A stretch of 42,741 nucleotides of DNA from Pseudomonadota bacterium. GTDB taxonomy: Bacteria; Pseudomonadota; Gammaproteobacteria; CALCKW01. Below the pieces are notes generated by a model. It searched no databases. It was not told where the DNA came from and saw only the letters and a program-made list of their open reading frames with translations. The stretch covers positions 1 to 42,741 of the forward strand of contig JBCCUP010000037.1 in NCBI GenBank assembly GCA_039196715.1, given 5' to 3'. Shown one piece after another: positions 1-42,741 of this stretch (within the stretch, counting starts at the first letter, position 1; each line of letters begins with the position of its first letter). The translations under genes and the position numbers were made by a program.

Positions 1-91
1 GCGTCCCCGGAAGGCAGCCGATTTCAACTAGAAGGAAGAGTCTGTCTAGAGTTGTCAAAGAACAAGCACACGTGCGACGTATTAAATTACA

Positions 92-922
92 TCAGCACTG
101 ATGCATACATCGAAGTTTCATTTTTACATATTTTTTGTAGTAGCCTTCGCTTAGATGACTTAAGTGGTCAACCTTGTTAGTTGAAATGGCCATGTTAAGC
201 AAAACACTGGTATTGTGGGGTGAAATCTTTGAAGCAGCGTGCAGTAACTGAAGTGCGCTTTCAGCTGAACCGTTCTCTTGTTCAACAATCGCACGTTGAA
301 CCCAAATTGCAGGAACACTACGATTGCGTGCTAGCGCTTGGTCTAGCAACCTTGCAGCCCCAGATAGTTCGCGGATCTGCAGCAGTGCAGTACCTGCCCA
401 GAACCAAGGTTGCCAGTTATAATTCTCTTGAAGAAGTAGAGGTTTTAGAACGAGTACGGCCTTACTAGCGTCTCGGGACATAGTAAGGAGCCGCCCAAGG
501 AGTAATCTTGCCTTAGTATTGTTTGGCTCCTGAGATAAGACTTTCTCTAGCAGATTTGCTGCGATTTGTGGCTCTGTTGCCTGTAGTTGTAACGCACGAC
601 GAAAATACTTTTCTGCGGTTGTTTCACCGTGAATAATGCTGTTCGTGATTGGAATTTTGTCCAATGGAACATAGCCGACCACGGGCAGGTCCCGTGTTGC
701 GGTTTTGATTCTCGCGAAATTAGTGTTGTCTACTGTAGTGTTCTCGGTATCGCTACCTTCTATAACACTGTTGTTTCTTATTAAGCTGCGTAAGGAATTG
801 GTATTTTTTATCGTATGGTGCATGTTGGACACTGCCGTCTCAACCATATCTTCAGGAAAAACAGGTCGTGCGTGCATAATGCTGGTGACCAATGCAAGTA
901 TGCTCAGTAGCCGGACTATCAT
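92..922 (-). CDS. Secreted TPR-repeat protein, function unknown
   Basis: This 276-residue protein opens with a short hydrophobic segment (residues 1-19) that looks like a signal peptide, so it is probably exported. Residues about 35-100 are polar with no recognised fold. From about residue 103 to 245 there are four or five helix-pair repeats with TPR spacing (for example AEKYFRRALQL, AANLLEKVLSQEPNN, AARLLDQALARN, ALQLLHAASKISPHN). TPRs normally act as protein-docking scaffolds. The start is fixed by a strong GGAG ribosome site seven bases upstream of the ATG. Base composition is clearly less GC-rich than the flagellar genes that follow. Nothing nearby identifies its partner, and I do not assign a pathway. 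Confidence 0.75.
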   Translation of the reverse strand: MIVRLLSILALVTSIMHARPVFPEDMVETAVSNMHHTIKNTNSLRSLIRNNSVIEGSDTENTTVDNTNFARIKTATRDLPVVGYVPLDKIPITNSIIHGETTAEKYFRRALQLQATEPQIAANLLEKVLSQEPNNTKARLLLGRLLTMSRDASKAVLVLKPLLLQENYNWQPWFWAGTALLQIRELSGAARLLDQALARNRSVPAIWVQRAIVEQENGSAESALQLLHAASKISPHNTSVLLNMAISTNKVDHLSHLSEGYYKKYVKMKLRCMHQC

Positions 923-1333
923 CGTTTATCTCCTTTTTTAACAAGGCTTTAGCTTTTACTGGGGCATCGACTAAGTGAGCGTTTATCAACACTATCAGTC
1001 ATGTTGAATTGTGATTTAAAGGTGTCAATGAAGCCCAAGAATAAAATGATGGGATTATCTTGACTTCGGGCGCTGGCTGTTCAGTGTACGTCTATTTCTT
1101 TTGGATCAAACCGCTTAGATCAGTGCTGCCGCCGTCCATAGCACGTATCAGCGGTGAGTCCTTGTGCCATTTTTGGTTTATGGCGTTCGGGGGTACATGG
1201 TTCTTTTTTCAATTGTCTATTTCTCGGTTTATCAGATATGGCAGCGTGCCAATACCTAGCGCGTGTAGTTGATCGTTGTCTTCAGAATAACTTGTGCGTT
1301 TGGATTTTTTTTTCGTAAGCGCGTGGATCTTTT
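923..1333. other. Intergenic stretch without a recognised gene
   Basis: The DNA is AT-richer than the rest of the window. It holds the upstream region of the minus-strand TPR gene, including its ribosome site. A TTGACA-like hexamer lies on the minus strand near 1023-1028, but I see no good -10 partner at normal spacing. Short open frames here have no ribosome site and no recognisable protein character. Confidence 0.5.
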
Positions 1334-1489
1334 TCATCCTATGCGATATTCTCCGTCGGCCGTTTCGGGTGCAGCAGATGCTGAGCGGAGGAATAGGACG
1401 AAGCGCAATGCGATGTAACTTGCCACTGATATTGACGCGGCTGCCAGTGCGAGTGTCGCGTATGCGCGCAGATATGGTGGGATTTTCAT
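1334..1489 (-). CDS. Possible 51-residue single-span membrane protein
   Basis: A short frame starts at an ATG preceded by an excellent GGAGGAG ribosome site at five-base spacing, which is the main reason to believe it. The predicted 51 residues begin MKIPPYLRAY and contain one long hydrophobic stretch (about residues 11-35), followed by a short polar tail. This suggests a small inner-membrane peptide or an exported leader. An in-frame ATG further upstream, at 1531, has no good ribosome site. I recognise no family. It stands alone in low-GC DNA between the TPR gene and the flagellar cluster, so a chance frame cannot be excluded. Confidence 0.4.
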   Translation of the reverse strand: MKIPPYLRAYATLALAAASISVASYIALRFVLFLRSASAAPETADGEYRIG

Positions 1490-2423
1490 ATGTACTCCTC
1501 CAACGTTACATAACGGTTGTATCCACTGCATCGACTGCGTCCCCGCACATCTAGTCTGTCCCTCACCCTTGAGGGCTATTCCGGAGTTAGTTGCTGCGCG
1601 TTCGGTAACCAGCTTTGCTAACCGTTCTTCTCGTCAACGTAGAGGCACTATGACTTGTCAGAGGTCCCTACCGTAACGTGATGTGCCGTGTGCTGAGTCT
1701 GCCGTGGTGCTTTAGTACCTGGCTTGGTTGATGCCGTTGTATTTCGATTTCCATACTACGTGCAGGCGTTCGTACTATTGTCGCGAAAATAGATAACTTT
1801 CGTGAGTAACGCCTCCCCTCTGCTGCAAGAACAGAACCGTCTTGGGCATCATAGAATCTGCGATCAGAGCGACTTACTGCTCAAGAGTGTTTAAGAGTGT
1901 CCTACAAACTCGCGGCGCTTGTGTTCTAGCATTAATCGAATACCCACGGTCAATCGCTTTTGGTGAGGAGCTTCGAATGAGTGCGGGAGTTTTAGGCATG
2001 TGCACAAGTGTAGTGTCAGTTGGCAATTTAGCGGTGCGTCGTTTAGTAATCATCAGTATGAGATGTTGGATCTAAGAGTGTTTGTAGCTTCACAATGCTT
2101 CATTTTACAAACACATACACAACCGTCTTAGTGTATTCAGTGTTTGAACGAGATGATGTCTTGTACAAAGGGGTTCGTGGCAACAATCGTCGCGCAAACG
2201 CTTGATACCGCCATCTCGCTCGCCGAGTCTCTGCTGGCGCCAGCTTTGCGGGAGCAGCCTTAAGTTGCACATTAGCAGCTCAGCTGGTGACAACTCATTA
2301 GCTTTGTATGTGAATCCCATTTAGTGGCTTGCGTGGTGTGTTTTGAACAGATTGCGTTTGTAAGCGAACAATGGCTCGGCTGTGGACGATCAAGAGTGCT
2401 CGCTCTTTACCAACCACTGGCAT
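1490..2423. other. Gene-poor low-GC stretch before the flagellar cluster
   Basis: About 0.9 kb with no frame that I can defend as a gene. Frames of 60-90 codons exist on both strands but lack ribosome sites and look random. The word AAGAGTGT recurs near 1882-1900 and 2073-2080, without forming a clear repeat array. In related clusters this position, just upstream of flaG, is usually occupied by flagellin genes; I see no flagellin remnant. Confidence 0.5.
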
Positions 2424-2451
2424 TAAAGAATTGTCAGTGTACTGCCGTTAT
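2424..2451 (+). promoter_or_regulatory. Sigma-28 (FliA)-type promoter for flaG
   Basis: TAAAG at 2424-2428 and GCCGTTAT at 2444-2451 resemble the FliA consensus (TAAA, about 15 bases, GCCGATAA). The gap here is 16 bases and the second box differs at one position in its core. It lies about 145 bases before the flaG start, which suits a late flagellar gene. This is inferred from sequence only. Confidence 0.5.
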
Positions 2452-2595
2452 CGTGTCTGACGGGGCCGAGGCGCGTGGTTGACGCGTCCCCGTCAGGCAG
2501 GTCGTCGCCAGCGAGGGCGTCGGTTCGCCAAGGAATTCACTCCACCGGAAGGAAGGCCAGTCGGGTGTCCATTGGACACCACAGGTGAGAGAGTG

Positions 2596-3024
2596 ATGAA
2601 CAGAATTGCAGACATAGCGAGTGCAGGCGCGAGCTGGATACCGCACAACGGCAACCCCTACCAAACCCGGTCGGCCGCCAACGAGGCCGCCTTCTCCGAC
2701 GTGGACGCGACTCAACGGGCACGCCAGAGCGAAGCGGTCGACGACGGCGGCAGGCGCGACCCGAACGCACCTGACCAGTCGGCTCTGATCGAGCAGTCGA
2801 GCGAGCAGTTGGCAAAAAAACTGAATGACAGCCTGAAGCATCAGGACCTTGAGTTCAGCGTGGACAAGGACACTGGCAGCACCGTGATCACTGTGACCAG
2901 TCGACACACCGGTGAAGTCGTGCGTCAGATTCCGAGCGAGGAGGTCTTGCATCTGATGCGCGACGTGCAGTACCAGTCGGTGGACACCATGGATTCTGCG
3001 CGGATTTTTGACCAGTCCGCGTGA
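2596..3024 (+). CDS. flaG: Flagellar protein FlaG
   Basis: A 142-residue protein whose C-terminal half carries the FlaG signature: a beta-rich stretch (LEFSVDKDTG) followed by TGEVVRQIPSEEVLHL. FlaG family proteins are found beside flagellin and cap genes and influence filament length; they are not core structural parts. The ATG at 2596 is preceded by AGGTGAGAG. An earlier in-frame ATG at 2479 would add 39 arginine-rich residues unlike the family, so I reject it. The N-terminal half is low in conserved features, as is usual. It opens the cluster and is followed directly by fliS; the fliD gene commonly found between them is missing. Confidence 0.88.
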   Translation: MNRIADIASAGASWIPHNGNPYQTRSAANEAAFSDVDATQRARQSEAVDDGGRRDPNAPDQSALIEQSSEQLAKKLNDSLKHQDLEFSVDKDTGSTVITVTSRHTGEVVRQIPSEEVLHLMRDVQYQSVDTMDSARIFDQSA

Positions 3025-3092
3025 TGCCGTGAGCCGCTGACCTGTGCTGCGCGCCAGACACTGACGCAGAACCACAGGGATATTGGATTCAC

Positions 3093-3509
3093 ATGACCTA
3101 CCACGAGGCACTAGACGAGTACCGTCAGGTCGGCAAGGGAACCGGCGCCACGTATGCGGACCCGCACCAGCTCATTCAACTGCTCTACGACGGTGCTCTG
3201 GACCGGTTGGCCCAGGCGCAAGCGGCGATGGGACGGGAGGAGATGGCCGAATGCCATCGGCTTGTGAGCGAGGTGATCGGCATCGTGGAGGGGCTGGACG
3301 GGTGTCTGGACAAGGACGCCGGTGGCGATCTCGCAGACAATCTGCACGAGCTCTACGTCTACGTGATCCGGCGGTTGTTGCTGGGCAACCTCAACAACGA
3401 ACTCGGCGAGGCAGTCCAGGAATCGGTCGATTTGCTGCGTGAATTGCGTGAGGCCTGGGCGCTGATACCGGTCGACATGCGCGGCATCGAAGCAGACAAA
3501 GCGGGGTAG
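3093..3509 (+). CDS. fliS: Flagellin export chaperone FliS
   Basis: A 138-residue, mostly helical protein matching FliS, the cytosolic chaperone that binds the C-terminus of flagellin and keeps it unpolymerised until export. The family hallmarks are visible: an N-terminal Tyr-rich start (MTYHEALDEYRQV), the PHQLIQLLYDGALDRL helix, and the NLNNELGEAVQESVDLLRELREAW C-terminal helix pair, broken here only by family-normal substitutions. A GGA ribosome site lies just before the ATG. The gene sits between flaG and a FliT-like gene, six bases upstream of the latter, so the two chaperones are probably co-translated. Its client flagellin is not encoded in this window. Confidence 0.92.
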   Translation: MTYHEALDEYRQVGKGTGATYADPHQLIQLLYDGALDRLAQAQAAMGREEMAECHRLVSEVIGIVEGLDGCLDKDAGGDLADNLHELYVYVIRRLLLGNLNNELGEAVQESVDLLRELREAWALIPVDMRGIEADKAG

Positions 3510-3515
3510 AGCGTC

Positions 3516-3848
3516 ATGACAGAGCACCCCCCTGAGTTCAAAGCGCCTGAGGACGTCGCCCTGTTGCGCCTTGCCGACGACGTGTGTTCGGCCATCGAAG
3601 AGGACGACTTTTCCCGTGCCAATGCCCTGGCGTTGGAGCTCCAGACCACAGTGCGCGAACACCTCGAACAGAGCCGGGCGGACGCCCCGGAAACTGCCAA
3701 TTTATTGTCTATACTCCAATACGTCAGCGAGCGACAACGGCAGGCGCTGCGGTTGTCGACGCAAAAAAAACGCGACGTGGTGCAGTCGATGCGCACACAC
3801 CAGAAAGGCGTGTTGGGCGTGTCGAGTTACCTGAACCACGTCCGATGA
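3516..3848 (+). CDS. fliT: FliT-like flagellar chaperone
   Basis: A 110-residue predicted all-helical protein. Its size, charge pattern and position directly after fliS and before fleQ match FliT-type proteins. In enterobacteria FliT is the chaperone of the filament cap protein FliD and binds FlhDC; in Pseudomonas-type clusters a short protein in this place is called FliT or FleP/FliS-prime. Sequence identity in the family is low, so position carries most of the assignment. The ATG follows a purine-rich GGGGTAGAG. The cognate cap gene fliD is not in the window, so its client must be encoded elsewhere. Confidence 0.65.
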   Translation: MTEHPPEFKAPEDVALLRLADDVCSAIEEDDFSRANALALELQTTVREHLEQSRADAPETANLLSILQYVSERQRQALRLSTQKKRDVVQSMRTHQKGVLGVSSYLNHVR

Positions 3849-3932
3849 GAGGCACTGACTGATAGGGCAACGCACAGCTCTGCCGGTTGGTTTGCCGGAT
3901 CGCCGTCCAACAGACCACCGAAGTAGCGACAC

Positions 3933-5396
3933 ATGAGCAGAGCATCGCAATCACGCGCACTCGTCATCGACCACGACGTGAACCGCGCCGACCGGTTTGT
4001 CAACGTGTTGCAGTTCATCGACTGCGAGGCGGACGTCCTGTACTCCCTCGAATCGATGACCCAATCGCCGAAACTCGCCGAGTACCAGGTGGTGTTTGTC
4101 GCACAAAGTACCGACGCGCTGTCGACCGTCCAGGGGTTGCAATCCGAATCTGACAACCTGCCGGCCTTCGTGTTGTTGAACGACGGCGAGCCGAGCACAG
4201 CAGAGATGAGCGTGCTCGCAGGCACCTTTCTCGGCGTGGCCAAGCACGATGCGCGCTACCCGGTGATCAGCAATTTTCTGCACAAGGCCCAAGTCTTCTC
4301 GAAAAAGAAGAGCGCGGGCGAGCAGCAACCCAAGCGGGCCGGAAACATCGAGTTGTTTCGCTCGCTGGTGGGCAACAGTCGTGGCATCCGCTCGGTGCGC
4401 GAGATGATCGAGCAGGTCTCGCCGACCGAAGCTACTGTGCTGATTCTCGGCGAATCGGGTACCGGCAAGGAAGTGGTGGCCCGCAACATCCACTACCACT
4501 CTGCACGCCGGGGAAAGCCCTTCGTGCCGATCAACTGCGGCGCGATACCGCCCGATCTGCTCGAGAGCGAGTTGTTCGGACACGAGAAGGGCGCGTTTAC
4601 CGGCGCCATCACGGCCCGCCAGGGTCGGTTCGAGTTGGCCGAGGGCGGCACCATCTTTCTCGACGAGATTGGCGACATGCCCCTGCCGATGCAGGTGAAG
4701 TTGTTGCGTGTGCTGCAGGAGCGCAGCTTCGAGCGCGTGGGCAGCAACAAAACCATTGAGACCAACGTCCGCATTGTCGCCGCAACGCACCGCGATCTCG
4801 AAAAGCAGATTGCCAAGGGGACCTTCCGGGAGGATCTCTTCTACCGCCTGAACGTGTTCCCCATCGAGATGCCGCGCCTGCGCGATCGCAAGGAAGACCT
4901 GCCCCTGCTCGTGCAGGAGTTGATCACACGCCTCGAGCACGAGAAAAACACATCGGTCAGGCTCACCAACCAGGCCCTGTTGTCGATGTGCAATTACGAC
5001 TGGCCCGGCAACGTGCGCGAGTTGGCCAACATGATCGAGCGGCTTGCGATCCTCTTTCCCTACGGCGTGGTCGACGCGCGCGACCTGCCGAGCAACGTGT
5101 TTCACAGTGACGAAGACATTCCCGCGAACGTCAGTACGGTGCCCACCGAGAGCGACGATCTGGTCGGCAGTGTGCCGAGTTTTGCCGCCACGGCAGACCC
5201 GCGGTTGCCGCGAAACGGCATTGACCTGAAACAGCACCTGACCGAGATCGAAATCAGTCTGATTCACCAGGCGCTCGACGAAACGCACGGTGTTGTCGCG
5301 CATGCGGCCAAGCGTCTCGGTATCCGCCGGACAACGCTGGTTGAGAAAATGCGCAAGTACAGCATTCAGCGCTCGGAGCTCGAAGCGGCGTCATGA
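3933..5396 (+). CDS. fleQ: Flagellar master transcription activator FleQ
   Basis: A 487-residue sigma-54 enhancer-binding protein that switches on the flagellar hierarchy. Domains: an N-terminal receiver-like FleQ domain (about 8-125) lacking an obvious phospho-acceptor aspartate; LFRSLVG at 141-147, the linker motif that in Pseudomonas FleQ contacts cyclic di-GMP; an AAA+ domain with Walker A GESGTGKE (173-180), an intact GAFTGA sigma-54 loop (220-225) and Walker B IFLDEIGD; and a C-terminal Fis-type helix-turn-helix (AAKRLGIRRTTLVEKMRKY). It resembles Pseudomonas FleQ closely over the AAA+ domain. It lies between the chaperone genes and fleSR, as in Pseudomonas. With the cyclic di-GMP motif conserved, dual control of motility and surface attachment is a reasonable inference. 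Confidence 0.93.
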   Translation: MSRASQSRALVIDHDVNRADRFVNVLQFIDCEADVLYSLESMTQSPKLAEYQVVFVAQSTDALSTVQGLQSESDNLPAFVLLNDGEPSTAEMSVLAGTFLGVAKHDARYPVISNFLHKAQVFSKKKSAGEQQPKRAGNIELFRSLVGNSRGIRSVREMIEQVSPTEATVLILGESGTGKEVVARNIHYHSARRGKPFVPINCGAIPPDLLESELFGHEKGAFTGAITARQGRFELAEGGTIFLDEIGDMPLPMQVKLLRVLQERSFERVGSNKTIETNVRIVAATHRDLEKQIAKGTFREDLFYRLNVFPIEMPRLRDRKEDLPLLVQELITRLEHEKNTSVRLTNQALLSMCNYDWPGNVRELANMIERLAILFPYGVVDARDLPSNVFHSDEDIPANVSTVPTESDDLVGSVPSFAATADPRLPRNGIDLKQHLTEIEISLIHQALDETHGVVAHAAKRLGIRRTTLVEKMRKYSIQRSELEAAS

Positions 5397-5454
5397 TCCT
5401 GTCGCCGGTCTGATTCAAGGCCGGCAACTCACTGATTTTCGTCACAACATCGTG

Positions 5455-5470
5455 TGGCACTGAATCTGCA
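5455..5470 (+). promoter_or_regulatory. Sigma-54 promoter for fleSR
   Basis: TGGCACTGAATCTGCA matches the sigma-54 -24/-12 consensus, with GG at 5456-5457, GC at 5468-5469 and the required ten bases between them. Transcription would start near 5481, about 28 bases before the fleS ATG. FleQ-dependent sigma-54 control of fleSR is the arrangement known from Pseudomonas. Confidence 0.75.
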
Positions 5471-5508
5471 TCGACGGCAAGGTCCACTTTGCATTCGATG
5501 AGCAGTTC

Positions 5509-6543
5509 ATGCCGCAGCCCGCCAAGGCCGACGTTTCCGGCCACCAGACAGAAAGCGACACCTGCACGGCGACGCTGGGCGCTGCCGCTGAACCGAGCCC
5601 GTCCGCTGCCGGCGTCCCGGTATCCGCGATCCTCTCGGTTGACGCATCCGGTATCGTCTCGGCGAGCAACCGACAGGCAGCCAGCCTGCTGGGTCACGAT
5701 CCTGTCGGCGTGCCCTGGGCCGACCTCAAGACCCGGTGGGCCAGTGCCGACGGTGTCGGCACCACGGTCGCATCGGATGCGTTGCGGTACGTCGAATGTG
5801 ATCGGTGTGCCAACGGTGCCCACATGGTGGTGTTGGTCGAACACGACCGCGCCACGTGCGCGCCGTTGCGTGCCACCAGCGAGTCCGCCTCGGTGCTGGC
5901 GCACCAACTGCGCACCCCCTTGTCGGCAGCCACACTTTACGTGTCGCACATCGTCGGCGCTGCCGACCTGAACCCGCAACACCAGCGGTGGCTCAGCCGG
6001 ACCCTCGAGCAGTTGTCCGCCGCTGAGCGCATGGTGGGCAACCTCGCCATGTTCTCGCGCGACAGCGCGTTTGCAACCGAGACCCTTCGCCTCGCCGACC
6101 TCGTCGAGGGGCTGGAAGCCGGTTGCGAGGCCCACCTCCGGCGTGCGGACATCCGCTGCCGATACCGCGTGACAGACGAGGCCATGCCGTTGCTCGGCAA
6201 CCGCGTTGCGCTCGTCTCAGCGCTGTCGAACATCGTGACCAATGCGTGTCAGCACGCGCCCGGGTCACACCTGACCGTCACGGCCGGTCTGGGCGTCAAC
6301 GGGCGTGGCACGGTTGTCATTCGGGATACCGGACCGGGATTCCCGGCCGACCTGGACCTGGCTGCCTCGCAGCCCACCGACGAACTGTCGCTCAGCGGCC
6401 TGGGGCTGATCGTGGCCCGGCGCGTCGTCGAGCAGCATGGAGGCACGCTGGTCGCCTCAAACCATCCCGACGGTGGCGCACAGGTGTGCGTCGAACTGCC
6501 GCTTGCGCGCTGCGCAGCGGACAGTGTCGAAGTGTCGATTTAA
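5509..6543 (+). CDS. fleS: Flagellar sensor histidine kinase FleS
   Basis: A 344-residue soluble kinase without membrane segments. Residues about 35-110 form a PAS-like sensing region (AILSVDASGIVSASNRQAASLLG). The H-box VLAHQLRTPLSAATLY carries the phospho-acceptor His132. The ATPase domain follows, with the N-box NIVTNACQHAP (Asn245), the G1 box DTGPGF and the G2 box GLGLIVARRVVEQHGG. It should phosphorylate FleR, encoded 29 bases downstream, to turn on the second-tier basal-body genes. The start ATG lies just after a sigma-54 promoter; its ribosome site (GATGAG) is modest. The signal sensed by FleS-type PAS domains is unknown. Confidence 0.92.
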   Translation: MPQPAKADVSGHQTESDTCTATLGAAAEPSPSAAGVPVSAILSVDASGIVSASNRQAASLLGHDPVGVPWADLKTRWASADGVGTTVASDALRYVECDRCANGAHMVVLVEHDRATCAPLRATSESASVLAHQLRTPLSAATLYVSHIVGAADLNPQHQRWLSRTLEQLSAAERMVGNLAMFSRDSAFATETLRLADLVEGLEAGCEAHLRRADIRCRYRVTDEAMPLLGNRVALVSALSNIVTNACQHAPGSHLTVTAGLGVNGRGTVVIRDTGPGFPADLDLAASQPTDELSLSGLGLIVARRVVEQHGGTLVASNHPDGGAQVCVELPLARCAADSVEVSI

Positions 6544-6572
6544 GTGAACGGAACCTGTCTCAGGGGAGAGCA

Positions 6573-7940
6573 ATGAACAAGGCCCACATACTCGTCGTAG
6601 ACGATGATGCAGCAATGCGGCAAGCCATCGCAGACATCTTGCGTGACGATGGATTTGACGTTTCAGACGCCGCCAATGCGCACGACGCGCTGACCATGAT
6701 GCACAGCGCAGCGCACTACGACCTGGTGCTCAGCGACGTGCAGATGCGGCCGATGGACGGCGTCTCGCTGTTGAAGTCGGTGCGCGAAGCGCGCATGGAC
6801 GTGCCGGTGGTGCTGATGACCGCGTTCGGCACGGTCGAGCAGGCCGTGGAGACCCTGCAGGCCGGTGCATCCCACTACCTCGCCAAGCCGATCGAATCGG
6901 ACAAGCTGTTGTCGACCGTGCGCTCCCTGACCGAGCGCCGTGAAGCGATCGGTGGGGATTTCGTCGCCGGTGACGAGAAGACGCTCGATCTGCTGCAACT
7001 GGCGCGTCGCGTTGCGGAATCCGAAGTGTCGGTCATGATCAGTGGCCCCTCCGGGGCGGGCAAGGAAGTCATGGCCCGCTACATTCACAACAACTCGCAG
7101 CGCGCAGAACAGCCTTTCGTGGCGATCAACTGCGCGGCGATTCCGGAGAACATGCTCGAAGCCGTGTTGTTCGGCTATGAGAAGGGCGCCTACACCGGTG
7201 CTCACCGCTCCATGCCCGGCAAATTCGAGCAAGCCCAGGGTGGCACCCTGTTGCTTGATGAGATCTCGGAAATGGATCTCGGTTTGCAAGCCAAGCTGCT
7301 CCGCGTGCTCCAGGAGCGCGAAGTCGAGCGGCTCGGCAGCCGAGAGTCGATCTCGCTGGATGTCCGCATTCTCGCCACGACCAACCGCAATCTCAGAGCC
7401 GAGGTCGCAGCCAACCGGTTTCGCGAGGACCTCTTCTACCGCCTGAACGTGTTCCCGCTGCGCTTGCCGCCGCTGGCCGAGCGCGGTGACGACATCGAGC
7501 CGCTCGCGCGCCTGTTCGTCGCCAAGCACACGCCGGTCAAGGACATGCCGAAGCCGATCAGTGCCGCGGCGGTTGCGCGACTGCGACAGCACAAGTGGCC
7601 CGGCAACGTGCGTGAGCTCGACAACGTGATGCAACGTGCGCTGGTCCTGACCGAGGGCCGGGAGATCGGCGTGGCCGATATCCATTTTGAGGAGCACGAG
7701 CGTGCCCAACCGGACCACGCCGAGGAGTCGGCGTCTGCCGGTGGCGACAGCCCGCTCGGCAACACGCTCAAGAGCCGCGAGAGCGAAATGATCCTCGATG
7801 CGCTCAAGGCCTGCAACGGCAGCCGCAAGGCCGCCGCCGAGGCGCTCGGTATCTCGCCGCGCACCTTGCGCTACAAGCTGTCGCGCTTGCGCGAGCAAGG
7901 CATTCGCGTGCCGGAAGCGTACGGTTACAGCAACGTTTGA
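6573..7940 (+). CDS. fleR: Flagellar response regulator FleR (sigma-54 activator)
   Basis: A 455-residue NtrC-class regulator: receiver domain (about 5-120) with acidic cluster DDD, phospho-acceptor Asp55 in LVLSDVQMRP and the YLAKP lysine; AAA+ domain with Walker A GPSGAGKE (158-165), the sigma-54 loop GAYTGA (205-210) and LLLDEISEMD; and a C-terminal Fis-type helix-turn-helix (KAAAEALGISPRTLRYKLSRL). Tyrosine replaces the usual phenylalanine in the GAFTGA loop, a known tolerated aromatic variant. The ATG at 6573 follows GGGGAGAG. An in-frame start upstream would read through the end of fleS in the wrong frame and is rejected. Phosphorylated by FleS, it should activate basal-body and hook promoters, probably including those before fliK and fliL. 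Confidence 0.93.
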   Translation: MNKAHILVVDDDAAMRQAIADILRDDGFDVSDAANAHDALTMMHSAAHYDLVLSDVQMRPMDGVSLLKSVREARMDVPVVLMTAFGTVEQAVETLQAGASHYLAKPIESDKLLSTVRSLTERREAIGGDFVAGDEKTLDLLQLARRVAESEVSVMISGPSGAGKEVMARYIHNNSQRAEQPFVAINCAAIPENMLEAVLFGYEKGAYTGAHRSMPGKFEQAQGGTLLLDEISEMDLGLQAKLLRVLQEREVERLGSRESISLDVRILATTNRNLRAEVAANRFREDLFYRLNVFPLRLPPLAERGDDIEPLARLFVAKHTPVKDMPKPISAAAVARLRQHKWPGNVRELDNVMQRALVLTEGREIGVADIHFEEHERAQPDHAEESASAGGDSPLGNTLKSRESEMILDALKACNGSRKAAAEALGISPRTLRYKLSRLREQGIRVPEAYGYSNV

Positions 7941-7955
7941 GAGAGCACCTGACGC

Positions 7956-8294
7956 GTGGCATCACCAGTCAACACTGCCCGTTTGATGGGCCAACTCGAA
8001 ATGATGCGCGCCATGGCGGCGCAGGAAGTCGGCTCGCTCGAGCCCTCGGCACAGACCTTGTCGTCGCCAGCGGGCCAGTTCGCCGAGTTGCTCAAGGCCC
8101 AGGTGGACAACGTCAACCGCGCGCAGGATTCAGCGCGCGGCCTCGCCGAGGCCTTCGAACTCGGCGAGCCGGGTGTCGATCTGGTTGACGTGATGATCGC
8201 CGCGCAGAAGTCGCGCGTGCAGTTCGAGGCCCTGGCAGAGGTGCGCAACAAGTTGTTGGGTGCCTACCAGGAAGTGATGTCCATGCAGGTCTGA
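7956..8294 (+). CDS. fliE: Flagellar hook-basal body protein FliE
   Basis: A 112-residue protein matching FliE, the small adaptor between the MS ring and the proximal rod and one of the first substrates of the export gate. The conserved C-terminal half is clear: FAELLKAQVDNVN, then LVDVMIAAQKSRVQFEALAE and VRNKLLGAYQEVMSMQV. The start is a GTG 15 bases after fleR, preceded by GAGAG; an in-frame ATG at 7986 would shorten the variable N-terminus by ten residues and is possible. It leads the fliEFGHIJ block. I see no sigma-54 element in the short gap before it, so it may rely on read-through from fleSR or on a promoter inside fleR. Confidence 0.92.
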   Translation: MASPVNTARLMGQLEMMRAMAAQEVGSLEPSAQTLSSPAGQFAELLKAQVDNVNRAQDSARGLAEAFELGEPGVDLVDVMIAAQKSRVQFEALAEVRNKLLGAYQEVMSMQV

Positions 8295-8330
8295 TCGTTG
8301 CCGAGCGCGTAATGAGAGAGAGAACGATTC

Positions 8331-10157
8331 ATGGCTGAGGGCGATGCTGCAACGGTCGATCCGTCGCTGGCTTCGGGCGGTGTTGGCGATTCGTTGAGCA
8401 AACTGACCACCCCGGCACCCTGGCGCGAGGCGCCCGTGGTGCGCCAGGTGGCTGTGCTCGCAGCGCTGGCCGCTGTGGTTGCGATCGGCGTCGGGGTTGC
8501 GCTGTGGTCGCAGGAGCCGAACTACCGCCCGCTGTTCAGCGAGCTGTCGGGCTCAGATGCGGTGAGCGTCACCGACGCCTTGACGTCCAGCGGTGTGCCG
8601 TTTCAGATCGACTCGGCCACCGGGACCGTACTCGTGCCCGCCGAGCGGGTCAACGAGGTGCGCATGCAGCTGTCTGCGATGGGCCTGCCTGAGACGGCGG
8701 GTGCGGTCGGACTGGAAATGCTGCGGGAAAAGCAGGACCTCAGCACGTCGCAGTTTGTCGAGGGCATGCGGTACATCCACGCGCTCGAAACCGAATTGGC
8801 GCGGTCGATTTCCTCGTTGCGAAACGTGCGCAGTGCCCGTGTTCACCTCGCCATGCCGAAGGAGTCGGTGTTCGTCCGTCGGCGCACGCCGCCGAGCGCC
8901 TCTGTGGTGCTCGAGTTGAGTTCGGGTCGGCGCCTGCAAGGGGATCAGGTCACGGCGATCGTGAACCTGGTGTCCTCGAGTATCCCCGCACTCACGCCCG
9001 ACCGTGTGACCATCGTCGACCAACACGGCGCGCTACTTACCGAGGCGCGCGACAACTCGCAGATGATGGCGAGCTCGCGAGAATACGAATACCGTCGCCA
9101 ACTCGAATCGGACTACCGTGAACGCATCCTCTCCGTTCTCGAGCCGCTGGTCGGCAAGGGCAAGGTGCGTGCGGAGGTCACGGCCGAGTTGAACTTCGAC
9201 ACCCAGGAGAGCACACGCGAACAGTACCTGCCCGACGGTCGCGTGGTGCGCTCCGAGCAGATCAACGAGAGCGAGTCGGCAGACAACGACCCGATCGGTA
9301 TTCCCGGCGCGCTGTCGAACCAACCGCCTGGTGAGGGCACGACGGACGCGGAATCGGCCGGGGTGCTCGGTGGCATCAACGGATCGTCGCAGCGGAGCTC
9401 GACCCGAAACTACGAAATCGACCGCACCATCAGCCACACGCGCCGGTCGGTCGGCGCGGTCCAGCGACTTGCGGTCGCCGTGGTGATCGACGATCCGGAG
9501 CCGGTGGCAACCGAGGCCACGGCGGAGGAGGGCGCGGCCGAAGACGCCGAGGAAGGCGCCGTCACGGTCGAACCCGAAACCGGCTACAGCGACGAGCAGA
9601 TGGCCCGGTTCAACCAACTGGTGCAGAGCGCGATCGGGCTTGTGCCGGACCGCGGGGACACGCTGAGCGTGATCAATTCGCCGTTCCAGCCGGTCGTTTA
9701 CGAGCCCATGCCGGAGCCCGCGATCTGGGAGCAGGCGGGGTTCCAGCAAATCGTCAAGTACGTGCTCGCCGGACTGGTGATCTTCTCGCTGGTGTTCTGG
9801 GTGGTGCGGCCGATGGTGCGTGCACTGGTACCGCAGGACGAGGCGGACAACACGGATGAAACGCCGTTGCTCGACGCCGACGGTCAGCCGGTCGAAATCG
9901 GTGAAGATGGCACACCGGTGTTGTCGGGTGAGATTGAAAGCGACGACGAGCTCGAGGACGACTACCTGTCGCTGAGTGACGACGGACGGGTGATCGATGC
10001 CCGTGACGAAGCGCGAGAACTGGCCTTGCAAAAACGCCTGTTGTTCGCCCGTGCGCTGGTCGAGGAAGACCCGGCCCGTGCAGCGAATGTGCTCAACGCC
10101 TGGTTGCGTCGCGCCGACGTGCAGTCGGCGGACAGCACGGATGCGGTTGAGGCCTAA
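8331..10157 (+). CDS. fliF: Flagellar MS-ring protein FliF
   Basis: A 608-residue inner-membrane protein that forms the MS ring, the platform for the switch and the export gate. A first membrane span lies at about 38-56 (VAVLAALAAVVAIGVGVAL) and a second at about 475-492 (YVLAGLVIFSLVFWVV). Between them are the YscJ/FliF ring-building domains, including the LRNVRSARVHLAMPKESVF motif. The C-terminal cytosolic tail, ending in ARALVEEDPARAANVLNAWL, is the FliG-binding segment. It is somewhat longer than the usual 550-570 residues because of an acidic insertion around 395-420 and another in the cytoplasmic tail. Ribosome site GAGAGAGAG. It is followed by fliG, its direct partner. Confidence 0.95.
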   Translation: MAEGDAATVDPSLASGGVGDSLSKLTTPAPWREAPVVRQVAVLAALAAVVAIGVGVALWSQEPNYRPLFSELSGSDAVSVTDALTSSGVPFQIDSATGTVLVPAERVNEVRMQLSAMGLPETAGAVGLEMLREKQDLSTSQFVEGMRYIHALETELARSISSLRNVRSARVHLAMPKESVFVRRRTPPSASVVLELSSGRRLQGDQVTAIVNLVSSSIPALTPDRVTIVDQHGALLTEARDNSQMMASSREYEYRRQLESDYRERILSVLEPLVGKGKVRAEVTAELNFDTQESTREQYLPDGRVVRSEQINESESADNDPIGIPGALSNQPPGEGTTDAESAGVLGGINGSSQRSSTRNYEIDRTISHTRRSVGAVQRLAVAVVIDDPEPVATEATAEEGAAEDAEEGAVTVEPETGYSDEQMARFNQLVQSAIGLVPDRGDTLSVINSPFQPVVYEPMPEPAIWEQAGFQQIVKYVLAGLVIFSLVFWVVRPMVRALVPQDEADNTDETPLLDADGQPVEIGEDGTPVLSGEIESDDELEDDYLSLSDDGRVIDARDEARELALQKRLLFARALVEEDPARAANVLNAWLRRADVQSADSTDAVEA

Positions 10158-10199
10158 GCGACGACAGGACACGCCCGGGGGGCGTTCGGGGGAACAGAG

Positions 10200-11210
10200 A
10201 TGTCAGCGTTGGTGGAATTTGACGACGAGACGCGCAAGACCGCGATCTTTCTGATGGCACTGGGCCAGGAACACGCCGGCAAGGTGATTCCGAACCTCAG
10301 CGATGCCGACGTCGAGCGCATCAGCGCATGCATCACCTCGCTCGGGCAGGTGAAACGGGATGGCATCGAGACCGCCATTGCCGAGTTTGTCGAAGACATC
10401 CGCGATCAGACTGCGTTTGGCATCGACAACGACGACTATCTCGAGTCGCTGCTGTTCAATGCGCTCGGCTCGGAACGCGCGCAACGGGTTCTCGACCGAC
10501 TCAACATGCTCGGCGAGCCGGCTAACCTCGAGGCGTTGAAGTCACTCGAACCGAATGTCATCTTCGAAATCCTGCGTGACGAGCACCCGCAGATCATCTC
10601 CGTGGTCATCTCCCTGATCGAGGGCAAGAAGGCGGCGGAGCTGCTCAAGATGTTCCCCGAAGAAAGCCACAACGACTTCGTCTTGCGCGTCGCCAACCTG
10701 AACACCGTGACGCCGCAAGCCCTGCGCGAACTCGACCACGTGCTCGAGCGGGCGCTGGGCACGCAAACCGATTCCGGCTCGACGCCGCAGTCGGTCGGCG
10801 GGGCATCCACGGCTGCGGCACTCATCAATGCGGTCGGTGGCGACATGGCGGAGGGCTTCAAGGCCTTCCTGCTCGAGCACGACGAGGCGCTGGGCAAAAA
10901 GATCGACGACCTGCTGTTCGTCTTCGAAGACCTCATGGCCCTCGACGACCGCGCGATTCAAACCTTGCTGCGCGATGTGTCGACCGACGACCTGGTGGTT
11001 GCGCTCAAGGGCGCGTCCGAACCCTTGTTCGAGAAGATCCTGCGCAACATGTCGTCGCGGGCGGCCGAGATGCTGCGCGACGACATCGACGCGCGCGGTC
11101 CGGTGCGCGTGGCCGACGTCGAGGAGGCGCAGAAGCGCATCTGCAACCAGACCAAGGAGCTCGAGGCGCAGGGCAAGATCATGTTGGGCGGGTCCGATGA
11201 TTTCGTCTGA
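10200..11210 (+). CDS. fliG: Flagellar motor switch protein FliG
   Basis: A 336-residue protein of normal family length. It carries the N-terminal FliF-binding domain, a middle domain with the HPQIISVVISL (EHPQ) motif that binds FliM, and a C-terminal torque domain whose charged helix (MALDDRAIQTLLRDVSTDDLVVALKG) interacts with the stator. It ends in the typical DDFV. FliG passes torque from the stators to the MS ring and takes part in reversing rotation. The ATG follows GGGGGAACAGAG. It is translationally grouped with fliF and fliH. Confidence 0.96.
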   Translation: MSALVEFDDETRKTAIFLMALGQEHAGKVIPNLSDADVERISACITSLGQVKRDGIETAIAEFVEDIRDQTAFGIDNDDYLESLLFNALGSERAQRVLDRLNMLGEPANLEALKSLEPNVIFEILRDEHPQIISVVISLIEGKKAAELLKMFPEESHNDFVLRVANLNTVTPQALRELDHVLERALGTQTDSGSTPQSVGGASTAAALINAVGGDMAEGFKAFLLEHDEALGKKIDDLLFVFEDLMALDDRAIQTLLRDVSTDDLVVALKGASEPLFEKILRNMSSRAAEMLRDDIDARGPVRVADVEEAQKRICNQTKELEAQGKIMLGGSDDFV

Positions 11211-11243
11211 TTGCAACCCTGATACCTCAATGCGCCTGTCCCG

Positions 11244-12005
11244 ATGAGCGCCACGGCGGTACGCTGGACCCTGCCGAGCCTCGACGCCTCACGACCGGCG
11301 GCGAGCGAGTTGGAGACCCCGGAAACACGAGACACGCCGGACGTGCTGACGCCGGCTGTCGAGCCGGTTGCACCAGCAGCGCCCGCACCGGCCGCCGACC
11401 CGGCGAGCGGCGAGCGTGCAGGGGAAGCGTTGGACGACACCTTTGATGACCCGGTGACCTGCTCGGATGCCGTCCTGGCTGCCGAGCGCGAAGCCGCCTA
11501 CGCTGCGGGCTTCGAGGCGGGTCGGGTCGACGGCCACGCGACCGGTCTGGACGCTGGCCGTGCTGAGGGGCGGGCCGAACTGGACGTATCGATTACGGCG
11601 TTTCAAGGCGTGCTCGACTACCTCGCCAGGCCAATCGATGACCACGACGATCGCCTGGAGGACGAATTGGTTGCACTGAGCGTGGCCGTGGCGCGGCAGC
11701 TGGTCCGCCGCGAGCTCGCAACTGCACCGGGCGAAATCGTGCCGGTCGTGCGCGAGGCCCTCGCGGCCCTGCCGAGCAGCCAGCGCAACGTGTCGGTGTG
11801 TCTGCACCCGGACGACGCGGCGTTGGTTCGTGAGGTGTTGGCCGAAAGCGCGGAGTCCGCTGCCTGGACGTTGTCGGAAGACCCGTTGTTGAGCCGCGGC
11901 GGCTGCCGTGTCGAAGCCGGGTATTCACACGTTGATGCCACGCTCGAAACCCGACTGCAGCACATTGCCACAGCGCTCTCGGCGCGCAGCCGGGCCGATG
12001 ACTGA
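11244..12005 (+). CDS. fliH: Flagellar export regulator FliH
   Basis: A 253-residue protein matching FliH, the stator-like partner that dimerises, binds the ATPase FliI and links it to FliN and the export gate. The N-terminal third is Ala/Pro/acid-rich and disordered. A glycine-repeat helix ([25 protein letters not shown], GxxxG-type pattern, about 86-110) is the family hallmark. The C-terminal half has the V-ATPase E-subunit-like fold ([14 protein letters not shown], then ISVCLHP-type strand). Its stop overlaps the start of fliI by eight bases, so the two partners are translationally coupled. Confidence 0.87.
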
Positions 12006-13404
12006 TACGCACTCCGCATCGGTTTCGTCGAGCCGCCGCGACCGCATGCGGTCGCGGATCGCGTCCATCGCGGCAGCACCGCCGGTGATGCCCGCGCCGG
12101 TGGTCGAAGGCAGGCTCACGCGCATGGTCGGATTGACGCTCGAGGCGGTTGGTTGCCAGGCGCCAGTCGGCGACCGGTGCCGCATCATCTCGCCGGGCAT
12201 GGCGCCGTTTGATGCCGAGGTCGTCGGCTTCGATGGCGACAAGATGTACCTCATGCCCGCGGAGCGCCTGCACGGGGTGATGCCGAATGCGCGCGTGATT
12301 CCGCTGCGCGACCACGAGGTGTTCTCGGTTGGTGAGCATTTGCTCGGACGGATCATCGATGGGGCCGGACGTCCCCTGGATGGCGCGCCACTCGAGGCCC
12401 AGGGTACGGCGGTCTCGCTGCAAGGCGAGGCCATCAACCCATTGCGTCGCCCCCCGATCTCGACGCCACTCGATGTCGGCGTTCGGGCCATCAACGGTCT
12501 GCTGACGGTGGGCCGAGGGCAGCGCATCGGCTTATTCGCCGGTGCCGGGGTCGGCAAAAGCAGCTTGCTCGGCATGATGGCCCGCCACACCGAAGCGGAC
12601 GTGATCGTTGTCGGGCTGATAGGCGAGCGGGGTCGTGAGGTGGTCGAGTTCATCCAGACCAGCCTCGGTCAAGCCGCGCGCGAGCGTGCGGTGGTCGTCG
12701 CGGCACCGGCGGATGACACCCCGCTGATGCGCCTGCACGGTGCCTTGCTTGCTAATTCGATTGCAGAGTATTTTCGCGACCAGGGCAAATCCGTTCTGTT
12801 GCTGATGGATTCGCTCACGCGTTTTGCGCAGGCGCAACGCGAGATTGCACTTGCGGCCGGTGAGATGCCTGCCACACGGGGTTACCCGCCGTCCGTGTTT
12901 GCGCAGCTCCCACGACTTGTGGAGCGCGCCGGCAACACCGACAACGGTGGCTCGATCACGGCCTTTTACACTGTGCTGGTCGAGGGCGACGAGGTCACCG
13001 ACCCGATCGCCGACGCCGCGCGCGCGATTCTCGACGGGCACATCGTGTTGAGTCGGGAACTCGCCGAGGCGGGTCACTACCCGGCCATCGACCTCGACGC
13101 GTCGATCAGCCGTGCCATGCACGCGATTGTCTCGGACCAGCACCTGCTGCACGCGCAAGCCTTTCGCCAGGCCGTCGCGACCTACAACCGCAACCGGGAT
13201 CTGATCTCGGTCGGCGCCTACCAGGCCGGCTCCGACCCGGCCATCGACCGCGCCATCCAGTTGCAGCCCAGGCTGATCAGCTGTCTGCAACAGGGCACGA
13301 ACGAGGCGGTCGGATTCGAGGCCAGCGTGACCGCAGTCGGGACGGCGTGTCAGCTGCAGAACGACCCGGCGCAACCCGATTCAGCCTCTGCGATCGCGGT
13401 GTGA
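11998..13404 (+). CDS. fliI: Flagellum-specific export ATPase FliI
   Basis: A 468-residue ATPase of the F1-beta-like family that unfolds and delivers substrates to the flagellar type III gate. Walker A is GAGVGKSS (182-189). Further hallmarks are the Walker B strand [19 protein letters not shown] and the family motif [25 protein letters not shown]. The start ATG lies inside the end of fliH (eight-base overlap); the earlier in-frame start would only add residues translated from within fliH and is rejected. It is followed by fliJ, its central-stalk partner. Confidence 0.96.
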
Positions 13405-13410
13405 TGAGCC

Positions 13411-13845
13411 GTGCAGCAGGGCGTCTGGCAGGAGCTGATTGAACAGGCGACGCGGGAGACCACCACCGCGCGACAGCGGCTGATGCGGCACCGCCTGGAA
13501 CTCGACCAGGCCGAGACGCAGCAAAAGCAGTTAAAGATGTTCCGCCAGGACTACGCCGACCAGGCAAGCGCCGCCGGTGGGCGCATGAGTCTGTCTCGTT
13601 TGATGCACCTGCGCGCGTTCATCGACAACCTCGATGTGGCGATTGCCCAGTTGTCGGCACAGATCGAGCACCTTCACACCCTGAACGCCGAAGCGCAGGC
13701 TCGGCTCAGCGAGCGCCGAGCGCGGCAGTTGGCCCTCGAGAAGCTCGTTTCGATGCGAACGGCCCGCCAGGCGTCGGCGCGGGATCGACGCGAGCAAGCG
13801 GCCATCGACGACCTGATTCAAGCTCACGCGCACAGAAGCCGATAA
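13411..13845 (+). CDS. fliJ: Flagellar export protein FliJ
   Basis: A 144-residue, Gln/Arg/Glu-rich protein predicted to be one long antiparallel coiled coil, as expected for FliJ, the stalk that inserts into the FliI hexamer and contacts FlhA. The family is poorly conserved, so length (about 147 in E. coli), helical character and position right after fliI carry the assignment. Translation most likely starts at a GTG six bases after the fliI stop; the nearby ATG at 13404 is in another frame. The ribosome site is weak, so coupling to fliI is likely. Confidence 0.85.
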   Translation: MQQGVWQELIEQATRETTTARQRLMRHRLELDQAETQQKQLKMFRQDYADQASAAGGRMSLSRLMHLRAFIDNLDVAIAQLSAQIEHLHTLNAEAQARLSERRARQLALEKLVSMRTARQASARDRREQAAIDDLIQAHAHRSR

Positions 13846-13861
13846 CCCGGCGTCGAAATTC

Positions 13862-13877
13862 TGGCGCGTCAATTGCA
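13862..13877 (+). promoter_or_regulatory. Sigma-54 promoter before fliK
   Basis: TGGCGCGTCAATTGCA fits the sigma-54 consensus with one mismatch in the -24 box. GG at 13863-13864 and GC at 13875-13876 have the required ten-base separation. It lies in the 65-base gap between fliJ and fliK, and transcription would start near 13888. It suggests that fliK is activated separately, by FleR or FleQ. Confidence 0.65.
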
Positions 13878-13910
13878 CCACGTCACCTGAGCAGGAGCGA
13901 ATCCTTTCAG

Positions 13911-15503
13911 GTGCCAGTGGAATTATTAGGTTTATTTTTTACTATGGAAGCTGTTACCACAGGAAGTGGTCTCATGGACGTGCTGCGTTCTCCGCAGCCG
14001 ACCGAGCATGCCGCCCCGACCCGGCGGTTTTCGGATGTATTCAATGAACGGCAACACAGTACAACCCCCGACGCGGAGCCTCGGGCTGACACAGCCCAGC
14101 CGACAGCCCTTGCAGGCCCGGTTGCCGGACCGGTAGAACGCCAGCCGGCAGGCGGCGGCTGGATGCCGTTCGGAGCTGCCGGCGGCAGTGGGCGAATCCT
14201 GCTGAGCGACCCGCTCACGCAGGCCCGGCCAGCGAACCTGCTCGGAGCACAGTCGACCGGTGTACCCAGCACGGCCGTGGGGGCGACTGCTGTACCCCGT
14301 GCCGAGTTGCCGCTGCCCGGCCTGATGCAGCCTCGTCTGTCGGGCGAGCTCACTGCGGCACGCAGCGGCGTCGGTGCGGTTGACACGGCCGGTATCGGGC
14401 CGGCAGAGGTGTCATTTGACAGCGCTGCACGGCCGTTGACGCCACTCCGCCCGGTGGCGGTCGACGTCCAGGGCGGCGCACGTGCCACCCCGCTGACGAC
14501 ACCCGAGCGCGTGGCAGCCCCCGCTGACGTGATCGCCGCATCGGCCGAGGGTGAGGGCGGCGCCGAGCCGCCGGTCTTTCGGGAGGCCACGCGCGTCGTC
14601 GATGGCCGCCTGGCCGACGGTGCGCAACAGTCCGCGACGCGAACGGTGACGGGCGCTGACATCGCCGGGATGACGGCCGTGATGCAACGCCCCGGCACGG
14701 GCGCGGGCGCGGTGCCGGAACCTCGGGTGAACGCGAACCGTGTTGGCACCACCGCCGCGGCGGCGGTTGACGCGGTGTCCGAAGGCGTCGACGGCGACGT
14801 GTCACTCGACTTCCGGGCAGAGTCGCGCCCGCTGATGTCCGAGGCGGCCACGGCGGTGGCAGGCCTGGCCCAACAGCCAACGCGGCAGATGCCGCTGACC
14901 GCGGTGGCGACCGGCGGCGCTGAGTTTGCCGTCACGGCACCGGCCGCTGAGCCCGCAACGCGACCAGCCTTGACGGCCCCGGTCGACACGGGGGCGCTGG
15001 AGATGATGGATGCACCGGCGGAGGTTGCCGAGCTCAGCATCGAGACCGCGGTTGATGACCCCAACTGGAGCGAGGCGCTGAATTACCGCTTGCAGTGGTT
15101 GGCACAACGCGGTGTTCAGAGTGCCCGCATCCAGCTCAACCCCGCTGAACTCGGTCCGATGGACGTGACCGTTGACGTGGTCGACGACGTCGCAACCGTG
15201 CAGTTCCGCGCGGAGCACGGTCTGACGCGCGAGGCGCTTGAGCAGGCCTCACCACGCTTGCGTGAGTTGATGATGCAGGCCGGGTTCGACCGTGCCGAGC
15301 TCGACATCAGCGGGGGTGACAGCGATCAACGTCAGCGCCATGCCGCCTCGGCCGACGGCCGATCCGCGGATCAGCAGGCGGCACGTGATTGGCGAGACGA
15401 CGATAGCGCAGGATCGACGCAACCGGGTGCAGGTCCCGCGGTAGAACCGGCGGCCTCCGTGGCCGACGGCCCGACCCCCGGGGGATTGAACCTCTACGCC
15501 TGA
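13911..15503 (+). CDS. fliK: Flagellar hook-length control protein FliK
   Basis: A 530-residue protein. The first 370 residues are Ala/Pro/Thr-rich and lack recognisable folds, as is typical for the FliK ruler region. Residues about 385-470 form the conserved Flg_hook substrate-switch domain, with ARIQLNPAELGPMDVTVDV and TREALEQASPRLRELMMQAG. FliK is exported, measures the hook and switches the gate from hook to filament substrates by contacting FlhB. It is longer than the enterobacterial protein (about 400 residues), as in Pseudomonas. The start is uncertain: GTG at 13911 (AGGAG about 14 bases away), ATG at 13944 without a ribosome site, or ATG at 13974 preceded by GGAAG. A strong terminator follows. 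Confidence 0.88.
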   Translation: MPVELLGLFFTMEAVTTGSGLMDVLRSPQPTEHAAPTRRFSDVFNERQHSTTPDAEPRADTAQPTALAGPVAGPVERQPAGGGWMPFGAAGGSGRILLSDPLTQARPANLLGAQSTGVPSTAVGATAVPRAELPLPGLMQPRLSGELTAARSGVGAVDTAGIGPAEVSFDSAARPLTPLRPVAVDVQGGARATPLTTPERVAAPADVIAASAEGEGGAEPPVFREATRVVDGRLADGAQQSATRTVTGADIAGMTAVMQRPGTGAGAVPEPRVNANRVGTTAAAAVDAVSEGVDGDVSLDFRAESRPLMSEAATAVAGLAQQPTRQMPLTAVATGGAEFAVTAPAAEPATRPALTAPVDTGALEMMDAPAEVAELSIETAVDDPNWSEALNYRLQWLAQRGVQSARIQLNPAELGPMDVTVDVVDDVATVQFRAEHGLTREALEQASPRLRELMMQAGFDRAELDISGGDSDQRQRHAASADGRSADQQAARDWRDDDSAGSTQPGAGPAVEPAASVADGPTPGGLNLYA

Positions 15504-15522
15504 TCGGCGAGCGCTGAATCCG

Positions 15523-15548
15523 GGCCGCGGCTCTCGCGGCCTTTTTTT
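15523..15548 (+). terminator. Rho-independent terminator after fliK
   Basis: Seven-base perfect stem GGCCGCG / CGCGGCC with a five-base loop, followed directly by seven T residues. It ends the fliE-fliK half of the cluster. Confidence 0.88.
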
Positions 15549-15686
15549 GTGCGCGGTTCAGCTGAGGCAGTGAAGGTGGCACCGTCTTTCGTCGCAAACT
15601 TGACTGCAGCGTGCGTCGGCCGATTGTCACGTCGCTGTCAGCGCTGCTAAGTCGCTGAAAAGGCGCATAACAGGCGCTGCACACTG

Positions 15687-15702
15687 CGGCACGCGAATTG
15701 CT
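15687..15702 (+). promoter_or_regulatory. Sigma-54 promoter for the fliL operon
   Basis: CGGCACGCGAATTGCT matches the sigma-54 consensus (TGGCACG, four bases, TTGCW) at all but the first base. GG lies at 15688-15689 and GC at 15700-15701. Transcription would begin near 15713, about 70 bases before the fliL start. Together with the upstream terminator it defines a new transcription unit, fliLMNOPQR-flhB and beyond. Confidence 0.78.
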
Positions 15703-15784
15703 GATCCGTCGTAGACACCGGGTTGTGCACGGTCCCCATCGGGCCAGCGTGCGCGACGCGAGCCCACGCAGTCGAGGAACGGCA

Positions 15785-16321
15785 ATGGCCGAAGACGAAA
15801 ACGCGGAAGACGAGGGCGCCGAAGGCGCAGGCGGTGACGAGGACGCGGGGAAAACCACCAACAGCCGGAAACTGGCCAAGTTGGCGCTGTTCACCTTGTT
15901 CTTTGCGGTGTCCTTTGCAGCCGGCGCGGCGTTCAACCACTTCACCTTTGGCACCCGCACGGTTGTGAAAACCGTCGAGGTGGAGAAGGAAGTGGAAATC
16001 CCGACCCCGTATTACACCGAGTTCGATCCGAGCTTCACCGTCAATATCCCGGGCGAGAACGGCACGCACTACCTCGACCTGACCTTGTCGGCCTTGTCTT
16101 TCGACCGGGATTCCTACGCGATTCTGCGCGAGTACCGGCCGCTACTGCGCAACAAGCTGCTGCTGACCATCAGTAACCGCAACTTCGAAGAGCTGCTCGA
16201 TGGCGGTGGGCGCGAGCAACTGCGCGAGGACTTGCACGCAGCGATCGACGACATCCTGTTGCAGGCCGGGCAGACGATCAAGGTCGAAAAAGTGTTTTTC
16301 ACGAAATTTCTCCTGCAGTAG
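15785..16321 (+). CDS. fliL: Flagellar basal body-associated protein FliL
   Basis: A 178-residue inner-membrane protein matching FliL, which surrounds the stators and supports torque at high load. An acidic, low-complexity cytoplasmic N-terminus (about 1-25) precedes one membrane span (31-50) and a periplasmic stomatin-like domain with FDPSFTVNIPGENGTHYLDLTL and the C-terminal VEKVFFTKFLLQ typical of the family. The ATG at 15785 follows GAGGAACG; an earlier in-frame start at 15698 would place the start inside the sigma-54 promoter and is rejected. First gene of the fliL transcription unit. Confidence 0.92.
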   Translation: MAEDENAEDEGAEGAGGDEDAGKTTNSRKLAKLALFTLFFAVSFAAGAAFNHFTFGTRTVVKTVEVEKEVEIPTPYYTEFDPSFTVNIPGENGTHYLDLTLSALSFDRDSYAILREYRPLLRNKLLLTISNRNFEELLDGGGREQLREDLHAAIDDILLQAGQTIKVEKVFFTKFLLQ

Positions 16322-16330
16322 TCCGACGGC

Positions 16331-17512
16331 ATGAGCGAAGAAGAAAATCCGGATACCCCCGAGTCTGACGGTGCCGCTGCGCCTGAAGGCGCCGAGACCG
16401 ACGCGGGCGCCGAGGACGCGTCTGTCGAGGGCGTCGGCGAGGAGGGCGGTGCGGACGACGCGGGTGAGGGTGAGGCGTTGCTGAGCAACGACGAGATCGA
16501 CGCCTTGCTCGAGGACGTCGATGCAGACGACGTCGACGGCGGGCCCTTGGGGCCGGCAAAAGTGATCGACCTGGCCGACCGCGGTGGCAGTGCGTTCAAG
16601 ATGGCCGGTCTCGACCGGGTCAACGCCAAGTTCGCGCTTCAACTCAGGCAAGGCTTCTACACCTTTCTGCGCCACCGTGTGGACGTCAGCTTCGACGAGA
16701 CCACCTGCCCGACCTTCGACGAGTTTCTGGCCGGTTGCGTCGAGCCGACCTCGTTCACGGTCATGCGCATGGACCCCTTGCCGGGTCAGGGCGTCGTCGC
16801 CGTGCCCGCCGACCTTTTGTACCGCGTGGTCGACACCTTATTTGGCGGGTCTGGTGCGGATGCACGCGCCGAGTCGATGGTCGAGTTCACCCCCACGGAG
16901 ATTCGTGTGGCGCAGAGCCTCGTCGACGTGACGCTCACCGAGTACGCGCGGGCCTGGTCCGAGGTGCTGAACATCCACGGTGTCATCCAGGGCCACGAGT
17001 CCAATCCGCGCATGGTCGTGATCACCGAACGCAGCGAGCGTGTCGTGGTGTCGAGATTCACCGTCACCCTCGAGGGTGCCGGCAAGGGCCAGTTTGCGGT
17101 GGTGATGCCGCTCGCGATGCTTGAGCCCGTTCGGGACGAGCTGGCCTCGGACATTCAGGAGGACACGGAATTCAACTCCAGCCCCGACTGGTCCAAGGAT
17201 TTCCGGCGTGAGCTGATGCTGGCTGAAGCCAGCGTGATTGCACGCCTGGCCACCGTAGACACCACGGTGAGAAAGCTAGGCAATTTGCAAGTCGGTGACA
17301 TATTACCGGTCAACGAGCCCGACCAGGTCGATCTCCTGGTCGAGGGTGCCTTGTTTCTGCAAGGCCGCTACGGGGAGACGCGCGGCAACGTCGCTGTACG
17401 CATCGAAACCGTGGCCGATCGCGTCCTCGAACTCAATCCGTCTGAACCGGCTCGACTGAGCCTCGAAGACGACCGCGCTGCACGCGTGGAACACCCGGCT
17501 GATGGAGCCTGA
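16331..17512 (+). CDS. fliM: Flagellar motor switch protein FliM, acidic N-extension
   Basis: A 393-residue C-ring protein. FliM normally starts directly with the CheY-P-binding peptide; here that motif (LLSNDEIDALL) is at residues 50-60, behind about 45 Glu/Asp/Ala/Gly-rich residues. Next come the middle domain, with GQGVVAVPADLLYRVVDTLFGG-type sequence around 155-180 that binds FliG, and the C-terminal SpoA domain (about 310-375) that pairs with FliN. A normal FliM is about 325-335 residues, so the extension explains the excess. The initiating ATG has only a weak ribosome site. An in-frame start closer to the motif is not obvious, so the extension is probably translated. Confidence 0.93.
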   Translation: MSEEENPDTPESDGAAAPEGAETDAGAEDASVEGVGEEGGADDAGEGEALLSNDEIDALLEDVDADDVDGGPLGPAKVIDLADRGGSAFKMAGLDRVNAKFALQLRQGFYTFLRHRVDVSFDETTCPTFDEFLAGCVEPTSFTVMRMDPLPGQGVVAVPADLLYRVVDTLFGGSGADARAESMVEFTPTEIRVAQSLVDVTLTEYARAWSEVLNIHGVIQGHESNPRMVVITERSERVVVSRFTVTLEGAGKGQFAVVMPLAMLEPVRDELASDIQEDTEFNSSPDWSKDFRRELMLAEASVIARLATVDTTVRKLGNLQVGDILPVNEPDQVDLLVEGALFLQGRYGETRGNVAVRIETVADRVLELNPSEPARLSLEDDRAARVEHPADGA

Positions 17513-17514
17513 GC

Positions 17515-17877
17515 ATGTCAGAAGAAGCATTGGATGTCGGCGACGCCGACGACGAGCCCGGTACCGACCTTGTCGACGGTGCCGCCAACGAGGAAGGGCT
17601 GAGCGCCGATGAGGTCGACGTCAACCTCGATGTCATTCTCGATGTGCCCTTGTCGCTGTCACTCGAGGTCGGGCGCTCGCGTCTGTCCATTCGAGAGCTG
17701 CTCAAGCTGAACAAGGGATCGATTGTCGAGCTGGACCGTGCTGCGGGCGAACCGCTCGACGTCATGGTGAACGGCACCCTGGTGGCACACGGCGAAGTGG
17801 TACAGGTCGATGACAAGTACGGCGTGCGCCTGACCGACGTTGTCAGCCCGGCAGAGCGCCTGAAGCGGCTGCGTTGA
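17515..17877 (+). CDS. fliN: Flagellar motor switch protein FliN
   Basis: A 120-residue protein. After an acidic N-terminal stretch of about 38 residues comes the SpoA domain: VNLDVILDVPLSLSLEVGRS, the RELLKLNKGSIVELDR hallmark and the closing YGVRLTDVVSPAERLKRL. FliN forms the bottom of the C ring, completes the switch with FliM and docks FliH-FliI during export. The ATG lies two bases after fliM, with GGAGCCTGAGC before it, so translation is coupled. Length is normal for the family. Confidence 0.94.
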   Translation: MSEEALDVGDADDEPGTDLVDGAANEEGLSADEVDVNLDVILDVPLSLSLEVGRSRLSIRELLKLNKGSIVELDRAAGEPLDVMVNGTLVAHGEVVQVDDKYGVRLTDVVSPAERLKRLR

Positions 17878-17882
17878 TCGAC

Positions 17883-18326
17883 GTGAAAACCCTGATTCGG
17901 ACGACGTGGCTGCTCGCAGCGACGCTCGGCAGCGCTGCCGCGGCCGAGAGCACCGCAGTGCGCACGACCGATCCCCTGTCCGCGGAGCAGCTCTGGCGGA
18001 CCGGCGGTTCTCTGGTGTTGTTGATCGTGCTGATCGTTGCGGCCATCTGGTTCCTGCGCCGAGCCGGTGCCGGTCCCCGGGGCGCCGGACGGCAGATCGC
18101 GTTTGTCGATGCGCTCGCGCTGGGTCAGCGCGAGCGTCTGGTGCTCGTTCAGGTGGGCGGTGAACAGATCCTGCTCGGTGTCTCCCCGGGCCGCGTTGAA
18201 CGCGTCCACGTGCTGGAGAACCCGGTCGTCTTCGATCCGGTCGAGGACACGCACTTTTCCACTGTACTCAAGCGAGCGGTGAGTTCGGGTGCACTGCCGC
18301 AGAAAGGGGCCTCGGATGCAGCGTGA
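17883..18326 (+). CDS. fliO: Flagellar export assembly protein FliO
   Basis: A 147-residue membrane protein that helps assemble the FliP ring of the export gate. A cleavable-looking N-terminal hydrophobic segment (about 3-20) is followed by a membrane span (about 42-60, [17 protein letters not shown]) and a conserved small cytosolic domain with [24 protein letters not shown]-like sequence. The start is uncertain. The GTG at 17883 gives MKTL with a good signal-peptide pattern; a TTG at 17874, overlapping the fliN stop, would add three residues. It overlaps fliP by eleven bases. Confidence 0.88.
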
Positions 18327-19071
18327 TCTGCTGTTGCGCGCACTGCTGGTGTTGCTCGCGTTCGGGTGCCCGACGGCGTTCGCCGCGGGGGAGCTGCCGT
18401 TGTTCACGGTGAGCGACAACGGCGGTGGTCAGACCTGGTCCCTGTCACTGCAGATTCTGGTGCTGATGACCGCGTTGACGCTGATGCCGGCGATGGTGCT
18501 GGCGATGACGTCCTTCACGCGCATCATCGTCGTGCTCGCGATCCTGCGCCAGGCGCTGGGGACGCAGCAAACGCCGTCCAACAGCATCCTGCTCGGTCTC
18601 GCCTTGTTTCTGTCACTGTTCGTGATGGCCCCGGTGCTCGAGCAAACCTACACACAGGGACTCGAGCCGTATCTCAATGACACGTTGAGCGAGTCCGAGG
18701 CTTTCGAGCAAGGCAAGGCGCCCCTGGTGGACTTCATGCTGCGCCAGACACGGGAAACCGACGTTGCTCTGTTTGCCAACATCGCCGGCATCGACGCGAT
18801 TGATGAACCACGTGACACCCCGCTGACCGTCCTGATGCCTGCCTTCGTGGTGAGCGAACTCAAGACGGCGTTCCAGATCGGCTTTCTGGTGTTCATCCCC
18901 TTCGTGATCATCGATCTGGTGGTCGCAAGCGTGCTCATGTCGATGGGTATGATGATGCTGTCGCCGATGATCATCTCGCTGCCGTTCAAGATCATGTTGT
19001 TCGTCCTGATTGACGGGTGGGCCCTGATTTCGGGCACCTTGGTTGGCAGTTTCTTCGGAGTGGCACCCTGA
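18316..19071 (+). CDS. fliP: Flagellar export gate protein FliP
   Basis: A 251-residue polytopic membrane protein forming the core channel of the export gate. It has an N-terminal signal-peptide-like segment, then [36 protein letters not shown] spread over the first helices, with the family signature [18 protein letters not shown]. The second signature, [20 protein letters not shown], precedes the final span. The ATG at 18316 has AGGGG upstream; an earlier in-frame ATG at 18289 has no ribosome site. It overlaps fliQ by one base (TGATG). Confidence 0.96.
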
Positions 19072-19340
19072 TGGGACCGGATCAAGTTATCGAGATCGGC
19101 GAACAGGCGTTGAAGATCGCAACGCTGATTGCAACACCGTCTCTCGCCACGGCACTCGGGATTGGCCTGTTGATCGGTACCTTCCAGGCGGCCACGCAGA
19201 TCAACGAAGCCACGCTGAGCTTCATCCCCAAGCTCGGGGCGCTGGTGGTGGCGATCTTCATCGCCGGGCCGTGGATGCTTCACACGCTCGTGAGCTACAC
19301 GCGAGAGCTGTTTCTGGCCATACCCACGCTGGTCGGGTGA
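19071..19340 (+). CDS. fliQ: Flagellar export gate protein FliQ
   Basis: An 89-residue protein with two membrane helices, exactly the usual family length. Four copies pack around the FliP-FliR core of the export gate. Recognisable stretches are GPDQVIEIGEQALKIA, ALGIGLLIGTFQAATQINEA and TLSFIPKLGALVV. The ATG at 19071 overlaps the fliP TGA. An in-frame ATG within fliP, at 19017, is rejected because it would add a non-family leader. Confidence 0.96.
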   Translation: MGPDQVIEIGEQALKIATLIATPSLATALGIGLLIGTFQAATQINEATLSFIPKLGALVVAIFIAGPWMLHTLVSYTRELFLAIPTLVG

Positions 19341-19370
19341 CGACATGTGTCGGTCTAACAGCCTCAGCGT

Positions 19371-20165
19371 GTGCCAGAGCGGGTGTCGCTAGTGGACCTC
19401 GATGCGCAGCAGCTGGGCGCCTGGGTCGGCGGCATTGTCTGGCCCTTCATTCGCATCAGCGCGATGCTGCTGGCCAACCCTGTTTTCGGGTCTCGGTCGG
19501 TGCCGGTTCGGGTGCGTATTGTCATGAGTGCCGCACTGACCGTGCTGGTGTCCCCGCTGGTGGGCACCGTGACGCCGATCGATCCGGTGTCGGCGGCCGG
19601 TCTGTGGATCACATTGAACGAGATCCTGATCGGGCTCGCGATGGGTTTGGCGTTGGCGCTGCTGTTCAGTGTGTTCGTGATGGCCGGTGAACAGATGGCA
19701 AACGCGATGGGGTTGGGCTTTGCGTCGATGGTCGACCCGCTCAATGGCACCAATGTGCCCATCGTCTCGCAGTTTCTGCAGCTCATCGCTTTTCTGCTGT
19801 TCTTCGGTGTCTCGGGCCACACCCTGGTCATCGAGTTGATGGTGTCGAGTTTCGAGTTGATGCCGGTCGGCCAGTCGGTGGTTGCGCTCGAGTCGATATG
19901 GGCGCTGACCGCCTGGGCCAGCCAGATGTTCGTCGGCGCGGCGCTCCTGTCGATCCCGGTGATTGCGATGCTGTTGCTGGTCTACATCGCACTCGGCGTG
20001 ATGACCCGGGCGGCACCGCAAATGAACATCTTCTCGGTGGGATTCCCGCTGACAATCCTCAGCGGCTTTGTCTCAATCATGCTTGTGTTGCCCATGGTTG
20101 GCTCGCACTTCAGCGCGCTGATGCTGCAGAGCCTCGACCTCGTTCGGACACTGTTCGGGGGCTGA
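19371..20165 (+). CDS. fliR: Flagellar export gate protein FliR
   Basis: A 264-residue membrane protein with about six spans, matching FliR, the single-copy subunit that completes the FliP5R1 channel. Visible family features are PFIRISAMLLANPVFGSRSV, VRIVMSAALTVLV, the MAGEQMANAMGLGFASMVDP motif and the C-terminal MNIFSVGFPLTILSGF. Initiation is probably GTG at 19371, 30 bases after fliQ; a GTG at 19383 is an alternative. It is followed by flhB after one base. Confidence 0.94.
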   Translation: MPERVSLVDLDAQQLGAWVGGIVWPFIRISAMLLANPVFGSRSVPVRVRIVMSAALTVLVSPLVGTVTPIDPVSAAGLWITLNEILIGLAMGLALALLFSVFVMAGEQMANAMGLGFASMVDPLNGTNVPIVSQFLQLIAFLLFFGVSGHTLVIELMVSSFELMPVGQSVVALESIWALTAWASQMFVGAALLSIPVIAMLLLVYIALGVMTRAAPQMNIFSVGFPLTILSGFVSIMLVLPMVGSHFSALMLQSLDLVRTLFGG

Positions 20166-20166
20166 C

Positions 20167-21321
20167 ATGGCGGCATCGGAGAACGGTCAGGAACGCACCG
20201 AAGAACCCACCGAACGAAAACTTCGGCAGGCGCGCGAGCAGGGTCAGATTCCTCGCTCGCGCGAGTTCAACACCATGTTCATCATGATGGCCGGTGCGGT
20301 CGCGCTCTGGACTGGCGGACAGGTGCTGATTGAAGAACTGCTGCGACTGATGTCGGCGAGCTTTTCAGTCGAGCGCGGGGATCTGCTGGCGCCGCACTTC
20401 ATTGCCCTGCAGCTCAAGCGCTTCACGATGGACGTCAGCGTTGCGTTGATGCCGCTCATGATCATCATGCTGGTGGTTGCGCTGTTCTCGCCGATCCTGC
20501 TCGGTGGCTGGTCCTTCAGCCTGCAGGCCATGTCGCCGAAGTTCGAACGCGTCAGCCCGCTCGCCGGCATCAAGCGGATGTTCTCGGCTCGGTCGGCGAT
20601 GGAGTTGCTCAAGTCGATTCTGAAAGTCGGCCTGGTCGGTGCGATTTTCTACGTGCTGTTCCTTGTCTACCGCGACGAGATCCTTGCAATGGGCGACCTG
20701 CCGCTGCGCGCGGCCCTGGTGCAGAGTGCCGAGTTGCTGTTGCTGTCCTTTGCTGCACTGTCAGCCGGGCTGATCGCGGTCGCCGCCATTGATGCCCCGT
20801 TTCAGGTCTGGCAGTTCACACAGCAACAACGTATGACCTTGCAGGAGGTCAAGGACGAGTCGAAAGAGACCGAAGGCCGCCCCGAAGTAAAACAACGGGT
20901 TCGCCAGTTGCAAAGCGAGTTTGCCCGTGCGCGCATGATGACCGAAGTGCCCAAGGCCGACGTGATCATCACCAACCCGACGCACTTCGCCGTCGCATTG
21001 AAATACAAGCCCAAGACCATGGATGCACCGGTCGTCGTGGCGAAGGGCACCGATCTGGTAGCCGAGCGGATTCGGGACATCGCCAAGCAACACCGTGTAC
21101 CGATCGTGAGTGCACCGCCGCTGGCACGGGCGGTCTACTACACGACACCGCTGATGGCCGCGATCCCCGGCGCGCTCTACGTCGCCGTCGCGCAAGTGCT
21201 GGCCTTTGTGGTGAACCTGCGCAACGCGCGTCGCAATGGCGATCCGCTACCCAAACCGCCGAACCCGGAAATCCCCGATGGTTTTCTGGACCCGTTTGAA
21301 CCGCCTGGTGTGAACACGTGA
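20167..21321 (+). CDS. flhB: Flagellar export switch protein FlhB
   Basis: A 384-residue protein with the N-terminal signature TEEPTERKLRQAREQGQIPRS, four membrane spans and a cytosolic C-terminal domain. The autocleavage site NPTH is intact at 270-273, followed by FAVALKY. Cleavage there allows FlhB, prompted by FliK, to switch export from rod/hook to filament substrates. Size is the same as in E. coli (382). The C-terminal tail after the conserved domain is short and proline-rich. Its stop overlaps the flhA GTG start. Confidence 0.97.
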   Translation: MAASENGQERTEEPTERKLRQAREQGQIPRSREFNTMFIMMAGAVALWTGGQVLIEELLRLMSASFSVERGDLLAPHFIALQLKRFTMDVSVALMPLMIIMLVVALFSPILLGGWSFSLQAMSPKFERVSPLAGIKRMFSARSAMELLKSILKVGLVGAIFYVLFLVYRDEILAMGDLPLRAALVQSAELLLLSFAALSAGLIAVAAIDAPFQVWQFTQQQRMTLQEVKDESKETEGRPEVKQRVRQLQSEFARARMMTEVPKADVIITNPTHFAVALKYKPKTMDAPVVVAKGTDLVAERIRDIAKQHRVPIVSAPPLARAVYYTTPLMAAIPGALYVAVAQVLAFVVNLRNARRNGDPLPKPPNPEIPDGFLDPFEPPGVNT

Positions 21322-23429
21322 AACTTGGAAACCTGAATCTCGCGATGCCGAACGTACCCTGGCGCGAAACCGCGACCACCGTGGGGCAGGGGCTGGGGGC
21401 GCCGATCCTGGTCGTCGCTATCCTCGCAATGATGGTGATGCCGTTGCCGCCGTTCGCGCTGGACCTGTTCTTCACGTTCAACATCGCGTTCTCGCTGATC
21501 ATCCTGCTGGTGGTTGTCTACGTGATGCGCCCGCTCGAGTTCGGCGCCTTCCCAACCGTCCTGCTGGTTGCAACCCTGATGCGCCTGGCGTTGAACATCG
21601 CCTCGACCCGGGTGGTACTGCTCGAGGGACACAGTGGTTCCCAGGCAGCCGGCAAGGTCATCGAGTCCTTCGGCAACTTCGTGATCGGTGGCAACTACGC
21701 CGTGGGTCTGGTGGTTTTCGCGATCCTCGTCATCATCAACTTCGTGGTGGTGACCAAGGGTGCAGGCCGGATCTCGGAGGTGTCAGCGCGGTTCACGCTC
21801 GATGCGTTGCCCGGCAAGCAGATGGCCATCGACGCGGACCTGAACGCCGGGTTGATCAACCAGGAGGAAGCGCGCACCCGACGTGTCGAGGTCGCCGCGG
21901 AGGCGGAGTTCTACGGCGCGATGGACGGCTCGAGCAAGTTCGTGCGCGGTGATGCCATTGCCGGCATCGTGATTCTGTTCATCAACATCATCGGTGGCCT
22001 GTTCATTGGCACCTTGCAACACGGGCTCGATTTCGGCACCGCAGTCGAGAACTACGTGCTGTTGACCATCGGCGATGGCCTGGTGGCACAAATTCCCTCG
22101 CTCGTGCTCTCGACCGCTGCCGCGGTGATCATCACTCGGGTGTCGAAGTCGGGTGACATGGGCAAGCAGATGGTCGGCCAGCTCTTCGACAACCCGCGTC
22201 CGCTGATCGTGACCGCGGCCATCCTGCTGGGGGTCGGTGTGGTGCCCGGCATGCCCAATTTCGCCTTTCTGAGTCTCGGCGTGCTCGCCGCCGCCGGGGC
22301 CGGTTGGTTGCACTACAAACGGACCCGCGTGCCGGCGGTGAGCGAAACGCCGGTGGATGCCCCGGCCGACGGCGACGCTGTGGAGTCGCGCGATCTGTCG
22401 TGGGACGACGTGAAAGCGGTTGATGTGGTCGGCCTCGAAGTGGGCTACGGGCTGATTCCACTGGTGGACAAGGCCCAGGGTGGGCAGTTGATGAACCGCA
22501 TCAAAGGGGTTCGAAAGAAGCTCTCGCAGGAACTCGGGTTTCTGGTCCAGCCGGTGCACATCGCCGACAACCTCGGCCTGGCGCCAAACGCTTATCGGAT
22601 ATCCGTACTTGGCGTCGCGGTCGGGGAGGCCGAGATCCACCCCGGCAAGCACCTCGCGATCAACCCCGGCACGGTGTACGGCGAACTCGACGGCATCGTC
22701 GGCGAGGACCCGGCCTTTGGCTTGCCTGCCGTGTGGATCGACGACGACCAACGGGATCTCGCGCAGGTGCGTGGCTACACCGTGGTGGACGCCAGCACGG
22801 TCGTGGCAACCCACCTCAGCAAGTTGCTCAAGGAGAACGCCCACAAGTTGCTCGGCCACGATGAAGCGCAGCAGTTGCTCGACAAACTCGCCGAATCGGC
22901 GCCGCGCCTTGTCGACGGGTTGGTGCCCGACGAGGTGCCGCTGTCCGTCGTGGTGCGTGTGCTGCAAAGCCTGCTCGAGGAGTCTGTGCCGATCCGCGAC
23001 ATGCGCACGATTACCGAGATCCTGAGCGCCAACACGCAACTCGCCAAAGATCCGACGGCGTTGCTTGCCCATGTCCGCGAAGGTCTAGGTCGCCTGATTG
23101 TCCAGCAAGTGTCTGATAAAAGGGGAGATTTGCCTATCGTGACGCTGACGCCGGCCATGGAACAGATGTTGCTGAAAGTACAGGGTGGCGACGGTCAGCC
23201 AGGCACGGGTCTGGAGCCGGGCTTGGCTGAACACCTGTATCAGCAGCTCCGCACTGTCGCCGAAACTCAGGAATCCCGTGGTGCGCCCACGGTGTTGGCT
23301 GTGGCACCGGCCCTCCGGCCCGTGCTGGCCCGTTTGCTCCGGCAGGCGGTGCGTTCGGTCAACGTGCTGGCGTTCAATGAGATTCCCGACGAGTGGAATG
23401 TAGAAATCGTTGCGAGTGTCGGGGGGTGA
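21318..23429 (+). CDS. flhA: Flagellar export gate protein FlhA
   Basis: A 703-residue protein with eight predicted membrane spans (about 25-330) and a large cytosolic ring domain that docks chaperone-substrate complexes. The FHIPEP-family signature is clear: the first spans around PFALDLFFTFNIAFSLIILL, ALNIASTRVVLLEGH, and the cytoplasmic loop KGAGRISEVSARFTLDALPG with the GKQMAIDADLNAGLI motif. It opens with GTG, overlapping the flhB stop (GTGA). FlhA couples the proton gradient to export with FliJ. Length is normal (692 in E. coli). Confidence 0.97.
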   Translation: MKLGNLNLAMPNVPWRETATTVGQGLGAPILVVAILAMMVMPLPPFALDLFFTFNIAFSLIILLVVVYVMRPLEFGAFPTVLLVATLMRLALNIASTRVVLLEGHSGSQAAGKVIESFGNFVIGGNYAVGLVVFAILVIINFVVVTKGAGRISEVSARFTLDALPGKQMAIDADLNAGLINQEEARTRRVEVAAEAEFYGAMDGSSKFVRGDAIAGIVILFINIIGGLFIGTLQHGLDFGTAVENYVLLTIGDGLVAQIPSLVLSTAAAVIITRVSKSGDMGKQMVGQLFDNPRPLIVTAAILLGVGVVPGMPNFAFLSLGVLAAAGAGWLHYKRTRVPAVSETPVDAPADGDAVESRDLSWDDVKAVDVVGLEVGYGLIPLVDKAQGGQLMNRIKGVRKKLSQELGFLVQPVHIADNLGLAPNAYRISVLGVAVGEAEIHPGKHLAINPGTVYGELDGIVGEDPAFGLPAVWIDDDQRDLAQVRGYTVVDASTVVATHLSKLLKENAHKLLGHDEAQQLLDKLAESAPRLVDGLVPDEVPLSVVVRVLQSLLEESVPIRDMRTITEILSANTQLAKDPTALLAHVREGLGRLIVQQVSDKRGDLPIVTLTPAMEQMLLKVQGGDGQPGTGLEPGLAEHLYQQLRTVAETQESRGAPTVLAVAPALRPVLARLLRQAVRSVNVLAFNEIPDEWNVEIVASVGG

Positions 23430-23488
23430 CCCTCTGACACGCAACGGGCACACCGCCCACGTTGGGCCAACCGGGTGATGAGCGCGGC

Positions 23489-25015
23489 ATGAAGATCAAG
23501 CGTACGGTGGCAGCAGACATGCGCGCGGCGATGCAAATCATCCGCGACACGCATGGCCCCGAGGCGGTCATCCTGAGCAAGCGGACGGTTGCCGGCGGCA
23601 TCGAAGTGGTGTCGGCAATCGACGTTGATGCCAACGACGTCCCGTCGGCCGCAGCGCCCGCCCCCCGCGCCGCGCGGCCCGAACGGACCAGCCGCGGCGG
23701 CACCATCGCCGAGCTCGAAAGCGAGATAACCGCCGCCACCAGCGCTGACAAGGCCGATGCCAACCGCACGGTTGTGCGTGCCGCGCAGCTGCTCGAGTCG
23801 GCCAAAGCGGCGCGACGTGCGTTCGCGTCCGGCTTGAGCGCAGAGCGCAGCACAACCCCGAACGACACACCGAGCTCGGCCGATGCCGAGGCCGATGTGC
23901 CAAGCTTCGAGCAGCGCCTGGCGATGGCGCGGGCTGAGGCCGCGGCGTCCTCGCGCGCGGTCGGGCGATCTGCTGAGACCGCGCCCACGACATCGGCGCC
24001 GGTCGACGCGGTCAGTGCTGAAGCGCCCGCGTCCGATGCCGTGCCCACGGCGCCGAGCGTGGCCGCGGCCCCGTCGGCCACGCCCGCACAGACGTCCGAG
24101 GTGCACGCGGAGTTGAAACGGCTTCGGCAACTCATGTCGCAGCAACTCGCGATCATGGGCTGGCAGGCGCAGGTCGAACGCAGTCCCGCCAGCGTGGCGC
24201 TGTTGCGTGACCTCCACGCCCTGGGTTTCCACGCACCGCTGTCGCAACGCGTCAGCCAGGCGCTGTCGCTGCAGGCCGACCCCGATACCAACTGGCAGCT
24301 CGCACGCCACTGGCTTGCGGCGCGCCTGCCGGTGTCTGACTGCAACCCCCTGAGCGACCCTGGTGTCTCCGCGGTGTTCGGAGGATCCGGTGTTGGCAAG
24401 ACCAGCACGGTCGTGAAGATTGCGTCCCAATTCGCGTTGGCCGAGGGCACCGAGTCGGTGGTGCTGGTCAGCACGGACACCGAGCGGGTGGGCGGCAACG
24501 CCAGCCTGGGGGCGTTTGCCAACGTGCTGGGCATGCCCGTGCACACGGTCAACACGCTCGAGGAGCTCGACCCGTTGTTGCGCGATCTGCGCGACCGCTA
24601 TGCGCGCGTGCTGATCGACACCGGCAATGGCAGCCGAAACCGCGCGCTTGCGCTCGAGCTTGCCGACATCGCCGAGCGCGCCGAGATCGCCATGCAGCAC
24701 TACCTGGTCATGGCGGCCAACGCCTCGGCCGGCAGCAGTCTGGAGTTGTTGGGTGCCCTGGGACGCAGTCTGCCGGTCGCCACCATCCTGACCAAATTGG
24801 ACGAAGCACGCGAGCTCGGCAGCGTGTTTTCGACAGTGATCGAACATCAATTGCCGATCGCGGCCGTGAGTGCCGGGTCACGTATACCGGACGACATAGA
24901 GCGAGTGGAAACGGAACATCTGATACAGCGGTGCGAGCAGGCACCGGCGGCGCGTGAAGCAGCCAGCTCGCTGTCCGAGCCGGCGCTGGTGGCGCGTTAC
25001 GGGGGAGCACAGTGA
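23489..25015 (+). CDS. flhF: Flagellar placement SRP-type GTPase FlhF
   Basis: A 508-residue protein. The N-terminus starts with the typical MKIKRTVAADMRAAMQIIRD (B domain), followed by a long Ala/Pro/Ser/Thr-rich linker (about 55-205). The C-terminal N and G domains (about 210-490) resemble SRP54/FtsY, with G1 GGSGVGKT (298-305), STDTERVGG, LIDTGN and TKLDEARELG. FlhF brings FliF to the pole and so sets flagellar position, working against FlhG encoded next. The ATG at 23489 gives the family N-terminus; an upstream start would add nine unrelated residues. Some G-box residues differ from the common DTYRIGA and DTAG forms. Confidence 0.92.
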   Translation: MKIKRTVAADMRAAMQIIRDTHGPEAVILSKRTVAGGIEVVSAIDVDANDVPSAAAPAPRAARPERTSRGGTIAELESEITAATSADKADANRTVVRAAQLLESAKAARRAFASGLSAERSTTPNDTPSSADAEADVPSFEQRLAMARAEAAASSRAVGRSAETAPTTSAPVDAVSAEAPASDAVPTAPSVAAAPSATPAQTSEVHAELKRLRQLMSQQLAIMGWQAQVERSPASVALLRDLHALGFHAPLSQRVSQALSLQADPDTNWQLARHWLAARLPVSDCNPLSDPGVSAVFGGSGVGKTSTVVKIASQFALAEGTESVVLVSTDTERVGGNASLGAFANVLGMPVHTVNTLEELDPLLRDLRDRYARVLIDTGNGSRNRALALELADIAERAEIAMQHYLVMAANASAGSSLELLGALGRSLPVATILTKLDEARELGSVFSTVIEHQLPIAAVSAGSRIPDDIERVETEHLIQRCEQAPAAREAASSLSEPALVARYGGAQ

Positions 25016-25908
25016 AGGCCTTCGGCGTAGACCTGTCCGGTTGGGCAGACGACTGCCACGACGCTGCGTCGCTGCGCCTCGACAAACCCGTCAAGGTAAT
25101 CGCGGTAACCGGCGGCAAAGGCGGTATCGGCAAGACCAACCTGGCGGCAAACCTTGCCGTTGCACTCGCCAAGGGCGGGCGCAAGACCCTGCTCGTCGAT
25201 GCGGATCTCGGTTTGGCCAACGTGGATGTGCTGCTCAATTTGCAACCGCGGTTCAACCTCGGTCACGTGCTGCGTGGGGAACGCACGCTTGCGGAGATTG
25301 TCACCCCCGGCCCTGCAGGGCTCCAGGTGGTGCCAGCCGCCTCCGGAAACCGCCTGCTGGCGCAACTGGGCACGGCTGAGAACGCAGGTCTGGTACGGGC
25401 CTTCAGCGACCTGACCCAACAGCTTGACGTCATGGTCATCGACACCGCTGCGGGCGTGGGTGAATCGGTCGGCCTGCTGTGTGCTGCATCACGACACGTG
25501 CTCGTCATGGTCTGTGACGACCCGGCATCCATTACCGACGCCTACGCCACGATCAAGGTACTCAACCGCGAACACGGTCTGGAACACTTCTTGGTTGTTG
25601 CCAACAGAGTTGACTCGGTTCAGCAGGGGCGCGAAGTGTTTCACCGTTTGCAACGGGTCGCAAACAAGTTTCTGTCGGTTCGCCTCGAACTGGTGTCCGT
25701 CGTGCCACACGACACGCAATTGGAGCGTGCGGTGCGACAGCAGCGGCCGGTTATCGAAGCGTACCCACGAAGTCGCGCCGCCACGGCGATTGCAAAACTA
25801 GCTAAAAAAATGGATGCACTGTCACTGCCGCAACACCCCCGAGGTGACCTCGAGTTCTTCGTCGAGCGGCTGGTCCGTCACAGTGCCAATGGGGCCAACG
25901 CGGTATGA
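25012..25908 (+). CDS. flhG: Flagellar number regulator FlhG (FleN), MinD-like ATPase
   Basis: A 298-residue MinD/ParA-type ATPase. The deviant Walker A GGKGGIGKTN is at 34-43, followed by LLVDADLGLANVDVLL and VIDTAAGVGESV (Walker B region). In Pseudomonas, where it is called FleN, it binds FleQ and limits flagella to one; in Vibrio it restrains FlhF. It starts with GTG overlapping the flhF stop (GTGA), with GGGGGAG five bases upstream. The C-terminal half contains RLELVSVVPHDTQLERAVRQQRPV, conserved in FlhG. Its stop overlaps the fliA ATG. Confidence 0.95.
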   Translation: MKAFGVDLSGWADDCHDAASLRLDKPVKVIAVTGGKGGIGKTNLAANLAVALAKGGRKTLLVDADLGLANVDVLLNLQPRFNLGHVLRGERTLAEIVTPGPAGLQVVPAASGNRLLAQLGTAENAGLVRAFSDLTQQLDVMVIDTAAGVGESVGLLCAASRHVLVMVCDDPASITDAYATIKVLNREHGLEHFLVVANRVDSVQQGREVFHRLQRVANKFLSVRLELVSVVPHDTQLERAVRQQRPVIEAYPRSRAATAIAKLAKKMDALSLPQHPRGDLEFFVERLVRHSANGANAV

Positions 25909-26636
25909 ATGCGCACGCAATGTACACCCAGATCAAGAGTCTGGACAACGAAGACCTCGTAACCAAGAACGCCAATCTGGTCAAGCGCATCGCATTCCAC
26001 ATGATGAATCGGCTGCCGCCGAGCGTGCAGGCCGAGGACCTGATTCAGGCTGGCATGATCGGGTTGATCGAGGCTGCAAAGCACTACGATCCCAAGCAGG
26101 GCGCCAGCTTCGAAACCTATGCCGGCATCCGCATCCGCGGTGCCATGCTCGATGAGATTCGTCGGTCCGACTGGACCCCGCGGTCGGTGCACCGCAAATC
26201 ACGCGAGGCAGCCGAGGCGTTGCGCAAGATCGAGCAGGAGGGTGGCCGCGATGCGAGCGACGCCGAGGTGGCCGAGACCATGGGTATCTCGCTGTCGGAC
26301 TACCACCAGATCCTGAGTGAATCCACGTCGGCCCGTGTGTTCAGCTTCGATCAGCCGGACGAGAACACCGGCGAGACCATTGCCTTGCCGCAGGCAGATG
26401 TCGACAGCCCGGAGGAGTCCTTCGTCGACGGCGCATTCAAGAAAGCGCTCGCAGAGACGATCAAGAACTTACCGGAGCGCGAAAGCCTGGTGATGTCTCT
26501 CTACTACGACGACGAACTCAATCTCAGAGAGATCGGTGAGATTCTCGGGGTCAGTGAATCCCGGGTGTGTCAAATTCATGGCCAAGCCATGGTACGGTTG
26601 CGCGCACGACTGGCGGAGTGGACTCGTCGCGACTGA
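25905..26636 (+). CDS. fliA: Flagellar sigma factor FliA (sigma-28)
   Basis: A 243-residue sigma-70-family factor, the usual size. Region 2 is seen in LVKRIAFHMMNRLPPSVQ, DLIQAGMIGLIEAAKHYDP and FETYAGIRIRGAMLDEIR with RSDWTPRSVHR; region 4 is LPERESLVMSLYYDDELNLREIGEILGVSESRVCQIH. FliA transcribes late flagellar genes and is held by the anti-sigma factor FlgM, which is not in this window. The ATG overlaps the flhG stop. It probably drives the flaG promoter at the other end of the cluster. A terminator follows directly. Confidence 0.97.
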   Translation: MNAHAMYTQIKSLDNEDLVTKNANLVKRIAFHMMNRLPPSVQAEDLIQAGMIGLIEAAKHYDPKQGASFETYAGIRIRGAMLDEIRRSDWTPRSVHRKSREAAEALRKIEQEGGRDASDAEVAETMGISLSDYHQILSESTSARVFSFDQPDENTGETIALPQADVDSPEESFVDGAFKKALAETIKNLPERESLVMSLYYDDELNLREIGEILGVSESRVCQIHGQAMVRLRARLAEWTRRD

Positions 26637-26666
26637 GAACGCCATGCCCTGAGGCAGGGCCTACAG

Positions 26667-26695
26667 AAAAAGCGCGGCTGGTCCGCGCTTTTTTT
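26667..26695 (+). terminator. Rho-independent terminator after fliA
   Basis: Stem AAAGCGCGG / CCGCGCTTT with a five-base loop (CTGGT), ending in a run of seven T residues. Because the stem begins with an A-run it could also act on the opposite strand. It closes the flagellar cluster. Confidence 0.9.
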
Positions 26696-26732
26696 GTGGC
26701 CCAGTGCGCGACAGCGCGTCGAGGGGAGTTTT

Positions 26733-29700
26733 ATGGCTTGGGTGTGCTCGGGGGTGACTCGATTGCACAAGGCGTTGATCACACTCGGTGTGCTCGGACT
26801 CGCTGTGGCCAGTCAGCTGGCGAACGCGGTGATTCCACCCGGTCGGTTCGTCAACGATCTGCCCGAGTGCAGCGGGGCACTGTTCGAGAGTTTGATGGAG
26901 ATCGACCACGACACGGGCGACCTTCAAGACCTGATCGACAACAACGCCCTGATGGCGCGCTGCACCACTGCGCCGGCTGTCGACCCAGGCGACGCCTTCG
27001 GGCACCGGGTGCGCGTGCTCGCCGGCACCGTCAATTTCGAAAGCCCGCACGGCCACCCGCTCGATCTCACACCCGATGGCCGCCAACTGCTTGCCGTGAA
27101 CACGGCCGGGCACCGGCTCGAAGTGTTCTCGGTCTCGGCCCTCGGTCTCTCTCAACGTCTGAGTGTGCCGGTCGGGCTGGACCCGGTCAGCGTGCGGGCG
27201 CGCAGCAACAGCGAAGCCTGGGTCGTCAATCGAATCAGCGACAGCATCAGCGTGGTCGACCTCGACACCGGCGACGTAGTCCGCACGCTGACAACCGGCA
27301 ACGAACCGGCCGATGTCGTGTTCTCGACCGCACGTGGCCGCGCCTTCGTGAGCATCGCCGACGCCAACCAGATCGAAGTGTACGACCTCGCCGATCTCGA
27401 CACGGCACCGCGTCGTATCGACGCCGGTTTCGAGGAACCCCGCGCACTCGCCGTCAGTCCGGACGGGCTGCGCGTGTACGCGTCGTCGTTCTTCAGCGGC
27501 AGCAACACCACCGTGCTCAGCGGCCGACCCGGGCCGGTCACGAGCGGTGCGGTGCCCGGTACCGAGAACGTCGTGAGCCGCGTGGATACCCCCACGGGCG
27601 GGGTCAATCCCGTCCCGAATCAGGGCAGTCAGTTCTCGCCGCCACTCACCGCGGGCAACCCGGGGTTCAGCACGCTGATCGTGCAGGGTACAGCCGACGG
27701 CGCCTGGCGTGACGACGCCGGCAATGACTGGCGCGGGTTCTTGACCGGTGCGGGAGCTGTCGCGAGCGGCCGCGGCACCGCGTGGCGCCTGCCGGACCGT
27801 GACGTGGTGGTGATCAACGCAACCACACTCGGCATCGATAACTACCAGACCGGCTTGATGACCATGCTGATGGCGTTGGACGCGAACCCGGTCACTGGCG
27901 ATGTGACGGCGGTAGGCATCGATTCGGACAACCACCGGCGCTTCGAACCGAACCTCAATGGTGTGTTTGCGCGGGTCGAGTTCGCGCGCTTCACGCCCGG
28001 GCAACCGAGTCAGAATTTCGACTTGAACCCCCACATCGACTACACGCGGTCGTCGTCGAGCGAGGTGCTGCGCCAACAAAGCATCGGCGACCCGCGGGCG
28101 GTCAAGTGGCACCCGAGCGGCGACCGGATGTACGTGGCCGGGATGGGGTCCAACAACCTCGTGGTGCTCGACCTCAACGGTCAGCGCCTGGGCCAACTCG
28201 CGCTTGGGCAGGGCCCGACCGGACTTGCACTTCTTGCCGATCAGGGGCGTGGTTTTGCGCTCAATCGCTTCGACGGTACCGTCACCGAATTCACCCTGGA
28301 GCCGCTGGCGGAGCGCAGCACCACCGCGTTTCTCGACCCGACGCACGAGTCCATTCGACTTGGCAGGCCACACCTCTACGACACGCACAAGGGCTCGGGT
28401 CACGGTCACCTCGCCTGTGCGAGTTGCCACGTTGACGGTCGCACCGACCGCCTGGTTTGGGACCTCGGAAAGCCCGATGGCGAGAACAGTGTGTTGCACC
28501 ACGCGATGAAGAGTGCGATGCGCACCCAGCCGCTGCTCGACACCATTCGCCACCCCAACATGCACTGGCGTGGCGATCGCAGCGAGCTTCGCGACTTCTT
28601 GCAAACCTTCACTAATTTGCAAGCCGCGACCCCGATCAATGGCCTTGAGATCGGCGAGTTCGAAGACTTCCTGTCCGGTGTGCATTTTCCGCCTAGCCCC
28701 TGGCGCAACGAAAACAACAGCCTGCCCGGCAGTGTGCTGTTGCCGGACAATCCGGTGGCGGCGACCGGTGACGCCGTGTTGGGCCGACAGAAACTGAACG
28801 CCTGCATCGGCTGCCACAGCAACAACCTCAGTCGCAGCGACGTGCAATCGAACGCGTTGGGTCAGAGTGTGATCCCGCCGGACTTCGTGCAGTTCTACAA
28901 GCGCCTCGGTTTCAACGCTGACGACGGCAACCTGTCAACCAGCGGATTCGGTTTTTTTCACGATGGCGCCGACAGCCTGATGGCGGCCGTACCGGACGCC
29001 GACATCCTCGCCGCCCTGCTGGCGTTCGACGGACCGGACAATGGCCTGGCCGTGACCCAGTTGCGACAGGACAGCCACGCGGCGCTCGGACGCCAGCACA
29101 CGGTTCGCGGTACGCCCTCGTTGGCCGACCGGCAGCGGATCAACACGCTGGTCGGCTACGCCAGTCACCCGCACCTGGCGCTCGTGGCCAAGCGCCACGA
29201 CGGCACACGGTGGTTCGGGTACCGGTACGACGCCGGCACGGGTTTCGTCCCCGACCGCGCGGGCGCCGTCGCCGTGACGGTTGATCAGCTGGTGGACGCC
29301 AGCAGCGCCGGCAGTCTGACCGTGACCCTCGTGATGGCCGGCACCGAGTCTCGGGTCGGTGTTGACCGCGACTTCGACACGGTGTTGGACGGCGACGACA
29401 ACACGCCACCGACCCTGGCCAGCTCGGGTGCGCTCACACTGGGTGTCAACGAGGCCGTCGACATCAGCCTCAATGGCCAGGACCTCGACGGCGACAGACT
29501 CAGCTACCAGGTCGCGGGTTTGCCGGCCGGGTTGAGCTTCGACGCCGCGAGCGGTGTGATTCGCGGCCGCGTGGCCACCGCCGGCTCGGCGGTGATCCGC
29601 GCCACCGTGTCTGACGGGCGCGATGCACGCACCTTCGTCTATCCGGTGCAAATCGGCAGCCTGGGCACGGGCGCCGACAACGCGAGTTCGGGTGCGCTGT

Positions 29701-29759
29701 CGTGGTTGCTGCTGAGTGCGTTGGCATTGCTCGGATTGCGTCGCAGGTGGCTTGGGTGA
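26733..29759 (+). CDS. Secreted beta-propeller / diheme cytochrome c protein
   Basis: A 1008-residue exported protein. A signal peptide (cleavage probably after ANA, about 32) is followed by YVTN-type beta-propeller blades at about 90-260 and again at about 445-525 (VKWHPSGDRMYVAGMGSNN). Two c-heme sites, CASCH (562-566) and CIGCH (691-695), are about 130 residues apart, a spacing that resembles diheme peroxidase/MauG proteins. A calcium-type Asp-rich loop (DRDFDTVLDGDDN) lies near 877, then an Ig-like putative domain (about 905-975) and a C-terminal hydrophobic segment closed by RRR. That tail resembles GlyGly-CTERM sorting signals. The ATG at 26733 follows GAGGGGAG. No function is assigned; an oxidase or peroxidase-like role at the cell surface is inference. 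Confidence 0.8.
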   Translation: MAWVCSGVTRLHKALITLGVLGLAVASQLANAVIPPGRFVNDLPECSGALFESLMEIDHDTGDLQDLIDNNALMARCTTAPAVDPGDAFGHRVRVLAGTVNFESPHGHPLDLTPDGRQLLAVNTAGHRLEVFSVSALGLSQRLSVPVGLDPVSVRARSNSEAWVVNRISDSISVVDLDTGDVVRTLTTGNEPADVVFSTARGRAFVSIADANQIEVYDLADLDTAPRRIDAGFEEPRALAVSPDGLRVYASSFFSGSNTTVLSGRPGPVTSGAVPGTENVVSRVDTPTGGVNPVPNQGSQFSPPLTAGNPGFSTLIVQGTADGAWRDDAGNDWRGFLTGAGAVASGRGTAWRLPDRDVVVINATTLGIDNYQTGLMTMLMALDANPVTGDVTAVGIDSDNHRRFEPNLNGVFARVEFARFTPGQPSQNFDLNPHIDYTRSSSSEVLRQQSIGDPRAVKWHPSGDRMYVAGMGSNNLVVLDLNGQRLGQLALGQGPTGLALLADQGRGFALNRFDGTVTEFTLEPLAERSTTAFLDPTHESIRLGRPHLYDTHKGSGHGHLACASCHVDGRTDRLVWDLGKPDGENSVLHHAMKSAMRTQPLLDTIRHPNMHWRGDRSELRDFLQTFTNLQAATPINGLEIGEFEDFLSGVHFPPSPWRNENNSLPGSVLLPDNPVAATGDAVLGRQKLNACIGCHSNNLSRSDVQSNALGQSVIPPDFVQFYKRLGFNADDGNLSTSGFGFFHDGADSLMAAVPDADILAALLAFDGPDNGLAVTQLRQDSHAALGRQHTVRGTPSLADRQRINTLVGYASHPHLALVAKRHDGTRWFGYRYDAGTGFVPDRAGAVAVTVDQLVDASSAGSLTVTLVMAGTESRVGVDRDFDTVLDGDDNTPPTLASSGALTLGVNEAVDISLNGQDLDGDRLSYQVAGLPAGLSFDAASGVIRGRVATAGSAVIRATVSDGRDARTFVYPVQIGSLGTGADNASSGALSWLLLSALALLGLRRRWLG

Positions 29760-30013
29760 CGCGGCGTGTCAGCCGTGGCCTGCCGTACAGTGCCGTGCTG
29801 GCGCTGCTCGGTTGGCTGATGCTGTCCCAGGGCCCGGCGCCTGCGGTGGTTGTCGGGCCGCCCACGGCTGCGTTGCAACAGGACGTGGCGGAGGTGTGGG
29901 CCTGTGGTGAGCGCAACGGGGCGGTGGTTGCTCGGCAGTCGGGTGGTCCGAGCGCTGAGGACGAACCCGGGCGCAGCGACTGCGATTCCGACAGGGTGGC
30001 GGCGCCGCGCTGA
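29756..30013 (+). CDS. Possible small exported protein overlapping the cytochrome gene
   Basis: An 85-residue frame begins at a GTG that overlaps the stop of the preceding gene (GTGA), the same coupling style used elsewhere in this window. The N-terminus is basic (MTRRVSRG) and followed by one hydrophobic segment (about 12-32), so it could be an exported or anchored peptide; the rest is polar with two cysteines. There is no separate ribosome site beyond GGTGG in the gene before. No family is recognised. In this high-GC DNA a chance frame is quite possible. Confidence 0.4.
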   Translation: MTRRVSRGLPYSAVLALLGWLMLSQGPAPAVVVGPPTAALQQDVAEVWACGERNGAVVARQSGGPSAEDEPGRSDCDSDRVAAPR

Positions 30014-30018
30014 CGGCG

Positions 30019-31119
30019 TCAGACCGGCGCTTCCAGCGTCGCGTCGCGGCGAAACACGACGAGGTGATCGAGCGCCAGTCGCACGCCGATCTGCTCACCC
30101 ACCCGACGATCGAGGTGACTCGGCGCGGCGCACAGCACGCGTGTGCTGCCGGGCAAGCGCACGGTGTAGAGGTGTTCGGAGCCGCGGAATTTGCGTTCGA
30201 CCACGTCGCCCGTGTACGCCGACCGCTCGTCCAGCACCACGTCATCCGGTCGCACCAGCAGCTCGATCGGCGTGTTGACCTCGAAAGGCGAGGGTGTCTG
30301 CAGCGGAATTTCGCCGAGTTCGGTCATCAACGCGTGCGCGTTCATCACGCTGCCACAGAGCAACACGCCCTCGCCGATGAAGTTTGCAACGAAGCGGTCG
30401 GCGGGTTCGTGGTAGAGCGTGTAGGCAACGTCCCACTGTGCGATCTGGCCGGCATTCATCACGCCGATGGTGTCGGCAATCGCAAAGGCTTCGAGTTGAT
30501 CGTGGGTGACCACCAATGCGGTGATGCCCTCGAGCTTGAGGAGGTCTCGCACATCCCGCGCGAGCATTTCCCGTCGCTCGGCGTCCTGGCCACTGAAGGG
30601 TTCATCCATCAGCAGCAAGGCCGGTCGGTTGGCGATGGCCCGCGCGAGTGCGACCCGCTGCTGCTGGCCGCCTGACAGCTCGTGCGGAAAGCGCTTTCCG
30701 GCGTTGGGCAGGTCGATCAACCGGAGCAGCTGCTCGACACGTGCCTTTCGCGCATTGCGCGGCTGTGCGGCCAGACTGAAGCCGATGTTGGCGGTGATGT
30801 CGAGGTGCGGGAACAGCGCCAGATCCTGGAACACCATACCGACACCGCGTAGCTCGGTGGGCACGTGCCGCGAGGCGCTGCAGAGTTCCTCCCCGCCCAG
30901 TTGGATGGATCCGGCATCGATACGCTCGAGCCCGGCAATGGCGCGCAGGATCGTGGTCTTGCCGCAACCCGAGGGCCCGAGCAAACACCCGATCTCGCCA
31001 GCAGACAAATCGAAACTGACCGTTCGGACTATATCCTGCCCGCCGAGCCGCACGCAGACGGCGTCGAACGCAAGGTGAGCAGGCGACGTGGGCTGGGGCT
31101 CTGGAGACGCTGTGAGCAT
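30019..31119 (-). CDS. ABC transporter ATPase, FbpC/PotA-like
   Basis: A 366-residue nucleotide-binding subunit. Walker A GPSGCGKT (48-55), Q-loop [11 protein letters not shown], signature LSGGQ (148-152), Walker B LLLMDEP (168-174) and switch His206 are all intact, so it should be an active ATPase. The C-terminal 110 residues have a TOBE-type regulatory domain ([11 protein letters not shown]). This layout belongs to the iron(III)/polyamine/sulfate importer family; FbpC-type iron uptake is the closest by feel. No permease or binding-protein gene is adjacent, so the substrate cannot be inferred from context. The ATG lacks a clear ribosome site. It is divergent from glnE across a 44-base gap. 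Confidence 0.87.
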
Positions 31120-31163
31120 GCGCGTGGCTGGGGTGTCGGCATCGACCGGGATCGGACCTGCCT

Positions 31164-34130
31164 ATGGTACAACGGCTGTTCCGCAAAGACGTGGTGGGCC
31201 CGTGGTCGATGGACGCCTTGCCCGTGTCACCCCTGAGCAGCACCCCCATACCGGCGCCGTTGGCGGAGCGGGGCGAGCGCGTGGTGGCGGCGCTGGTAGC
31301 GCGGGGCGAGCTGGCGGACGACGAGGCTGCAGCGGAGCTCCGAGTGCAGCTGCGGCACCTTGCTGCCTGCAGCGAATTTGCCTCGCAGGCCCTGCTCAGC
31401 ACCCCGGGGCTGCTGTCCGCGTTGCTCGACGGGGCGCTCAACGTCGCGCGAACAGCCGCGGACTACCAGGCGCTGGTCGACGAGGCGATGCGGCGAGCGG
31501 GCACCGACCTCGCGTCGGCGAAGTCGGCGCTGCGGCGACTGCGGCGCCGCGAGATGGTGCGCATCGCCTGGCGCGACCTGCTGCATCTCGAGCCCTGCGT
31601 GCACGCGACGCTGCGCGAATTGTCGGCGTTTGCGGACAGTGTGGTCGGGGCGGCGGTGGCGCACAGCCACGCCGCGTGGGTCTCGCGCCACGGTGAACCG
31701 CTCGACCAGCGGGGCCGCGCGCAACGGCTGGTCACGGTGGCCCTTGGCAAACTCGGTGGCGGGGAGCTGAATTTCTCCTCCGACATCGACGTGTATTTCG
31801 TGTTTGGCGAGGAGGGTGAAACCCGTGGCGTGGACGCGCGCGGGCGACGACGGCTGGACAACGGCCAGTTCTTCACCAAGGTGGCACAACAGGCGATCGA
31901 CCTGTTGCATTCAGTGACTGGCGAGGGTTTCGTCTTCCGAGTGGACACGCGCTTGCGTCCTTTTGGCGCCAGCGGACCGCTGGCCATGAGCCTCGATGGC
32001 CTCGAGGCCTACTACCAGACCCAGGGCCGCGACTGGGAGCGCTATGCCCTGGTCAAAGCGCGCGTGTTGACGGGCGACAGCGCCGACCGGCGTGAGGTGG
32101 CGTCACTGATCCGGTCATTCGTCTACCGCCGCTACCTCGATTACGGCGTGCTTGCGTCGTTGCGTGAACTCAAACGCGCCATTGCCACGGACGCGGCGCG
32201 CCGGGGGCGGCAGCACTGCCTGAAACGGGGGGTGGGTGGCATCCGTGAAATCGAGTTCATCGTCCAGAGCATCCAATTGGTGCGCGGCGGTCAGGACCTG
32301 CGGCTGCAAGGCCAGTCGTTGATGTCGGCGTTGGCCGCTCTGGCGGACCGGGGCCTGATCTCTGCGCAAGAACACGCGTTTCTGGCGCAGGCTTACGGCG
32401 ACTTGCGCGTGCTCGAGAACCGCCTGCAAATGATCGCCGATCTACAGACGCACACACTGCCGGAGGACACCGCGACACGACAACGCCTGGTCCTGGCGCT
32501 GGGCCGGCGCGACTGGTCCAAGCTGCAGGCCGACCTCGCCACCTTGCGCGAGCGCGTGCAGACGCTGTTCAGCAGGGTGTTGGCCATGGACTCGGACGAC
32601 GCGTCGCCCGTCGACGTGCACGCCCTCTGGACGCCCGACGCCGATCGTGGCGAGCTCGTGTGCAGCCTGGCTGAACACGGCTTCGGTGCGGCCGACGCCG
32701 TGGCGTCACGCCTGTTGGCGTTGCGCGCCGGCGCGTTCTACGGTCGGCTCTCGGCGCGGAGTCAGGCGCGGCTCGATCGCCTGGTGCCACGCTTGATTCA
32801 TGCGGTGGCCTCCGTCGACAGACCGACTGAAACCCTCGAGCGCGCGCTGGACGTGGTGCGGTGTATCGCCGGGCGGGGTACCTACACACAGCTGCTCATC
32901 GACCACCCGGCGGCACTCGACCTGCTCCTGACACTCTGCCAGGCCGGCCGCGGGATCAGTGACTACATCGTTCGGAACCCGATCGTGATCGACGATGTGC
33001 TGGCTGACAACACGCTGCGCGAGCCGATCGAGCGCGATGCGCTGCTGGCCGACCTCACCGAACGTATCGCCGCCGTGCCCGTCGGTGACCTCGAACAGCG
33101 CATGGATCGGCTCCGGCAGGTGCGTCACAGCGTCACCGCGCGCGTGGCAATCGCCGACGTACTCGGCGCGCTCACGGTCGGTGAAGTGTCGACGCAACTC
33201 AGTCTGCTCGCCGAGGTGGTGCTCCAGGTATCGACCGACTGTGTGTGGCAGGCCCTGGTTGCGCGACACGGCCAGCCGCGGTGCGGGGACAGCGACCCGA
33301 GGCGATCCCCCGGTATCACGGTGATCGCCTTCGGCACATTGGGCGGCCTCGAGCTCGGATACGGGTCGGACCTGGATCTGGTGTTCCTGCACGATTCGGC
33401 CGGCTCGAACCAGCGCACGGACGGTCCCCAGCCACTCGACAACGCCCGGTTCTACGCGCGCTTCGTGCAACGCTTGAGCCACTTCCTCACGGCGCTGACA
33501 CCCGCGGGTGTGCTGTACCAGACCGACCACCGGCTCAGACCCGATGGGCGCGCCGGCCAGTTGGTCAGCAGCTTCGACGCGTTCGACCGGTACCAGCACG
33601 CCAAGGCCCGGACCTGGGAGCACCAGGCGCTGATCCGTGCCCGCGCAGTCGTCGGCGGTGAGGATGATCGCGCGCGCTTCGAGCGCCTCAGGCGGGCTGT
33701 GCTGTGTCGCCCGCGCGACAGCGACACAGTGCGTGCTGAGGTGCTCGACATGCGGGCGCGCATGGTCGCCGAACTCGTGCGCACGGCCCCCGGTCGGGTC
33801 GACCTCAAGCAGGGCGAGGGCGGTATCGCCGATATCGAGTTTATGGTTCAATACGCGGTTCTGAGCGCAGCGTCTGAGACGCCGAGCCTGGTGGACACCA
33901 CCGACACCGTGCGGCTGTTGGACGGCCTGACGGCGTGTGGTGTGCTGACGCATCGGACCGCGACAGAACTCTCGGACGCGTACCTGTACTTTCGCGAAAC
34001 CGCCCACCGACTCAGTCTGGAGGGTGGTTCGCCGCTGGCGATGCGAACCGATACCCTGGATGCACACAGAGCGCGCGTTAGCGCGATCTGGGAACAACTC
34101 ATGATGGCTTCGGACGTACACCGTGGCTGA
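31164..34130 (+). CDS. glnE: Glutamine synthetase adenylyltransferase/deadenylylase GlnE
   Basis: A 988-residue two-domain enzyme that adds AMP to glutamine synthetase when nitrogen is plentiful and removes it when nitrogen is scarce, directed by PII. The N-terminal deadenylylase has GGGELNFSSDID (198-209); the C-terminal adenylyltransferase has GGLELGYGSDLDL (727-739). Both nucleotidyltransferase aspartate pairs are present, so both activities should be intact. Homologs are about 950-980 residues. The start is either ATG 31164 or ATG 31209; neither has a strong ribosome site, and the shorter form fits family length better. It is followed by ilvE after ten bases, an order known in Pseudomonas. 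It is functionally linked to glnK-amtB at the end of the window. Confidence 0.94.
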   Translation: MVQRLFRKDVVGPWSMDALPVSPLSSTPIPAPLAERGERVVAALVARGELADDEAAAELRVQLRHLAACSEFASQALLSTPGLLSALLDGALNVARTAADYQALVDEAMRRAGTDLASAKSALRRLRRREMVRIAWRDLLHLEPCVHATLRELSAFADSVVGAAVAHSHAAWVSRHGEPLDQRGRAQRLVTVALGKLGGGELNFSSDIDVYFVFGEEGETRGVDARGRRRLDNGQFFTKVAQQAIDLLHSVTGEGFVFRVDTRLRPFGASGPLAMSLDGLEAYYQTQGRDWERYALVKARVLTGDSADRREVASLIRSFVYRRYLDYGVLASLRELKRAIATDAARRGRQHCLKRGVGGIREIEFIVQSIQLVRGGQDLRLQGQSLMSALAALADRGLISAQEHAFLAQAYGDLRVLENRLQMIADLQTHTLPEDTATRQRLVLALGRRDWSKLQADLATLRERVQTLFSRVLAMDSDDASPVDVHALWTPDADRGELVCSLAEHGFGAADAVASRLLALRAGAFYGRLSARSQARLDRLVPRLIHAVASVDRPTETLERALDVVRCIAGRGTYTQLLIDHPAALDLLLTLCQAGRGISDYIVRNPIVIDDVLADNTLREPIERDALLADLTERIAAVPVGDLEQRMDRLRQVRHSVTARVAIADVLGALTVGEVSTQLSLLAEVVLQVSTDCVWQALVARHGQPRCGDSDPRRSPGITVIAFGTLGGLELGYGSDLDLVFLHDSAGSNQRTDGPQPLDNARFYARFVQRLSHFLTALTPAGVLYQTDHRLRPDGRAGQLVSSFDAFDRYQHAKARTWEHQALIRARAVVGGEDDRARFERLRRAVLCRPRDSDTVRAEVLDMRARMVAELVRTAPGRVDLKQGEGGIADIEFMVQYAVLSAASETPSLVDTTDTVRLLDGLTACGVLTHRTATELSDAYLYFRETAHRLSLEGGSPLAMRTDTLDAHRARVSAIWEQLMMASDVHRG

Positions 34131-34140
34131 GGAACGAACA

Positions 34141-35067
34141 ATGTCTTTTGCTGATCGCGATGGCCTGATCTGGTTCGACGGTGAAATGGTGCCCTGGCGG
34201 GAAGCGAAGGTGCACGTGTTGACGCACACCTTGCATTACGGACTCGGTGTGTTCGAGGGCGTGCGTGCCTACGACACCGATTCCGGGCCTGCGATATTCC
34301 GACTGCACGACCACACCCAGCGTCTGCTGGACTCGGCCAAAATCCTGCGCATGAACATGCCCTACGACGCCGCGGAGCTCGACGCCGCGCAAGTGCGCGT
34401 GATCGCGGAGAACAACCTTGGCGCGTGCTACCTGCGTCCCATGGCGTTCTACGGATCAGAGGGCATGGGCTTGCGGGCGGACAACCTCAGCACCCACGTG
34501 ATCATCGCGGCCTGGCCCTGGGGGGCCTACCTCGGTGACGATGGCATGACCAAGGGCATCCGCATCCGCTGTTCGTCGCACACGCGCCACCATGTGAACA
34601 TCGGCATGACCCGCGCCAAGGCAAACGGTCAGTACATCAACTCGATGCTCGCGCTGCAGGAAGCGCTCACCGACGGGTACGACGAAGCCCTGATGCTCGA
34701 TGTCGACGGATACGTGTCCGAGGGCAGCGGCGAGAACTTTTTCCTGGTCAAGGATGGCGTCGTCTACACGCCGCAGCTCACCTCGGCGCTCAACGGCATC
34801 ACGCGTCGCACGATCATGCGCTTCTGCGCAGACCTTGGCATCGAGCTGGTTGAGCGCAACATCACCCGCGACGATGTCTACATCGCCGACGAGTGTTTCT
34901 TCACTGGCACCGCAGCGGAAGTGACGCCCATCCGCGAAGTCGACAACCGCGCCATTGGTGCGGGCGGACGCGGACCGGTCACCGAGCGTTTGCAGACGCT
35001 CTACTTCGACGCAGTCAGCGGTCGCGCCGAGCGCTACCGTGACTGGCTGACGCCGGTCGCGTCCTAG
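34141..35067 (+). CDS. ilvE: Branched-chain amino acid aminotransferase IlvE
   Basis: A 308-residue PLP enzyme (class IV fold) that makes Leu, Ile and Val from their keto acids with glutamate as amino donor. The catalytic lysine is Lys160 in RAKANGQYINSMLA, the same number as in E. coli IlvE. Other signatures are HYGLGVFEGVRAY, VSEGSGENFFLVKDG, GITRRTIM and CFFTGTAAEVTPI. The ATG at 34141 follows GAGGAACG; an in-frame GTG at 34123 lies inside glnE and is less likely. Probably co-transcribed with glnE, which connects branched-chain transamination to glutamine and glutamate control. Confidence 0.95.
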   Translation: MSFADRDGLIWFDGEMVPWREAKVHVLTHTLHYGLGVFEGVRAYDTDSGPAIFRLHDHTQRLLDSAKILRMNMPYDAAELDAAQVRVIAENNLGACYLRPMAFYGSEGMGLRADNLSTHVIIAAWPWGAYLGDDGMTKGIRIRCSSHTRHHVNIGMTRAKANGQYINSMLALQEALTDGYDEALMLDVDGYVSEGSGENFFLVKDGVVYTPQLTSALNGITRRTIMRFCADLGIELVERNITRDDVYIADECFFTGTAAEVTPIREVDNRAIGAGGRGPVTERLQTLYFDAVSGRAERYRDWLTPVAS

Positions 35068-35068
35068 G

Positions 35069-35093
35069 GCCGAGAGCGCAGCGCAGTCTCGGC
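35069..35093. other. Hairpin between convergent ilvE and csrA
   Basis: Seven-base inverted repeat GCCGAGA / TCTCGGC with an eleven-base loop in the 39-base gap between the two stops. There is no T-run on either side, so a role as a bidirectional terminator is only possible. Confidence 0.35.
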
Positions 35094-35106
35094 TGCGTGT
35101 TTGCAT

Positions 35107-35301
35107 TCAGGCGTCGCTGCCTTTTTCGTGTGGCGCGCCCTCTGGTGCGCGGTGCGACAGCAGCTCTTCGCGGTGCACCGGGGTGTGGTCTGGCGCGCTG
35201 ATGGCAAACCGCACGCGGCCGTTCTGCACCTCGACGACGGTCACCGTGACGTTGTCTCCCACCGTGAAGGTTTCGCCCACCCGTCTCTTGAAAATGAGCA
35301 T
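35107..35301 (-). CDS. csrA: CsrA/RsmA-family RNA-binding regulator
   Basis: A 64-residue CsrA-like protein. The five-strand core is recognisable: MLIFKRRVGETFTVGDNVTV, then VQNGRVRFAISAP and PVHREEL. The RNA-contacting Arg44 and its neighbours HREE are kept, whereas position 4 is Phe instead of the usual Leu, followed by Lys instead of Thr. A polar tail of about 14 residues extends the C-terminus. CsrA proteins bind GGA in leader hairpins and control translation or mRNA decay, including of motility and biofilm genes. The canonical copy is usually next to alaS; this one lies between ilvE and the paa genes, so it may be a second paralog. Confidence 0.85.
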   Translation of the reverse strand: MLIFKRRVGETFTVGDNVTVTVVEVQNGRVRFAISAPDHTPVHREELLSHRAPEGAPHEKGSDA

Positions 35302-35310
35302 CTGTGGCTG

Positions 35311-35412
35311 TCCATTCCTGATTCAGTGTCTTGAAGACGTTCGGGTCGCGGTGGTGGGTTCCCACCGAAACCGGCGAGCGGACAGCGGCGCGCCGTGCCC
35401 CCTTGCAGCTCC
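35311..35412 (-). promoter_or_regulatory. csrA leader with GGA motifs
   Basis: Reading the minus strand, GGA occurs at 35410-35412, 35360-35362 (inside a GGTGGGAACCCACC hairpin), 35316-35318 and 35311-35313. The last two lie within 17 bases of the csrA start and overlap where the ribosome binds. This resembles the self-repression layout known for E. coli csrA. The inference rests on motif positions alone. Confidence 0.4.
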
Positions 35413-35492
35413 ACCGAGTTTGCCTCGAGCCACACTGCAGTCGCACAACCTGACGCGTGGGTGCCAGAGCTGGCCTGCGCCGGCACCGCCCC

Positions 35493-35522
35493 ACTATAGA
35501 GAAGAGCGGTGCGGCGATGCAA
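35493..35522 (-). promoter_or_regulatory. Sigma-70-type promoter upstream of csrA
   Basis: On the minus strand, TTGCAT (35517-35522) and TATAGT (35493-35498) are 18 bases apart, a plausible housekeeping promoter. It would give csrA a leader of about 185 bases. The 329-base gap between paaY and csrA holds no other gene that I can see. Confidence 0.5.
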
Positions 35523-35630
35523 CGCGTGAAGGCGATTGCACCGAACACCGTCAGCCGGGACCCGGAATCAGTCCCGATACGACGTCCGGCGCAACACGTA
35601 GCGCGGGTCGCGCGGCCAGCTAGGTTGTTT

Positions 35631-36099
35631 TTATACTAACGGTGTGCGCACCCCCCAGCGGGTCGGTGCGTCCAGGGCCAACCGGCGGTACCCGTGCGTG
35701 CCCTGCCGCGTCCAGTCGATCTTACCGGGGTCGAGTTCGCGCACCACGTGGGCCGGGTTGCCAACCATCAGGTGCCCGGCTGGCGCGACCCAGTCGGTTC
35801 GCGTTCTCGCCAGTGTGGCAGCCGTGCAGGATGGCGCCGTGGCCGATGTGACCGTGGTCTTCGCCGGTCGCGTCTTCCCCCGGGACGTTGTGCGCGACAC
35901 AGGTCTTCTGGAAATGGGCTGCTCGGCTCAGGCGCGCGCGACCGAAATCGCCGCGCAGCACACTGTTCGGGCCGATGTCGCATTCGGGCCCGATGATCAC
36001 GTCCCCGACGAGCACGGCCGTCGGGTGCACGTAGCCGCCGGGGTCGACGACCGGTCGCAGGCCGGCAACGCTGTAGACCTGCGCCGCGTCAGGTCGCAT
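35631..36099 (-). pseudogene. paaY: Disrupted paaY-like gamma-carbonic anhydrase/hexapeptide protein
   Basis: Two frames together recall PaaY, a left-handed beta-helix (hexapeptide) protein of phenylacetate clusters. From 36099, one frame gives GLRPVVDPGGYVHPTAVLVG, GDFGRARL, a metal-ligand-like CVAHNVPGED and GHIGHGAILHGCHTGENA. Near 35780-35800 homology jumps to another frame, which continues GHLMVGNPAHVVRELDPGKIDWTRQGTHGYRRL. About 30 family residues between the parts (the NAVVMDGA-to-IPPRSLV turns) are missing, so a deletion changed the frame. The start overlaps the paaE stop by eleven bases, as in an intact operon. A sequencing deletion is an alternative explanation. Confidence 0.78.
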
Positions 36100-37177
36100 C
36101 GAAATCGAGTTCGAGCCGGTTGGACGTGGGTTCGAGTTGGCACGCGAGCACAAAGCCGGCTTCCACTTCCCACGGCTCGAGCGAGTAGTTCACCCGCATG
36201 CTGGCGTCGCCGCCGAGTTGCTTGCAACGGCAGGTGCAACACATGCCACCGTTGCAAGACCAGGGCAACTCGATACCGTTGCGGCGGGCGGCATCGAGCA
36301 CGCTCGCGTCGGAGGCCTCGAGCGAGAATACCCGACTCGCGCCGTCGAGGTGCACGGTGACTTCGCAGCCCTGTTGAACGTCTGCACCGCGCGGTGTCGG
36401 CGCGTCGGCCGGGTCGCCATCGGCCTCCTGGCTGTCGGTCGTGAACCGCTCGTGGTGAATGTGATCGGGGGTCAGACCGGCGTCGGCAAGCGCGGTCTCC
36501 AGGCCGCTGATGAACGCACCCGGACCGCACAGGTACGCGCTGTGCACCTGGGCCGGATCGAGGTAACCGCTGTCGATGACGTCGCGCAATTTGTCGCCGT
36601 CGAGACGACCGGCGTGCAGTGCCACATCCTGGGGTTCACGCGAGAGGAAGTGCATGACATCAAAGCGTTCAAGGTGGCGGTTCTTGAGGTCGTTCAGCGC
36701 GTCTCTGAACATCACCGAGGTGGTGTCACGGTTGCCGTAAAACAGCGACACACGGCTGTCGGGTTCGATCGCCAACACACTGGCCGCGATCGAGAGCACG
36801 GGTGTGATGCCGGAGCCGGCGGCAAACAACGCGTAGTGGCGCGCACGGGAAGCGTCCGGATTGAAACCGAAATGACCGAACGGCTGCATCACTTCCAGCG
36901 CATCGCCCGCTTGCAACACGGTGTTGGCGTAGGTCGAAAATCGCCCGCCTGGAACCGCCTTGATGCCGACGGACAACAGTCGGTCAGCCGGTGTGGAGCA
37001 GATCGAGTACGGGCGTCGCACGTCCTCGCCCTCGAGCACCGCTCGCAGCGTGATGTATTGACCGGGCTGAAAGGCGAATGTATTTCGCAGTGCGTCCGGC
37101 ACGACCAGACTCACGCACACGGCGTCGGGTGTCTCGCGCTGCACCTTGTCGACTGTGAGGGTATGAAAACCTGACAT
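36089..37177 (-). CDS. paaE: Phenylacetyl-CoA epoxidase reductase PaaE
   Basis: A 362-residue electron-transfer subunit. The FAD domain has RPYSICS (about 55-61), the NADPH domain has AAGSGITPVLS, and the C-terminal ferredoxin domain carries a plant-type 2Fe-2S site with Cys308, Cys313, Cys316 and Cys346 (C-x4-C-x2-C-x29-C). It passes electrons from NADPH to the diiron site of PaaA. The ATG start lies 24 bases after paaD. All redox motifs are intact. Last functional gene of the paaABCDE unit. Confidence 0.95.
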   Translation of the reverse strand: MSGFHTLTVDKVQRETPDAVCVSLVVPDALRNTFAFQPGQYITLRAVLEGEDVRRPYSICSTPADRLLSVGIKAVPGGRFSTYANTVLQAGDALEVMQPFGHFGFNPDASRARHYALFAAGSGITPVLSIAASVLAIEPDSRVSLFYGNRDTTSVMFRDALNDLKNRHLERFDVMHFLSREPQDVALHAGRLDGDKLRDVIDSGYLDPAQVHSAYLCGPGAFISGLETALADAGLTPDHIHHERFTTDSQEADGDPADAPTPRGADVQQGCEVTVHLDGASRVFSLEASDASVLDAARRNGIELPWSCNGGMCCTCRCKQLGGDASMRVNYSLEPWEVEAGFVLACQLEPTSNRLELDFDAT

Positions 37178-37201
37178 GGTCTGATCCGGTGGCGGCGCCG
37201 T

Positions 37202-37720
37202 TCAGCCGAACTGGCGGTGGCACTTGAAATAGTCAAAGGGTTCGTGGCACCGACGGCACCGGTACTGCGCTTTGCACGGCGTCGAGCCGAATGCGGCGAG
37301 CTGTTCGGTGTCAACGCTGGCGCACCGTGGACATGCGACCTCGGGCTGATCGAACAGCGCGTCCGGGTCGGGTGTGCGGACCACCGGCGGCGCGATGCCA
37401 TAGGCACGCAATTTTTCTCGGCCCGCGTCGCTGATCCAGTCGGTGGTCCAGGCTGGACTGAGTTGCGTGACGACGCGAGCCCGGTAGCCGGCTTTGCGCA
37501 ACGCGCTCGCGACCATCGCCTCGATCATCGCGGTGGCGGGGCAACCGGAGTAGGTGGGTGTAACGGTCGCGACCACAGCGCCATCGGCCTCCACGCGCAC
37601 CGCGCGCAGTATGCCAAGGTCGGCTACCGTGACACAGGGCACTTCCGGGTCGGGTACCGCTGCGGCCACGGCCCAGGCCTCGCGTTGGCGGGCGGCGCTG
37701 TCGAAAGAGGCGACGTTCAC
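37202..37720 (-). CDS. paaD: Phenylacetyl-CoA epoxidase assembly protein PaaD
   Basis: A 172-residue protein with an N-terminal MIP18/DUF59 domain (VPDPEVPCVTVADLGILRAV, then VTPTYSGCPAT) and a C-terminal four-cysteine zinc-ribbon-like part (CPRCASVDTEQL and CRRCHEPFDYFKCH). It is required for the epoxidase in vivo and is thought to help with iron-sulfur or diiron maturation. The start is GTG, five bases after the paaC stop. Size and domain order are as in known PaaD (PaaJ in older naming). Confidence 0.93.
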   Translation of the reverse strand: MNVASFDSAARQREAWAVAAAVPDPEVPCVTVADLGILRAVRVEADGAVVATVTPTYSGCPATAMIEAMVASALRKAGYRARVVTQLSPAWTTDWISDAGREKLRAYGIAPPVVRTPDPDALFDQPEVACPRCASVDTEQLAAFGSTPCKAQYRCRRCHEPFDYFKCHRQFG

Positions 37721-37725
37721 ATCGG

Positions 37726-38481
37726 CTACCAGGTCTGGCCCGGGTGGCTGCGCTGCAGGTACTGCATTTCGGCGAGCAGGAATCCGAGAAATTCGGTGTG
37801 CAGTCCCGCGCGGCCGCCGCGCTGGCCGGGGACATCGGCGTCGGGCAACGCAAGGGTCGCCCGCGTGAAAACGGATTCGATGTCCGCCTGCCAGTCCGCG
37901 CGAATCGTGCTCGGGGCAACCGCGACACCCGCTTCGACCAAGGCGCTCAAATCGGCGTTGCAGTCGAACAGTTCGTCGGTGTACCGGTGCAGGCTGTCGA
38001 CGGCCTCGGCCATGCGGCGCGCGGATTCGTCCGTGCCGTCACCGAGTCGCACCACCCACTCGGCACTGTGGCGCCGGTGGTATTGCATCTCGACCGTCGC
38101 CTTGGCGGCAATTGCGGCAATCTGTGGGTCGGTCGAGTGCGTGAGGGCAGCCCAGTAACGTTGCATGAAAGCGGCGTAGTAGAACTGACGCAGCACGGTG
38201 TGGGCGAAATCGGTGTTCGGGCGCTCGAGCAGCAGCAGGTTGCGGAATTCGCGTTCGGTGCGCAGGTACGCCAACTGGTCCTCGTCGCGGCCGAGCCCCT
38301 CGACTTCTGCGGCGTACTGATACAGATTGCGGGCCTGACCGACCAGGTCGAGTCCCATGTTGGCAAGCGCGAGTTCCTCCTCGAGCGCGTGCGCCTTGCC
38401 GGTCCATTCGCTCAGGCGGTGGCCGAGCACGAGCTGGTCGTCAGCCCAGGCAATCAGGGTGTTGAAGAGCGCCTGCTGCAT
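37726..38481 (-). CDS. paaC: Phenylacetyl-CoA epoxidase structural subunit PaaC
   Basis: A 251-residue all-helical ferritin-like protein, the non-catalytic partner of PaaA in the PaaABCE complex. Typical segments are LIAWADDQLVLGHRLSEWTGKAP-like N-terminus (LGHRLSEWTGKAHALEE), LANMGLDLVGQARNLYQYAAE and MQYHRRHSAEWVVRLGDGT. Its ATG overlaps the paaB stop (TAATG), so translation is coupled. Length is close to the E. coli protein (248). Confidence 0.95.
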   Translation of the reverse strand: MQQALFNTLIAWADDQLVLGHRLSEWTGKAHALEEELALANMGLDLVGQARNLYQYAAEVEGLGRDEDQLAYLRTEREFRNLLLLERPNTDFAHTVLRQFYYAAFMQRYWAALTHSTDPQIAAIAAKATVEMQYHRRHSAEWVVRLGDGTDESARRMAEAVDSLHRYTDELFDCNADLSALVEAGVAVAPSTIRADWQADIESVFTRATLALPDADVPGQRGGRAGLHTEFLGFLLAEMQYLQRSHPGQTW

Positions 38482-38768
38482 TACATGTGACCCACGTCGT
38501 CCGGGATGTCGTAGAACGTGGGATGGCGGTAGATCTTGTCCGACGTCGGTTCGAACAGCATGTCCTTGTCGGCGGGGTCGGAGGCCGTGATTGCGCCCGC
38601 CGGCACGACCCAGATCGAGACGCCTTCACCGCGACGGGTGTACACATCGCGTGCAGCCTGCAGGGCCAGCGTCGCGTCAGTTGCGTGCACCGAACCGACG
38701 TGGCGGTGGTGCAGGCCTTGTCGTGCGCGGATGAACACCTCCCACAGCGGCGTGTTGGGCGTGGTCAC
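38481..38768 (-). CDS. paaB: Phenylacetyl-CoA epoxidase subunit PaaB
   Basis: A 95-residue protein, the usual length of PaaB, with [20 protein letters not shown] and [20 protein letters not shown] typical of the family. It bridges PaaAC heterodimers in the complex. It starts with GTG overlapping the paaA stop (GTGA) and its stop overlaps paaC, so it is tightly coupled on both sides. Confidence 0.95.
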
Positions 38769-39769
38769 GATGCAGCCTCGAGCGCCACAGCGCGTGCGGC
38801 GTTTTTCTCGGCGTAGGCGGCGGCAGCTTCCCTGACCCAGGCGCCGTCTGCGTGGGTCTTGCGGCGGGCGGCGAGCCGATCGCGGTTGCAGATGCCGTCA
38901 CCTTTGACCACTCGCCAGAACTCATCCCAATCGATTGCCCCGAAGTCGTAGCCACCTGCGCCGTCGTTCTTCTCGGCGTTCCACGACAGGTCCGGGTCGG
39001 GGACTGTCAGCCCCAGTTTCTCGGCTTGTGGCACGGTGGCGTCGACAAACTTCTGGCGCAGATCGTCGTTGGAGAACCGCTTGATCTTCCACGCCATGGA
39101 TTGCTCGCCGTGTGCGGATTCGCTGTCGTGCGGCCCGAACATCATCAGAGAAGGCCACCACCAACGGTTGAGTGCGTCTTGCGCCATCGCCCGTTGTTCA
39201 TCCGAGCCGTTGGCCAGCACCATCACGATTTCGTAGCCCTGGCGCTGGTGGAAGCTCTCTTCCTTGCACACGCGGATCATGGCGCGTGCGTAGGGGCCGT
39301 AACTGCACCGGCACAGCGGAATCTGGTTCATGATCGCAGCGCCGTCGACCAACCAACCGATCGCGCCGATGTCTGCCCAACTCAACGTGGGGTAGTTGAA
39401 GATCGACGAGTACTTGGCCTTGCCCGACAGCATGTCGTCGATCAGCGATTCGCGCGAGGCGCCCAGGGTTTCGGCCGCGGCGTAGAGGTACAGGCCATGT
39501 CCACCCTCGTCCTGGACCTTGGCGAGCAACGCGGCCTTGCGTTTGAGCGAGGGCGCGCGCGTGATCCAGTTACCCTCGGGCAGCATGCCGACAATCTCGG
39601 AATGGGCGTGCTGGCTGATCTGCCTGAGCAAGGTGCGGCGGTATCCCGCTGGCATCGGGTCGTTGGCTTCGATCTTCTCCTCGTTGTCGATCCGCGCCTG
39701 GAACGCGTCCAGGAACGCCTCGTCCTCGTGGGTCTCACCGTTGGCACCAATCAGGCCTTGTGAGTACAT
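38765..39769 (-). CDS. paaA: Phenylacetyl-CoA epoxidase catalytic subunit PaaA
   Basis: A 334-residue diiron oxygenase that converts phenylacetyl-CoA to its 1,2-epoxide. Diiron-type ligands are visible as E58, the EGGH motif (E88, H91) and the ESFH motif (E171, H174). Substrate-site stretches include [23 protein letters not shown] and [15 protein letters not shown]. The ATG at 39769 follows CAGGAGA; an in-frame ATG at 39820 lies beyond the predicted transcription start and is rejected. It heads the paaABCDE unit, right after a sigma-70-type promoter and an inverted repeat. Confidence 0.96.
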
Positions 39770-39806
39770 GCGCTGTCTCCTGGTATCAGGCGAGGGTGTC
39801 AGGCGA

Positions 39807-39835
39807 ATATTATGTGACAAATTTCAATTCGTCAA
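39807..39835 (-). promoter_or_regulatory. Sigma-70 promoter for paaABCDE
   Basis: On the minus strand, TTGACG (39830-39835) and TAATAT (39807-39812) are exactly 17 bases apart. Transcription would start near 39800, about 30 bases before the paaA ATG. It lies in the 82-base gap between paaX and paaA. Confidence 0.78.
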
Positions 39836-39850
39836 TCTAATAATTGTCAC
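39814..39850. promoter_or_regulatory. Inverted repeat overlapping the paaA promoter, probable PaaX operator
   Basis: Perfect seven-base arms GTGACAA (39814-39820) and TTGTCAC (39844-39850) flank 23 bases. One arm sits in the promoter spacer next to the -10 box and the other just upstream of the -35. A repressor bound across both would cover the promoter. PaaX is the obvious candidate because it is encoded next door, but its binding here is inferred. Confidence 0.6.
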
Positions 39851-39851
39851 G

Positions 39852-40724
39852 CTAGAAGCGTGCCGAGACCGTGGCTGAACCGTCCGCGAGCCACGGTGTG
39901 TCGGTGGCGCTGTCCAGCCAGTGTTCGCTCCGGGGCGTCCAGCGGCGGTAGAGGCGAGCCGCGGTGTCGCGGGCCCTTGCGCGGTGCACCAGCGTCGGCG
40001 CCAGATCATCCGGCAGCTGCGGGTCGCGCAGCACGACACGTCGGTAGGCGTGGATCAACAAGGTGCGCAGGGCCGCGCACTGAGCGCCGTCGTCGGGGGC
40101 AGGTGGTTCGAGCCAGGGGTCGACGTCTGCGATGAACTGTTGGTAGAGCGCATCGAGTGCAACCAGGTCGAAAGCGCGCTCGAGCAGTGCCGGTGGCAAG
40201 GGGCCAGGTGCCGTCTCGGTGCGCAGAAAATGCACGCCTTCCGCGTCGGGCAGTGGGCGCATCGGCCTGTTTTCGGGGCGCAGAAACACCGTGTCGTCGA
40301 GCGCACCAAACCCGGTATTGCGCAGCAGGCTGCGCAGTTGCTTACGCCCTTTGCCCGCGTTCAATGTGGTGATTGCAAGGGCCCAACGCTCGGCAAATGC
40401 CGGCGGGTTGCGCGCGTAGATCCGCTCGCCGGCATCGGTGAAGGTCGACAACCCCGGGGAGTCGAGCCGGTAGTCACTTCGGCGTCCCCGGCGTTCGCGC
40501 ACCAGCCAGCCGTCTCGCGTAAGGCGCGCGATCGCGGTGCGCACCGTTGTCGCGTCCACACCACACTCGGCGAGCACGGCGACGATCACCGACAGCGGCA
40601 CACACCCGCCTCGCGGTAATCCGCTGTCGCCGAAGAAAGTGATGATGAGCGACCAGGCCTTCAACGGCTGCCGTCGGTGCAAGCGGGCCGCGAGGTCTGC
40701 GGCAGCGCGGGGCGGAGAAGACAT
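39852..40724 (-). CDS. paaX: Phenylacetate-responsive repressor PaaX
   Basis: A 290-residue PaaX-family regulator. The N-terminal winged helix is recognisable in WSLIITFFGD and ATTVRTAIARLTRDGWLVRERRGRRSDYRL. The C-terminal domain has the GFGALDDTVFLRPEN and LYQQFI segments common in PaaX. Members repress paa genes until phenylacetyl-CoA binds. The ATG has no strong ribosome site. It lies immediately upstream of paaA on the same strand. The four-base helix-turn-helix surroundings and size (about 300 in E. coli) fit well. Confidence 0.9.
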   Translation of the reverse strand: MSSPPRAAADLAARLHRRQPLKAWSLIITFFGDSGLPRGGCVPLSVIVAVLAECGVDATTVRTAIARLTRDGWLVRERRGRRSDYRLDSPGLSTFTDAGERIYARNPPAFAERWALAITTLNAGKGRKQLRSLLRNTGFGALDDTVFLRPENRPMRPLPDAEGVHFLRTETAPGPLPPALLERAFDLVALDALYQQFIADVDPWLEPPAPDDGAQCAALRTLLIHAYRRVVLRDPQLPDDLAPTLVHRARARDTAARLYRRWTPRSEHWLDSATDTPWLADGSATVSARF

Positions 40725-40830
40725 CGGCTGAATGACTGGGGGGTGTCAGCGGCATTGTGGCACGTCGGAAGGGGGCTCGCGCACCGGGTGGCGAACCAAG
40801 ATGGTGCATCAGCAGCGCAGACCCAAAAAA

Positions 40831-40847
40831 CGCACTGAAAAAGTGCG
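40831..40847. promoter_or_regulatory. NtrC-type binding site 1
   Basis: CGCACTGAAAAAGTGCG: inverted hexamers around five bases, close to the NtrC pattern TGCAC-N7-GTGCA. Its centre is 32 bases (about three helical turns) from the second site. Confidence 0.65.
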
Positions 40848-40862
40848 TCCATATCATCTCCA

Positions 40863-40879
40863 TGCACTTAATAAGTGCA
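40863..40879. promoter_or_regulatory. NtrC-type binding site 2
   Basis: TGCACTTAATAAGTGCA is a perfect 17-base palindrome matching the NtrC consensus TGCAC-N7-GTGCA. It lies about 97 bases upstream of the predicted glnK transcription start, a normal enhancer distance. Confidence 0.8.
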
Positions 40880-40911
40880 AATAGCCATATTCTACGCGCC
40901 TGTAATTCTCA

Positions 40912-40924
40912 TAAAGTATTGATA
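40912..40924 (-). promoter_or_regulatory. IHF consensus site
   Basis: On the minus strand TATCAATACTTTA matches the IHF consensus WATCAA-N4-TTR at every fixed position. It lies between the NtrC sites and the sigma-54 promoter, where a DNA bend would help NtrC reach the polymerase. Confidence 0.6.
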
Positions 40925-40942
40925 TATATAGTAAAAAAGGGC

Positions 40943-40958
40943 TGGCACAGCGGTTGCG
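40943..40958 (+). promoter_or_regulatory. Sigma-54 promoter for glnK-amtB
   Basis: TGGCACAGCGGTTGCG matches the sigma-54 consensus: TGGCAC (40943-40948) and TTGC (40954-40957), with GG and GC ten bases apart. Transcription would start near 40968, leaving a leader of about 25 bases before glnK. Confidence 0.88.
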
Positions 40959-40965
40959 ACATTGA

Positions 40966-41331
<366 letters not shown>

Positions 41332-41343
41332 AAGGGGACGACC

Positions 41344-42591
41344 ATGGAATCGACAGTAACTGAACTCGCCTATGCGCTCGACACCTTCTACTTCCTGGTG
41401 TCGGGTGTGCTGGTCATGTGGATGGCCGCCGGCTTCGCCATGCTCGAGGCGGGCCTGATCCGCGGCAAGAACACCGCGGAGATCCTCACCAAGAACGTGG
41501 CCCTGTTTGCCATCGCCTCGATCATGTACCTGCTCATGGGCTACGCGCTGATGTACCCGGGCGAGGCCGTCAGCGCCTACTGGCCGGGCTTCGGCTCCCT
41601 GATCCCGGAGGACAACACGGTCGAGGCCGTGCTCGCCAGCGGCGGCGACACCTACTACTCGGGCTACTCGGACTTCTTCTTCCAGGTGGTGTTCGTCGCC
41701 ACAGCGATGTCCATCGTCTCCGGCGCGGTCGCCGAGCGGATGAAGCTGTTCGCCTTCCTCGCGTTTGCGGTGGTCATGTGCGGCTTCATCTACCCGCTTC
41801 AGGGCTACTGGAAGTGGGGCGGCGGCTTCCTCGATGCGGCCGGTTTCCAGGATTTCGCAGGTTCTGCGGTGGTGCACATGTGCGGTGCCATGGCGGCCCT
41901 GACTGGCGCAGTGCTGGTCGGTGCACGCAAGGGCAAGTACAGGGAAGACGGTTCCATAGCACCGATTCCGGGTGCCAACCTGCCGCTGGCGACACTCGGT
42001 ACCCTGATCCTCTGGATGGGCTGGTTCGGTTTCAACGGGGGTTCGGAGCTCAAGGTGTCTGATGTCGGTGAGGCCAACGCCGTTGCCCGTGTCTTCGTCA
42101 ACACCAACGCCGCCGCCGCCGGTGGTGTGGTGGCCGCCCTGATCACCTCGGTCATGATGTTCCGCAAGGCCGACCTGACCATGGTGCTCAACGGCGCCCT
42201 CGCAGGCCTGGTGTCGATCACGGCCGAGCCGCTCGCGCCGACGCCGCTGCTCTCGACGGTCATCGGCGCTGCCGGTGGCGTGCTCGTGGTGTTCTCGATC
42301 GTGACCTTTGACAAGATGCGTGTCGACGACCCGGTCGGTGCGATCTCGGTGCACGGAGTGTGCGGTATCTGGGGCGTTCTCGCGGTCCTGCTGAGCAACG
42401 GCGATGCAACCGTCGGCGGCCAGCTTCTCGGTCTCGTGGTCATCGGTGGCTGGGTGCTCGTTGCCAGCACCGTGACCTGGCTGGTGATCAAAGCGGTGAT
42501 CGGGCTGCGCATTTCCGAAGAGGAAGAGTATGCCGGTGCCGACATCTCGGAGTGCGGCCTCGAAGCCTACCCCGAATTCGCACCCCGCTGA
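41344..42591 (+). CDS. amtB: Ammonium transporter AmtB
   Basis: A 415-residue membrane protein with about eleven spans. The twin histidines that line the pore are His178 (AVVHMCGA) and His337 (ISVHGVCG). Other family hallmarks are GFAMLEAGLIRGKN, SGAVAERMKL, LGTLILWMGWFGFNGGSE and the central FVNTNAAAAGG. No obvious cleavable signal peptide is present. GGGGA precedes the ATG, and the gene follows glnK by 12 bases, the classic pair. It should import ammonium at low concentration and be shut by GlnK. Confidence 0.96.
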   Translation: MESTVTELAYALDTFYFLVSGVLVMWMAAGFAMLEAGLIRGKNTAEILTKNVALFAIASIMYLLMGYALMYPGEAVSAYWPGFGSLIPEDNTVEAVLASGGDTYYSGYSDFFFQVVFVATAMSIVSGAVAERMKLFAFLAFAVVMCGFIYPLQGYWKWGGGFLDAAGFQDFAGSAVVHMCGAMAALTGAVLVGARKGKYREDGSIAPIPGANLPLATLGTLILWMGWFGFNGGSELKVSDVGEANAVARVFVNTNAAAAGGVVAALITSVMMFRKADLTMVLNGALAGLVSITAEPLAPTPLLSTVIGAAGGVLVVFSIVTFDKMRVDDPVGAISVHGVCGIWGVLAVLLSNGDATVGGQLLGLVVIGGWVLVASTVTWLVIKAVIGLRISEEEEYAGADISECGLEAYPEFAPR

Positions 42592-42603
42592 GCGTGCTTC
42601 ACA

Positions 42604-42627
42604 GCGCGTGCCTGGTTGGGCACGCGC
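42604..42627 (+). other. First of two hairpins after amtB
   Basis: Perfect nine-base stem GCGCGTGCC / GGCACGCGC with a six-base loop, followed only by TT. It is not a terminator by itself but could protect the 3-prime end or pause polymerase before the next hairpin. Confidence 0.55.
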
Positions 42628-42646
42628 TTGCCTCTGCAAGCCTCAG

Positions 42647-42675
42647 CCCGGCGTCGTTCAGACGCCGGGTTTTTT
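42647..42675 (+). terminator. Rho-independent terminator after amtB
   Basis: Perfect nine-base stem CCCGGCGTC / GACGCCGGG with a five-base loop (GTTCA), followed directly by six T residues. It ends the glnK-amtB unit. Confidence 0.92.
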
Positions 42676-42682
42676 GTTTGGT

Positions 42683-42741
42683 TCATCGCGCTTTACCGGG
42701 AAACGCGTCTTTGATCTTCAGGAAGAAGTACTCAGTGTCCC
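42683..42741 (-). CDS. Possible 3-prime end of a minus-strand gene
   Basis: On the minus strand a frame enters from the window edge and ends with TGA at 42683, reading DTEYFFLKIKDAFPGKAR. The mix of residues looks protein-like and the stop lies just beyond the amtB terminator, as expected for a convergent gene. Only 18 residues are visible, so no family can be given. Confidence 0.35.
   Translation of the reverse strand, partial: DTEYFFLKIKDAFPGKAR

Follow-up and report, generated by a model that had tools for sequence, protein, structure and literature searches.

A propeller-diheme-Ig protein with a GlyGly-CTERM-like tail and an overlapping small frame, related to fused subunits of hydrazine synthase

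Based on translation, Pfam searches, a structure model and comparison with relatives we found that a gene in the window (the whole stretch of 42,741 nucleotides that was analysed) encodes a large protein in which a beta-propeller, a diheme domain, an Asp-rich loop, an Ig-like domain and a hydrophobic tail are combined, which confirms the layout proposed in a first-pass annotation of the same DNA. The likeliest reading, which we consider rather probable, is that this protein is a surface-exposed diheme redox enzyme, with a substrate that we can only infer. The first-pass annotation had not recognised the architecture; however, the core layout is already known from fused propeller-diheme proteins, namely the beta-gamma fusion of hydrazine synthase (HZS) in Scalindua (PMC3655542) and the homologues described in PMC12758564. 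The features are as follows.

26661..26699, + strand: terminator-like hairpin after fliA (-25.4 kcal/mol, z -4.36)
26733..29759, + strand: propeller-diheme-Ig protein, 1008 aa and stop
26733..26828, + strand: signal peptide region, residues 1-32
26838..27023, + strand: N-terminal helical region, residues 36-97, with Cys46 and Cys77
27024..28337, + strand: seven-bladed beta-propeller with insertions, residues 98-535
28338..29036, + strand: diheme domain, residues 536-768
28416..28430, + strand: heme 1 site, C562-x-x-C565-H566
28566..28568, + strand: Trp612 (HWRGD), candidate inter-heme Trp, in 66/67 alignment rows
28803..28817, + strand: heme 2 site, C691-x-x-C694-H695
29076..29348, + strand: alpha/beta domain of about 90 aa, residues 782-872
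29364..29402, + strand: Asp-rich loop, residues 878-890
29406..29630, + strand: putative Ig domain (He_PIG), residues 892-966
29685..29756, + strand: GlyGly-CTERM-like tail, residues 985-1008
29756..30013, + strand: 85-residue frame overlapping the stop of the large gene by GTGA

The open reading frame is free of internal stops, and its signal peptide region, which is hydrophobic from residue 16 on (mean Kyte-Doolittle 1.83) and forms a helix at residues 10-30 of the structure model, bears out the export that had been proposed for the protein. The helical region that follows was predicted with low confidence (pLDDT blocks 38-74), and 53 of the 67 alignment rows are gapped at Cys46. The alignments comprised 66 of 80 loci (A3; 14 were left out for reasons of size), 41 of these loci (A4) and 64 (A5), each together with the window. 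The propeller blades noted earlier were recovered by the Pfam Lactonase model above its cut-off and by a confident seven-bladed model, in which 34 of the 43 ten-residue blocks over residues 101-530 had a predicted pLDDT of at least 90. Its top structural match was HZS-beta (5c2v_B, Z 37.0 vs 34.6 for the next), which was also first with Foldseek (8.3e-18, next 8.6e-15). With sequence profiles hydrazine_beta scored 1.3e-14 vs 2.4e-14 for PQQ_ABC_repeats, the latter ranking first for the relative L046, and the first match by sequence in the PDB was a surface-layer propeller. The hydrazine_beta and hydrazine_BC models matched 42/42 members at E 0.1, with all scores of the window below cut-off, and the generic YVTN and PQQ_ABC models likewise matched 42/42. 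As judged from these sequence comparisons, the propeller is hardly nearer to HZS than to generic YVTN-type propellers.

The diheme domain was recognised by sequence profile and fold comparison. Its first CxxCH motif begins at residue 562 and its second at residue 691, and this spacing of 129 agrees with the distance of about 130 residues given before. C562, C565 and H566 were present in 67/67 rows and H695 in 65/67, the other two rows having gaps; among the 80 loci the CxxCH pair was found in 77, while L045 and L085 end before the second motif and L052 has CxxxxCH there. The likeness to MauG and cytochrome c peroxidases (CCPs) that had been suggested was upheld both by profile, where HZS-gamma (2.2e-08) was followed by CCPs and MbnH, and by fold, where Z was 8.8 for HZS-gamma, 8.7 to 7.3 for CCPs, 8.4 for MbnH and 7.8 for MauG, with all other rows at 5.5 or below. 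These matches to the predicted model extended over 181-192 aligned residues with an rmsd of 3.8-4.4. With Foldseek, the diheme segment gave no match below E 0.001. Model confidence was low near heme 1, with pLDDT blocks of 58-86 over residues 561-620 in the full model and of 43-56 over model residues 21-80 when the diheme part was modelled separately. Among the relatives, hydrazine synthase has its place next to MauG and CCP.

As in the large protein, a propeller and a diheme CCP-type domain share one chain in Scalindua (scal00025), in which HZS beta and gamma are fused (PMC3655542); they are separate in Kuenenia (PDB 5c2v). Hydrazine synthase makes hydrazine in anammox bacteria, and according to PMC12758564 no homologues were believed to exist in other organisms; fused beta-gamma homologues from outside the anammox bacteria were reported in 2025. 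These share with the large protein the fused layout, two heme motifs, a wide spread and a conserved Trp near heme 1; the clades I-IV of that paper were, however, selected for a neighbouring alpha homologue, whereas none was found at the large gene. HZS alpha (PF18582) had no match at E 1 in the window's own genome, which is 96.21% complete, and gave 16 matches in 9 of 50 genomes of relatives and none in the other 41. No PF18582 match lay on the contig of the core gene, as judged from accession numbers, which agreed with contig numbers in the three comparable cases (L044-L046). The stretch that separates the heme motifs (residues 566 to 690) is free of Cys, so that the large protein has no counterpart of gamma-Cys165, the third heme-bound cysteine of HZS. 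With a score of 47 bits for NF052342 (cut-off 1250 bits), and one far below the cut-off of NF052341 as well, an identity as hydrazine synthase was rejected on all three grounds.

The large protein also differs from HZS towards its C-terminus, where an additional alpha/beta domain is followed by the Asp loop, the Ig domain and the tail. The alpha/beta domain was predicted with high confidence (pLDDT blocks 91-97 from 781 to 880); we found no family for it and only weak structural matches (Z at most 5.5), which does not make the domain new. Together with the Asp loop DRDFDTVLDGDDN it spans residues 782-890. This loop was present as noted before, with D878 and D880 each in 60/67 rows, D882 in 59/67 and D886 in 55/67. 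The Ig-like domain was likewise recovered, He_PIG scoring E 3.9e-08 and 34.1 bits (cut-off 24); both this domain and the tail are fast-evolving. For the hydrophobic tail LSWLLLSALALLGLRRRWLG the model has a helix at 990-1007. The tail had been described as ending in RRR; the hydrophobic part of that description stands, but the true end is RRRWLG.

The resemblance of the tail to GlyGly-CTERM signals was assessed with TIGR03501, which scored 18.2 bits in the genome search, the best in its own genome, 17.0 with the last 100 aa and 13.6 with the whole protein (cut-off 15.5); the tails of the L044 and L046 orthologues had no TIGR03501 match, and a tail above the cut-off occurred in 1 of 14 control genomes too. 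In SSGALSWLLLSALALLGLRRRWLG we recognised a Gly-containing motif without Cys, a transmembrane stretch and a terminal basic residue, by which GlyGly-CTERM is defined in PMC3237569. A rhombosortase, the known companion of GlyGly-CTERM proteins (PMC3237569, PMC6219818), of which the absence would have counted against sorting, was present in the same genome with 135.3 bits (cut-off 84) and in 4/4 genomes of the genus, and scored above cut-off in 0/14 controls. The large protein resembles known GlyGly-CTERM proteins in its C-terminal motif, in the hydrophobic stretch with basic residues and in having a rhombosortase in its genome, and it is probably sorted to the surface by its tail. Neither 'cytochrome' nor 'propeller' occurs in the main text of PMC3237569, and c-type diheme proteins would join the rhombosortase cargo.

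In the reading as a surface-exposed redox enzyme, Sec would carry the large protein across the inner membrane and hemes would be attached via the System II (Ccs) pathway. For System I, the CcmF model TIGR00353 found nothing in the genome at E 1e-10; for System II, the genome has a CcsA-like protein. Two proteins scored above the PF01578 cut-off, and putative ResB-like and DsbA-like ORFs lie beside the first of them. Type II secretion, of which GspD was over its cut-off in the genome, would then export the protein, and rhombosortase would clip the tail and keep the protein at the cell surface. Substrate would bind at heme 1 (His566), the open one, while heme 2 (His695) would relay electrons, with Trp612 between them and the propeller as a docking scaffold. 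Most likely the enzyme would turn over a small oxidant, for example hydrogen peroxide or nitric oxide, drawing electrons from an outside partner or performing radical chemistry on it.

Three more specific functions were weighed. The bacterial diheme CCPs, MauG and MbnH (PF03150, TIGR04039) have the diheme fold and possibly the inter-heme Trp in common with the large protein, but they differ from it in that its scores lie below their cut-offs, the distal Gln and Glu have no certain placement and the propeller is fused. One candidate, which we find somewhat unlikely, is a diheme peroxidase that clears hydrogen peroxide at the cell surface; the peroxide might come from GlxA-like copper oxidases that this genome encodes and that have the same Ig domain. 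The CCP fold argues for it, as does Trp612, which in an alignment was paired by eye with FWDGRA of 1iqc. We take the distal Gln and Glu of CCPs to stand at +10 and +20 from this Trp. Counted without gaps, however, the Gln is replaced by Phe622 (66/67 rows) and the Glu by the variable position 632 (D 26, A 16, R 13 and G 7 of 67 rows). If a gap is allowed, the Glu-Met in the NPKEM motif of CCPs might correspond to Glu639-Met640 (E in 54/67 and M in 59/67 rows; the window has E-I), but Glu639 also suits the beginning of a normal cytochrome helix in the alignment with HZS-gamma. PF03150 matched 35/42 members at E 0.01, whereas the window reached 23.0 bits, below the Pfam cut-off of 25.6. As for a source of peroxide, L003 reaches 152.2 bits with the GlxA model, whose cut-off is 800, and has the same Ig domain and a similar tail, and L002 resembles L003 by eye.

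Propellers often dock proteins, and the fold matches to MauG and MbnH would suit an enzyme of their kind that acts on a partner protein bound by the propeller and oxidises its Trp or Tyr side chains; we regard this as unlikely. The MbnH model matched 59/65 diheme segments at E 0.1 vs 49/65 for hydrazine_gamma, and scored above it for the window's segment (0.0017 and 0.0088); yet that segment scored 17.5 bits with TIGR04039 (cut-off 362.85), and no widely recurrent partner emerged from the neighbourhood. The largest recurrent neighbour cluster (14 loci) was dropped as an operon partner, being antisense ORFs over the core gene, and the other neighbours recurred in at most 8/80 loci, although several of the 80 loci had short flanks. 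A NO-handling enzyme like HZS-gamma (NO to hydroxylamine) without the alpha subunit is quite improbable. HZS was the best or tied-best structural match of both domains, and two stretches, SCASCH..T..L.WDLGD with heme 1 and PxPxRNxDxSL, align with HZS-gamma; against this stand the missing cysteine, the alpha domain not found in the own genome or in 41/50 genomes of relatives, and key residues that, according to PMC12758564, are not conserved in the homologues studied there.

Related sequences were widespread, with at least 406 stretches in several phyla of the genome collection, of which several may come from one gene. Because of these stretches and the small frame recurring in L044, the layout of the large protein is beyond chance. 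Among 143 relatives searched more widely, 51 had some match, mostly to propeller or Ig, and in seven (G000-G003, G036, G090 and G141) the matches reached the diheme part, with at most five candidates scored per genome. In plasmids, DNA matches were to flhA or unannotated DNA, and the six protein records were all below 60% identity. No biochemical study or measured activity of an alpha-free member was found among openly licensed PMC papers. It is conceivable, though we think it doubtful, that the alpha-free propeller-diheme proteins form a large extracellular enzyme family from the stock of HZS beta-gamma, in which each lineage fixes the core to the surface by its own C-terminal device (here the GlyGly tail and Ig domain, in many Planctomycetota dockerin-like repeats), and that in this genus the enzyme is assisted by the small protein, which would be exported or sit in the membrane and be coupled to it in translation. 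Such a family with the same core, apparently surface-sorted here, would offer testable stand-ins for the chemistry from which hydrazine synthase may have arisen.

Upstream, a link to motor or chemotaxis genes, which had been suggested from the position behind fliA, was not supported. Co-transcription with the flagellar genes is unlikely because the space from fliA to the large gene holds a strong hairpin and T run. The hairpin is present in the window as well as in L044 and in L045, whose folded piece stopped short of the T run. A terminator scan missed this hairpin, probably because its stem continues into the A/T run, and found one terminator-like site elsewhere (2.3 expected). No sigma-70-type promoter site was found between the hairpin and the start of the large gene.

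The 85-residue frame starts with the GTG of GTGA (29756) and stops at 30011-30013, and both the overlap and the hydrophobic N-terminus described before were borne out, two Cys lying further on. Its conservation was checked in L044, the nearest complete orthologue and the one complete close one (L045/G001 ends within the large gene); there it was kept. In L044 the GTGA overlap is identical, the frame counts 86 codons, and tblastn over the collected loci gave E 2.5e-09. Further matches in the genus, at E 0.036 or worse, look like chance. The codon score of the frame was 0.113, the sole positive value among six frames (the other five -0.58 to -0.08); the lowest window of the large gene, which was in the training set, scored 0.151. 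A chance ORF was therefore rejected, given this score and the overlap and length in L044, and from orthologue and codon score the frame is a probable gene. Compared with L044, pN/pS was 0.64 for the small frame (0.51 over aligned codons 1-40 and 0.74 beyond them) and 0.35 for the large gene. In L046 an ORF of 165 aa begins 99 bases past the stop of the large gene; it has a PPC match below threshold (19.1 bits, cut-off 25.9), and its N-terminus is weakly like that of the small frame (45% over 20 aa, E about 1).

Based on the translation, Pfam searches and an AlphaFold2 model built with 67 sequences, the observation of a propeller-diheme-Ig protein in the first-pass annotation was upheld, and the following features were assigned.

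26733-29759, + strand: propeller-diheme-Ig open reading frame, 1008 aa (translation)
Residues 103-252: lactonase-type propeller (Pfam, above cut-off)
Residues 539-622: CCP_MauG (Pfam, 23.0 bits, below the cut-off of 25.6)
Residues 782-872, window 29076-29348: alpha/beta domain of ~90 aa, 3' of the diheme part (confident prediction in the AlphaFold2 model)
Residues 892-966: He_PIG (Pfam, above cut-off)

The model (mean pLDDT 81.7, pTM 0.84) predicts an N-terminal helix (10-30), a propeller (~98-535), a helical region containing both heme motifs (~537-768), an Ig-like domain and a terminal helix (990-1007). The alpha/beta domain is without a family name and its structural matches were weak.

The top structural match of the propeller was the beta subunit of hydrazine synthase (HZS; Foldseek E 8.3e-18; Z 37.0, rmsd 2.0, 309 residues), with an archaeal surface-layer propeller behind it (Foldseek E 8.6e-15; Z 34.6). 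Sequence is less specific than structure for assigning the propeller to HZS-beta. The window protein was matched by the hydrazine_beta (E 1.3e-14, 54 bits, cut-off 560), PQQ_ABC_repeats (E 2.4e-14) and beta-gamma fusion models (E 1e-12, 47 bits, cut-off 1250), and all 42 family members scanned were matched by every one of four models: hydrazine_beta, hydrazine_BC, PQQ_ABC and YVTN. Among PDB sequences the surface-layer propeller came first and HZS-beta second, both with the single protein (1.8e-17 and 9.2e-09) and with a profile (3.1e-38 and 6.7e-15). For the diheme part, a profile built from 65 segments matched HZS-gamma (2.2e-08), the cytochrome c peroxidases (CCPs) of Shewanella (2.7e-07) and Nitrosomonas (5.8e-06), and MbnH (6.2e-05). 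Modelled separately (pLDDT 73.7), this part gave Z scores of 8.8 for HZS-gamma, 8.7-7.3 for the CCPs, 8.4 for MbnH and 7.8 for MauG, the next other rows being at 5.5; on the predicted structure the top rows are tied. In the NCBIfam search, 59 of the 65 segments were matched by MbnH and 49 by hydrazine_gamma. In common with HZS-gamma, the SCASCH...T..L.WDLGD and PxPxRNxDxSL stretches align.

Seven positions (C562, C565, H566, W576, K593, T598 and H611) were invariant in all 67 aligned rows, W612 and R613 were kept in 66, and position 615 was Asp in 54 rows and Glu in 13. When the Nitrosomonas sequence FWDGRAKDLKEQAAGPIANPKEM is lined up with the protein by eye, W612 falls at the position of the CCP Trp and is a candidate for that residue. 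In the ungapped comparison the CCP Gln position is Phe622 (66/67) and the Glu position a variable residue. Judged from the alignment, E639 of the conserved E639-M640 (E in 54/67, M in 59/67; the window protein itself has E-I) may correspond to the CCP Glu, given a gap, so that a peroxidase-type distal pair is possible; the stretch is an ordinary helix in the HZS-gamma alignment.

PMC3655542 describes fusion of two HZS genes, that of the propeller and that of the diheme CCP-like protein, in Scalindua profunda. According to PMC12758564, distant fused beta-gamma homologues are highly prevalent among environmental bacteria, some adjoin an alpha homologue, and key HZS residues are unconserved in them. 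The layout, which the first-pass annotation had not recognised in this exact form as a characterised enzyme, is thus already known as such. We rejected hydrazine synthase itself: no HZS alpha domain (PF18582) was found in the window's own genome, and the translation has no Cys between the two heme motifs and therefore no counterpart of gamma-Cys165. The alpha domain occurred in 9 of 50 genomes holding relatives, and in none of the nine did an alpha match share a contig number with the core gene's record. The window protein is a within-genus variant of the known but uncharacterised HZS beta-gamma-like propeller-diheme proteins; possible reactions are those with peroxide or NO, or oxidation of a partner.

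Scanning of genome contigs matched at least 589 stretches, at least 406 of which encode a relative, and the best 80 loci were retained. Among the matches listed, the nearest were in genus-mates labelled Granulosicoccaceae, and those from outside the genus mostly stop near residue 889, a few reaching further (L047 to 944, L048 to 973, L086 to 985, L104 to 959). Both CxxCH motifs were found in 77 of the best 80 loci, with a spacing of 129-188 residues (median 160). The sequences of L045 and L085 are truncated ahead of the second motif, which in L052 reads CxxxxCH (CTGGACH). In a quick tree of the 67 rows, the window clustered with L044, L045 and L046 (4 rows, support 100). Two Thiotrichaceae, Ideonella and a bin labelled Acidimicrobiales joined this cluster next (8 rows, support 99), and the remaining rows were Planctomycetota, Myxococcota, Verrucomicrobiota, Acidobacteriota and further Pseudomonadota. 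The C-terminal parts of 42 scanned members varied (GC-type dockerin 9, TSP3 5, He_PIG 4, F5/8-type 2, cadherin-like 2), indicating a constant core and an exchanged end. Two metagenome bins carry doubtful-looking labels: L110 (Candidatus Kuenenia) was placed among Planctomycetota with dockerin-like ends, and L050 (Klebsiella pneumoniae, 2.6 Mb genome) beside Burkholderiales rows. Eight of the 80 loci (including L087, L097, L100, L102, L105 and L110) have a frame close to the core gene that looks EF-hand-like by eye; in seven it lies 99-272 bases downstream, on the strand of the core gene.

The within-genus variant probably carries surface sorting. A rhombosortase gene, the search for which was a proposed check, was found in the window's own genome with 135.3 bits against a cut-off of 84, and all four genus genomes examined have one; none of 14 control genomes exceeded the cut-off, all 14 giving weak matches. 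The window protein's tail was its genome's top match to the GlyGly-CTERM model TIGR03501 (18.2 bits, E 0.038; cut-off 15.5), out of nine matches at E 10, two of them above cut-off; one of 14 control genomes had a match above cut-off. Three results speak against a sorting tail of this type: the whole-protein score was 13.6; the MYXO-CTERM model scored 18.3 on the last 100 aa, below its cut-off of 20; and TIGR03501 did not match the last 100 aa of L044 or L046. PMC3237569 notes that not all true GlyGly-CTERM tails are detectable by the model. By eye, the L044 tail has a Gly-rich motif, a hydrophobic stretch and RRRL, and that of L046 has a Cys within the hydrophobic stretch and no Gly-Gly motif ahead of it. 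The genome also encodes a type II secretin (562.5 bits) and a CcsA-like protein. Near its C-terminal end the L052 protein has a hydrophobic stretch and RRR, sorting-tail-like by eye. Two other proteins of the window's genome have the Ig domain in common with the window protein: L003, matched below cut-off by the GlxA radical copper oxidase model and with the tail SSGGGALGLAWLVASGLWFGARRRR, and L002, which resembles L003 by eye. A surface pair of a peroxide maker (L003 or L002) and the diheme enzyme is conceivable.

Upstream in the window lie genes for an FHIPEP (FlhA) protein, an SRP54-type GTPase, a ParA/MinD-type ATPase and a sigma factor, which we take to be flhA, flhF, flhG and fliA; convergent downstream are an ABC ATPase with a TOBE domain and then glnE. 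The motor or chemotaxis context suggested for the gene was not borne out, as a hairpin with a T run (-25.4 kcal/mol, z -4.36) separates it from fliA. This hairpin recurs in two relatives, and the position beside flagellar genes is therefore probably coincidental.

The small frame (29756-30013, + strand, 85 residues) has a start codon that overlaps the large gene's stop, and it had no family match in Pfam and NCBIfam model searches. Its conservation, another proposed check, was seen in one complete close orthologue and weakly echoed in a second: in L044 an identical GTGA overlap opens an 86-codon frame, the first part of which aligns as GLPxxAVLALLGWLxLSQG. Between the window and L044, pN/pS was 0.64 for the small frame versus 0.35 for the large gene, indicating faster evolution. 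The frame probably encodes a small coupled protein, located in the membrane or exported. In the more distant genus-mate L046, a 165-aa frame (9112-9606) with a sub-threshold PPC match stands in its place.
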